From NCBI GenBank assembly GCA_030602985.1, contig JAUVYR010000005.1, positions 1-47,439 of the forward strand: DNA of 47,439 nt. Reading direction: 5' to 3'. Shown piece after piece: positions 1-47,439 of this stretch; within the stretch, counting starts at the first letter, position 1, and each line of letters begins with the position of its first letter. The notes beneath the pieces were generated by a model. That model saw nothing but the letters and a program-made list of their open reading frames with translations, did not search any database and had not been told where the DNA came from. A program made the position numbers and the translations under genes. This DNA is from Burkholderiales bacterium. GTDB taxonomy: Bacteria; Pseudomonadota; Gammaproteobacteria; Burkholderiales; Burkholderiaceae_C.

Positions 1-656
1 ATGCGACTGGTGCCATGCCCTTCGATCTTCGCGCCCATCTTGATCAGCATCTCGGCCAGATCGGTCACCTCAGGCTCCTGGGCGGCGTTTTCCAGCACCG
101 TCTCGCCGTCGGCCAGGGTGGCGGCCATAAGAAAGTTTTCGGTGCCGGTCACCGTGATCATGTCGGTAGTGATACGAGCGCCCTTGAGGCGTGTCTGCCC
201 GGTCGGCAACTGAGCCACCATGTAGCCATGCTCCACCACGATCTCAGCACCCATGGCCTGTAGCCCTTTGATGTGCTGATCCACCGGGCGGGAGCCGATC
301 GCGCAGCCGCCGGGCAGCGACACCTTGGCGCGACCGAAGCGCGCCAGCAGCGGGCCGAGCACCAGCACCGACGCACGCATCGTCTTGACCAGGTCATAAG
401 GCGCGACCGGATCGATGGGTTCGGCAGCTTGCAAGGTGAGCCCTCCGCGTTCGCCATGCACCTGGGAATGCACGCCCATGTTCTCCAGCAGCTTGCGCAT
501 GGTGGCCACGTCGCGCAGACGCGGCACGTTGCGCAGCATCACCGGCTGGTCGGTCAACAAGGCGGCGCAAAGCTCGGGCAGGGCGGCATTCTTCGCGCCC
601 GACACGGTGACTTCACCACTGAGGCGGCGGCCGCCGCGGATACGCAGTTGGTCCAT
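1..656 (-). CDS. murA: UDP-N-acetylglucosamine 1-carboxyvinyltransferase MurA (5' part only)
   Basis: MurA transfers enolpyruvate from PEP to UDP-GlcNAc, the first committed step of peptidoglycan synthesis in the cytoplasm. The window edge cuts the gene, so about 218 N-terminal residues of a family of roughly 420 are visible. Family marks are the K22-N23 pair in an SGAKNAAL stretch and the loop GGCAIGSRP, whose Cys118 corresponds to the PEP/fosfomycin-reactive cysteine. The ATG at 656 lies 9 bases after the stop of the bolA-family gene, so the two are probably co-transcribed. I see no good ribosome binding site, which suggests translational coupling. This gene order is familiar from betaproteobacteria. 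Confidence 0.95.
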
Positions 657-665
657 GGGGCAGAT

Positions 666-905
666 TCAGCGCTGGGCGGCCCATTCGGCCGGGGTATGGG
701 TTTTCATCGACAAGGCATGCACCTCGTCGGTCTGGATGCGCTCACCCAGGGTGGCATACACCAGCTGGTGCCGCTGGATCAACCGTTTGCCTTCAAAAGC
801 CGGCGACACGATCACCGCCGACCAGTGGCGGCCATCGCCCGAAACTTCGATGTGGTCGCAAGGCAGCCCTTGTGCAATGAGAATCTGGAGTTGGTCAGCA
901 GTCAT
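666..905 (-). CDS. ibaG: BolA-family protein (IbaG/YrbA type)
   Basis: This 79-residue protein has the BolA fold signature: an N-terminal helix, the IEVSGDGRHWSAVIVSPAF strand region, and a KRLIQRHQLVYATLGE helix ending in an ALSMKTHTPAEW segment. BolA/IbaG proteins form Fe-S-bridged complexes with monothiol glutaredoxins and are linked to iron-sulfur trafficking and acid stress. Its place between an ABC/mla block and murA matches the yrbA-murA arrangement of gammaproteobacteria, which favours IbaG over BolA proper. The ATG at 905 is 12 bases after the permease stop, and murA starts 9 bases downstream. Family assignment is firm; the exact partner is not visible. Confidence 0.9.
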   Translation of the reverse strand: MTADQLQILIAQGLPCDHIEVSGDGRHWSAVIVSPAFEGKRLIQRHQLVYATLGERIQTDEVHALSMKTHTPAEWAAQR

Positions 906-917
906 GGGTCTTTGCGT

Positions 918-1673
918 TCAATGTCTGATTTTGTAGCCGGTCTTGAGCAGGTGCAGTGCCAGGCCACCCACCCCCAGAAACGCCGTGGCGACGATACCCA
1001 GGCTCAACCAGGGTGACACATCCGATTGGCCAAAAAAGCCATAGCGGAAGCCGTCGATCATGTAGAAAAAGGGATTGAGGTAGCTGACCTGCTGCCAGAA
1101 CCCGGGCAGGGAATGGATGGAATAGAAGACGCCACTCAGAAAAGTGGCTGGCATGATGATGAAATTCTGGAAGGCCGCCATCTGGTCGAATTTTTCCGCC
1201 CACAGGCCGGCAATCACACCCAGCGAGCCCAGCAAGCCGGCGCCCAGAACGGCAAACACCACGATCCACAACGGATATCGGAAGCTGAGGTCGGTAAACC
1301 AGACGGTAACCAGCAACACCCCCAGCCCCACCGCCAGGCCACGCACAATCGACGAGCCCACATAGGCCACGAACCAGGCCCGGTGCGACAGCGGCGTGAG
1401 GAGTATGAACACCAGATTGCCCATCACCTTGCTCTGGATGAGGCTGGACGAGCTGTTGGCAAACGCGTTCTGCAACACACTCATCATGACCAGCCCGGGC
1501 AGCAGGAAAGCGGTGTAGCTGACGGCATCAAACACCATGACCCGCCCTTCCAGCACATGACTGAAGATCAGCAGGTACAGCAAGGCGGTGATGACCGGCG
1601 CGGCCACGGTCTGGAAGCCCACCTTCCAGAAGCGCAGGATTTCCTTGTAGAACAGGGTTTGCCAGCCGTTCAT
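918..1673 (-). CDS. ABC-2 type transporter permease
   Basis: This is a 251-residue membrane protein with about six hydrophobic segments, typical of the ABC-2 permease family (YadH-like). It starts near MNGWQTLFYKEILRF, and a conserved-looking FLSGVFYSIHSLPGFWQQVSYLNPFF region precedes the last helix, as is usual in these exporters. The ATG at 1673 overlaps the stop of the upstream ATPase gene as ATGA, so the two products are almost certainly stoichiometric partners. A longer in-frame opening reaches upstream into the ATPase gene, but its residues look like shadow translation, so I use the overlap start. The substrate is unknown; polysaccharide, lipid or drug export are all possible. Confidence 0.88.
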   Translation of the reverse strand: MNGWQTLFYKEILRFWKVGFQTVAAPVITALLYLLIFSHVLEGRVMVFDAVSYTAFLLPGLVMMSVLQNAFANSSSSLIQSKVMGNLVFILLTPLSHRAWFVAYVGSSIVRGLAVGLGVLLVTVWFTDLSFRYPLWIVVFAVLGAGLLGSLGVIAGLWAEKFDQMAAFQNFIIMPATFLSGVFYSIHSLPGFWQQVSYLNPFFYMIDGFRYGFFGQSDVSPWLSLGIVATAFLGVGGLALHLLKTGYKIRH

Positions 1674-2617
1674 GCCAAGGCCTCCTTCGACACGGCAGAC
1701 GCCTGAGGCGCAGGCCCTGACTGCCCGGTCATGAGGTCCAGAAACACATCTTCCAGATCCGCTTTGGTGATTTCGATGTCCTCCACCGTGACGCCTGCCT
1801 CTCTCACAGTCGCCAGGATGCGCTCCACCTCCGCCGCGTCGTGGGCGGGGAGCTGGACGAAACGACCGGTCACACGGGCATGTGCCAAGGTGGGTGGGAG
1901 GGCCTGATCGGTTTTGAAGCGCAGCACCTTGGCCACGGCTCGCTTGAGCAGTTCGGAGGTTTTTTCCAGCGCGATCACCTGCCCTTGCTTGAGCATGGCA
2001 ATACGGCCACACAGCGCTTCGGCCTCTTCCAGGTAATGGGTGGTGAGCAGCACGGTGCTGCCCTGCTTGTTCAGGCGGGAAATGAATTGCCAGAGCGTCT
2101 GGCGCAATTCCACATCCACACCAGCCGTGGGTTCATCGAGCACGATCACCGGAGGCTTGTGCACCAGTGCCTGTGCCACCAGCACCCGCCGCTTCATGCC
2201 CCCGGACAGCTGGCGCATGTTGGTGCTGGCCTTGTCGGCCAGACCCAGACCGTCCAGCAGTTCGTCAATCCAGGCATCGTTGTGGCGGATGCCGTAGTAA
2301 CCCGACTGAAAACGCAGCGCCTCGCGCACGGTGAAAAATGGATCAAACACCAGCTCCTGCGGCACCACACCCAACCGACGCCGGGCCTGCGCGTAGTCCG
2401 CCTGCACATCGGCCCCATGCACGCTGACGTGCCCGGCACTGGCTCGTGACAAACCCGCCAGGATGCTGATGAGGGTGGTTTTACCCGCTCCGTTGGGACC
2501 CAGCAGACCAAAGAATTCGCCGGGCTCGATGTCAAACGTCACGCCCTTGAGCGCTTGAAATTCACCGCGGGGCGTGATGTAGGTTTTGGAGACGTTCTGA
2601 AATGAGATGGCGGACAT
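1670..2617 (-). CDS. ABC transporter ATP-binding protein (ABC-2 exporter, YadG-like)
   Basis: This 315-residue nucleotide-binding subunit has Walker A GPNGAGKTT at about residue 40, the signature LSGGMKRR at about 137 and Walker B VIVLDEPTAG at about 157. These are followed by the H-loop segment LLTTHYLEEAE, so all ATPase motifs are intact. A C-terminal extension after residue 220 is normal for the YadG/CcmA-like exporter group. The gene lies 12 bases after mlaB on the same strand and overlaps the permease gene as ATGA. The pair is appended to the mla operon, which hints at envelope transport, but nothing in the sequence shows the substrate. Confidence 0.9.
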   Translation of the reverse strand: MSAISFQNVSKTYITPRGEFQALKGVTFDIEPGEFFGLLGPNGAGKTTLISILAGLSRASAGHVSVHGADVQADYAQARRRLGVVPQELVFDPFFTVREALRFQSGYYGIRHNDAWIDELLDGLGLADKASTNMRQLSGGMKRRVLVAQALVHKPPVIVLDEPTAGVDVELRQTLWQFISRLNKQGSTVLLTTHYLEEAEALCGRIAMLKQGQVIALEKTSELLKRAVAKVLRFKTDQALPPTLAHARVTGRFVQLPAHDAAEVERILATVREAGVTVEDIEITKADLEDVFLDLMTGQSGPAPQASAVSKEALA

Positions 2618-2629
2618 GAGCCCGACATT

Positions 2630-2929
2630 TTACGTGGGCAGCAGATCACGCACACCATACAGGGTGGCCAGGTCGTGCAAGCGTTGCGGCATGGCGGCCA
2701 GCTGAAGGGTTTCGCCACGCCCCTTGACCAGGCGGTGGACCGCGAGCAAAGCAGCCAGTGCCGCAGAATCGAAGTGCGACAGCTCGGCCGCCTCGATGGC
2801 CCAGACAGCGCCGGGCTGTGGCTGGACCGCCTTCATCGCGGTCGTGCACGACAGGACAAAAGCATGAGCCTGCTCGTGCGTCAGCGCCGACGGCAGAGCT
2901 GGCAGGGATCGGACAGTGGCGCTCGGCAT
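2630..2929 (-). CDS. mlaB: MlaB, STAS-domain subunit of the phospholipid transporter
   Basis: This small cytosolic protein of 99 residues has a STAS-like core (AVWAIEAAELSHFDSAALAALLAVHRL), where the DSAAL stretch corresponds to the conserved loop of anti-sigma antagonist folds. MlaB binds MlaF and stabilises the MlaFEDB complex, which moves phospholipids between the outer and inner membranes. Its start codon shares one base with the mlaC stop (TGATG), which indicates translational coupling. Sequence similarity among STAS proteins is low, so the name rests largely on position at the end of a complete mla set. Confidence 0.85.
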   Translation of the reverse strand: MPSATVRSLPALPSALTHEQAHAFVLSCTTAMKAVQPQPGAVWAIEAAELSHFDSAALAALLAVHRLVKGRGETLQLAAMPQRLHDLATLYGVRDLLPT

Positions 2930-3579
2930 CAGGATCGCGTCGCTGCTGCGCGGTTGCGTTCTGCCATGGCAGCAATCAGACCATCGATGCCACGCGCGTT
3001 GATTTCCTGGGCAAACTGACCGCGGTAGGTATCCACCAGCCAGAAACCCGCCACATTGACGTCAAACACTTTCCAGCCGGTGGGTGTCTTTTCCATGCGG
3101 TAGTCGATCGGCACCGGCTCGCCGCGGCCGCGCAGTTCGGAGCGAACCACCACCTCGGTGTCACCCGGCTGCGCACGCGAGGGCCGCAGTGCCAGCGTCT
3201 GGTCTGTCAACTGGTTGAGTGCCCCCGAATAGGTGCGTACCAGCGTGATCTTGAACTCTTCCTGCAGGCGCTGCCGCTGTTCGGGCGTGGCCTGGCGCCA
3301 GAACCGGCCCACCGAGGAGGCGGTCATGCGTGTGAAGTTGACATGCGGCATCAGGTGCTCATCGACCAGGGCCATGATGCGGTTGATGTCGCCGGAGCGA
3401 AGCGAGTCGTCGGCACGAATCTTGTCCAGCAACAGCCCCGAGACCCGCTCGATCAGTGCTTCAGGTGCTTCCAGGTTCTGGTTCGCCCAGACGGGCTGCA
3501 CCCATGGAAGCAGCCCTACGGCCCCCAGGCCCCGCAAGGCCAGCCGACGGTGGTTGGAGAAAGTTTCAGCTGTCATCAT
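2929..3579 (-). CDS. mlaC: MlaC, periplasmic phospholipid-binding protein
   Basis: This protein of about 216 residues carries a signal peptide (an N-terminal RR pair, a hydrophobic ALRGLGAVGLLPWV stretch, cleavage after VWA) followed by the MlaC/Ttg2D domain. MlaC ferries phospholipids across the periplasm between MlaA at the outer membrane and MlaFEDB at the inner membrane. A longer start at 3591 is possible. I prefer the ATG at 3579 because a GGATGG element sits 8 bases ahead of it and nothing comparable precedes 3591. The stop overlaps mlaB by one base. A 70-80 base spacer separates it from mlaA. Confidence 0.9.
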   Translation of the reverse strand: MMTAETFSNHRRLALRGLGAVGLLPWVQPVWANQNLEAPEALIERVSGLLLDKIRADDSLRSGDINRIMALVDEHLMPHVNFTRMTASSVGRFWRQATPEQRQRLQEEFKITLVRTYSGALNQLTDQTLALRPSRAQPGDTEVVVRSELRGRGEPVPIDYRMEKTPTGWKVFDVNVAGFWLVDTYRGQFAQEINARGIDGLIAAMAERNRAAATRS

Positions 3580-3665
3580 GAGATCGACCATCCATAGTGA
3601 GTGATATTCTGACCCCCATTTCCACCCCGGGGTTCAGTCTGTTACCGGCTGTCACAAGCGCACCG

Positions 3666-4373
3666 TCATTCGTCCAGGTCGTAACGGATGGATTCCGTCT
3701 CGCGGCCGATCTGCGACAGGCGGCGCTGCAGGTGAGCATCGCGGATGAATACATAGCGGTCAAAGGCAATCTCGTCCAGCATGTCGGTCGCAGGCAGCAA
3801 CTGGGTGCGGACATCGACAACGCGCACGACGACCAGCGTGTTGCGCGTGGATTGATGGTCCACGCCTTGCGTCACCAGGTCGCCGCGGGCATCCACCATC
3901 ATGCCCAGGCTGTCCCGCACAGTGGACGGCCCCATCAGCGGCAGCACCAGGTAAGGGCCCGGCGGCACTCCCCAGCGGGCCAGCGTGTGCCCCACATCCA
4001 GCGTGGTGCGGGGTATCCCCATTTCAGTGGCGATGTCCAGCACGCCGCCAAATCCCAGGAAGGTGTTGACGTTGAAGCGCATGAAGTTTTCTGCGGCTTC
4101 CTGCGGACGGGCCTGCAGGGTGGCATTCACAAACGACCAGAGATCCCGCAAATTGCCAAAAAAGTTGTGAACCCCGGTGCGCACGGGCGACGGCACCACA
4201 TCCCGATAGGCCACCGCCACCGGCCGGACCACGGCCGCGTCCACGCTGTCATTGAACCGCATCACGCTGCGGTTGAACGGCTCCAGCGGGTCTCTCGGAT
4301 CGGCGTTCGGTCCGGTGGCACAGCCAGCGAGCAGCATCACCAGAAGCGCGGATGACATCAGTCTCGTCCACAT
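3666..4373 (-). CDS. mlaA: MlaA (VacJ) outer-membrane lipoprotein
   Basis: This 235-residue lipoprotein has a short signal ending in the lipobox LAGC, which places the lipidated cysteine near residue 17. The VacJ/MlaA family segments follow: RDPLEPFNRSVMRFND near the N terminus and NTFLGFGGVLDIATEMGI in the centre. MlaA extracts mislocalised phospholipid from the outer leaflet of the outer membrane and passes it to MlaC. The ATG at 4373 has a strong purine tract (AAGGGGGA) upstream, so I reject the longer opening to 4466. Finding mlaA inside the mlaFED-CB cluster, rather than unlinked as in Escherichia coli, makes the pathway self-contained here. Confidence 0.93.
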   Translation of the reverse strand: MWTRLMSSALLVMLLAGCATGPNADPRDPLEPFNRSVMRFNDSVDAAVVRPVAVAYRDVVPSPVRTGVHNFFGNLRDLWSFVNATLQARPQEAAENFMRFNVNTFLGFGGVLDIATEMGIPRTTLDVGHTLARWGVPPGPYLVLPLMGPSTVRDSLGMMVDARGDLVTQGVDHQSTRNTLVVVRVVDVRTQLLPATDMLDEIAFDRYVFIRDAHLQRRLSQIGRETESIRYDLDE

Positions 4374-4422
4374 ACGGCATTCCCCCTTGGTATGAATCAG
4401 GTCTGCAATCGGCCCACAGGCC

Positions 4423-4887
4423 TTACTCTGCGGCTTCGGCTGCCCGGTTGAACAGGAATTGGCCAATGAGGTTTTCCAGCACCACCGCAGACTGGGTCAG
4501 CGTGACCACGTCGCCCTGAGCCAGGTTGTCATCAGAGCCGCCTGGGTCGATGCCCACGTATTGTTCGCCCAGCAGGCCACTGGTCAGGATGCGGAATGAA
4601 CTGTCACGCGGAAACGCGAATCGAGCGTCCAGCGAAATGATGACATCGGCCTGAAAAGTGGTGTCGTTGAAGCGGATGGCATCAACCCGGCCCACGCGCA
4701 CGCCAGCACTGCGCACCGCCGCACGGGGCTTGAGGCCGCCGATGTTGTCAAACCGGGCCGTCACCTGGTAGGTTTTCTGAAAACTCATGTCCAGCAGGTT
4801 TGCGGCCTGCAAGGACAGAAACAGCAAGGCCAGCGCACCCATCAGCACAAACAGGCCTACCCAGAAGTCTTTGACCGAGCGTTGCAT
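4423..4887 (-). CDS. mlaD: MlaD, MCE-domain inner-membrane protein
   Basis: This 154-residue protein has one N-terminal membrane helix (DFWVGLFVLMGALALLFLSLQ) followed by a single MCE domain containing RFDNIGGLKPRAAVRSAGVRVGRV and GLLGEQYVGIDPGG. MlaD forms the periplasmic hexameric ring of MlaFEDB. A TTG at 4905 would overlap the mlaE stop. The ATG at 4887 has AGGAAGG upstream and begins MQRSVKDF, so I prefer it. The gene is followed by mlaA, which starts about 50 bases downstream. The family call is secure. Confidence 0.93.
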   Translation of the reverse strand: MQRSVKDFWVGLFVLMGALALLFLSLQAANLLDMSFQKTYQVTARFDNIGGLKPRAAVRSAGVRVGRVDAIRFNDTTFQADVIISLDARFAFPRDSSFRILTSGLLGEQYVGIDPGGSDDNLAQGDVVTLTQSAVVLENLIGQFLFNRAAEAAE

Positions 4888-4901
4888 GCTCACCCTTCCT
4901 A

Positions 4902-5684
4902 TCAAATTCCAAACATCAGTGCGGTGAGGACAAAGTCCAGCCCCAGCACGGACAGTGAAGCGATCACCACAGTGCGGGTGGTGGCCCGGGCCACGCCTTC
5001 GGGCGTGGGCGTGGCGGTATAGCCTTGCAGCAAGGCAATGAACGTGACCGCCAACCCGAACACCACGCTCTTGATCACGCTGTTGCCCACATCACTCCAG
5101 ACATCCACGCCGGCGCGCATCTGGCTCCAGTAGGCCCCCGCATCCACCCCCAGCAGGTGCACACCCACGATCCAGCCGCCGATGATGCCCACGGCGCTGA
5201 ACACCGCGACCAGCACCGGCAACGCAATCACGCCACCCCAGAAACGGGGAGCCAGGATACGCGACACCGGGTCGACCGCCATCATTTCCATGGCGCTGAG
5301 CTGCTCGCCCGCTTTCATGAGGCCGATTTCAGCCGTGAGCGAGGTGCCAGCTCGACCGGCGAACAGCAAGGCGCCGATCACCGGCCCCAGTTCCCGAATC
5401 AGGCTCAGGGCCACCAGCAGGCCGAGCACGTCTGTGGAGCCGAAGCGCTGCAAGGTGTAATAGCCTTGCAGGGCGAGCACAAAACCCACAAACAGCCCCG
5501 ACACGGCGATGATGGCCAGCGAGTAATTGCCCAGGAAATGGATCTGGTCGCGCACCAGCGAAAAGCGCTTGAGGGCGGCCCCCAGCAGCCAGACCAGCCG
5601 GAAGAAGAGCCGGGCTCCCAAGCCCAGCCCGGATACCCACTGCCGGACGGCAAAACCCACATCAGACAGGAAACCGCGATTCAT
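4902..5684 (-). CDS. mlaE: MlaE, permease of the phospholipid ABC transporter
   Basis: This is a 260-residue membrane protein of the MlaE permease family with about five to six helices. The conserved stretch runs [21 protein letters not shown], followed by [10 protein letters not shown]. MlaE is the membrane core of MlaFEDB and carries lipid between MlaD and the inner-membrane bilayer. Its ATG at 5684 overlaps the mlaF stop as ATGA, and its stop lies 14 bases before the mlaD start. The length is the family norm. Confidence 0.94.
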
Positions 5685-6499
5685 GACCGGCCTCCCAGGC
5701 CATAATCCTGCTGCGCCGTGGGCGCGGGGTAATGGAAGTGCACCGGCCCTTCCGGTTCGGCATGCACGAATTGGTGCACCAGGGGGTCCGAGCTGTTGCG
5801 CACCTCCTCAGGTGTCCCGATGGCGGCGATTTTGCCATTGGCCAGGATCACCACTTGATCAGCGATGGCGAAGGTTTCCGTCAGGTCATGCGACACCAGA
5901 ATGCTCGTCAAACCCATGGCGTCGTTCAACTGGCGGATCAGCCGCGCTGCAGTACCCAGCGAGATCGGATCAAGCCCGGCGAAAGGCTCGTCGTACATCA
6001 CCAGTTCGGGGTCCAGCGCGATGGCCCGGGCCAGTGCGACCCGACGCCCCATCCCGCCCGAGATCTCGGAGGGCATGAGGTCGCGCGCCCCGCGCAAGCC
6101 CACCGCGTCCAGTTTCATGAGCACGATGTCGCGCACCATGGCCTCGGGCAAGCGGGTGTGCTCACGCAAGGGGAAAGCGACGTTGTCAAACACCGTGAGA
6201 TCGGTGAACAGGGCGCCAAACTGGAACAGCATGCCCATGCGGCGGCGCATGGCGTAGAGCCCAGCGGCATCCATCTGGCCGACATCGGACTGATCGAACA
6301 GCACCTGGCCAGACTGGGCCCGGTGCTGTCCACCGATCAACCGCAACACCGTGGTTTTGCCACCACCGGATGCGCCCATCAAGGCCGTGACCTTGCCACG
6401 AGGCACTTGCAACGAAATGTCGTCCAGGATGAGCCGATCACCGTAAGCAAAGCTCACGTGACGAAGTTCAACAAGCGGGCGGTTTGCGGGTGTCTGCAT
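5681..6499 (-). CDS. mlaF: MlaF, ATPase of the phospholipid ABC transporter
   Basis: This 272-residue ATP-binding subunit has Walker [10 protein letters not shown] at about residue 41, the signature ISGGMGRR, Walker [15 protein letters not shown] and the H-loop VSHDLTE. It powers lipid movement by MlaFEDB. The start is odd: the ATG at 6499 follows directly on the T-tract of the gltD terminator, with no Shine-Dalgarno sequence. A TTG at 6556 would overlap the gltD stop, but it would make the hairpin itself coding (a GTSGLCFF-like peptide). I take the ATG because it gives the expected N terminus. Initiation may be leaderless-like or may depend on an unusual mechanism. Confidence 0.9.
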
Positions 6500-6528
6500 A
6501 AAAAAACAAAGGCCGGATGTTCCGGCCC
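6500..6528 (-). terminator. Intrinsic terminator of the gltB-gltD operon
   Basis: On the minus strand a 7-bp perfect GC-rich stem (GGCCGGA at 6511-6517 pairing with TCCGGCC at 6521-6527, 3-base loop) is followed by TTTGTTTTTTT (6510 down to 6500). It begins about 25 bases after the gltD stop. The next base after the T-tract is the A of the mlaF start codon. Confidence 0.9.
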
Positions 6529-6552
6529 TTGAATCATAAGGGAAACTCCCTA

Positions 6553-8028
6553 TCAACGCGGCAGATCGGAAAAACCCATCAGGAACTCGTCCACCGCACG
6601 CGCGGCCTGGCGGCCTTCACGGATAGCCCACACCACCAGTGACTGGCCACGGCGCATGTCGCCAGCGGCGAACACCTTGGGCACGTTGGTGGCATAGCCG
6701 CCAATGAAGTCGGTGGTGGCCTTGGCATTGCCGCGCGCATCCTTGTCCACACCAAAGGCATCCAGCACCGTGGCGACCGGGTTGGTGAAGCCCATGGCGA
6801 GCAGCACCAGGTCGGCCTTGTATTCCTTTTCGGTGCCGGGAACCTCAACCAACTTGCCGTTCTTGAACTCCACCTGCACCGTGGTCAGGCCCGTCACCTT
6901 GCCTTTGCTGCCGTTGAATGACTTGGTGGAAATGGCGAACTCACGGGTGCAACCTTCCTCGTGGCTGGAGGACGTGCGCAGCTTGATCGGCCAGTAGGGC
7001 CAGGTCAGCTCCTTGTTTTCCTGCTCGGGGGGCATGGGCATCACCTCGAACTGGGTGACGCTGGCGGCGCCGTGGCGGTTGCTGGTGCCCACGCAATCGG
7101 AGCCGGTATCACCACCGCCGATCACGATGACGTGCTTGCCGTCGGCACGCAACTGCTTTTTCAGCTTGTCGCCGGCGTTGACCTTGTTCTGCTGTGGCAG
7201 GAACTCCATCGCGAAGTGGATGCCATCAAGATCCCGCCCCGGGATCGGCAGATCGCGGCTTTGCTCTGACCCCCCCGTGAGCAGCACCGCATCGAAATCG
7301 GCCAGCAACTGATCGGGACTCACGGTCTGCTTGGCGTCGTTGGTGACTTTGGCAGCGGGCCCTTCCTCGGGCATGGCCGCCACCAGGACGCCAGTACGGA
7401 ACGTCACCCCTTCGGACTGCATCTGGGCCATCCGTCGATCGATCAGCCACTTCTCCATCTTGAAGTCAGGAATGCCGTAACGCAGCAACCCTCCGACACG
7501 GTCATTCTTTTCGAAGACCGTGACGTCGTGGCCAGCGCGGGCCAGTTGTTGCGCGGCGGCCAGTCCAGCCGGGCCGGAACCGACCACGGCCACCTTCTTG
7601 CCTGTCTTGATTTTGGGTGGACGGGGCTGGACCCAACCCTCTGCCCACGCTTTGTCGATGATGGCGTGCTCAATCGACTTGATGCCGACCGGGTCGTCGT
7701 TGACGTTCAGCGTGCAGGCCGCCTCGCAGGGCGCAGGACAGATGCGACCCGTGAATTCGGGGAAGTTGTTGGTGCTGTGAAGTACAGCAATCGCGTTTTC
7801 CCAGTCCTGGCGATAGACCAGGTCATTGAAGTCGGGAATGATGTTGTTGACCGGACAGCCGTTGTTGCAGAACGGGATGCCACAGTCCATGCATCGCGCG
7901 CCCTGCACCTTGGCTTGTTCGTCAGTCAGGCCCACCACAAATTCCTTGTAATGAGACAGGCGCTCGGGCACGGGCTTGTAGCCCTCTTCGAGACGCTCGT
8001 ATTCCATGAAGCCGGTGATTTTTCCCAT
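6553..8028 (-). CDS. gltD: Glutamate synthase (NADPH) small subunit
   Basis: This 491-residue beta subunit transfers electrons from NADPH through FAD and 4Fe-4S clusters to the large subunit, so that glutamine and 2-oxoglutarate become two glutamates. Near the N terminus are the cluster cysteines [14 protein letters not shown] and, further on, CPAPCEAAC. The FAD site [17 protein letters not shown] and the NADPH site [11 protein letters not shown] follow. The ATG at 8028 is 30 bases after the gltB stop. The gene ends just before a strong terminator, so gltBD forms a complete two-gene operon. Confidence 0.96.
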
Positions 8029-8058
8029 GATGTGTGTCCTCGCTTCGATGCAATCGTT

Positions 8059-11000
8059 TCAGGCGGTGGTGAGTGCCGGCGCGGCAGCGGCTTTCGCATG
8101 CAGTTCGGCCAGGGCCCGCTTGTATTCCGTCGGGAAGACCTTGACAAACTTGCCGCGTGTCTGTGCCCAGTTATCCAGAATCTCCCGCGCCCGGCTAGAG
8201 CCCGTCCAGCGGTTGTGATCTTCCAGCAGTTTGCGCAGCTGGACTTCATCGGTCTGGCCGCGATGCCAGGTTCCCCGGTCCACAGTAGCCTCCTGCTCGG
8301 CGGCGCTGACCACTTTTTCCAGCGACACCATGGCGGTGTTGCAACGCTTGGCGAAGAGGCCGTCTTCGTCGTAAACGTAAGCCACCCCGCCACTCATGCC
8401 TGCGGCAAAGTTGCGTCCGGTCAATCCCAGCACCACGACGGTGCCACCGGTCATGTACTCGCAGCCATGGTCACCGGTGCCTTCGACGACCGCTGTTGCA
8501 CCCGACAGGCGCACCGCAAAACGCTCGCCAGCCACGCCGCGGAAAAACGCCTCGCCGCGAGTGGCGCCGTACAGAACGGTGTTGCCTACGATGATGTTCT
8601 TCGACGCGTCTCCGCGGAACTCGATACTCGGTCGAACCACGACTCGGCCGCCACTGAGGCCCTTGCCGGTGTAATCGTTGGCATCGCCGATCAGATACAG
8701 GGTGATTCCCTGGGTCAGGAATGCGCCGAATGACTGACCACCCGTGCCTTCCAGCTGAATCCGAAGGGCGTCATCAGGCAGGCCTTCGGGATGATGTCTG
8801 GTAACCTCACCGGACAGCATGGCACCCACGGTTCGATTGACGTTCCGGGCGTTTTCCATGAAGCTGACTTTTTCACCCTTGTCGATCGCTGCTCGCGACT
8901 TCTCGATCAGTTTGACATCGAGCGCCTTCTCCAGACCGTGGTCCTGGGGCTCGACATGCCGACGTGGCACATCATCGGGCACATTCGGTTGGTAGAACAG
9001 GCGGCTGAAGTCGAGTCCTTTCGCCTTCCAGTGAGCAATGCCAGCGCGGGTGTCCAGCAAGTCGGCACGCCCGACCAGTTCGTCGAACGTCCGCACGCCG
9101 AGTTGCGCCATGATCTGGCGCACTTCTTCGGCGACAAAGAAGAAATAGTTCACCACGTGCTCGGGCTTGCCCGCGAACTTGGCGCGCAGCACCGGGTCCT
9201 GGGTGGCCACACCCACCGGGCAGGTATTGAGGTGGCATTTGCGCATCATGATGCAGCCTTCCACCACCAGCGGCGCGGTGGCGAAGCCGAATTCATCGGC
9301 GCCCAGCAAGGCACCGATGACCACGTCGCGGCCCGTCTTCATCTGGCCATCGGCCTGCACGCGAATGCGGCCGCGCAAGCGGTTGAGCACCAGCGTCTGC
9401 TGGGTCTCGGCCAGGCCGATTTCCCAGGGTGAACCCGCATGCTTGATGGACGACCACGGCGAAGCGCCCGTGCCCCCGTCGTGGCCGGCAATCACCACGT
9501 GATCGGCCTTGGCCTTGGCCACGCCCGCGGCGATGGTTCCCACCCCGACTTCCGACACCAGCTTCACCGAAATGTCGGCGCGCGGGTTGACGTTCTTCAG
9601 GTCGTGGATGAGCTGGGCCAGATCCTCGATCGAGTAGATGTCGTGGTGCGGGGGCGGCGAAATCAGGCCCACGCCCGGCACGGAATAACGCAGAAAACCG
9701 ATGTACTCCGACACCTTGCCACCCGGCAGCTGGCCGCCTTCGCCCGGCTTGGCACCCTGCGCCATCTTGATCTGGATCTGGTCGGCGCTGACCAGGTATT
9801 CAGCCGTCACCCCAAACCGGCCGGACGCGACCTGCTTGATCTTGGAACGCAGGCTGTCGCCCGCTTCCAGCGCGATATCGGATGCCACCTTGTCGCTACC
9901 GATCACCGAAGCCAGGGATTCCCCTTGCTTGATCGGGATGCCCTTGAGTTCGTTACGATAACGAGCGGGGTCTTCACCGCCCTCGCCCGTGTTGCTCTTG
10001 CCGCCGATGCGGTTCATGGCCACCGCCAGCGTGGCATGCGCTTCGGTGGAAATGGACCCCAGCGACATCGCCCCGGTGGCAAAGCGCTTCACGATCTCCT
10101 TCGCCGGCTCCACTTCATCGACTGGAATCGCCTTCGTCGGGTCCACCTTGAACTCGAACAACCCACGCAGCGTCATGTGACGGCGCGTCTGGTCGTTGAT
10201 GATCTGGGCGTATTCCTTGTAGGTGTTGAAGTTGTTGGCACGCGTCGAATGCTGCAGCTTCGCGATCGCATCCGGGGTCCACATGTGCTCTTCGCCCCGC
10301 ACACGCCAGGCGTATTCACCTCCGGCGTCCAGCATGTGGGCCAGCACCGGGTCATCACCGAACGCGGCCTTGTGCATGCGAATGGCTTCCTCGGCGATCT
10401 CGAACACGCCGATGCCCTCCACCCGGCTGGGCGTGCCCGTGAAGAACTTGTCCACCAGCGCCGTGTTCAGGCCGATGGCCTCGAACAGCTGCGCGCCGCA
10501 GTAGGACATGTAGGTGCTCACGCCCATCTTGGACATGATCTTGGACAGGCCTTTGCCGATCGCCTTGACGTAGTTGTAAATGGCTTTGTCGGCCGACAGG
10601 TCTCCGGGCAGGTCCTTGTGAATGGCAGCCAGCGTGTCCATGGCCAGCCACGGATGCACGGCTTCCGCCCCATAACCCGCCAGCACGGCGAAATGGTGCA
10701 CCTCGCGGGCAGAGCCGGTCTCCACCACCAGTCCGGCGGTGGTGCGCAGGCCTTCACGCACCAGGTACTGATGGAGCGCCGACAGCGCCAGCAGCGCGGG
10801 AATCGCCACGCGCTCGGCGCTCACGGCCCGATCGCTGACGATGAGGATATTGCTGCCGCTCTTGATCGCATCGACCGCTTCGGCACACAGCGAGGCCAGT
10901 TGCGCCTCCACCCCTTCCTTGCCCCAGGACACCGGGTAAGTGATGTCCAGCGTGGTGCTCTTGAACTTGCCGTGGGTGTGCTTTTCGATTTCGCGCAGCT

Positions 11001-12798
11001 TCGCCATGTCGGCGTGGTTGAGCACCGGCTGGCTCACCTCCAGCCGCATCGGCGGGTTGACCTGGTTGATGTCCAACAGGTTCGGCTTGGGGCCGATGAA
11101 CGACACCAGCGACATCACGATCGCTTCGCGGATCGGGTCGATAGGCGGGTTGGTGACCTGTGCAAACAGCTGCTTGAAGTAGTTGTACAGCGGCTTGTTC
11201 TTGTCGGACAGAACGGCCAGCGGGCTGTCGTTGCCCATCGAGCCGATGCCTTCTTCGCCGCTCTGCGCCATGGGCGCCATGAGGAACTTGATGTCCTCCT
11301 GCGTCATGCCAAAGGCCTGCTGGAGGTCCAGCAGAGAAGCATCGACGTGATCCATGGCGGCGTGCGAAGACCCTTCGGTCAGGACTTGTCGGCCTTCCGA
11401 TTCACCTGCCACCGGCTCGGTCACGTCGTCCAGACGGATGCGCAGTCCCTCGATCCACTGCTTGTAGGGCTTGGTATTGGCGATGCTGGCTTTCAGTTCC
11501 TCATCGTCAATCATCCGGCCCTGCTCCAGATCGATCAGGAACATCTTGCCGGGTTGCAGGCGCCATTTGCGCACGATCTTGCTCTCCGGCACCGGCAGCA
11601 CGCCCGACTCAGAGCCCATGATGACGAAATCGTCATCGGTCACGCAGTAGCGCGAGGGGCGCAGGCCATTGCGATCCAGGGTGGCCCCGATCTGACGGCC
11701 ATCCGTGAACACGATGGACGCCGGCCCATCCCAGGGCTCCAGCATGGCCGCGTGGTATTCATAGAACGCCTTGCGACGCTCGTCCATCATGTTGTGCTGC
11801 TCCCAGGGCTCGGGGATCATCATCATCACCGCCTGGCTGATGGGGTAACCGGCCATCGTCAGGAGTTCGAGGCAGTTATCGAACGTGGCGGTGTCCGACT
11901 GGCCCGCGAAGCTGATCGGGTAGAGCTTCTGCAGGTCAGCCCCCAGCACTGGCGACGACATCACGCCTTCACGGGCCTTCATCCAGTTGTAATTGCCTTT
12001 GACGGTGTTGATCTCGCCGTTGTGCGCCACGTAGCGGTACGGGTGGGCCAAGGGCCACTCCGGGAAGGTGTTCGTCGAGAAACGCTGGTGCACCAGACCC
12101 AGCGCGGACACACAGCGGGGGTCTTGCAGGTCGAGGAAATATTCGCCAACCTGATTGGCCAGCAGCAGCCCTTTGTACACCACCGTCCGGCTGCTCATGC
12201 TGGGCACATAGTATTCCTTGCTGTGCGTCAGCTTCAGCCGCTGGATGTTGGCGCTGGCGGTCTTGCGGATCACATAGAGCTTGCGCTCCAGCGCATCCTG
12301 CACGATCACGTCGGCACCCCGGCCGATGAACACCTGCCGGATGATGGGCTCCGTCTTGCGGACGGTGGGCGACATCGGCATGTCCCGATTCACCGGGACA
12401 TCACGCCAGCCCAGCAACACCTGGCCTTCGGCCTTGATGGCCCGCTCCATCTCCTGCTCACAGGCCAGACGCGATGCGTGCTCCTTTGGCAGGAAGATCA
12501 GCCCTACACCATACTCACCGGGTGGTGGCAAGGTCACACCCTGCTTGGCCATTTCTTCGCGGTACAGTTGGTCAGGAATCTGCAACAGGATGCCTGCGCC
12601 ATCACCCATGAGCGCATCGGCACCGACCGCTCCACGGTGATCCAGGTTTTCCAGAATTTTCAGGCCCTGCTGAACGATGGCGTGGCTTTTGTGCCCCTTG
12701 ATGTGGGCCACAAATCCAACGCCACAAGCGTCGTGCTCGTTCGCTGCATCATACAAACCATGTTGCTGCAACGCTGTGATTTCCTGGGTATGCGACAC
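8059..12798 (-). CDS. gltB: Glutamate synthase (NADPH) large subunit
   Basis: This 1579-residue alpha subunit carries an N-terminal class II glutaminase domain, a central domain, an FMN-binding synthase barrel with the 3Fe-4S cysteines ([13 protein letters not shown]) and a C-terminal beta-helix with GxxGG repeats. The predicted nucleophile is Cys25 in the DACGVGF motif, so a 24-residue propeptide should be removed to expose it. The start is a GTG at 12798 with AGGAG six bases upstream. A good sigma-70 promoter lies about 35 bases further up. The product works with gltD immediately downstream. Confidence 0.96.
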
Positions 12799-12830
12799 AC
12801 CTGACTCCTGCTACTGATCGTGAACACATG

Positions 12831-12859
12831 AGCATACTGCATTGCAGCATGTCTGCCAA
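12831..12859 (-). promoter_or_regulatory. Predicted sigma-70 promoter of gltBD
   Basis: On the minus strand TTGGCA (12859-12854) and TATGCT (12836-12831) are separated by exactly 17 bases. The predicted transcription start is near 12824, which gives a leader of about 26 bases before the GTG of gltB. The AT-rich arm of a REP-like hairpin abuts the -35 box and could act as an UP element. Confidence 0.65.
12833..12851. promoter_or_regulatory. 19-bp dyad inside the gltB promoter (candidate operator)
   Basis: The sequence CATACTGCA-T-TGCAGCATG is an inverted repeat with a single mismatched pair and a perfect 11-bp core (CTGCATTGCAG, 12837-12847). It lies between the -35 and -10 boxes and runs into the -10 box. 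This is a typical place for a repressor or spacer-binding regulator, but I do not recognise the protein. Confidence 0.4.
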
Positions 12860-12894
12860 GAAAAATAAAAGGGGTCTGTCCCTATTTATTTTTC
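12860..12894. repeat. REP-like inverted repeat next to the RAYT gene
   Basis: Arms 12860-12874 (GAAAAATAAAAGGGG) and 12880-12894 pair over 15 positions with one mismatch and one G-T pair, leaving the loop TCTGT. The core GGGGTCTGTCCC resembles the GGGACAGA-type repeats often seen beside REP-associated transposase genes. It sits directly upstream of the gltB -35 box. It might also act as a weak terminator for the RAYT transcript. Confidence 0.6.
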
Positions 12895-12918
12895 AAGAGG
12901 ATCCTTTCTTGATTTTTT

Positions 12919-12933
12919 GGGGACAGATTAATT
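12919..12933. repeat. Second REP-like element (GGGGACAGATTAATT)
   Basis: The 15-base motif is an inverted relative of the GTCTGTCCC core in the neighbouring repeat at 12860-12894. It touches the stop codon of the RAYT gene, so the two elements form a head-to-head pair at the gene's 3' end, as REP doublets often do. Confidence 0.5.
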
Positions 12934-13622
12934 CAGAGGGGTTTCCTCGGTCGTCCGGGACGGGATCTGATGACCCGGCGCCCCACCAGCGCCTGAACAG
13001 ACTCGATAAATCCGGCGGATCCCATGACCCAGCCCTTCATGGCTGCATCTCGGATACGTGCACGCTTGTCTGCTGGCAAGTCTTGTGCCACCCGTTCTGC
13101 GTAGGCCGCTTCGCGAGCAAATGGCGTATTGCCCAAGTCCCAATAGACGGCCGGCGCGGTCAAGCCCTTGTCGACTATCAGTCCTCGGTAGTGAGCATGG
13201 CTGGACCAGGGAAAGAGCGCAGCTGACGACGTACAGCCTGTACGAACGGCTTCGTTGTCCATGAAACACATGACATCCAGCTCCGCCTCGCCTGCCTCAA
13301 CCACCGTACAACGGTAGCGCCCTTCCCAGAGCGTACCCTGACGGCGATAACGACGATTGAAGTAGCGGACGTAGTGGCGGCCAATCCCCTGCATCATCAG
13401 ACTCAACCCTTGACTTGTTTCCGGCGTACCCAGCAATTGCACCTCATGATCCAGGAGCACATACGCCTGCAGGGACACGGCATGAACGTGCGACTGCTCC
13501 GAAAGAAAAAGCAGAAACTGGCGGCGGTCCGCATCGTCCAGAAACAGTGGCTGATGGGCCAGACTGCACCAGATCACATGGTGAGGCAGGCAGGCCACCG
13601 ACAGCCTGGACAATCTAGCCAT
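12933..13622 (-). CDS. REP-associated tyrosine transposase relative with degenerate HUH motif
   Basis: This 229-residue protein of the Y1/IS200-like RAYT group starts at MARLSRL with HHVI near residue 14. It keeps the landmarks QAYVLLD, MMQGIGRHYVRYFNRR, GTLWEGRYR and FPWSSHAHY and has a basic tail RPGRPRKP. The metal-binding HUH motif, normally HVH in a context like DNHVHLL, reads EVQ at residues 60-62, so both histidines are gone. The candidate catalytic tyrosine in RHYVRYF (Tyr84 or Tyr87) remains. The start overlaps the MFS stop by 8 bases (ATGGCTAG). The gene is full length with no frameshift. Loss of only the metal site suggests a retained DNA-binding role or an immobile relic. Confidence 0.8.
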   Translation of the reverse strand: MARLSRLSVACLPHHVIWCSLAHQPLFLDDADRRQFLLFLSEQSHVHAVSLQAYVLLDHEVQLLGTPETSQGLSLMMQGIGRHYVRYFNRRYRRQGTLWEGRYRCTVVEAGEAELDVMCFMDNEAVRTGCTSSAALFPWSSHAHYRGLIVDKGLTAPAVYWDLGNTPFAREAAYAERVAQDLPADKRARIRDAAMKGWVMGSAGFIESVQALVGRRVIRSRPGRPRKPL

Positions 13623-14829
13623 GCGCAGGCCTCTTGAACATCCGCCAGCGGGACTGCAGGCGCCAGGCGAGAAAAACACCGCATCCGCCCAGCACCATAT
13701 TCATCCATACCGTGTGCTGCCATCCCCCAAAACCGGCAGCAATCCATGCGACCAGCGGTGGGGTCATGAACTGCCCTGTGGATGAGAGCTGCTGCACCCA
13801 GCCCACTGTGGTGGTGACCGTTTCCCGACTGGGAGCCAGGGCCAGCGCCATTGAAAATAACGTGGCTGGAATCATGCCACCCAGCGCAGAAAACATCAGA
13901 ACAGCGCCGTACTGCATGACTGGCGGCCATCCGGCGGCCAGCACCCCCCAGGCGCCGGCCATCATGGACAGGTAACCGAGTCCCATCAAAAGACCGGGAC
14001 TGGTTCCATAGGCCAGCAAACGACCGGCCATGATATTGCCGATCAGGTTCACGCCCGCTGCCATCGCTGTCAATGGACCAATCCACGCAGGTGACCAACC
14101 CGATTCCAGATAGATCGTCGGAAGAAACCCGATGACAGCCATCCACTGGCCCGAGTACATCAGAAATGCCAGGGCGACGAGCCAGGGGCCCGACGACGTC
14201 AAGGTCATCGCCAGTGCAGCAGCCATGCTGCGACGCTCCCCCATCGATCGATGGTCGGTATCGGTCGGGACACGCAGGAACACCATCACGGCAACTGCCA
14301 AGGTCATGAGCGCCAACCCAACCCAGGTCCAGCGCCATCCCCATGCTCCGTACGCCCATGGCGTCAACAACAAGGCGATCGCGATCCCGATCGGCATGTA
14401 CGCACCCCAGAAGCCCAGCGCCTTTTGCAAAGCACTGGGTTGGGTCAACCAGCGGCGCAACAGCACAGGGGCGGCAATCACGGTGAACAGAAAGCCGGCA
14501 CTCTCAACAGCGCGAGCCCCCATCAAACCCGGGACACTCTGTGCCCAGGCGCTCAAAAGGCTACCGATAGCCAGCAAGGACAGGCCGGCACACAGAACAC
14601 GCTTGGGACCCAGACGGTCGGCCAGCGAACCCGCCCAGGCGCCCAGCGCCATCCCCGCGACCTGAATCAAAGACAGCAGAAAACCCGCCTGGACCAGCGA
14701 CATCCCAAGTTCCCGAGACAGGATCGGGATGACGGTCGGCAATTTGCCCACATGCAGAGCGGCCATGACGCCGGACAGCACCAGGAGTACCGCCAACCAG
14801 CCCGTTGAACGTCGAGAGGGGTGAACCAT
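13615..14829 (-). CDS. MFS transporter (CynX/NimT-like)
   Basis: This 404-residue protein has about 12 hydrophobic segments and a major-facilitator loop 2-3 motif of the form GSLADRLGPKRVL near residue 67. The N-terminal pattern (LPTVIPILSRELGMSLVQAGFLLSLIQ) resembles the cyanate/nitroimidazole-type MFS group, but the substrate cannot be read from sequence. The ATG at 14829 shares one base with the dgt stop (TGATG), and the 3' end overlaps the RAYT start. The gene is therefore physically embedded in the aro-dgt transcription unit. Confidence 0.8.
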   Translation of the reverse strand: MVHPSRRSTGWLAVLLVLSGVMAALHVGKLPTVIPILSRELGMSLVQAGFLLSLIQVAGMALGAWAGSLADRLGPKRVLCAGLSLLAIGSLLSAWAQSVPGLMGARAVESAGFLFTVIAAPVLLRRWLTQPSALQKALGFWGAYMPIGIAIALLLTPWAYGAWGWRWTWVGLALMTLAVAVMVFLRVPTDTDHRSMGERRSMAAALAMTLTSSGPWLVALAFLMYSGQWMAVIGFLPTIYLESGWSPAWIGPLTAMAAGVNLIGNIMAGRLLAYGTSPGLLMGLGYLSMMAGAWGVLAAGWPPVMQYGAVLMFSALGGMIPATLFSMALALAPSRETVTTTVGWVQQLSSTGQFMTPPLVAWIAAGFGGWQHTVWMNMVLGGCGVFLAWRLQSRWRMFKRPAHG

Positions 14830-16001
14830 CAGAAAAGTGACAAGCCGGTCAGCCGGGTGTGCTCCCGGATCGCAAAACGATCGGTCATGCCCGCAATATA
14901 GTCTGCCACTCGGCGACGCAAAGACAGCCCCGGGGTGCTGACTGGTGACAGGGACATTTCCTGCGGGGCCTCCAGATAGATGCGATAGAGATCCGTCACG
15001 ATTTGCCGAGCCCGGCCCGTGGTCTCCATGACTTGTGGATGTCGATAGAGATTGAGCATCAGAAATCGCTTCAATGCTGAGGATTCAGCACGCATCGCCG
15101 TGGAGAATCCGACCAGAACCGGTGACTGCCTGACATCGTCAGCGTCGACCACTCCCGACACGCGAACGGCCAACTCAGTGGCCGCAATCACATCGTAAAC
15201 CTGCTCACTCAACATGCGGCGGATGGACTCGAACAACAAACGTCGCCCGCCGAGTGACGGATGATCATTCTGCACACCCACCAGATAACGACGGAACAGA
15301 TCCACGCTCTCCAGCTGCTCCAGCGTCAGCAAACCCGAACGCACACCGTCATCGATGTCATGCGCGTTGTAAGCAATTTCATCAGCCAGATTGGCCAATT
15401 GCGCCTCCAGTGAGGGCGATTGATGATTCAAAAACCGCGCAGCCACACCACCCGGCTCTCGAGATTCGATCCACTCGGCGTTGGCACGCGAGCAATGTTT
15501 GAGGATACCTTCGCGGGTTTCAAAACACAGATTCAGTCCGTTGAAAGACGGGTAACGTTCTTCCAGCTCATCCACGACACGCAAGCTTTGCATATTGTGC
15601 TCAAAGCCGCCACGGGGCTCGCCCCCCTCATCAGGCTGATCCACTGTAGATGTGGCGTGCATGCTCGCGTTCAATGCATCCTGACCAGCATGCCCGAACG
15701 GGGTGTGCCCTAGATCGTGAGCCAGCGAAATCGCCTCAACCAGATCCTCATTCAAGCCCAGGCTTCGTGCAATGCTCCGTCCCAGTTGCGCCACCTCCAG
15801 TGAGTGCGTCAGCCGGGTGCGGAACAGGTCCCCTTCATGATTCAGGAATACCTGGGTCTTGTAGACCAATCGTCGAAAAGCCGTGCTGTGGATGACACGA
15901 TCACGATCACGCTGGAAATCGTTGCGCGTAGGCGCCAACGGCTCAGGAATACGTCGACCTCGAGTGGCTTCTGGCCGACTGGCCAGTCGATGAAGTGACA
16001 C
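14829..16001 (-). CDS. dgt: Deoxyguanosinetriphosphate triphosphohydrolase-like protein (dGTPase)
   Basis: This 390-residue HD-superfamily enzyme hydrolyses dNTPs, typically dGTP, to a nucleoside and triphosphate. The HD metal motif is visible as [10 protein letters not shown] and [15 protein letters not shown], followed by [12 protein letters not shown] and [16 protein letters not shown], all typical of the dGTPase family. The start is a GTG at 16001 with GAGG upstream and lies 11 bases after the aroB stop. The aroK-aroB-dgt order is common in betaproteobacteria. Whether dGTP is the real substrate is not settled by sequence. Confidence 0.92.
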
Positions 16002-16012
16002 ACAGACCTCAG

Positions 16013-17137
16013 TCAGATACTGGACGCCTCGATCACCTCGGCCACCAGCGAATCGGGAGCTGACTTGAGGTGGGCCTGACCGGCATCGTCAATCAAGACG
16101 AAACGGATGGCACCCGCCTCGGCTTTCTTGTCCACGCGCATGTGTGAGAGATAGGCGGCCGCGTTGTCACGGCCCTCAGACAAACGAGGCGCCACCGTGG
16201 GCAAGCCTGCGCGTTGGATCAGCGCATGCAATGCGGTCACACGATCGGCATGAAGCATGCCCATGGCATGGGACAAACGGGCCGCCATGATCATGCCGCA
16301 GCCCACAGCCTCACCGTGAAGCCAGGCACCATAGCCCATTCCGGCTTCGATAGCATGACCGAAGGTATGGCCGAAGTTCAGGATCGCGCGAAGCCCCGAT
16401 TCACGTTCATCTGCTGAGACCACAGCAGCCTTGATTTCACAACTTCGACGAACCGCCACAGCCAGAGCTTCAGGTTCGCGCTGCATCAGATCATCCATAT
16501 GGTGGTCGATCCATGCGAGGAAATCCAGATCGTAGATAGGCCCGTACTTGATGACTTCTGCCAGACCCGCACTGAATTCACGGTCTGGCAAGGTCTGCAG
16601 CGTAGACAAATCGCAGACCACCTGAACCGGTTGATAAAACGCGCCGATCATGTTTTTACCCAGGGGGTGGTTGATCCCCGTCTTCCCCCCCACCGAGGAA
16701 TCGACTTGAGCGAGCAAGGTAGTCGGCACCTGAACAAAAGGCACACCACGCATGTAACAGGCAGCGGCGAAACCGGTCATGTCACCCACCACACCGCCAC
16801 CCAAGGCGAACATCAAGGTCTTCCTGTCGCAGGCATGTTGAAGAAGCGCATCGAAGATGGTCTGCAGGGTTTCCCAGTTCTTGTAAACCTCGCCATCAGG
16901 CAGCACGACCACCTGAACTTTGGGAAAGCGCTGAGACAAAACGGTACGCAGCCGCTCAAGATAAAGCGGGGCTACCGTCTGGTTGGTGACAATCACCGCC
17001 TGTGTGGCTGAAGGGAGTGACTCCCAAGTCTGCAGTTGATCAAGCAGTGCATCGCCCACCAGGATTGGATAGCTTCGGTCGGCGAGCTCGATGTGCAATG
17101 TATGTACAACCGATGAGGACAGGGGCATCACATTCAT
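16013..17137 (-). CDS. aroB: 3-dehydroquinate synthase
   Basis: AroB converts 3-deoxy-arabino-heptulosonate 7-phosphate to 3-dehydroquinate, step two of the shikimate pathway, using NAD and a divalent metal. The 374-residue protein shows the NAD-binding glycine run [15 protein letters not shown], the [20 protein letters not shown] segment, and metal ligands in AEVIKYG (Glu), [11 protein letters not shown] (His) and LHGEAV (His). The ATG at 17137 is followed by another in-frame ATG at 17128. No strong ribosome binding site is seen. A perfect palindrome (17151-17169) lies between aroK and aroB. Confidence 0.95.
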
Positions 17138-17150
17138 GCCACTAGTGTAT

Positions 17151-17169
17151 GCCAGCCCACTGGGCTGGC
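17151..17169. repeat. Perfect 19-bp palindrome between aroK and aroB
   Basis: Arms GCCAGCCCA and TGGGCTGGC flank a single central base. The RNA would form a very stable GC hairpin just after the aroK stop and 14 bases before the aroB start, but no T-tract follows. It may stabilise or segment the aroK-aroB mRNA or hide the aroB start region. Confidence 0.6.
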
Positions 17170-17176
17170 ACAGGCG

Positions 17177-17695
17177 CTATGAAGCGGACTCGCCATTGAG
17201 CTCCAATTGCATCGCGATCATATTGACCAGCGTAGCCACAGAAGGACGGCCCGTTTCAATGACATAGTGAGCCGTTTCTCGATAAAGCGGGTCCCGTTGC
17301 TCGAACAGATCGCGAAGCCTTTTCAAAGGGTCCGCGACTTGCAATAAAGGACGGCTTCGGTCATGCCTGACCCGACGAAAAATGTCCTCTGGTGCGGAAC
17401 GCAAATAAAACACCCGACCACTCGACCGCAAGCGTGAGCGATTGCTGGGCCTGAGCACAGCACCACCGCCCGTGGAGAGCACTGCAGGCTGGCTGTTCGC
17501 CAATTGTTCAATCACTTGCTCTTCGACATCGCGAAAAGCCGACTCACCTTCGCGCTCGAAGTATTCGCGAATCGAACAGCCGATTCGCTGCTCGATGGCA
17601 TGATCGACATCAATGAACGGCAATTGAAGCCGTTTGGCCAATTGCCGTCCAACAGTGGTTTTACCTGAACCCGGTAGTCCAACCAGAACAATCAA
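17177..17695 (-). CDS. aroK: Shikimate kinase
   Basis: This protein of about 172 residues phosphorylates shikimate with ATP. It has the P-loop GLPGSGKTT near the N terminus, the DVDHAIEQRIG shikimate-binding region, the LSTGGGAVLR motif and the RPLL lid arginine segment. The start is uncertain. A GTG at 17740 would overlap pilQ by 40 bases and add an unconserved-looking 15 residues. A TTG at 17695, just after the pilQ stop and preceded by AGGTGA, gives the normal family length, so I chose it. The gene is probably read from the pil promoter and continues into aroB. Confidence 0.9.
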   Translation of the reverse strand: MIVLVGLPGSGKTTVGRQLAKRLQLPFIDVDHAIEQRIGCSIREYFEREGESAFRDVEEQVIEQLANSQPAVLSTGGGAVLRPSNRSRLRSSGRVFYLRSAPEDIFRRVRHDRSRPLLQVADPLKRLRDLFEQRDPLYRETAHYVIETGRPSVATLVNMIAMQLELNGESAS

Positions 17696-17699
17696 TCCA

Positions 17700-19772
17700 T
17701 CACCTGAAAGGAGACATGGACGTTGAATTGGGCATAACACGCGGAGTTATAAAAACAAGCAGTTCACGCCGTGTAGTCGCATTTGATCTGGATCTAAATA
17801 AGTTACCTAGCATTGGAATATCAGACAGAACTGGAACACGATCTGAGTCTGAAATTTCCTCTTGAACCTGTATGCCACCAATCACAAGTGTTCCACCATT
17901 TTCCACAAGTACCTGGGTCTGAACGCTTTTAGTCTGAATAGCAGTTTCTCCATTAAATACAATAGGGGAATCGTTACTGACCTCTAATTCCATAATGATA
18001 TCCCCATCAGGAGTAATCTGAGGAGTCACAATTAACTTGAGCGAAGCATCAATGAACTCAATTGTTGAGTTGCCATCAGCATCCCGACGGAGGAAGGGGA
18101 ACTTACGTCCATCTTCTATAGTAGCACGCTGCTGATTAGTCGTAACTACACGTGGACTGGATATTGTCTTTAAACGTCTATCAGACTCATTTGCATCAAT
18201 CTCAAGATTTAGCAGTCGACTGACACTAGGACTAAACAATGAAATAGCAAATGTACTTAATGACAAATCCTCAGACGAGGGAATATTTGTAACGTTTGCA
18301 TTAGCTGTACCGCCTAGCGTACCAAATCCAAACGATGTGTTCAATCGGTTGCCATTATTCCTTGCAATTGTTATTGGATCATTGACTCGAGCGCCAAATC
18401 TAACACCTAAAGCACGCCCGAAAGTATCCTCAGCTTCAACAATCCTAGCTTCAATCAAGACTTGACGTACTGGAATGTCAAGCTGAGCTATCAAATCCCG
18501 AATTTCAGCGAGCTTAGACGCCACATCAGTTACAAATAATTGATTGGTACGAGGCTCTGCAAATACCGAGCCTTGTCGAGTCAATACCCTAACTTCCGAG
18601 TCACCAGTTCCTACCGCTGTAGTCAACTGAGCAGCGACTTCCTCGGCCCTTGCAAAGTTCAGTCTAAAACTCTGCGTACGGACAGGCTCACGAGTTTGAA
18701 TGTTAAGTGCTGCCTCTAATCGTTCGATCTCTCTGTCTGACATCGATCGACGATCATCAATCCAGATCACATTCCCCATCACTCGCTTATCAAGATCTTT
18801 TGCGTCAAGAATCACATCCAGTGCTTGATCCCAGGGTATATCCCTCAACCGCAGAGACATATCCCCTGTAACTCTCTCAGACATGACGATATTGAACTCG
18901 GTAAATTCAGCAATCGTCTGTAAAAGTTGTCTGACTGGGATTTGTTGGAAGGATAAGGTTATTTTCTCACCCGAATATGTTGGAACCGAAGTAAGTCGCG
19001 TTGGATCATTGCGAACTTCTCTGACCTCGAGTACAAACTGATTGTCAGCCTGGATGGCGCTGTGCTGCCAAGTACCTGTAGACTCAATCAATAGCCGAAC
19101 ACGGTCACCCGCTTGGGTCGCAGTGATGGTTCGAACTGGCGTACCAAAGTCTGTCACGTCCAAACGACGACGAAGCCCCTCCGGCAGCGAGGTTTGCATA
19201 AATTCCACAACCAGATCACGTCCTTGCTGCCGAATGTCGACGCCTGTCTGGTTGTTGGCAAGATCGACCACGATACGTCCCGCATTGTCAGACCCACGAC
19301 GGAAGTCGATGTCAGACAGTGGCTGGACTCGGTTGGAGACGTTTTCGGCAAACGTGCTTCCCACAACGCCGCCCCCGACCGGGGCGGCCATTGCAGGTGG
19401 CTGCAGCAGGACCAACAAGGCGTTGCCGTCAATCCGCGTCTCATAGGCCACTGGTTGACTGAGGTTGAGTACGACACGGGTCCGGTCACCCGCCTGCACC
19501 ACGTTGGCAGACCGCAGATTGCCACGATTCAACTCGACGGTGTTGACGCCCGTCGCGTTGACAACGCCTGGGAAATCGAGCGAAATCCGAGCGGGGGATT
19601 GGATCGTGAATCCAGCAGGCAACTGCGTGAGCGGTTCACTGGTCTGGATGCGGATCACATCCGACCCGCCCTGCGTCGCAGCAGTCAGGGACTGAATCGC
19701 GATCTGTGCATGCGCAACACCCGCTAGCAGACAGGTAGACGCCAGCAAGGAAAGCAGTCGAATACGAGACAT
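17700..19772 (-). CDS. pilQ: Type IV pilus secretin PilQ
   Basis: This outer-membrane secretin, about 690 residues, forms the gated channel for pilus extrusion. A signal peptide (MSRIRLLSLLASTCLLAGVAHA) is followed by AMIN-type domains (to about residue 250), N-domains with ITLSFQQIPVRQLLQTIAEF, and the secretin core with VLIEARIVEAEDTFGRALGVRFG and VPVLSDIPMLGNLFR near the end. The ATG at 19772 has AGGGGCG upstream; an ATG at 19814 overlaps the pilP stop as ATGA and is the alternative. Composition is unusual: counted lines in the secretin half (18001-18420) average about 43% GC, against about 61% in the AMIN half. Confidence 0.94.
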   Translation of the reverse strand: MSRIRLLSLLASTCLLAGVAHAQIAIQSLTAATQGGSDVIRIQTSEPLTQLPAGFTIQSPARISLDFPGVVNATGVNTVELNRGNLRSANVVQAGDRTRVVLNLSQPVAYETRIDGNALLVLLQPPAMAAPVGGGVVGSTFAENVSNRVQPLSDIDFRRGSDNAGRIVVDLANNQTGVDIRQQGRDLVVEFMQTSLPEGLRRRLDVTDFGTPVRTITATQAGDRVRLLIESTGTWQHSAIQADNQFVLEVREVRNDPTRLTSVPTYSGEKITLSFQQIPVRQLLQTIAEFTEFNIVMSERVTGDMSLRLRDIPWDQALDVILDAKDLDKRVMGNVIWIDDRRSMSDREIERLEAALNIQTREPVRTQSFRLNFARAEEVAAQLTTAVGTGDSEVRVLTRQGSVFAEPRTNQLFVTDVASKLAEIRDLIAQLDIPVRQVLIEARIVEAEDTFGRALGVRFGARVNDPITIARNNGNRLNTSFGFGTLGGTANANVTNIPSSEDLSLSTFAISLFSPSVSRLLNLEIDANESDRRLKTISSPRVVTTNQQRATIEDGRKFPFLRRDADGNSTIEFIDASLKLIVTPQITPDGDIIMELEVSNDSPIVFNGETAIQTKSVQTQVLVENGGTLVIGGIQVQEEISDSDRVPVLSDIPMLGNLFRSRSNATTRRELLVFITPRVMPNSTSMSPFR

Positions 19773-19810
19773 AAGTCGCCCCTGTTGTTGTATGTTGACA
19801 ATAGTTGAAT

Positions 19811-20359
19811 TCATGGCCCGGCTACCTCTTGCAATTGCAGGGTCGAGGTGCGCTCAATCCATTCACCTGCTGCGTCCTGCACAATTTCTCTCAAGCTGAT
19901 CTGTGTTTCAGTGATGCCGGTCACACGACCGTAGTTCTGTCCGAGGTAATTGCCTGCCCTGACCTGATACAAGAGGTTATCCGATCGAACCAAGGCCACT
20001 CTCTCATTGCCACGCTGGAGAATGCCCACCATCGTGATCACGTCCAGCGGCACAAATTCGAGCGGTTCCTTGCGCCGATTCATCTCGGCAGCAATCAGCG
20101 ACGAGGTGAGTGGCGAGGCCGATTCCGCGCGTAGCAAGACAGTGAGCTTCTCATCGCTGAAGGGCGAAATCGCGCCCATGCCACGGTAGGCTTGAGGGTT
20201 AAAGGGCGTGGGCGCAGACACCGGCTCGACGCGAGGACGAACAGTCGCTCGCTGCTCAGACATCCAGACCGTCAAATCATCCTGTGAGGTCCCTGAACAG
20301 CCAGCCAGAAGCACTGCGGCAGCCGCCAACAACCCCCCGTGTATCCCGTTCGTTTTCAT
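19811..20359 (-). CDS. pilP: PilP, type IV pilus lipoprotein
   Basis: PilP, 182 residues, links the PilN/PilO inner-membrane platform to the PilQ secretin. The N-terminal signal ends in the lipobox LAGC near residue 21. A proline-rich linker (RPRVEPVSAPTPFNP) leads to a small beta domain containing PLEFVPLDVITMVGILQ and RVALVRSDNLLYQVRAGNYLGQNYGRV, the typical PilP core. Its ATG overlaps the pilO stop as ATGA, and its stop overlaps the upstream candidate start of pilQ the same way. Confidence 0.94.
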   Translation of the reverse strand: MKTNGIHGGLLAAAAVLLAGCSGTSQDDLTVWMSEQRATVRPRVEPVSAPTPFNPQAYRGMGAISPFSDEKLTVLLRAESASPLTSSLIAAEMNRRKEPLEFVPLDVITMVGILQRGNERVALVRSDNLLYQVRAGNYLGQNYGRVTGITETQISLREIVQDAAGEWIERTSTLQLQEVAGP

Positions 20360-21027
20360 GGACGCCCCCCTGCTGCTCTCTGCTGGGTGGTTTCGTCTGC
20401 GTCCAGATAACGGAACGTCTTGGCCGTCGCGTTCATGGTCAACGCATCAGGGCGATTCTGCACCGGCTCCAACGAGATGTTGTTGATGGTCACGATACGT
20501 GACAAGTGAGAAATATCCGACACAAACATACCGATGTCGTGATAGCTACCCGTCACCCTGACTGCGATAGGAAGCTCCGCGTAGAAATCACGAATGATCG
20601 TCTGCCCAGGACGGAACAGCTCGAACTGCAGACTGCGTCCAAGCCCCGCCTGGTTGATGTCAGAGAGAAGGGCATCCATCTCAGCGCGACTGGGCAGCTG
20701 TCTTTCGAGCTGAGCCACGTACTGCCGGACTTGTTCCAGCTGGGAGCGGAGCTCGTCCAGATTCACCGCCTGACCCAGCTTGCGTGTGTATTCGGCTCTG
20801 AGCTGGATTTCCTGATTGCGCTCCGTCTCGAGTTGGACACCCATGTCGCTGAGCTTGACATACCAGAGCACGCCAACGACGACAGCAGCCAGCACGACCA
20901 GCAACAGGTTGCGGGGCATCGACGGCCAACGAGAGGGATCGTTGGGATCAAGCCCCTTGAACTGACTGGCCATGTCAGCCTGTAGCCGGGCAAAGTCGAT
21001 GGAATTTTTGGATGATTTTTTCGCCAT
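20356..21027 (-). CDS. pilO: PilO, type IV pilus inner-membrane platform protein
   Basis: This 223-residue bitopic protein has a cytoplasmic N terminus, one membrane helix (NLLLVVLAAVVVGVLWYV, about residues 45-62), a coiled-coil stretch (LETERNQEIQLRAEYTRKLGQ and onward) and a C-terminal ferredoxin-like periplasmic domain including FYAELPIAVRVTGSYHDIGMFV. PilO pairs with PilN. It starts with ATG at 21027, 22 bases after the pilN stop, and overlaps pilP as ATGA. Confidence 0.94.
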   Translation of the reverse strand: MAKKSSKNSIDFARLQADMASQFKGLDPNDPSRWPSMPRNLLLVVLAAVVVGVLWYVKLSDMGVQLETERNQEIQLRAEYTRKLGQAVNLDELRSQLEQVRQYVAQLERQLPSRAEMDALLSDINQAGLGRSLQFELFRPGQTIIRDFYAELPIAVRVTGSYHDIGMFVSDISHLSRIVTINNISLEPVQNRPDALTMNATAKTFRYLDADETTQQRAAGGRP

Positions 21028-21049
21028 GGTACTAGCCTGTCCTTAGCAA

Positions 21050-21646
21050 TCAGAGCCTGGCGTCTGGGGTGGGCGCTGAGGAAGACGGCCCACGGGTCAG
21101 CGTCACACGCATGGAAAAATTGAACACACGCCGCTGGTCCCGCTGAGACAGGGTGACGGTGGCAGAAGTGATTTCAACCAGCTGGGGCTGCGTCAACCAT
21201 TCACTGCGGGTGGACAGGTTGCGCAACAATTCGGAGACCCGCTCCTGCGACTGCGCCACGCCTGTCAAGGTCATGGCCATGTCTTCCTGTCGCAGGGTCC
21301 GCAGATAGACACCTTCGGGCAACTGAGCCACCATCTCGTCGAGCAGATGTACGGGCAGATTGCGATCGGCCTGCAACCCCTCCACGGCGGCCTGGCGCGA
21401 TCGCAGGGCATTCAGCTCCTGCTGCAGGGTATTGATATCCCGGATCTGAGCGTCGAGTTGACGGATTTCAGCTCGAATGAATTCATTGCGCTGCTGCTGC
21501 GCAGATATGCGCATGTCGAAAACGGTGTAGATGGCCGCCGACACGGCCGCGCCAGCCAGAAGCGCAAAGCCCAAATGGACGAAAAACTGCTCTTTCTTTT
21601 TCTTCCGCGCCAGCTCTCGGTGCGGCAGCAGGTTGATGCGTATCAT
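21050..21646 (-). CDS. pilN: PilN, type IV pilus inner-membrane platform protein
   Basis: PilN, 198 residues, opens with the short cytoplasmic motif MIRINLLPHRE, whose INLLP peptide docks into the groove of PilM. A basic stretch (RKKKKE), a single membrane helix (about 25-45), a coiled coil and a periplasmic domain follow. It overlaps the pilM stop as ATGA, consistent with fixed stoichiometry of the PilM-PilN-PilO complex. Confidence 0.94.
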   Translation of the reverse strand: MIRINLLPHRELARKKKKEQFFVHLGFALLAGAAVSAAIYTVFDMRISAQQQRNEFIRAEIRQLDAQIRDINTLQQELNALRSRQAAVEGLQADRNLPVHLLDEMVAQLPEGVYLRTLRQEDMAMTLTGVAQSQERVSELLRNLSTRSEWLTQPQLVEITSATVTLSQRDQRRVFNFSMRVTLTRGPSSSAPTPDARL

Positions 21647-22722
21647 TGGTCAAACCTCCTCATCGCCAGTCCCGTGGCGACCAGATAGGAGGTGCCTTCA
21701 GCGGTGGCTCGGGTGGCTGGCACCTGAGAACTCAAGCCCATGCCGTCGAATGCATTGACAATCTTGCATGGGAAAGACGTCTGGTTCATCACCGCGACAT
21801 CCAGGCCGGGCAAGGCAGCGCACCCACCCGATAGCAGCACATGGTCGACCTTGTTGTGCGGTGTGCTGGTGAAGAAGAACTGCAGGGCACGGCCAATGTC
21901 TTGTCCAATACCATCCATGAAGGGCGCCAGCACCGCCTCCTGATAATCAGCAGGCAGGGATTTCGTCCTTTTCTTGACTTCCGCCTCATCGACAGGGATC
22001 GCGTAATGGCGAGCGATCAGATTGGTGAGTTGCGCGCCGCCAAAATTCTGATCTCGCTCGTAGATCATCTCGTTGTTTCGGATGACTTGCAGCCGAGAGG
22101 TCTGCGAACCCAGTTCAAACAAGGCAATCAACATGTTCTTGCCCCGGTTGGGCAGCGTGTCGATCATGCGGGAGGCAGCCAGTCGGGAAGCGAATGATTC
22201 GACATCCAGCACCACCGAATTCAGGCCCGCAGCCTCGGCAAGCCCCTGTCGGTCCGAGACTTTTTCCTTGCGGGAGGCCGCCAACAGGACCTCGACGTAC
22301 TCAGGCATATTGCTCGCCGGACCGATGACGCAGAAATCAAGGCTTACCTCAGCCAGCGGAAAGGGGATGTACTGGGCCGCCTCACTTTCAACCTGAATCT
22401 CCAGTACATCCTCGCTGAGACCGGCTGGCAGATTGATTTTCTTGGTAATGACTGCAGAACCAGGCAAGGCCATGGCCACGTTCTTGGTCTTGCTGCCCGA
22501 TTTTTTGACCAGACGACGCAAGGCTTCAGCCACTTCGTCGAATTTCTCGACATGGCCTTCGCTGACCCAGCCGCGCTCCAGGGGTTCACTGGCGCAATGT
22601 TGAACCGTCAGTCCGCCATCGCCGTTCCGCTGCAGCTCAACCAGCTTGAGGGAGGTCGAACTGATATCGATGCCCAGAAGCGGTGCGGGTTCTCGTTTGA
22701 AGAGAGAGCCGAGTGAGATCAA
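21643..22722 (-). CDS. pilM: PilM, actin-like type IV pilus assembly ATPase
   Basis: This 359-residue cytoplasmic protein of the FtsA/MreB-like superfamily forms the cytosolic ring that binds the N terminus of PilN. Visible marks are the N-terminal phosphate-binding region LLGIDISSTSLKLVEL, a central FELGSQTSRLQV segment and the LLSGGCAALPGLD adenosine motif near the C terminus. I place the start at the TTG at 22722 (MISLGSLFKRE), with GGGGG five bases ahead, because this matches the usual PilM N terminus. The longer opening to 22827 reads unlike the family and runs through the predicted promoter. Confidence 0.9.
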   Translation of the reverse strand: MISLGSLFKREPAPLLGIDISSTSLKLVELQRNGDGGLTVQHCASEPLERGWVSEGHVEKFDEVAEALRRLVKKSGSKTKNVAMALPGSAVITKKINLPAGLSEDVLEIQVESEAAQYIPFPLAEVSLDFCVIGPASNMPEYVEVLLAASRKEKVSDRQGLAEAAGLNSVVLDVESFASRLAASRMIDTLPNRGKNMLIALFELGSQTSRLQVIRNNEMIYERDQNFGGAQLTNLIARHYAIPVDEAEVKKRTKSLPADYQEAVLAPFMDGIGQDIGRALQFFFTSTPHNKVDHVLLSGGCAALPGLDVAVMNQTSFPCKIVNAFDGMGLSSQVPATRATAEGTSYLVATGLAMRRFDQ

Positions 22723-22806
22723 GTCCACCCCCAATGTGTTATTGAAGCGCCAACGCGCCTCCTCAGTTTCAATCCTATCAGCAAGCCCTGGCAATCGACA
22801 CGTTTT

Positions 22807-22837
22807 GTTACATGGCAGCCTCAGCAAGCGTTGTCAA
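22807..22837 (-). promoter_or_regulatory. Candidate promoter of the pilMNOPQ operon
   Basis: On the minus strand a consensus TTGACA (22837-22832) is followed, after 19 bases, by TGTAAC (22812-22807). The spacer is longer than ideal, so strength is doubtful without an activator. The predicted leader to the TTG start of pilM is about 75 bases. Confidence 0.45.
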
Positions 22838-22942
22838 AAAAAGACGAAATCCTCCGTGACAGCAGTATCCGCGATTTCTTGTGATATTTACAAACTTTCA
22901 CATAAGGTTTCAAAGACAACTGTTTGAAAAGGCATGTTTTTT

Positions 22943-22948
22943 TATAAT
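22943..22948 (+). promoter_or_regulatory. Candidate -10 box of mrcA
   Basis: A perfect TATAAT lies 22 bases before the mrcA ATG within an AT-rich intergenic stretch. No convincing -35 box is present at 16-18 bases, so this may be a -10-driven or activated promoter. The rest of the 248-base pilM-mrcA spacer holds the divergent pilM promoter and nothing else I can recognise. Confidence 0.5.
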
Positions 22949-22970
22949 CTGATGGTTAATACGAGCCTAC

Positions 22971-25364
22971 ATGTCCTCTGAACCTCCCCGAAAAACCTCA
23001 TCCGGCAAGGACGCCCCCCGCCATCGTCAGACCGCCAAGCGCTCCTTGATGGGCCTGTTAGCCCAAATGGGGGTCGCTTTCCTGGGCCTCATCGGCGCGG
23101 GCTTGGCGGCACTGCTGATTGCAGTCGCCATGGCTTACCCCAACCTGCCCGATGTCACCGACCTGGCCGACTACCGACCTAACCTGCCCTTGCGTGTTTA
23201 TGCGGCGGGCGGTGAACTGATTGGCGAATTTGGTCAGGAACGACGCAACCTGACACCTTTTGATGACATCCCACCCGTGATGATCAACGCGGTACTCGCC
23301 ATCGAAGACGCGCGGTTCTTCGAGCACAGCGGTGTCGATTACCGGGGAATGGTTCGCGCGGCGCTTGCGAACCTGCGAGATGCGCGAAGCCAGGGGGCCT
23401 CTACCATCACGATGCAGGTCGCCCGCAATGTCTACCTCTCCAGCGAGAAAAGTTACCTCAGGAAGTTCTATGAGGTGTTGCTCACGTTCAAGCTGGAACG
23501 GCTGCTGACCAAGGAGCAGATTCTTGAAATCTATATGAACCAGATCTTTCTGGGTCATCGCTCGTATGGGTTCGCCGCCGCCGCTCAGACCTACTTCGGG
23601 AAATCTTTGCAGGAACTGAGCATTGCCGAAGCGGCGATGCTTGCTGGGCTACCGAAAGCACCTTCCGCGTTCAATCCGATCGCCAATCCGCGCCGTGCCC
23701 GGGTCCGCCAGCTGCACATCATCGATCGCATGCTTGAAAACGGCTTCATCACGGCCGAACAGGCGGAGGAGGCCCGCAACGAGCCGCTTCGGCTGCGTCG
23801 TCAGACAGCGGAACAGTTCACTCATGCCGAATACCTGGCGGAAATGGTCCGCCAGACCGTTTTTGACATGTACGGCGAGGAGGCCTACACGCGAGGACTG
23901 CACGTCCACACCACCGTCGATGCTCGCGCCCAGCGAGCCGCTTTTCGTGCTGTCAGGCAAGGCGTCATGGATTTCGAACGCCGTCAGTTCTACCGGGGGC
24001 CTGAGCGTTTCATCGATCTGCCTGCAGACCCTGAAGCGCGGGAAACAGCCATCGATAATGCCGTGGCTGCCGCTGGCGACAATCATGGCTTGTTGAGTGC
24101 CGTGGTGCTGGAGGCCAGTAACCGGCGCGTGGTGGTGAGCCGAGGCGAGGGAGATCCCATTGAAATCACGGGGACGGGCCTGGATCCTGTGCGGTCCGGC
24201 CTGGCGGACAATGCCCCTCCCCATCTGCGCATACGGCCCGGTGCAGTGGTCAGGATTGCCAGGGAGGCCAACAATCGCTACTACCTGACCCAGATACCCA
24301 CTGTGGAGGCCGCCTTCGTGGCGGTGGATCCTCGAACGGGTGAAATCCGTGCACTGGTGGGCGGTTTCGATTTCACTCGCAATCAATTCAATCGGGTAAC
24401 CCAGTCGCAGCGCCAGCCGGGCTCCAGCTTCAAGCCTTTCATCTACTCTGCTGCCTTGGAACGGGGTATCACGCCCTCTACGATCGTCAACGATGCGCCT
24501 TTGTTTTTCAGCGCCGCTGTCACGGGTGGCAAACCCTGGGAGCCACGTAATTTCGATGGTCGTTTTGATGGCCCCATGACCGTTCGGACAGCCCTGGCCC
24601 GCTCCAAGAACATGACCTCGATCAACATCCTGAAGGCGGTCGGCCCGAGTAGCGCCCAACAATGGGTCACTCGCTTTGGGTTCGAGGCCGCCAAACACCC
24701 CCCATTCCTCACCATGGCGCTGGGGGCGGGCGCGGTCACACCGCTCCAAATGGCCAGCGCCTATGGCGTCTTTGCCAACGGCGGGTATTACGTGCCCCCC
24801 ATGCTGATCACACGCATCACCGACCATCGAGGCCAGGTCCTGCTGGACATCCCTCCCCGCCTGCCCAATGAGGCCCAACGGGTGATCTCAGAAAGAAATG
24901 CCTTCGTGATGCGCCAGCTCCTCAACGAGATCACGCTGACGGGTACGGCTGCGCGTGCCCAATCCACTTTGCGTCGACCCGATCTTTACGGCAAGACCGG
25001 CACCACCAATGACGCGGTCGACGCCTGGTTCGGTGGGTTCCACCCGACATTGTCGGCCGTGTCATGGATGGGTTACGACACCCCGAGAAATCTCGGCCGT
25101 CAGGCCACGGGCGGTTCATTGGCGTTGCCGATCTGGATCCAGTTCATGGGCGAGATGCTCCAGAACGTGCCTGTTGTCCCACCCTCACCGCCTCACGGTG
25201 TGACATTCGTGGATGGCGAATGGTACTTTGACGAATTCGTCCCTGGCTTGGGCGTGGCATCGCTCGGCATGGCGGATGACGGAGCCGGCAGCTTCGATGC
25301 CGAGGTCGGCACACCGATGGAAGACCGCGAGCGCCGCCGGATCATCAACCTGTTCATGAACTGA
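22971..25364 (+). CDS. mrcA: Penicillin-binding protein 1A (bifunctional transglycosylase/transpeptidase)
   Basis: This 797-residue class A PBP has a cytoplasmic N terminus, one membrane helix (about 32-55), a GT51 glycosyltransferase domain with catalytic Glu112 in [15 protein letters not shown] and the [13 protein letters not shown] motif, an OB-like insert, and a transpeptidase domain. In the transpeptidase domain the active site comprises S485-x-x-K488, S545-K-N547 and K675-T-G677. It polymerises and crosslinks peptidoglycan in the periplasm. It is divergent from pilM, a conserved arrangement. Its 3' end overlaps the cyaY 3' end by 11 bases, convergently. Confidence 0.96.
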
Positions 25365-25683
25365 AAGTCAGACGTTGCCCGGACTGGGCAGATGCCTCTC
25401 GCGACAGATGCGTGAAAAATTCGCCTGCACCTTTGGTGTCCATCCACTGCTGACCATCGAACCGATAGTGGTAGCCGCCTGAACGCGCCGCCATCCAGAT
25501 TTCGTGCAGCGGCTTTTGCAGGTTGATCACGATCTGGCTGCCATTCCGAAAAACCAGGGTGATCATCCCACCCACACGCTGGTTATCGATGTCGGCATCC
25601 GTCTCGTCGTTGATGCGGTCGCAAGTCAATTCCACGGCCTTCAGGACGGCTTCCGCTCGATCCATGTACTCCAGATCGGTCAT
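25354..25683 (-). CDS. cyaY: CyaY, frataxin-like iron-binding protein
   Basis: This 109-residue frataxin homologue starts [18 protein letters not shown]. Its N-terminal helices are rich in Asp/Glu ([10 protein letters not shown]), giving the acidic ridge used for iron binding. The conserved beta sheet reads [33 protein letters not shown]. CyaY regulates iron supply and IscS activity during Fe-S cluster assembly. The ATG at 25683 gives the family length; the long opening to 25920 is antisense to lptM. It is divergent from lptM with a 12-base gap. Confidence 0.93.
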
Positions 25684-25695
25684 TACAATGCCCTC

Positions 25696-25887
25696 ATGTT
25701 CAAGAAGCATCAAATTGTAGGCAAGGCCAGCCAGTCCGGTCCTCATCATGCGCGTGTCCGCATCTGCCTCATGGGCTTGGCATGCCTGGCCGGCTTGTTG
25801 TCCCTGACTGCGTGTGGTCAGAAAGGCCCCCTGGTGATGCCTTCTGCCACGACGGATCGCGCGCCACATTCCTCTTCTTCTCGATAA
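25696..25887 (+). CDS. lptM: LptM (YifL)-type small lipoprotein
   Basis: This short lipoprotein (63 residues from the first ATG) has a hydrophobic signal ending in LTAC, followed directly by GQKGPLVMP, the hallmark GxKGPL motif after the lipidated cysteine in the LptM/YifL family. LptM assists maturation of the LptDE LPS translocon at the outer membrane. An internal ATG at 25771 is an alternative start, leaving a short signal. It lies between cyaY (divergent) and lysA (8 bases downstream), as expected for the cyaY/lptM neighbourhood. Confidence 0.85.
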
Positions 25888-25895
25888 TCGACTGC

Positions 25896-27221
25896 ATGAC
25901 CGCCCTACCCGCCCACCCACCAGCCTTGCCAGGCCATCCGCACCTTCACTATGAAGCCGGTGAGTTGTGGCTGGAGCGTGTGCCGGTCCATCGTTTGACG
26001 GAACGCTTCGGCACCCCGCTGTTTGCCTACTCCAGGGCGTCCATGCTGGCGGCCCTGTCGGCTTACCAGCAAGCCTTTGAGGGTCGTGAAGCCTTGATCT
26101 GTTATGCCATGAAGGCCAATTCCAGCCTGGCCATCCTGCAAACCTTTGTTGAGGCGGGGTGTGGGCTCGATATCGTTTCCGGCGGCGAGCTGGAAAGAGC
26201 CCTCCGTGTGGGTGTGGATCCCGCCAAGATCATCTTTTCCGGTGTCGGCAAGACGCGAGCAGAAATGCGGCAGGCGCTGCTGGCAGGCATCGGTTGCTTC
26301 AATGTGGAAAGCGTGGCAGAACTTGATACCCTGCATGCGGTGGCCACTGAGCTGGGGCAGGTGGCCCCGATCAGTCTGCGCGTGAATCCGGATGTGGACG
26401 CCAAAACCCACCCCTACATCTCCACCGGACTCAAGGGCAACAAATTCGGTATTGCCCATACGGAGGCATTGGACGTGTATCGCCATGCGGCCCAGCTTTC
26501 CGGTCTGAAGATCCACGGAATCGACTGCCATATCGGCTCACAGATCACCGAAATCCCGCCTTTTCTCGATGCCATGGACCGGATTCTGGATCTGGTGGAT
26601 CTGCTGGAGTCCGATGGCATGCACCTGGCCCATATCGATTTCGGTGGTGGTCTTGGTATTGACTACCAGGGCGATGTCCCGCCCGCTGCCAACATCCTCT
26701 GGTCTGCTTTGCTCAATCGACTCGATGCCCGTGGTCATGGCAACAAACGGATCCTGATTGAGCCGGGTCGGTCCCTGGTGGGCAATGCCGGCATCTGCCT
26801 GACCGAAGTGCTGTTTGAGAAATCCGGCGATACCAAGAATTTCCTGATCGTCGATGCAGCCATGAACGACTTGCCGCGGCCTGCGATGTACGAAGCCTAT
26901 CACGCGATCGTGCCAACCCTCCTCCGCGAGGATGCCACGCGCATCTACGACGTGGTCGGGCCGGTTTGTGAAAGCGGGGACTGGCTGGGTCGTGATCGTG
27001 CGCTGGCTGTTCGGCCGGGTGAGCAGCTGGCTGTCTGTTCTGCCGGGGCCTATTGCATGAGCATGGCCAGTCAGTACAACACCCGAGGACGCGCCGCCGA
27101 GGTGTTGGTATATGGTGAAAATGTGCAACTCATCCGCGAGCGGGAAACACCCAGCGACGTGATGCGCGGTGAACGCTTATGGAGCCCGGTGACGACGCCA
27201 GGCACTCCATCCGCGCCATAA
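25896..27221 (+). CDS. lysA: Diaminopimelate decarboxylase
   Basis: LysA makes L-lysine from meso-diaminopimelate with PLP. The 441-residue protein has the PLP lysine in [11 protein letters not shown] (Lys73), the phosphate-binding [12 protein letters not shown] segment, [11 protein letters not shown], and the catalytic-site [11 protein letters not shown] near the C terminus. The ATG at 25896 lies 8 bases after the lptM stop; the upstream opening to 25782 is out-of-frame shadow of lptM. Its last 45 bases overlap the 3' end of msrQ on the opposite strand. Confidence 0.95.
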
Positions 27222-27785
27222 CCACAGCACAGACAGAACCGCTGTAAAGAGCCACACGTCTCCATAGTCATTCTTGCCGCTGCGCATCCAGAAGAAATGC
27301 AGCAAGGCCAGAAGACCGACGACATGCACGCTCAGATGCAGTCGTTTCCAGCGATGGGCGCCCATGGCTTTGATGGCGGCACCAAATGACGTCAAGGCCA
27401 TAGGGATGAGGAGGAAGAAAGTCAACATCCCCACCAAGATGAACGGACGTTGAACGATATCGGCTTTGATCATGGGCACATCCCAGCCCATATCGAACCA
27501 GGCATACACCACCAGGTGCTGCATGGCGTAGGCAAAAGTCCACAATCCCAAACCACGGCGCAGCAAGGCCCATTCGGCCCGACCGGTCCACTGGCGAAGC
27601 GGCGTGATGGCCAGAGTCAGGCAAAGCATGATCAATGCCCATTCACCCAACCCCCTGAGCAAAGCTTCGGCCGGGTTGGCGCCCAGGCGATCGGTCAGCG
27701 CGGCGCCCCACAACCAGACGGCCGGTCCCCCTGCAGACAGCAGGATGAATCTCTTGAGCGGATGGACGCGACCTTTCACACCCAA
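27177..27785 (-). CDS. msrQ: MsrQ, haem-binding membrane subunit of the MsrPQ methionine sulfoxide reductase
   Basis: This 202-residue membrane protein of the ferric-reductase-like YedZ family has about six helices. Candidate haem histidines are in AMQHLVVYAWF and in RLHLSVHVVGLLALLHFFW. MsrQ passes electrons from the quinone pool or flavin reductase to MsrP. The start is a TTG at 27785, five bases after the msrP stop; a GTG at 27779 is equally possible. The 3' end overlaps lysA by 45 bases on opposite strands. Confidence 0.9.
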   Translation of the reverse strand: MGVKGRVHPLKRFILLSAGGPAVWLWGAALTDRLGANPAEALLRGLGEWALIMLCLTLAITPLRQWTGRAEWALLRRGLGLWTFAYAMQHLVVYAWFDMGWDVPMIKADIVQRPFILVGMLTFFLLIPMALTSFGAAIKAMGAHRWKRLHLSVHVVGLLALLHFFWMRSGKNDYGDVWLFTAVLSVLWLWRGWSAWRRHRAP

Positions 27786-27790
27786 CTACA

Positions 27791-28786
27791 TCAGAATTGC
27801 CGACGCAGATCCATGCCTGCATACAGATGGCCGACCTGCTCTTCGTAACCATTGAAACGCAGGGTTCGCAAGCGCCGGGCGTTCAAGCCACTGCCATCAA
27901 TCCGCCTCTCGGTGGCCTGACTCCACCGTGGGTGATGCACTTCGGGATTCACATTGGAATAGAAGCCGTATTCATCCGGCGCCGATTTCACCCAGGATGT
28001 CATGGGTTGCTCTTCGACAAAACGAATACGGACAATCGATTTGCCGCTCTTGAAGCCATACTTCCAGGGAATCATCATGCGAACAGGTGCCCCATTCTGA
28101 TTCGGCAGGATTTCTCCGTACATCCCGAATGTGAGCAGGGTCAAGGGATGGCGGGCTTCATCCATCCGCAGCCCCTCCACATAGGGCCAGTCGAGGATAC
28201 GTGATCGCACACCAGGCATGGTTTGCGGATCCGCCAAGGTATGAAACTCGATGTATTTGGCACTGCCCATGGGTTCCACGGCATTGATGAGGTGAGACAG
28301 GGAATAACCGATCCACGGGATGACCATGGACCAGCCTTCGACACACCGCATGCGGTAGATGCGCTCCTCCATCGCGGACAAGGCGAGCAGTTCCTCAATG
28401 CCGAACACCCTGGGCTTGTGGACCAGCCCCTCCACCGCGACGGTCCAAGGGCGAACGCGCATCCGGTGGGCATGGCGTGCAGGGTCTGACTTGTCCGTCC
28501 CGAATTCATAGAAATTGTTGTACGTGGTGGCATCGCGGTAAGGTGTGATTCGCTCATCGATCCGCGCCCCTTCCACCATGCTGGACCTTGCCGTCAATGC
28601 CGAGAGGACGCCTGGAGGGCGAACGGTCGAGGCTTCCGCGTTGAAAGCAGCGGACCCCGCAGCCGCCGCAACGAGCCCAGCGCTTGAATGGACGATCCAC
28701 TGCCGACGATTCAGGTAGACCGATGGAGGCGTGATGTCACTCGGTACAGGGTGGTTGTAACCGCTGCGGGCATGTCGACTGTTCAT
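27791..28786 (-). CDS. msrP: MsrP (YedY), periplasmic molybdoenzyme methionine sulfoxide reductase
   Basis: MsrP repairs oxidised methionines in periplasmic proteins using a mononuclear molybdopterin. The 331-residue protein has a twin-arginine signal (NRRQWIVHSSAG) and the sulfite-oxidase fold motif YRMRCVEGWSMVIPWIGY, which contains the molybdenum-ligand cysteine. The WKYGFKSGKSIVRI stretch lies near the C terminus. The ATG at 28786 has AGGAGA upstream, which decides against the opening to 28828. It starts only about 38 bases after the ccsB terminator, leaving little room for an independent promoter. Confidence 0.94.
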   Translation of the reverse strand: MNSRHARSGYNHPVPSDITPPSVYLNRRQWIVHSSAGLVAAAAGSAAFNAEASTVRPPGVLSALTARSSMVEGARIDERITPYRDATTYNNFYEFGTDKSDPARHAHRMRVRPWTVAVEGLVHKPRVFGIEELLALSAMEERIYRMRCVEGWSMVIPWIGYSLSHLINAVEPMGSAKYIEFHTLADPQTMPGVRSRILDWPYVEGLRMDEARHPLTLLTFGMYGEILPNQNGAPVRMMIPWKYGFKSGKSIVRIRFVEEQPMTSWVKSAPDEYGFYSNVNPEVHHPRWSQATERRIDGSGLNARRLRTLRFNGYEEQVGHLYAGMDLRRQF

Positions 28787-28824
28787 CACACGTCTCCTGA
28801 GATCATCTATCGCTTGAGTCTGAC

Positions 28825-28863
28825 ACAAAAAGAAAACCCGGTGCCCTGATCAGGACACCGGGT
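28825..28863 (-). terminator. Intrinsic terminator after ccsB
   Basis: On the minus strand a stem of ACCCGGTG/CACCGGGT continues through a single mismatch into the CCTGATCAGG palindrome (28836-28863). It is followed by TTTTCTTTTTG (28835-28825). It should end the resB-ccsB transcript unless msrPQ depends on read-through. Confidence 0.85.
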
Positions 28864-28885
28864 CGTGGCACTCGAAGGGCGCTGG

Positions 28886-30247
28886 TCAGAGGGTGCCGTA
28901 GCTGTGCAAACCGCTCAGGAAGATGTTCACTCCCAGGAAAGTGAAGGTGGTCACGGCCAGTCCGATGATCGCCCACCAGGCGGCAACGGTGCCCCGCATG
29001 CCTTTCATGAGGCGCATATGCAACCACGCGGCGTAAGTCAGCCAGGTGATCAGCGACCAGGTTTCTTTCGGGTCCCAGCTCCAGTAGCCACCCCAGGCCT
29101 CTGCAGCCCACAGCGCGCCCAGGATGGTGGCAATGGTGAAAAAGACGAAACCCACTGCAATCGCACGATACATCAGGTCGTCCATGACCTCCAGCGAAGG
29201 CAGGCGGTCGGCAATGCGCCGACGCAGCGAAAGAATACCGCCCACGATCAGGACTGACACACCGAAATACAGAGCCCAGTAGTAGAAACCGGCCTCCACC
29301 ACATCGCGCCGGAACAGGAAAGGCTCAAATACCAGAATGGAGCCGACCAGCCACAATGGCATGAGCTTCCACCAGCTGGCATGACCCGCACTTTCCTTGA
29401 TCAGATAAGCAAAACCCACCATGGCCGCAATAGCGAAAGTCCCGTATCCCACGAAATTGGCCGGAACATGGACCTTCATCCACCAACTTTGCAACGCCGG
29501 CACCAGGGGTTCGATCACATGGGCTTCGCGGGTGACGGTGTACCACAGCAGAAAGCCCACCGATGCCGAGATGATCAGCATCACAAAAGCACCCATGCGG
29601 CGAGTCTGGTAACGGTCTTCGTAGTAGAGGTAATAGGCTGCCGTCAACCAGGCGAAGAGGATGAACACCTCGTACAGATTGCTCACCGGCATGTAGCCCA
29701 CACCGGGGCCCATGAGATAGGTTTCATACCAACGAACGAAGAATCCCACCAGTGCAAAGGTGACCGCCGCCCAGGCCAGTTTGGAGCCGATGTACTCGAA
29801 GTCGTCTGCATTTTTTCGGGAGAAAACGCCCAACCAGTAGAAAAACGTGCTGACGATGAACATCACGCTCATCCACAGAATGGCCGTCTGACTGGAAATG
29901 AGGTATTTGAGCAAAAAGACCTCTTCAGCCCGCTCAGGCATCCCCACGCCATCAACCTGATACAAGCGGACAGCAAGCAGGGAAACCACCGCGACAACGA
30001 CCGTGAGGAGACGCAATGGACGCCAGAACCAAGCCAAAGCAATCAGACTGGGCACCGTGCCGATGAGAATGCCGAGTTCATAACGGTCCAGGTACTCACT
30101 GAACAACCAGTAGGTATAGAGACCACCAGCCACCACCAGGGCTGCAAAAATCCAGTCCCACAGATTACGCCGGGCGAAGTAGCCGGGCTGCAAGCCGGCA
30201 ATCGCGTCGGTTTTCTTCAGATCAATGGTTTCAGTGGCGGTATTCAT
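28886..30247 (-). CDS. ccsB: CcsB/CcsA-type cytochrome c haem lyase subunit (System II)
   Basis: This 453-residue polytopic protein carries the haem-handling WWD motif WGGYWSWDPKETWSLITWL near the C terminus, with flanking conserved histidines (VHVPANFVGYG; AAWLHMRLMKG). It works with ResB to export haem and attach it to CXXCH motifs of c-type cytochromes in the periplasm. The ATG at 30247 overlaps the resB stop as ATGA. The gene is commonly called ccsB or ccsA, depending on the nomenclature. Confidence 0.94.
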   Translation of the reverse strand: MNTATETIDLKKTDAIAGLQPGYFARRNLWDWIFAALVVAGGLYTYWLFSEYLDRYELGILIGTVPSLIALAWFWRPLRLLTVVVAVVSLLAVRLYQVDGVGMPERAEEVFLLKYLISSQTAILWMSVMFIVSTFFYWLGVFSRKNADDFEYIGSKLAWAAVTFALVGFFVRWYETYLMGPGVGYMPVSNLYEVFILFAWLTAAYYLYYEDRYQTRRMGAFVMLIISASVGFLLWYTVTREAHVIEPLVPALQSWWMKVHVPANFVGYGTFAIAAMVGFAYLIKESAGHASWWKLMPLWLVGSILVFEPFLFRRDVVEAGFYYWALYFGVSVLIVGGILSLRRRIADRLPSLEVMDDLMYRAIAVGFVFFTIATILGALWAAEAWGGYWSWDPKETWSLITWLTYAAWLHMRLMKGMRGTVAAWWAIIGLAVTTFTFLGVNIFLSGLHSYGTL

Positions 30248-32400
30248 GACTGCACCTCAGGACCTTTCGTCAGCAATCGTGTTTTCAACTGTTCAAATTC
30301 TTTGTCGTTGTCCATGATCTGGCGATTGGACGACAGCGCCATATAGGCTTGCAAGCCTGTTCCATCCGTCTTGGGAGACAACCAGACCCACAGACGGCGC
30401 TCACGGATGTAGAGCATGGCAAAGACACCGATCGTGAGTAACAGACAGCCCAAGTAGACGATGGGGACACCGGGCGCACGCGCCACCTGGAAGACACTGG
30501 CCTGAACGTGATCGAAGTCCGTCATGACGAATGTCACGGGTGCCGGGTAAAAGAAGGAATCGCTCAGGCTGAGAACAGACAGCGTCAGGAACTGGGCGAG
30601 TTCCTCGCCACGCTCGGCCGGCGACTGACCGGCACGCTCTCGGCTCAGCTGCAGCAATTCATACAGCGTACCGTTCAGGATGCGAAGCAATACCTCGCCC
30701 GCGCGCTCCCGATCGGCCTCTGGCACGTTCGCCTCCATGAACGCAGAGACCGCTTGCAAACCACCCAGTACCGGGATGTTACCCGAGGGAAGATTCGGGA
30801 TTTCAGGATCCTGGCCTGCAAACAAATCAATGGCTCTCTGGGCAGAACCTGCCAAGGCCTGTTGAAGCTCGGGCGACTGACCCGCAGCCGCCTCTGCTGC
30901 ATAACGACGCACCGCTTCGCGACGCATGTCGGGGTCAGCCAGTGCGGACCGAAGCCGGATGAATCCATCCATGGCATCATTCTCATCGACGGGAATCCGC
31001 AAGTAACGGAAATCTTCCTGAGGGGTATCGCGCACGCCAAGGACAAACACACGGTTGCCGTCGAGATCGATCGGGAACATGTAATTGTGGAATTCACGCG
31101 CCTGACCCGCTTCGTCTCGGAGGATGTAAGTGACGCTGGGACCGACATTGCGCAATTCCCGCTCAGTCACGGTACGATGGCCTGAGCCCAGTCGGCTCTC
31201 GATGGATTGACGCAAATCCACGCGGCGCGATTCATCGCCCGTGCTGGCAGTGTTGGAGAAATTCTCCACATTGATGACACGCAAGCCAGTGAATTCGAGT
31301 TGAAGCCGTTGGTCCAGATTCAGGCTGGCCAGACTCAGGTACTCACCGATGCGGCCATCGACTGAGAAGGGGTCCATCGATCGCCCCATCGGGACAGCCT
31401 GCAGGTTCACCCAGGAGCCACCGTCTTCAAAACTGGCCTGGTAGATCTGAACACCGCGATGACTCACCGGGTGGTTGACCTCCACGCGCGCGGGAATCGC
31501 TTCGCCCGTGTAGCGATCGTGGATGACAATCTCACTGGCAAACAGGCTGGGTTGACCATTGGGGTGATACTCCACAATGAACTGCTGCAGATGGATATCG
31601 AACGGCAGCTCCTGCAGGACCAGTCCACGTGGATGCAACAGCAAGGCAGTGCCGGCCGTCGCGCCTTCCGTCACCAGCAGATTGCCTCTGAAGGCAGGCG
31701 TGCGATCGCTCAGGCGATGCTCGTCGGGGACATCACGAATGAAGCCACGACCATCCACCAAGGGCGTTTTGTCGTTGAGCCACATGGCTGCACGGACCAT
31801 CATGGGTCCGTCCATGAGCGCGCCGACGCAGATCATGACAATGGCGGAATGGGCAGCGATATAGCCCAGCTTGTTGGCAGCACCCGCTTTGGCAGCCACC
31901 ATCCAACCCTCCCCCGTGGACGTCTCCCGACGCTGGAGCCGGACTTTCCACCCCAGGGCTACCAGCGTGCCGCCTATGCGTCTGGCCGCAGGCTCGGCTG
32001 CTTCATCAAGATCCGCTTGGGCTTTGTGCGGAAAGGCCTTCAGGCTTTGTTCACGGATGTTTTCCTTGAACAGCTTGATATCCACCAAAATCTTGGGAGA
32101 ACTGCGAACGATACACAGAGTGGTGCTGATCACCAGGAAGGCGAGCATCAGCATGTACCACCAAGCGCTGTACACGGTGTACAGGCCCAACGCCGCAAAC
32201 ACCTCGTACCAGAAGGGTCCGAACTGGTTCAGGTAGTTATTGACAGGCTCGTTTTGCAAAAGCACCGTACCCACCACCGACGCAATACAGATGACGGTCA
32301 GCAAGGCGATGGCAAACCGCATGGAGGAGAGCAACTCCACAGCAGATCGCAGGCTCTCGGAACCTTTCTGGATGACGTAGCCTTCAGTGGAGACACTCAT
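30244..32400 (-). CDS. resB: ResB/Ccs1, cytochrome c biogenesis protein (System II)
   Basis: This 718-residue membrane protein has three N-terminal hydrophobic segments (for example MRFAIALLTVICIASVVGTVLLQ), a large periplasmic domain and a final helix near residue 660 (IVYLGCLLLTIGVFAMLYI). ResB binds apocytochromes and forms the haem ligation complex with CcsA/CcsB. The ATG at 32400 lies about 120 bases after the cytochrome c4 terminator. An insert rich in Ala/Gln/Glu around residues 520-590 looks less conserved. The downstream ccsB gene overlaps by ATGA. Confidence 0.93.
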   Translation of the reverse strand: MSVSTEGYVIQKGSESLRSAVELLSSMRFAIALLTVICIASVVGTVLLQNEPVNNYLNQFGPFWYEVFAALGLYTVYSAWWYMLMLAFLVISTTLCIVRSSPKILVDIKLFKENIREQSLKAFPHKAQADLDEAAEPAARRIGGTLVALGWKVRLQRRETSTGEGWMVAAKAGAANKLGYIAAHSAIVMICVGALMDGPMMVRAAMWLNDKTPLVDGRGFIRDVPDEHRLSDRTPAFRGNLLVTEGATAGTALLLHPRGLVLQELPFDIHLQQFIVEYHPNGQPSLFASEIVIHDRYTGEAIPARVEVNHPVSHRGVQIYQASFEDGGSWVNLQAVPMGRSMDPFSVDGRIGEYLSLASLNLDQRLQLEFTGLRVINVENFSNTASTGDESRRVDLRQSIESRLGSGHRTVTERELRNVGPSVTYILRDEAGQAREFHNYMFPIDLDGNRVFVLGVRDTPQEDFRYLRIPVDENDAMDGFIRLRSALADPDMRREAVRRYAAEAAAGQSPELQQALAGSAQRAIDLFAGQDPEIPNLPSGNIPVLGGLQAVSAFMEANVPEADRERAGEVLLRILNGTLYELLQLSRERAGQSPAERGEELAQFLTLSVLSLSDSFFYPAPVTFVMTDFDHVQASVFQVARAPGVPIVYLGCLLLTIGVFAMLYIRERRLWVWLSPKTDGTGLQAYMALSSNRQIMDNDKEFEQLKTRLLTKGPEVQS

Positions 32401-32519
32401 GAGATGCAGTCAAGAAAAAGCAGGCTGAACTGGCCTGCATATGTGTAGAGAGTGGGGTGAAGCGATTGGTTCCGATGAGAAGTTGAATTTTCTCACACAC
32501 ACCCGTTTCGGCCCCACCA

Positions 32520-32549
32520 CAGAAAATGCCCCTCTAAAAAGCGGGGCAT
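32520..32549 (-). terminator. Intrinsic terminator after the cytochrome c4 gene
   Basis: On the minus strand the stem ATGCCCC (32549-32543) pairs with GGGGCAT (32532-32526) around a 10-base loop and is followed by TTTTCT. It lies 16 bases after the stop codon. The remaining 120 bases before resB hold no clear promoter that I can name. Confidence 0.75.
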
Positions 32550-32564
32550 CGATGACGCCGAGGA

Positions 32565-33179
32565 TCAGCGCAGACCGGCGATGAAATCCGAGACGGCCTC
32601 GATCTCCACATCCGTCATGTAGCGGGCGATACCGCTCATGGCAGCATTGTTGTTACGGGCACCAGAGCGAAATTGCCGCATTTGGTCAGCGGTGTACTCG
32701 GCATGCTGGCCGGCCAGACGGGGATACAGGGAAGGAATGCCCGCACCCCCAGGGCCATGACAGGCCATGCAGGCGGGGATTTGACGGTTCGCGATGCCAC
32801 CGCGGAAGATGCGTTCGCCCAAGGCAACCGTTTCTTTATTCTGCGCATAGCCGGGCGCCTTGGTCTGGGCAGCCAGCCAGTGGGAAATGTCGATCTTGTC
32901 CTGGTCGGACAGGGCGGCGGCGAAACCTGTCATGATCGCGTTCTGGCGCACACCCGACGCGTACTCGCGCAATTGTTTGATCAGATACTCTGGGTGCTGC
33001 TGAGCCAGAGAAGGATTGGCCACCGAAGAAGAATTGCCATCAACCCCGTGGCAGGCCATGCACATCTGGTTGTATATCTGGGCGCCCCGACGCAAATCGG
33101 GCTGGGAAGACTGCGCAAACACAGCGAAGGACAGTGTGGCAAGTGCTGCAGCACCAATGAGCTTGGATAAGGATTTCAT
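32565..33179 (-). CDS. Dihaem cytochrome c4
   Basis: This 204-residue periplasmic cytochrome has a signal peptide ending AVFAQ and two CMACHG haem-binding motifs, one in each half. Axial methionines are plausible in NAIMTGFAAALSD and in NAAMSGIARYMTD. The duplicated architecture identifies the cytochrome c4 family, electron donors to terminal oxidases. The ATG at 33179 gives the signal peptide; the opening to 33326 is unlikely. It lies upstream of the System II maturation genes that would mature it and is divergent from engB. Confidence 0.93.
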   Translation of the reverse strand: MKSLSKLIGAAALATLSFAVFAQSSQPDLRRGAQIYNQMCMACHGVDGNSSSVANPSLAQQHPEYLIKQLREYASGVRQNAIMTGFAAALSDQDKIDISHWLAAQTKAPGYAQNKETVALGERIFRGGIANRQIPACMACHGPGGAGIPSLYPRLAGQHAEYTADQMRQFRSGARNNNAAMSGIARYMTDVEIEAVSDFIAGLR

Positions 33180-33220
33180 TTCGAGTGCGATAGTCAACAT
33201 CCGTGGGAGGCATGCAAAAC

Positions 33221-33233
33221 CGACCGTTGGTCG
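33221..33233. promoter_or_regulatory. 13-bp palindrome in the c4/engB divergent region
   Basis: The sequence CGACC-GTT-GGTCG is a perfect inverted repeat located 42 bases upstream of the c4 start and 50 bases upstream of engB. It may be an operator, but it is short and could be chance. A TACAAT box at 33254-33259 is a candidate -10 for engB without a clear -35. Confidence 0.25.
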
Positions 33234-33282
33234 TCTCTGCAATAACAAGATTTTACAATGACGAAAGACTCTGATTGAAAAA

Positions 33283-33969
33283 ATGACCACGAATAACCAA
33301 GCAGCACCGTCTGCGGACCTCTGCAAGACCGCTCACGCCTGGTTGCACACCGCCCGTTTCCTGACTGAAGCTCCGCAACTGCATCATCTGCCAGACCTCA
33401 CGATTCCCGAGATTGCTTTCGTCGGACGTTCGAATGCCGGTAAATCCACCTGCATCAACACCATGACACAGCAAAAGCGTCTAGCCTTTGCCTCCAAGAC
33501 ACCTGGCCGCACCCAGAGCATCAACCTGTTCGCCCTGGGCAAGCAAGGGCTGACCGACGCGGTGCTTGCCGACTTGCCTGGATACGGCTATGCCGCTGTG
33601 CCCCAGGAAGCGAAACGCCGCTGGCAGCAAGTGATGGCCAATTATCTGGTGAGCCGCCCCAATCTTCGCGGTGTGGTCATGATGTGTGACCCGCGGCTGG
33701 GCCTGACCGAACTGGATGAAGCCCTGCTGGAAGTGATCCGCCCCAGAGTGGAGCAGGGACTGCATTTTCTGGTGCTTCTGACCAAAGCCGACAAACTCAG
33801 CCGCCAGGAAGCCAGTAAAGCCCTGTCGATTGCGCGACTGCAGACGGCAGGGGGTGAGGTCAAACTCTTTTCTGCGCTCAAAAAACAAGGTCTGGACGAC
33901 GTGGCACTGACCTTGTGGCACTGGGCGCACCGACCTGCCGAAACCAACCCGGACAACGACTCCCCATGA
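33283..33969 (+). CDS. engB: Ribosome biogenesis GTPase EngB (YihA/YsxC)
   Basis: This 228-residue essential-type GTPase acts in assembly of the large ribosomal subunit. G1 is GRSNAGKST, the switch region contains TPGRTQSINLF, G3 is DLPGYGYA and G4 is LTKADKLS, so the G domain is complete. The ATG at 33283 begins MTTNNQAAP. Its stop overlaps the next start as ATGA, which couples it to an alpha/beta hydrolase. Confidence 0.95.
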   Translation: MTTNNQAAPSADLCKTAHAWLHTARFLTEAPQLHHLPDLTIPEIAFVGRSNAGKSTCINTMTQQKRLAFASKTPGRTQSINLFALGKQGLTDAVLADLPGYGYAAVPQEAKRRWQQVMANYLVSRPNLRGVVMMCDPRLGLTELDEALLEVIRPRVEQGLHFLVLLTKADKLSRQEASKALSIARLQTAGGEVKLFSALKKQGLDDVALTLWHWAHRPAETNPDNDSP

Positions 33970-34877
33970 TTCGCACCCAATCGGTCACCCTTCCGCACGG
34001 CATCACGCTACAGGTTCGGGTGACCGGGGAGATGGGTAGGCCGGTGCTGATGTTTCTGCACGGTTTTCCGGAATCGGCGTTTGTGTGGGATGAGTTGATG
34101 GCGTTCTTTGCCGAAGCGCCAAACGGCGGGTATCGATGCGTGGCCCCCTGCATGCGCGGTTACGCGCCGTCCTCGGCCCCTACGGAGATCGAGGCCTACC
34201 GGGCCAAATATCTGGTTCAGGACGTGCAGGCCCTGATTGCCGCGATGACTGAGCGCAGCTCCACCCCCGGCCAGCTGCATGCCCTGGTCGCCCATGACTG
34301 GGGGGGCGCCATCGCCTGGAATGTGGCGGCGTTACACCCCGGGTTGCTGCAACGCCTGGTGATTCTGAATGCACCCCACGCAGGCACCTTCCTTCGCGAT
34401 CTGTATGGGTCGCCCGAGCAACAAGCTGCAAGCACCTACATGCAGTTTCTGGTCCGACCTGATGCGGCCGCACTGCTGGAGGCGGATGATTTCCGGCGGC
34501 TCTGGGGTTTTTTCGAGTCCGGTACCCGCCAGGCCAGCTGGCTGACCGAAGCAGTTCGCGACCAGTACCGAACCGTATGGCGCGGCGGGCTGGAAGGTCC
34601 ACTGAACTACTACCGGGCCTCTCCCTTGCGCCCACCGACGCCGGCTGAGAATCCTGGCACCTGCCCAGACCTGCCTGCTGCCATGCTGCATGTGCCTCAG
34701 CCCACGCTGGTCATCTGGGGCATGGACGATCACGCCCTGCTCCCTGGCTTGCTCGATGGCCTCCAAGGCCATGTGCCCGATCTGCGGATTGAACGACTGG
34801 CAGGGGCCAGCCATTGGCTCGTCCATGAGCGGCCAGAGGATATCTCGCGGCTGATGCTGGATTTCGTGCGGACCTAA
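33966..34877 (+). CDS. Alpha/beta hydrolase (epoxide hydrolase/dehalogenase-like)
   Basis: This 303-residue alpha/beta hydrolase has the oxyanion motif HGFPES (about residues 32-37) and a nucleophile elbow AHDWGG with Asp111. An Asp nucleophile is typical of epoxide hydrolases and haloalkane dehalogenases rather than Ser esterases. A late acid (IWGMDDHALLP) and a final histidine (GASHWLVHERPE) complete the triad. The ATG at 33966 overlaps the engB stop as ATGA. The substrate is unknown. Its stop overlaps the 3' end of the acyltransferase gene by 4 bases. Confidence 0.85.
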   Translation: MIRTQSVTLPHGITLQVRVTGEMGRPVLMFLHGFPESAFVWDELMAFFAEAPNGGYRCVAPCMRGYAPSSAPTEIEAYRAKYLVQDVQALIAAMTERSSTPGQLHALVAHDWGGAIAWNVAALHPGLLQRLVILNAPHAGTFLRDLYGSPEQQAASTYMQFLVRPDAAALLEADDFRRLWGFFESGTRQASWLTEAVRDQYRTVWRGGLEGPLNYYRASPLRPPTPAENPGTCPDLPAAMLHVPQPTLVIWGMDDHALLPGLLDGLQGHVPDLRIERLAGASHWLVHERPEDISRLMLDFVRT

Positions 34878-35722
34878 GCTGGCGTCCTGGGCGCTTTGTA
34901 ACGGGCGTACCCCCAGAGATACTGCGCCGGGCACTGCCGGATCAGGGCTTCCATCGCACGGTTCATCTGGAGCGCTGCTTCTTCGGCGCGCTCGGCCACC
35001 GGCTCAGGCATCACTTCGCTCCAGGGCTGGACATGGATCACAAACCCTCGACCCCAGGGCAGTCTTTCCCCCCACGCCAGCAAGACCTGAGTGCCAGGCA
35101 CCTGGGCAAAACGGGCGGACAGCGTCATGGTGTAGGCGTCGCGCCCGAAAAAGGGCGCCCAGACACCCAGCCGATCGGGGGGCACCTGGTCCGGCAGCAA
35201 TCCCACGGCCTCGCCTTGCTTCAGGGCCTGGACCAGTTGTCGAACCCCCCGCAGATTGGCCGGTGCACTGGCCAAACCAGGACGGTTGCGGGCAGCCTGC
35301 AGAACCGCCGTCAGGCCGGCTTTGCGCGGCGGGCGAAACAGCACGGTGATGGGCTTGCCATCGGGCGATGCGCCAAAACGTTCCGCATACGCCTGGGCGG
35401 TGGCCTCAAAGCAGCCCATGTGGGGCGTGAGAAACAGTATGCCGTGGCCATGGTGCAGTGCAACCTCGATATGGGCGGCGCCTTGCCAGCCGATGGCCAC
35501 TGGCTGGCCAAACCACAGCCGGGGCAGCTCCAGGATCTGCTTGCCCGCTTCGCCCACCGACGCCCAACGCTGAGCACCCTGGATGCCGGCCTGCATGGTA
35601 TTGGCCAACCAGCGCTGGCGGTAGCTGGATGAACCGAGCCAGATCAGCCACCCCAGCAACCAACCCAGTGCATGCAATACACCCAGCGGCAGCAGGCCCA
35701 AACCTCGAAAAAGCGTCAGCAT
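34874..35722 (-). CDS. LpxL/HtrB-type lipid A (lauroyl) acyltransferase
   Basis: This 282-residue inner-membrane-associated acyltransferase has an N-terminal hydrophobic anchor (LGLLPLGVLHALGWLLGWLIWL). The catalytic HX4E motif is HMGCFE at 101-106, and an LLPDQVPP segment occurs later, as in lipid A late acyltransferases. It would transfer a secondary acyl chain to the lipid A precursor. The ATG at 35722 is divergent from metK by 133 bases. In related genomes two such genes may be paired; only one is present here, so I do not assign lpxL or lpxM. Confidence 0.88.
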   Translation of the reverse strand: MLTLFRGLGLLPLGVLHALGWLLGWLIWLGSSSYRQRWLANTMQAGIQGAQRWASVGEAGKQILELPRLWFGQPVAIGWQGAAHIEVALHHGHGILFLTPHMGCFEATAQAYAERFGASPDGKPITVLFRPPRKAGLTAVLQAARNRPGLASAPANLRGVRQLVQALKQGEAVGLLPDQVPPDRLGVWAPFFGRDAYTMTLSARFAQVPGTQVLLAWGERLPWGRGFVIHVQPWSEVMPEPVAERAEEAALQMNRAMEALIRQCPAQYLWGYARYKAPRTPA

Positions 35723-35815
35723 AGTGGCGAGTGTTTACAATACATTCATCGCCGAGTTACTGGACAACTTGCGGGCGATTCACAAATTCAGCTAAAGCGT
35801 TCGCCTAAGCACCCT

Positions 35816-35835
35816 TGCCCGGCGACCGCCAGGCA
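35816..35835 (+). promoter_or_regulatory. Hairpin in the metK 5' region
   Basis: TGCC-C-GGC-GACC-GCC-A-GGCA can fold into a stem of seven pairs with one C-A mismatch, ending five bases before the AGGAG ribosome binding site of metK. It could modulate ribosome access. It does not match any SAM or SAH riboswitch pattern I can recognise. Confidence 0.4.
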
Positions 35836-35855
35836 GTTATCAGGAGTGTATTCAA

Positions 35856-37037
35856 ATGGCGAACGACTTTCTCTTCACATCCGAATCGGTTTCCGAAGGC
35901 CACCCCGACAAGGTGGCCGATCAGGTGTCAGACGCGATTCTGGACGCGATTTTCGAGCAGGACTCCCGTAGCCGTGTAGCAGCGGAAACCCTGTGCAACA
36001 CCGGTCTGGTGGTGCTGGCCGGTGAAATCACCACCAACGCCCACGTCGATTACATCCAGGTCGCACGCGACACCATCAAACGCATCGGTTACGACAACAC
36101 CGACTACGGGATCGACTACAAGGGCTGCGCGGTGCTGGTGGCTTACGACAAGCAGAGCAACGACATCGCGCAGGGCGTGGACCACGCGAGCGACGACTAC
36201 CTGAACACCGGCGCCGGCGACCAGGGCCTGATGTTCGGATACGCCTGCGACGAAACGCCCGAGCTGATGCCCGCGCCGATCTACTACGCGCATCGCATCG
36301 TTGAACGTCAGGCCCAGCTGCGCAAGGACGGTCGCCTGCCTTTCCTGCGCCCTGACGCCAAAAGCCAAGTCACCATGCGGTATGTCAACGGGCGCCCGCA
36401 CAGCATCGACACCATTGTGCTGAGCAGCCAGCACAGCCCCGAAATGAGCGACGGCAAGCAGATGAAGCCCGCATTCGTGGAAGCGTGTATCGAGGAAATC
36501 ATCAAGCCGGTGTTGCCCAAAGAATGGCTGGCCGACACGAAATACCTCATCAACCCCACGGGGCGCTTCGTGATCGGGGGCCCGCAGGGTGACTGCGGGC
36601 TGACAGGCCGCAAGATCATTGTGGACACCTATGGCGGCGCTTGCCCACACGGTGGTGGCGCCTTCAGCGGCAAGGATCCGACCAAAGTGGACCGCTCGGC
36701 GGCCTATGCCGCGCGCTACGTGGCCAAGAACATCGTGGCTGCCGGCCTGGCGCGCCAGTGTCAGATCCAGGTGGCGTACGCCATCGGCGTGGCGCGCCCC
36801 ATGAACGTCACGGTGTACACCGAAGGCACGGGCGTGATCCCGGACGAGAAGATCGCCCACATCGTCAACGAAGTGTTCGACCTCCGCCCCAAAGGCATCA
36901 TTCAGATGCTGGACCTGCTGCGCCCGATCTACAGCAAGACCGCCGCCTACGGGCACTTCGGTCGGGATGAACCCGAATTCAGCTGGGAGCGGACCGACAA
37001 GGTGCAGGTGCTGCGCGATCTGGCGGGTTTGAAGTGA
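35856..37037 (+). CDS. metK: S-adenosylmethionine synthetase
   Basis: MetK makes S-adenosylmethionine from methionine and ATP. The 393-residue protein shows the N-terminal [22 protein letters not shown] motif, the [12 protein letters not shown] hexapeptide region and the [20 protein letters not shown]-loop-like motif. The ATG at 35856 has AGGAG ten bases upstream. It is divergent from the acyltransferase gene and convergent with rmlD. Length and motifs are fully canonical. Confidence 0.97.
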
Positions 37038-37068
37038 AAACAACCGGCTGAATCGCTCAGCCCGTTGT
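37037..37068 (-). terminator. Intrinsic terminator of rmlBD
   Basis: On the minus strand a 12-position stem (37068-37057 with 37051-37040, one C-C mismatch, loop of 5) is followed by TTTT at 37040-37037. The rmlD stop codon is part of the stem. The T-tract touches the last base of the convergent metK stop codon. On the plus strand no T-tract follows the stem, so metK has no obvious terminator. Confidence 0.6.
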
Positions 37069-38019
37069 CTCCTGCAGCATCCGGCTGACGCCCTCCTGCC
37101 AGGGCGGTAAGCGCAACCCGAAGGTGGACGCCAGCAACGTGGTGTTCAAGCGCGAATTGTGCGGTCGCCGGGCAGGCGTGGGGAAAGTGTGCGTAGGCAC
37201 CGGGTCGATGGCCTGCACTTTCCAAGGGGTATGGGGTTGCAACCGCTGGGCCTGCTCGATCACGAACTGGGCATAGCGGTGCCAGGTCGTCTCGCCACTG
37301 GCGGCCAGGTGGTAGGTGCCCTGCCCTTCGCCGGTGCGCAAGACCTGCCGCAGGGCGTGTGCGGTCACGTCCGCAATCAGCTCTGCGCCTGTGGGCGCAC
37401 CAAACTGGTCGTCAATCACCGTCAGACGCTCGCGTTCCCGGGCCAGCCGCAGCATGGTCTTGGCGAAGTTGCCCCCGCGCGCGGCATAGACCCAACTGGT
37501 CCGAAAAATCAGGTGCTGGCGACCGGCCTGCAGGATGCGCTGCTCGCCTTCGAGCTTGGTGAGTCCATAGGCATTCAATGGGCCGGTGGGATCGCCTTCC
37601 TGCCAAGGGGTGTGTCCGCTGCCGTTGAAGACGTAGTCCGTGCTGTAGTGCACCAGCCAGGCACCCACCTCATGCGCGGCTTGCGCGAGCACGCCAGGGG
37701 CTTCGGCATTGAGGCGATGCGCCAGGCCTACCTCGGATTCGGCTTTATCCACAGCGGTGTAGGCGGCGGCATTGACGATGACGTGCGGGCGCAAGGTATG
37801 CACGGTGCGGCGCAGGCCTTCCAAGTCGCTCAGGTCGCCGCACAGCGGGTGATCGAGCAAGGGTTGGCCTTGCCATGCGGGTAGATGGGCAAGCTCCCCG
37901 GGTTTCAAGCCTGCACGATCCAGAGCGATCAGACAGCCCAATGGAGCCAGACTGCGCTGCAACTCCCAGCCCACTTGGCCGTTTTTACCGAGCAGCAAGA
38001 TACAGGGCGAGCGGTTCAT
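37057..38019 (-). CDS. rmlD: dTDP-4-dehydrorhamnose reductase
   Basis: RmlD performs the last step of dTDP-L-rhamnose synthesis with NAD(P)H. This 320-residue SDR-family protein has the Rossmann motif [13 protein letters not shown], a [13 protein letters not shown] segment, and the catalytic [11 protein letters not shown] and YGLTKLEGE (YxxxK) motifs. The ATG at 38019 overlaps the rmlB stop as ATGA; the opening to 38109 is shadow of rmlB. The partner genes rmlA and rmlC are absent from the window. Confidence 0.94.
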
Positions 38020-39083
38020 GCCGCCACAGCTCCATATTGCTTGTGCACCCAGTCGCGATAACTGCCGTTTTGCACATGCTGCACCCATTCGGGGTGGTCC
38101 AGGTACCACTGGACTGTCTTGCGGATGCCGGTCTCGAAGGTTTCGGCCGGCTTCCAGCCCAGCTCGCGCTCGATCTTGCGTGCGTCGATGGCATAGCGCC
38201 GGTCATGGCCGGGGCGGTCGGGCACGTGGGTGATCTGGGCCTTGTAACTGCTGCCATCGGCCTTGGGGCGCAGTTCGTCAAGCAGGGTGCAGACGGTGTG
38301 CACAATGTCAAGGTTGGGCTTTTCGTTCCAGCCGCCTACGTTGTAGGTCTCGCCCAGGCGTCCGGCTTCCAGCACGCGGCGGATGGCGCTGCAGTGGTCT
38401 TTCACATAAAGCCAGTCGCGCACCTGCATGCCATCACCATAGACCGGCAGGGGCTTGTCGGCCAGGGCGTTGACAATCATGAGCGGGATGAGCTTTTCGG
38501 GGAAGTGGTACGGCCCGTAGTTGTTGGAGCAGTTGGTGGTGAGCACCGGCAGGCCGTAGGTGTGGTGCCAGGCACGCACCAGGTGGTCGCTGGCGGCCTT
38601 GCTGGCGCTGTAGGGGCTGTTGGGCTCGTAGGCGTTCGTCTCCGCAAACGGCGGATCGTCTTGCCGCAGCGTGCCGTAAACCTCGTCGGTGCTGACGTGC
38701 AGGAAGCGGAAGGCGGTTTTCTCGGGCTCGGGCAAGGCCGACCAGTAGGCACGCACGGCTTCGAGCAGGCGGAAGGTGCCGACGATGTTGGTCTGGATGA
38801 AGTCCTCGGGGCCGTGGATGGAACGGTCCACATGGCTTTCGGCGGCGAAGTGCAACACGGCGCGGGGCCGGTGCTGGGCCAGCAGGCGATCCACCAGCAC
38901 GCGGTCGCCCAGATCCCCCTGCACAAACACGTGCCGCGCATCGCCCTGCAGGCTGGCGAGGTTTTCCAGGTTGCCGGCGTAGGTGAGTTTGTCGAGATTG
39001 ACGACCGGCTCGTCGGACTGAGCCAGCCAGTCGAGCACAAAGTTGCTGCCTATGAAGCCGGCGCCGCCGGTGACGAGAATCAT
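38016..39083 (-). CDS. rmlB: dTDP-glucose 4,6-dehydratase
   Basis: RmlB converts dTDP-glucose to dTDP-4-keto-6-deoxyglucose with bound NAD. The 355-residue extended SDR protein begins [16 protein letters not shown] and has [18 protein letters not shown] and [15 protein letters not shown] (YxxxK), followed by the [18 protein letters not shown] signature. The ATG at 39083 matches the family start; a much longer opening to 39497 runs through the ACBP gene on the other strand and is not coding. It is coupled to rmlD. Confidence 0.95.
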
Positions 39084-39130
39084 GAATGCGATGTCCTGTA
39101 TTGAATCCCTGAACTGGTCTGAATTATCAG

Positions 39131-39145
39131 CGAGTTGACAACTCG
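39131..39145. promoter_or_regulatory. 15-bp perfect palindrome upstream of rmlB and the ACBP gene
   Basis: The sequence CGAGTTG-A-CAACTCG is a perfect inverted repeat. It lies just upstream of a GATAAT box (39128-39123, minus strand) that could be the -10 of rmlB, although no good -35 is visible. It may be an operator shared with the divergent acyl-CoA-binding protein gene. Confidence 0.35.
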
Positions 39146-39218
39146 AAACTGCCAGCCATCCCGCGTTGGGCAACGAACATGCACAATGCGCCAAGTTTGA
39201 ATTTTTGAAGGTTTGCTC

Positions 39219-39473
39219 ATGTCCGATCTGAAATCCGCTTTCGAAGCCGCCGTGGCCTCGACCCAAGACCTCACCCAGCGCCCCGACAACCAGACGCTGC
39301 TGAAGCTGTATGCTCTGTACAAACAGGCGACCGAGGGCGACAACGCGAGTACCAAACCCGGCTTCAGCGACCTGGTGGGTCGTGCGAAGTGGGATGCCTG
39401 GGCAGCCCTCAAAGGCACCTCCGCCGACGACGCCATGCAGCGCTACATCGATCTGGTGGGCACGCTGGAATAA
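39219..39473 (+). CDS. Acyl-CoA-binding protein
   Basis: This 84-residue protein is an almost complete ACBP domain, the family best known in eukaryotes. It has [34 protein letters not shown], then [35 protein letters not shown], including the conserved [11 protein letters not shown] and KWDAW motifs. It should bind long-chain acyl-CoA in the cytoplasm as a pool or carrier. The ATG at 39219 has GAAGG upstream. Its last 31 bases overlap the 3' end of the aminopeptidase gene on the other strand. Confidence 0.93.
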
Positions 39474-40612
39474 TCGTTTCGCTGAGTCGGCATCCACTCA
39501 AGCAGTTTCGCCTCTCGTTCGGGCCGTGGCAAGCGAGCCCACGCTCGCGCGGCCCGGTAGAAGCGGTCAAAGTCTCTGTCCTCCGACTCGAATAGGGCTT
39601 TGAAGGCGGGCACCCATTGGTCGTAGCTGGCCTGAATGGCAAAAAGGGCATTGTTGGCCTGCTCCACCCAGGGGTCGTAGCCGGCAAAACCGCCCCATGC
39701 CACCCTGAGCTCGTCATAGCGCGCCCGAAAACTCACCATGACAGCAGCCTTGCCGGCTTCGGTTTGTGAAAACGTCCATTCCTCGGTCTGCGCCTGCTCA
39801 AACAAGGTCTGAAGTTCCCAACGTGTCTCGCGGGTCAATGCCCGGAAAGCCTGACGCCGCTCGTCAAACACCCGATAGGCCTCACGGGCTTCTTCAGTGG
39901 CGCGCTGCTGCAACCAGCGCTGTCCACCCAGGCGCTCAACAGCGGTGGCGAACGATTCGCTGAAAGCCATGTCACCGGCCACAAACAGTTGCTGATGGGC
40001 CAGTTCGTGAAAGATCAGCCGTGCCAGCTCGCCTTCGGGTTGAAAGAGAAAGGTGTTGAGCAGCGGGTCGCCGCCCAGCCAGTTGGTCCAGCCCAGGGTG
40101 GAATAGGCGGGCACCGGATAGACCCAGACGTCCCAATGGGCAGGCAAGCGGGCCGCCCACTGGCGGGCAGCCGTTTCATCGAAAAAGCCCTTGTAACCGA
40201 GGCAACCCACCAGCGGAAAGCACCAGTTGTGCAAATGCAGGCTGTGCGCAGGCGTGGCCACCACGTTCCAGACCACCGCCCGGCGCTGCACATCGGCATA
40301 GCGGGTGTAGCTGGCATTGCGAGGCAGCGCCAGCACATCGGAGGCGAACGCACGCATGGCTTGTGCAAGCCGCAGCCGATCGGCCAGCTCGGCCGAGGTG
40401 GCTGGGTCGGCCAGCCACTCGTCCAAGGGTCGCGCAGCCCGCATCACGGCCAGATGCCCCCGAACCGATTGGCTGTAATAAACCGGCGACAGCACCCAGT
40501 GACGTTCGGCAACAGTGAACGGGGCGGCACCGTCACCTGGAGGCGCGCTGGCGCAGGCACCCAGCCATAACGCCAAGGTCAGCAGGAGCCCCAACGCCCC
40601 CTTGTTTCTCAT
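39443..40612 (-). CDS. Putative aminopeptidase lipoprotein (DUF2265/Aminopep family)
   Basis: This protein of about 389 residues has a lipoprotein signal ([12 protein letters not shown], lipidated Cys20) and a zinc-metallopeptidase HELAH motif at about 202-206. A plausible third ligand is in the following [13 protein letters not shown] helix. The pattern matches the family annotated as predicted aminopeptidases. It should act in the periplasm or at a membrane, but its substrate is unknown. The ATG at 40612 overlaps the stop of the molybdopterin gene as ATGA, and the 3' end overlaps the ACBP gene. Confidence 0.85.
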
Positions 40613-42669
40613 GCCCGGCGAACCTCGACGAGGCAGTCGTAAAACGTAGGCGCACGACCCAGATCGGTCAGGCGCTGATGCGTCAGTTCGTTCACGTTGG
40701 TCCCATTCAGCCCCAGCTTGCGCCACCAGATGCCCAGGCCATTGACGACGCCCGGACGGGCACGCAGCCCCACGCGGGTCACACATTCGTACTGACCCCG
40801 GTCATTGAACACACAGACGCGGTCACCGTCACTGACGCCACGCGCGGCGGCATCGTCAGGGTGCATTTCCAGAACGGGCTCGCCCTCCACGTCGCGCAGC
40901 GATTGCACATTGACAAAGGTGGAATTCAGGAAGTGGCGGGCTGGCGGGGAAATCATGGCCAGTGGATACCGCGCGTCACTGCCCAGCGGTTCATAGTTGG
41001 ACAGCACGGCCGGCAAACCGTCCATGCCCATGGCCTGCAACCGCTCGCTCACGAACTCGCACTTGCCAGAGGGCGTGGGGAAGCCGCCCTCGGCAAAGGG
41101 CGCGTCAGGCAGGGGCAGACTGACAAAACCCCGATTGAGCAGCTGGTCAAAGTCCACACTCGCTGGAAAAGCCTGGCGGCACAGGGTCTCGTCGTGCTCG
41201 CTGAAACAGGGATCATCGAAGCCCATCCGACGAGCCAGCTCACGGAAAATCTGCGTATTGGGCATGGCCTGGCCCAGTGGCTGGATGGCCGGGCGATTCA
41301 GCAGCACGTCGGTATGGCCATAACTGGCGTGGATATCCCAATGCTCCAGCTGGGTGGTGGCCGGCAGGACATAGTCGGCATGATCGGCCGTGTCGGTCAT
41401 GAAGTGTTCCAGCACGACCGTGAACAGGTCGTCGCGCGCAAAACCCGCCACGACTTTGCCGGATTCCGGCGCCACGGCGACCGGGTTGCTGTTGTAGACC
41501 ACCAGCGCTTCGATGCGGGGACCGAATTCGGGTGAAGCAGGTCGTAGCAGATCGTCCCCGATCGTGCTCATGTTAATGAGGCGCGGATTGGCCACGCCAG
41601 ACTGCGCGAGTAAGTCGGGCCGCTGCAAGGCATCCCGGCGCACCGGAAAGGCACCGGAGCTGCTGAGGAGCAAGCCACCCGCGCGGTGACGCCATGCGCC
41701 GAGGATGGCCGGCAGACAAGCCACCGCTCGCACCGCATTGCCCCCGCCCCGCACGCGCTGCATGCCGTAATTCAGACGGATGGCGACGGGCTCTTGCTGC
41801 TCGTAACAGCGCCCGATGTCCTGAGCCAGCTGGATGATCTGCTCCGAGGGAATCCCACACACAGCAGCGGCGCGTTCAGGAGGCCATTCCAGGGCCCGAT
41901 CACGCAATTCAGCCCAACCCAGTGTGTGGCGAGCGATGTAGTCGTGATCCAGCCATCCATGGACGATGCATTCGTGCATCAGCGCATAGGCCAGGGCGGC
42001 ATCTGTGCCAGGCAGGATGGCCAGGTGCTCATGGCATTTGTCAGCCGTTTCGGTGCGGCGCGGGTCGATACAGACCAGCTTGGCCCCGTTGCGCTTGGCC
42101 TCTTGCACATAGCGCCAGAAGTGCAGATTGCTGCCGATGGAGTTGCTCCCCCAGATCAGGATCAGACGCGATTCGGCAAAAAATTCCACCCGCATGCCCA
42201 GCTTGGCCCCCAGGGTGTATTCCAGCCCTGCTGCGCCAGCAGACGCGCAGATGGTACGGTCCAGTCGCGACGCTCCAAGACGGTGGAAGAACCGGGCCGC
42301 GATGCTTTCACCTTGCACCAGCCCCATGGTGCCCGCGTAGCTGTAAGGCAGGATAGCCTGAGGGTCACGGGCGGCAATCGCTTGCAGCCTCTGGGCGATG
42401 TCATCCAGCGCCTCATCCCAGCTCACCGTTTCGAACTGGCCACTGCCTTTGGGGCCTGTGCGGCGCAAGGGGGTGAGGATTCGGTCGGGGTGGTAAGTGC
42501 GCTCGGCATAACGCGACACCTTGGTGCACAGCACGCCTCCAGTCTGGGGGTGATCGGGGTTGCCCTGGACTTTCAAAGCCACTCCATCGACCACCTGGGT
42601 CACGAGGGAGCAGGTATCGGGGCAATCATGGGGGCACGCGCCCCGGATGGTTTCAAGGGTTTCACTCAT
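40609..42669 (-). CDS. Molybdopterin-dependent oxidoreductase with 4Fe-4S cluster
   Basis: This large cytoplasmic protein of about 686 residues belongs to the DMSO-reductase superfamily. The N-terminal cluster motif is CPHDCPDTC (Cys12, 16, 20) plus Cys48 in GGVLCTK. Cofactor-binding segments include WGSNSIGSN, CIDPRRTETA and PNTQIFRELARRMGF. A C-terminal domain starts near LEMHPDDAAARGVSDGD. There is no twin-arginine signal. The start is uncertain: I use the ATG at 42669 (MSETLETIRG), with 42687 as the alternative. The substrate and any electron-transfer partner are not evident. It is divergent from the amidohydrolase gene. Confidence 0.87.
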   Translation of the reverse strand: MSETLETIRGACPHDCPDTCSLVTQVVDGVALKVQGNPDHPQTGGVLCTKVSRYAERTYHPDRILTPLRRTGPKGSGQFETVSWDEALDDIAQRLQAIAARDPQAILPYSYAGTMGLVQGESIAARFFHRLGASRLDRTICASAGAAGLEYTLGAKLGMRVEFFAESRLILIWGSNSIGSNLHFWRYVQEAKRNGAKLVCIDPRRTETADKCHEHLAILPGTDAALAYALMHECIVHGWLDHDYIARHTLGWAELRDRALEWPPERAAAVCGIPSEQIIQLAQDIGRCYEQQEPVAIRLNYGMQRVRGGGNAVRAVACLPAILGAWRHRAGGLLLSSSGAFPVRRDALQRPDLLAQSGVANPRLINMSTIGDDLLRPASPEFGPRIEALVVYNSNPVAVAPESGKVVAGFARDDLFTVVLEHFMTDTADHADYVLPATTQLEHWDIHASYGHTDVLLNRPAIQPLGQAMPNTQIFRELARRMGFDDPCFSEHDETLCRQAFPASVDFDQLLNRGFVSLPLPDAPFAEGGFPTPSGKCEFVSERLQAMGMDGLPAVLSNYEPLGSDARYPLAMISPPARHFLNSTFVNVQSLRDVEGEPVLEMHPDDAAARGVSDGDRVCVFNDRGQYECVTRVGLRARPGVVNGLGIWWRKLGLNGTNVNELTHQRLTDLGRAPTFYDCLVEVRRA

Positions 42670-42757
42670 AGGCAAATTGTGATGCATGCCCACAAACGCT
42701 GCCAGAACGCGCCTTTTTGGTTACCATGGACCGGTACGAACCGATGAGGCAACGGCG

Positions 42758-43975
42758 ATGAAACTCAATGACACCATCCTGGCCCAGGCGCCCAAGCTGA
42801 CACAGATCCGGCGCGACCTGCATGCCCACCCCGAACTCTGCTACCAGGAGGTTCGCACCGCCGACCTGGTGGCGGCCAAGCTGACTGAGTGGGGCATCGA
42901 ATGCCACCGTGGACTGGGGGTGACCGGCGTGGTGGGGGTGCTGCATGGCCGCGACGGCGGCGCCTGTGGCCGCGGCGTGGGTCTGCGGGCCGACATGGAT
43001 GCCTTGCCCATGACCGAGCTCAACACCTTCGCGCATACCAGCCAGCATCCCGGCAAGATGCACGCCTGTGGCCACGACGGCCACACGGCCATGCTGCTGG
43101 CCGCCGCCCAGCACCTGTCCACCCACCGGAATTTCGACGGCACGGTCTATCTGATCTTCCAGCCTGCCGAAGAAGGCGGTGGTGGGGCACGTGCCATGAT
43201 CGAAGACGGTCTGTTCGAGCGCTTCCCCATGGAAGCGGTGTTTGGCATGCACAACTGGCCGGGCTACCCCGCAGGCACCTTTGCCGTCAGTCCGGGGCCG
43301 GTGATGGCTTCCAGCAACGAATTCAAGATCACGATCCGAGGCAAGGGCAGCCATGCCGCCCTGCCCCACAACGGCATCGACCCGGTCCCGATTGCCTGCC
43401 AGATGGTGCAGGCCTTCCAGACCGTGATCACCCGCAACAAGAAGCCAGTGGACGCGGGCGTGATTTCCGTCACCATGATCCATGCGGGTGAAGCCACCAA
43501 CGTGGTGCCTGACCATTGCGTGCTGCAGGGCACCGTGCGCACCTTCACGCTGGAGGTGCTGGACCTGATCGAACAGCGGATGCGGGACATCGCTCAACAC
43601 ACCTGTGCAGCCTTCGGCGCACACTGCGAATTCGAGTTCAAACGCAACTACCCGCCGACCGTCAATACCCCGGCCGAAGCCGACTTTGCCCATGAGGTGA
43701 TGCAAGCCATTGTGGGGGATGCACAGGTCTGGAACCAGGAGCCGACCATGGGGGCCGAGGACTTCGCTTTCATGTTGCAGGCCAAACCGGGCGCCTATTG
43801 CTTCATCGGCAATGGCGATGGCACGCATCGGGGGCGATACGAGGGCGGAGGACACGATGCCGGCCCCTGCACGCTGCACAACCCGCGATACGACTTCAAT
43901 GACGAGCTGATCCCGCTGGGTGGGACTTACTGGGTCGAACTGGCCACGCGCTGGCTGGGCACACCAAAGCGCTGA
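42758..43975 (+). CDS. M20-family amidohydrolase (hippurate/N-acyl amino acid hydrolase-like)
   Basis: This 405-residue metal-dependent amidohydrolase has the motifs [40 protein letters not shown] and FGMHNWPG, and a late [10 protein letters not shown]. These are standard for the M20D aminoacylase/hippurate hydrolase group. It would cleave N-acyl or N-benzoyl amino acids, or indole-3-acetyl conjugates. The ATG at 42758 has GAGGC upstream. Its last 49 bases overlap the 3' end of coaX on the opposite strand. Confidence 0.9.
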
Positions 43976-44724
43976 GCCGCGATGGCCAGTAGGCCATCGA
44001 AAATCAGGCTTTCCACGAGTTCGAATGGCACCGTCATGCTGGGTGCCATTTTCCAGGCGGCGCCGCCCGTCATGATGCAGGCTGGGTCTTGGCCCGTGTG
44101 CTGGTAGAGGTTGTCTCTCATGCGCTGCACCGCCCCCGCAATCGCAAACGTGCCGCCACTGGTCAGGGCGTCGCTGGTGTTGGTGGGAAAGTGGCGCACT
44201 TCACCGGTGGGCACATGCAGACCGGCGGTGCCCGATTCGAGCGCACGTAGCATGATGCCATGACCGGGCAGGATGATGCCGCCCAGAAAGCGTCCCTCTG
44301 CGTCGATCGCCTCGACGGTGACAGCGGTGCCCACCATGACCAGGACACAGGGGCGTGAAGGCTCACGAGCCAGCAGCCGTTGACGAGCGCCGATCATGGC
44401 CACCCAGCGGTCCGAACCCAGGCGAGCGGGGTGGTCGTAACCATTGATCAGACCCGCCTCTTCACTGCTCGACACCACCCACTGCGGCGCCACATCCCAC
44501 AGCTCCAGTTGCTCCTGAACCCGGCGCTTGACGGCATCCCCCGCTACCACGCAACCCAGGACATGGGTCGGGGGTTTGAGAGACGCCCAATCGCCTTCAG
44601 CGAGTTTTTCAATGTTCTCCAGAAACTGGACTCCGTGCGCCACCATGCGCGCACCCGCGCCCGGCTCCTCGTACAGCGCCCACTTCAGACGCGTGTTCCC
44701 CACATCCAGTGCTAGCAATGTCAT
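43927..44724 (-). CDS. coaX: Type III pantothenate kinase
   Basis: CoaX phosphorylates pantothenate, the first step of coenzyme A synthesis; it is the non-regulated type III form common in betaproteobacteria (Bvg accessory factor family). The 265-residue protein begins [17 protein letters not shown] and shows [26 protein letters not shown] and [12 protein letters not shown], all ASKHA-fold motifs. The ATG at 44724 gives the canonical start; the opening to 44814 is not supported. It follows the persulfide dioxygenase gene by 49 bases on the same strand. Confidence 0.94.
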
Positions 44725-44773
44725 GGGCGGATGATAGCTTGACCCTTGTACTCCGGGTATCTCGACGTACGCA

Positions 44774-45898
44774 TCAGTTCTGCCGCCAGGGCAAGCCATG
44801 ATGACGCCACCCACCGGTTTGCCCCCGGTGGCCTGCTCCGTCGGGATCGCCCTCGAAACCTTCCAGCACGTTATAAGCCTCGAAGCCCTGCTCTGTGGCC
44901 CGTTTCGCGGCGGCTATTGAACGCGCACCGCTGCGGCAGAGCATCAGCAGCTTCTTGTCGCTGTGCGCCAGTTTTTGCAAGCCAGCGTCGAAGTCCGCAT
45001 TCATGACCATACCTGGCCATTGCTTCCAGGCCAGCGCCACCGCGCCTGGCACAAAACCCACCCACTCCCGCTCAGCATCCGTGCGCACATCGACCAGCAC
45101 CGCTTCGCCGGTCTGTACCCATTGCCACGCCAATACCGGTGAGACGTCACCCGCATAGCCGCTGGCTGGGCGTGGCACCTGCAGCAAGGCCCCATCGGCA
45201 TCGTGACGCAAGCCAGAGACCAGATTGGCAGGCACTGCTTCGTCGATACGCTTGGGCCGAGGCAGATTCAGGTTGTTCATGATCGCCACGAACTCGTCCA
45301 GGCTTTTGCCTGCAATGCGGGCGTTGTGGGCTTTTTCATGCCCGATGGTGCTGTGTGTGCGCCCCTGGTAGTCGTGGCCAGGCCAGACCACTGTGTCATC
45401 AGGCAGTCGGAACAGCACTTCAGTGAGGCTGTGGTACAGCGCCTGAGGACTGCCGGATTGGAAATCGGTGCGGCCGCAGCCGTTGATCAGGAGGGTGTCG
45501 CCGGTGAACACGTGGTGTTTGTCATCGTCTTGCCAGGTGAAGCACATACTCCCGGCGGTATGACCAGGGGTTGCCCGGGCACGGATCTTATGACGACCAA
45601 ATGCGAGTTCGTCGCCATCTTTAAGCTGGCAGGACGCCGTCGTGATGCCACAGGCAGCCGGCGCTGCCGTACGAGCGCCCACATGTTCAGCCAGCTTGCC
45701 CGCACTGGTGATATGGTCGGCATGGGCATGGGTTTCGACCGCCCAGACCAGCTTCAAGCCATATTCACGCAAGACGGCCAGATCACGATCCAGCTGCAGG
45801 TCCACCGGATCGATGATGAGTGCCTCTCGTGTTTCGGCATCGTGAAGCACATAGGTGTAAGTGCTGGAGTCCGGGTCGAATAGTTGAATGGGTCGCAT
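44774..45898 (-). CDS. Persulfide dioxygenase-rhodanese fusion protein
   Basis: This 374-residue protein joins an ETHE1-type metallo-beta-lactamase-fold domain to a C-terminal rhodanese domain. The first domain has HAHADH at 57-62, and His113 and Asp134 as further iron-site candidates (PGHTAGS; FTGDTLL). The rhodanese loop CRSGARS holds the active Cys321. Such fusions oxidise glutathione persulfide to sulfite and combine sulfite with persulfide sulfur to give thiosulfate, so they detoxify sulfide. The ATG at 45898 starts [16 protein letters not shown]. It is divergent from icmF across a perfect palindrome. Confidence 0.93.
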
Positions 45899-46004
45899 GG
45901 CTTCAACAAGATTGGAAAAATGAGCAGAAGTGCCCCATAAATATACCGCGTAGGGTAATGTTGGGTGGCAAGAGGCTTGGAGTTTTCAAGATTCGAAAAT
46001 CGCA

Positions 46005-46032
46005 GTAATATTGACGTTTACGTAAACGTCAA
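46005..46032 (-). promoter_or_regulatory. Predicted divergent promoter of the persulfide dioxygenase gene
   Basis: On the minus strand TTGACG (46032-46027), a 16-base spacer and TATTAC (46010-46005) mirror the icmF promoter within the same palindrome. The leader to the ATG at 45898 would be about 100 bases. A TATATT near the gene without a good -35 is the alternative. Confidence 0.4.
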
Positions 46033-46033
46033 T
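46010..46033. promoter_or_regulatory. Perfect 24-bp palindrome, candidate operator for icmF and the persulfide dioxygenase gene
   Basis: Each half reads ATTGACGTTTAC, without any mismatch or spacer. The symmetric sequence carries a TTGACG hexamer on each strand, so it overlaps the -35 boxes of two divergent promoter-like arrangements. Its ACGTTTACGT-type core resembles sites described for MerR-family regulators of branched-chain amino acid and fatty acid use (LiuR type); that link is from memory and is an inference. Confidence 0.75.
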
Positions 46034-46039
46034 TAAAAC
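46011..46039 (+). promoter_or_regulatory. Predicted promoter of icmF
   Basis: TTGACG (46011-46016), a 17-base spacer and TAAAAC (46034-46039) form a good sigma-70 match; the whole spacer lies in the palindrome. The predicted start near 46046 leaves a leader of about 24 bases that contains AGGAG. A small hairpin (ACCCC/GGGGT, 46038-46052) overlaps the start site. Confidence 0.6.
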
Positions 46040-46069
46040 CCCTGCCCGGGGTGCCTTCAGGAGACACCA

Positions 46070-47439
46070 ATGACCGATCTGTCCGCCGAATTCAAAGCCC
46101 TGGCTGACTACCGCCCTGTGCACAAGGTGCGTTTCGTCACGGCAGCGAGCCTGTTCGACGGTCACGACGCCGCGATCAACATCATGCGGCGCATTCTGCA
46201 GAGCATGGGTGCGGAAGTGATTCACCTGGGCCACAACCGCTCGGTGGACGAGGTGGTGACCGCAGCACTGCAGGAAGACGCCCAAGGCATTGCGATCAGC
46301 TCCTACCAGGGCGGGCATGTGGAGTATTTCAAGTACATGGTGGACCTGCTGCGCGAGCGCGGCGGCGAGCATGTGCAGGTGTTTGGCGGCGGCGGCGGTG
46401 TCATCGTGCCCAGCGAAATCCGCGAATTGCATGCATACGGTGTCGGCCGTATATATAGCCCGGAAGATGGGCAGCGCATGGGCCTGCAGGGCATGATTGG
46501 CGAGATGGTGATGCGCTGTGATAAGGATTTGTCACCCTACGCACCCCAATCGGTCGAAGCCATTCAGGGCCACAGCGAAGCAGCCTGGCGTGCACTGGCC
46601 CAGCTGATCACCGTGATTGAAAACCAGTCGGCCAACGCCGACCTGGTGAATGGCTTGCGATCCGCTGCTGAGGGCCTGAAAGTGCCGGTGCTGGGCATCA
46701 CCGGTACGGGCGGTGCGGGCAAATCCTCACTCACCGACGAACTGATCCGCCGCTTCCGTCTGGACCAGAACGACCGCCTGCGGATCGCGGTCATCAGTAT
46801 CGACCCGTCACGCCGCAAGAGCGGCGGCGCACTGCTGGGCGACCGCATCCGCATGAATGCCATCTCTCCATGGCAACAGGGCTCGCGCGTGTACATGCGC
46901 TCACTGGCCACTCGCGATTTTGGCTCGGAGATTTCCGCCGCCCTGCCCGACGTGGTCGCCGCCTGCAAGGTCGCGGGCTTTGACCTGGTGATCGTGGAAA
47001 CCTCGGGCATTGGCCAGGGGGACGCCGCCATCGTGCCGCATGTGGATGTGCCCATGTATGTGATGACGCCGGAGTTTGGCGCGGCCAGCCAGCTGGAAAA
47101 GATCGACATGCTGGACTTTGCCGAATTCGTGGCGATCAACAAGTTCGATCGAAAGGGAGCCCTGGACGCTCTGCGCGACGTGAGCAAGCAGGTGCAGCGT
47201 AACAAGGAAGCCTGGGGCACCCCGACCGACAAGATGCCCGTGTTCGGCACCATGGCTGCACGCTTCAATGACGACGGTGTGACGGCGCTGTATCAGGCCC
47301 TGAAGGAGCGGCTGGCTGGCTTGGGGTTGACCCTTAACGACGGCCGCCTGCCACTGGTCAGCGTACGTCACAGCAGCAATCAGACGCCGATCGTGCCACC
47401 GGCGCGCACCCGCTACCTGGCCGAGATTGCCGACACCGT
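46070..47439 (+). CDS. icmF: IcmF, fused acyl-CoA mutase with B12 and GTPase-chaperone domains (5' part only)
   Basis: IcmF interconverts isobutyryl-CoA and n-butyryl-CoA (or related acyl-CoAs) with coenzyme B12. The visible 456 residues contain an N-terminal B12-binding domain (base-off motif DGH at 30-32, then [12 protein letters not shown]) and a MeaB-like GTPase domain. The GTPase domain has Walker [13 protein letters not shown] (209-220), [10 protein letters not shown] and NKFDRKG. The mutase domain would follow beyond the window. This domain order is diagnostic of IcmF as opposed to methylmalonyl-CoA mutase. The ATG at 46070 has AGGAG seven bases upstream. Confidence 0.94.

Follow-up and report, generated by a model that had tools for sequence, protein, structure and literature searches.

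A predicted LiuR operator at the icmF promoter of a Burkholderiales bacterium and a probably separate circuit for the divergent persulfide dioxygenase gene

The fused isobutyryl-CoA mutase IcmF has been studied in Cupriavidus metallidurans. LiuR is a MerR-family repressor of the utilization of isoleucine, leucine, and valine (PMC3223726); for its distribution, the table of one source counts 103 genomes in 15 groups and the text 104 regulons in 16 regulogs (PMC5343134), and a link between LiuR and butyrate assimilation has been described for Rhodospirillum rubrum (PMC7238569). For persulfide oxidation, the described system is a dioxygenase–rhodanese circuit in which ScCsoR represses the persulfide dioxygenase through a 16-bp binding site and requires Cys37 and Cys66 for its response to sulfane sulfur (PMC7533328). 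A related Thermus protein requires TAC/GTA inverted repeats at a set spacing (PMC10318464).

We analyzed a 47,439-nucleotide stretch of DNA, called the window below, that forms contig C85 of a 73%-complete, 2.11-Mb Burkholderiales assembly. Between divergent genes for IcmF and a persulfide dioxygenase, it carries a perfect 24-bp palindrome, ATTGACGTTTACGTAAACGTCAAT (Table 1). We consider it very probable that this palindrome is a LiuR operator repressing icmF and that the dioxygenase is controlled separately, through a CsoR/CstR-type operator of its own. Gene identities were based on tblastn and family searches. The icmF gene is cut by the contig end, and its NF045497 score for that reason falls below the whole-protein cut-off; residues 18–456 align to positions 1–436 of the 1,076 in the NCBIfam IcmF model. 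The dioxygenase matches BpPRF (5ve3, E = 1.5e-65 over residues 5–344) and ETHE1 (4chl, E = 2.4e-64), and an ETHE1-like dioxygenase domain is followed by rhodanese, the order of the BpPRF type.

Table 1. Features of the icmF–dioxygenase region, in coordinates of the window
Feature	Position	Strand	Remarks
Type III pantothenate kinase (coaX)	43927–44814	−	PF03309, E = 1.3e-47; next after the dioxygenase
Persulfide dioxygenase–rhodanese fusion	44774–45898	−	BpPRF/ETHE1 matches; Pfam Lactamase_B and Rhodanese
Separate 16-bp operator-like element before the dioxygenase, TTACCCTACGCGGTAT	45943–45958	−	Inside conserved 21-bp island 45939–45959
Candidate icmF promoter P1	45983–46011	+	TTTTCA 45983–45988, 17 bp, TAATAT 46006–46011
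Minus-strand promoter of the first-pass annotation	46005–46032	−	TTGACG 46032–46027, 16 bp, TATTAC 46010–46005; TTCTAC in congener
LiuR operator (predicted), perfect 24-bp palindrome	46010–46033	no strand	22-bp core 46011–46032
First 16-bp LiuR box register (putative), TTGACGTTTACGTAAA	46011–46026	+	14-mer core with 0 mismatches; 10-bp overlap with second register
Candidate icmF promoter P2 (that of the first-pass annotation)	46011–46039	+	TTGACG 46011–46016, 17 bp, TAAAAC 46034–46039
Second 16-bp LiuR box register (putative), TTTACGTAAACGTCAA	46017–46032	+	14-mer core with 0 mismatches; 6 bp downstream of first register
icmF, fused isobutyryl-CoA mutase/GTPase, 5' part	46070–47437	+	NF045497, E = 7.7e-211; Pfam B12-binding and MeaB

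The first-pass annotation had described the palindrome and the two divergent genes around it correctly, together with a TTGACG on each strand at spacings of 17 and 16 bases from TAAAAC and TATTAC. The palindrome is far above chance: base composition predicts 0.0045 perfect 24-bp palindromes for the window and 0.20 for the whole 2.11-Mb assembly, and the second-longest palindrome of the window measures 14 bp. With up to three mismatches allowed, ATTGACGTTTACGTAAACGTCAAT has a single occurrence in the window and none in 100 shuffles.

The 22-bp core is found at three places in the source genome, namely in the window, at C24:33050-33071 (exact), and at C22:6521-6542 (one mismatch). A looser 23-mer search returned the identical three places, as did the 14-mer core with 0 mismatches; at ≤1 mismatch, the 14-mer gave 15 matches in total vs. 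14 for a reversed-pattern control. At C24, the site precedes etfB by 42 bp; etfA comes next (both with ETF domains), and an enoyl-CoA hydratase gene is found on the opposite side of the site. The C22 site lies immediately 5' of a short-chain dehydrogenase gene, probably of the hydroxyacyl-CoA type. In the genome-wide search that the first-pass annotation had proposed, the matches cluster at acyl-CoA genes (icmF, etfB, and the short-chain dehydrogenase gene). No LiuR gene was found in the assembled part of this 73%-complete genome, and the two MerR genes present there appear to encode metal sensors. Separately, a histone-deacetylase-family gene (PF00850; L167:5936-6886) adjoins the enoyl-CoA hydratase gene by the etfBA site, and the corresponding gene stands, by eye, in the equivalent place in Tepidicella (L129:6265-7245).

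Relatives supply a candidate for the regulator. In a 99%-complete congener from the family members searched (G251), the site lies 40 bp from icmF, 53 bp from etfB, and, with two mismatches, 5' of the dehydrogenase gene; it also flanks both sides of a MerR gene, after which come a thioesterase gene and an isovaleryl-CoA dehydrogenase gene. Tepidicella baoligensis, which is the nearest of the named relatives (icmF 93%), shows the same set of sites, five of its six being assigned to icmF, etfB, dehydrogenase, and liuR-type genes and the sixth (L131) to none of these. Its MerR protein, to which that of G251 is 89% identical, matches PF13411 and PF09278, and the closest solved structures to the dehydrogenase encoded beside it are isovaleryl-CoA dehydrogenases. 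The combination of a MerR gene beside isovaleryl-CoA dehydrogenase with a site at the MerR gene's own promoter is seen in L128 and L204. As a MerR-family gene adjoining isovaleryl-CoA dehydrogenase, as described for LiuR, the gene of Tepidicella and G251 fits LiuR.

The site and LiuR also occur together more widely. Among 150 genomes of the order, the 20-mer site (≤1 mismatch) was detected in 45 and LiuR (E ≤ 1e-15) in 56. LiuR was present in 44 of the 45 site-bearing genomes vs. 12 of the 105 site-less ones (P = 1.2e-25, Fisher test, shared ancestry ignored), the lone site-bearing genome without it being the 73%-complete source of the window. Among the matches listed, 29 of 32 LiuR genomes have a site ≤300 bp from a LiuR match, G019, G064, and G143 being the three without one. 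At four gammaproteobacterial loci (L077, L081, L082, and L084), an opposite-strand MerR gene starts 205–643 bp from the icmF match and the box falls in the interval; in L077 and L082, a gene read as thioesterase-like separates the box from the MerR gene. The palindrome is thus likely a transcription-factor operator at icmF with LiuR as its regulator, and the LiuR-type protein that the first-pass annotation had guessed from motif shape is well supported by the isovaleryl-CoA dehydrogenase neighborhood and the co-occurrence. The name LiuR rests on gene neighborhood and co-occurrence, both of which share ancestry.

Conservation at icmF was assessed in 80 homologous loci taken from genome_contigs records, using 1,100 bp of upstream sequence and thresholds of ≤2 mismatches for the 20-mer and ≤1 for the 16-bp box. 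The 20-mer site was present upstream of icmF in 45 loci, mostly ≤130 bp away, and the 16-bp box alone in 6 more (5 exact and 1 with one mismatch); the reversed-pattern controls gave 0 and 0. The icmF half of the two-gene claim is well supported. Within the 1,100 bp, neither form was found in 29 of the 80 loci, two of which have <350 bp of upstream DNA. In five loci (L013, L019, L021, L029, and L048), the box lies ~0.9–1 kb upstream of icmF (about 0.94 kb in L029).

Several arrangements were noted on the way. A gene reading like polyphosphate kinase 2 (ppk2) lies directly 5' of icmF, in the same direction, in L013, L019, L021, L035, L044, and L048; in four of these (L013, L019, L021, and L048) the ppk2-like gene is preceded by the LiuR box, and a single 16-bp box stands about 0.9 kb 5' of icmF in L035 and L044. 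At the place expected for the LiuR box, L051 and L075 have a 15-bp variant with one central base fewer, TTGACGTTACGTCAA (complete in L075). We also considered a local regulator gene before icmF in the site-less loci and rejected it, as most such genes look like polyphosphate kinase 2.

The 22-mer holds two 16-bp registers of TTKACGTNNACGTMAA with an offset of 6 bp, and we infer that it is a doublet of two overlapping LiuR boxes; given this offset, two LiuR dimers would sit on roughly opposite faces of the helix. The letters of the 16-bp box gave no match in a full-text literature search. Exact single boxes (TTGACGTTAACGTCAA and similar) lie 10–58 bp from the LiuR match in six genomes (G038, G041, G058, G101, G122, and G133), that is, in half of the 12 that have LiuR and lack the longer site, the other six having no 16-bp box near LiuR; at icmF, a single box replaces the longer site in the 6 of 80 loci mentioned above. 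These cases, and a central ACGT that all 43 of 43 aligned promoters share, albeit in a set chosen by motif similarity, count against a 22-bp site that binds one LiuR dimer through widely spaced half-sites, with the ACGT kept for DNA shape and no doublet. MerR dimers typically bind about 20 bp and all 24 bp form one perfect palindrome, both in keeping with a single dimer, which we regard as possible, if rather doubtful.

Two plus-strand promoters, P1 and P2, are candidates for icmF. The −10 box of P1 ends on the base with which the 22-bp core begins, and use of P1 would put the operator over the transcription start; P2 draws on the TTGACG of the operator. Among 46 promoters, the dinucleotide TA occurs at the P1 −10 offset in 16 and at the P2 −10 offset in 18, vs. 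means of about 1.6 and 1.9, respectively, at other upstream offsets. The P1 −10 is kept in the two closest relatives (TAGAAT in the congener and TAACAT in Tepidicella), and that of P2 is lost in both (CAAAAC and CAACCG). P1 has a weak −35 (TTTTCA), and promoters of the P1 type share no single −35. A stricter sigma-70 rule (9 of 12 matches, with A and T required at −10 positions 2 and 6, respectively) found no promoter in 45850–46120, so the two promoters of the first-pass annotation rest on weak −10 boxes. Whichever of P1 and P2 is used, operator and core promoter overlap, an arrangement that fits repression.

The −10 of the minus-strand promoter probably represents the icmF P1 −10 region seen on the complementary strand: in the congener, TATTAC has become TTCTAC on the minus strand while TAATAT has become TAGAAT on the plus strand, a better −10 for icmF. 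The minus-strand −10 proposed earlier is therefore more likely the icmF −10 read backwards. In the icmF leader, at 46038–46052, lies a small G+C-rich hairpin (ACCCCTGCCCGGGGT on the plus strand) that looks terminator-like on the minus strand; by eye, Tepidicella has a hairpin of different sequence at the equivalent position, and none is obvious in the congener.

On the dioxygenase side, the distance between the box and the gene varies. It is 112 bp in the window (114 bp to the core used for other loci) and 278 bp in the congener. Among 12 loci with an N-terminal dioxygenase match, a count that leaves out eight loci whose matches miss the N terminus, six have a box ≤700 bp from the dioxygenase start (at 108 bp in L043 and at 332, 337, 374, 437, and 451 bp in the others), and no box was found within that distance in the other six. 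The dioxygenase has a separate element, TTACCCTACGCGGTAT, that agrees with ATAC-N8-GTAT at 7 of 8 bases. The 21-bp island around it (ATTACCCTACGCGGTATATTT on the minus strand) keeps 20 of 21 bases in the congener, where its spacing to the box is not the same.

This element resembles sites that relatives carry. In L011, L014, L021, L034, and L048, the dioxygenase follows a CsoR-family gene (PF02583 shown for L011), and the protein of L011 (7593–7838), and of that relative only, has 81 residues, PF02583, Cys37 and Cys61, and no His. A family-wide CsoR search gave 20 matches in 17 of 100 genomes, with a dioxygenase match beside 12 of the 13 strongest (not L181) and none of the 7 weakest. Of the 18 loci made up of the 5 above and these 13, 11 have an exact ATAC-N8-GTAT no more than 300 bp 5' of the CsoR-family gene. 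By position, exact sites accompany 9 of the 10 CsoR-family genes away from a LiuR box (L172, L176, L178, L180–L182, L184, L034, and L048; L181 without a detected dioxygenase) vs. 2 of the 8 abutting one (L011 and L021). In the remaining six abutting loci (L014, L173, L174, L175, L179, and L183), no ATAC-N8-GTAT was found ≤300 bp upstream even at ≤1 mismatch; several of them show, by eye, −10-like boxes near the CsoR gene. The window and the congener lack the CsoR gene at this locus and, at E ≤ 1e-15, across both genomes; the one PF02583 match of the source genome reads as a different paralogue. Judging from these comparisons, the dioxygenase most likely has a CsoR/CstR-type operator (ATAC-N8-GTAT) of its own, independent of LiuR.

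The first-pass annotation had instead proposed one shared operator, by which LiuR would switch both icmF and the divergent dioxygenase and link acyl-CoA breakdown to persulfide oxidation. The geometry of the window permits this, with the box 112 bp from the dioxygenase start and a minus-strand TTGACG-16-TATTAC, as does the 108 bp of L043, and six of the eight loci where a CsoR–dioxygenase operon abuts the box have no ATAC-N8-GTAT. We nevertheless find it improbable in view of the 278 bp of the congener and the 332–451 bp of five of the six other loci with a box ≤700 bp away, the six of 12 dioxygenase starts without such a box, the loss of the minus-strand −10 in the congener, and the separate conserved element 5' of the dioxygenase.

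A narrower version, that in this genus, where the locus has no CsoR-type gene, the LiuR doublet also influences the dioxygenase and so forms a joint acyl-CoA/persulfide switch, seems to us equally unlikely. Its one pointer is the absence of ATAC-N8-GTAT from six of the eight abutting loci vs. one of ten elsewhere; with those six lacking the site, some LiuR influence on the divergent CsoR–dioxygenase operon is possible. Loss of human ETHE1 is linked to ethylmalonic aciduria, and the joint switch, if true, would be a bacterial counterpart to that link. The case also shows how two genes diverging from one intergenic region can look jointly switched when their arrangement in relatives lends no support to this.

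The remaining alternative, a FadP-like TetR-family protein in place of LiuR, appears very unlikely and was rejected: in Comamonadaceae, fatty acid degradation is regulated by FadP, a protein of the TetR type (PMC5343134), and the source genome has a TetR gene directly 5' of a gene reading as an acyl-CoA dehydrogenase, but the contig of that gene has no site at ≤3 mismatches and the site tracks the MerR gene, in Tepidicella and the congener as in the 29 of 32 genomes noted above among the matches listed.

In the mechanism that we favor, a LiuR operator at icmF and a separate dioxygenase circuit, LiuR at the palindrome would overlap the icmF promoter and most likely repress icmF, and an inducer, probably a pathway intermediate, would release it from the operator. 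The site would be occupied as a doublet, by way of its two 16-bp boxes with their 6-bp offset. The etfBA genes, the short-chain dehydrogenase gene, and the liuR–thioesterase–isovaleryl-CoA dehydrogenase genes would be co-regulated with icmF, and the divergent persulfide dioxygenase would respond in a different circuit through its own ATAC-N8-GTAT operator of the CsoR/CstR type.

The IcmF of the window belongs to the same enzyme family (NF045497) as that of Cupriavidus metallidurans. A literature search did not find icmF named as a LiuR target; RegPrecise and Kazakov et al. 2009, which lay outside the search, may list it. Our reading would make icmF a member of the LiuR regulon across many Burkholderiales and in some other Proteobacteria, and the B12 enzyme would then likely be used during branched-chain and short-chain acyl-CoA breakdown. 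The dioxygenase side is like the CstR and ScCsoR systems in that relatives have a CsoR-family gene before the dioxygenase and frequently, upstream of that gene, a 16-bp ATAC-N8-GTAT site, and unlike them in that the CsoR gene is absent at the window locus and in the 99%-complete congener, whereas the element is retained. The icmF side resembles the LiuR regulon in its MerR regulator beside isovaleryl-CoA dehydrogenase, in the sites around the regulator's own gene, and in its acyl-CoA targets. It differs from the 16-bp LiuR box in that the site here appears as a 22-bp doublet, and such an overlapping double box would bear on how a MerR-type repressor reads DNA.
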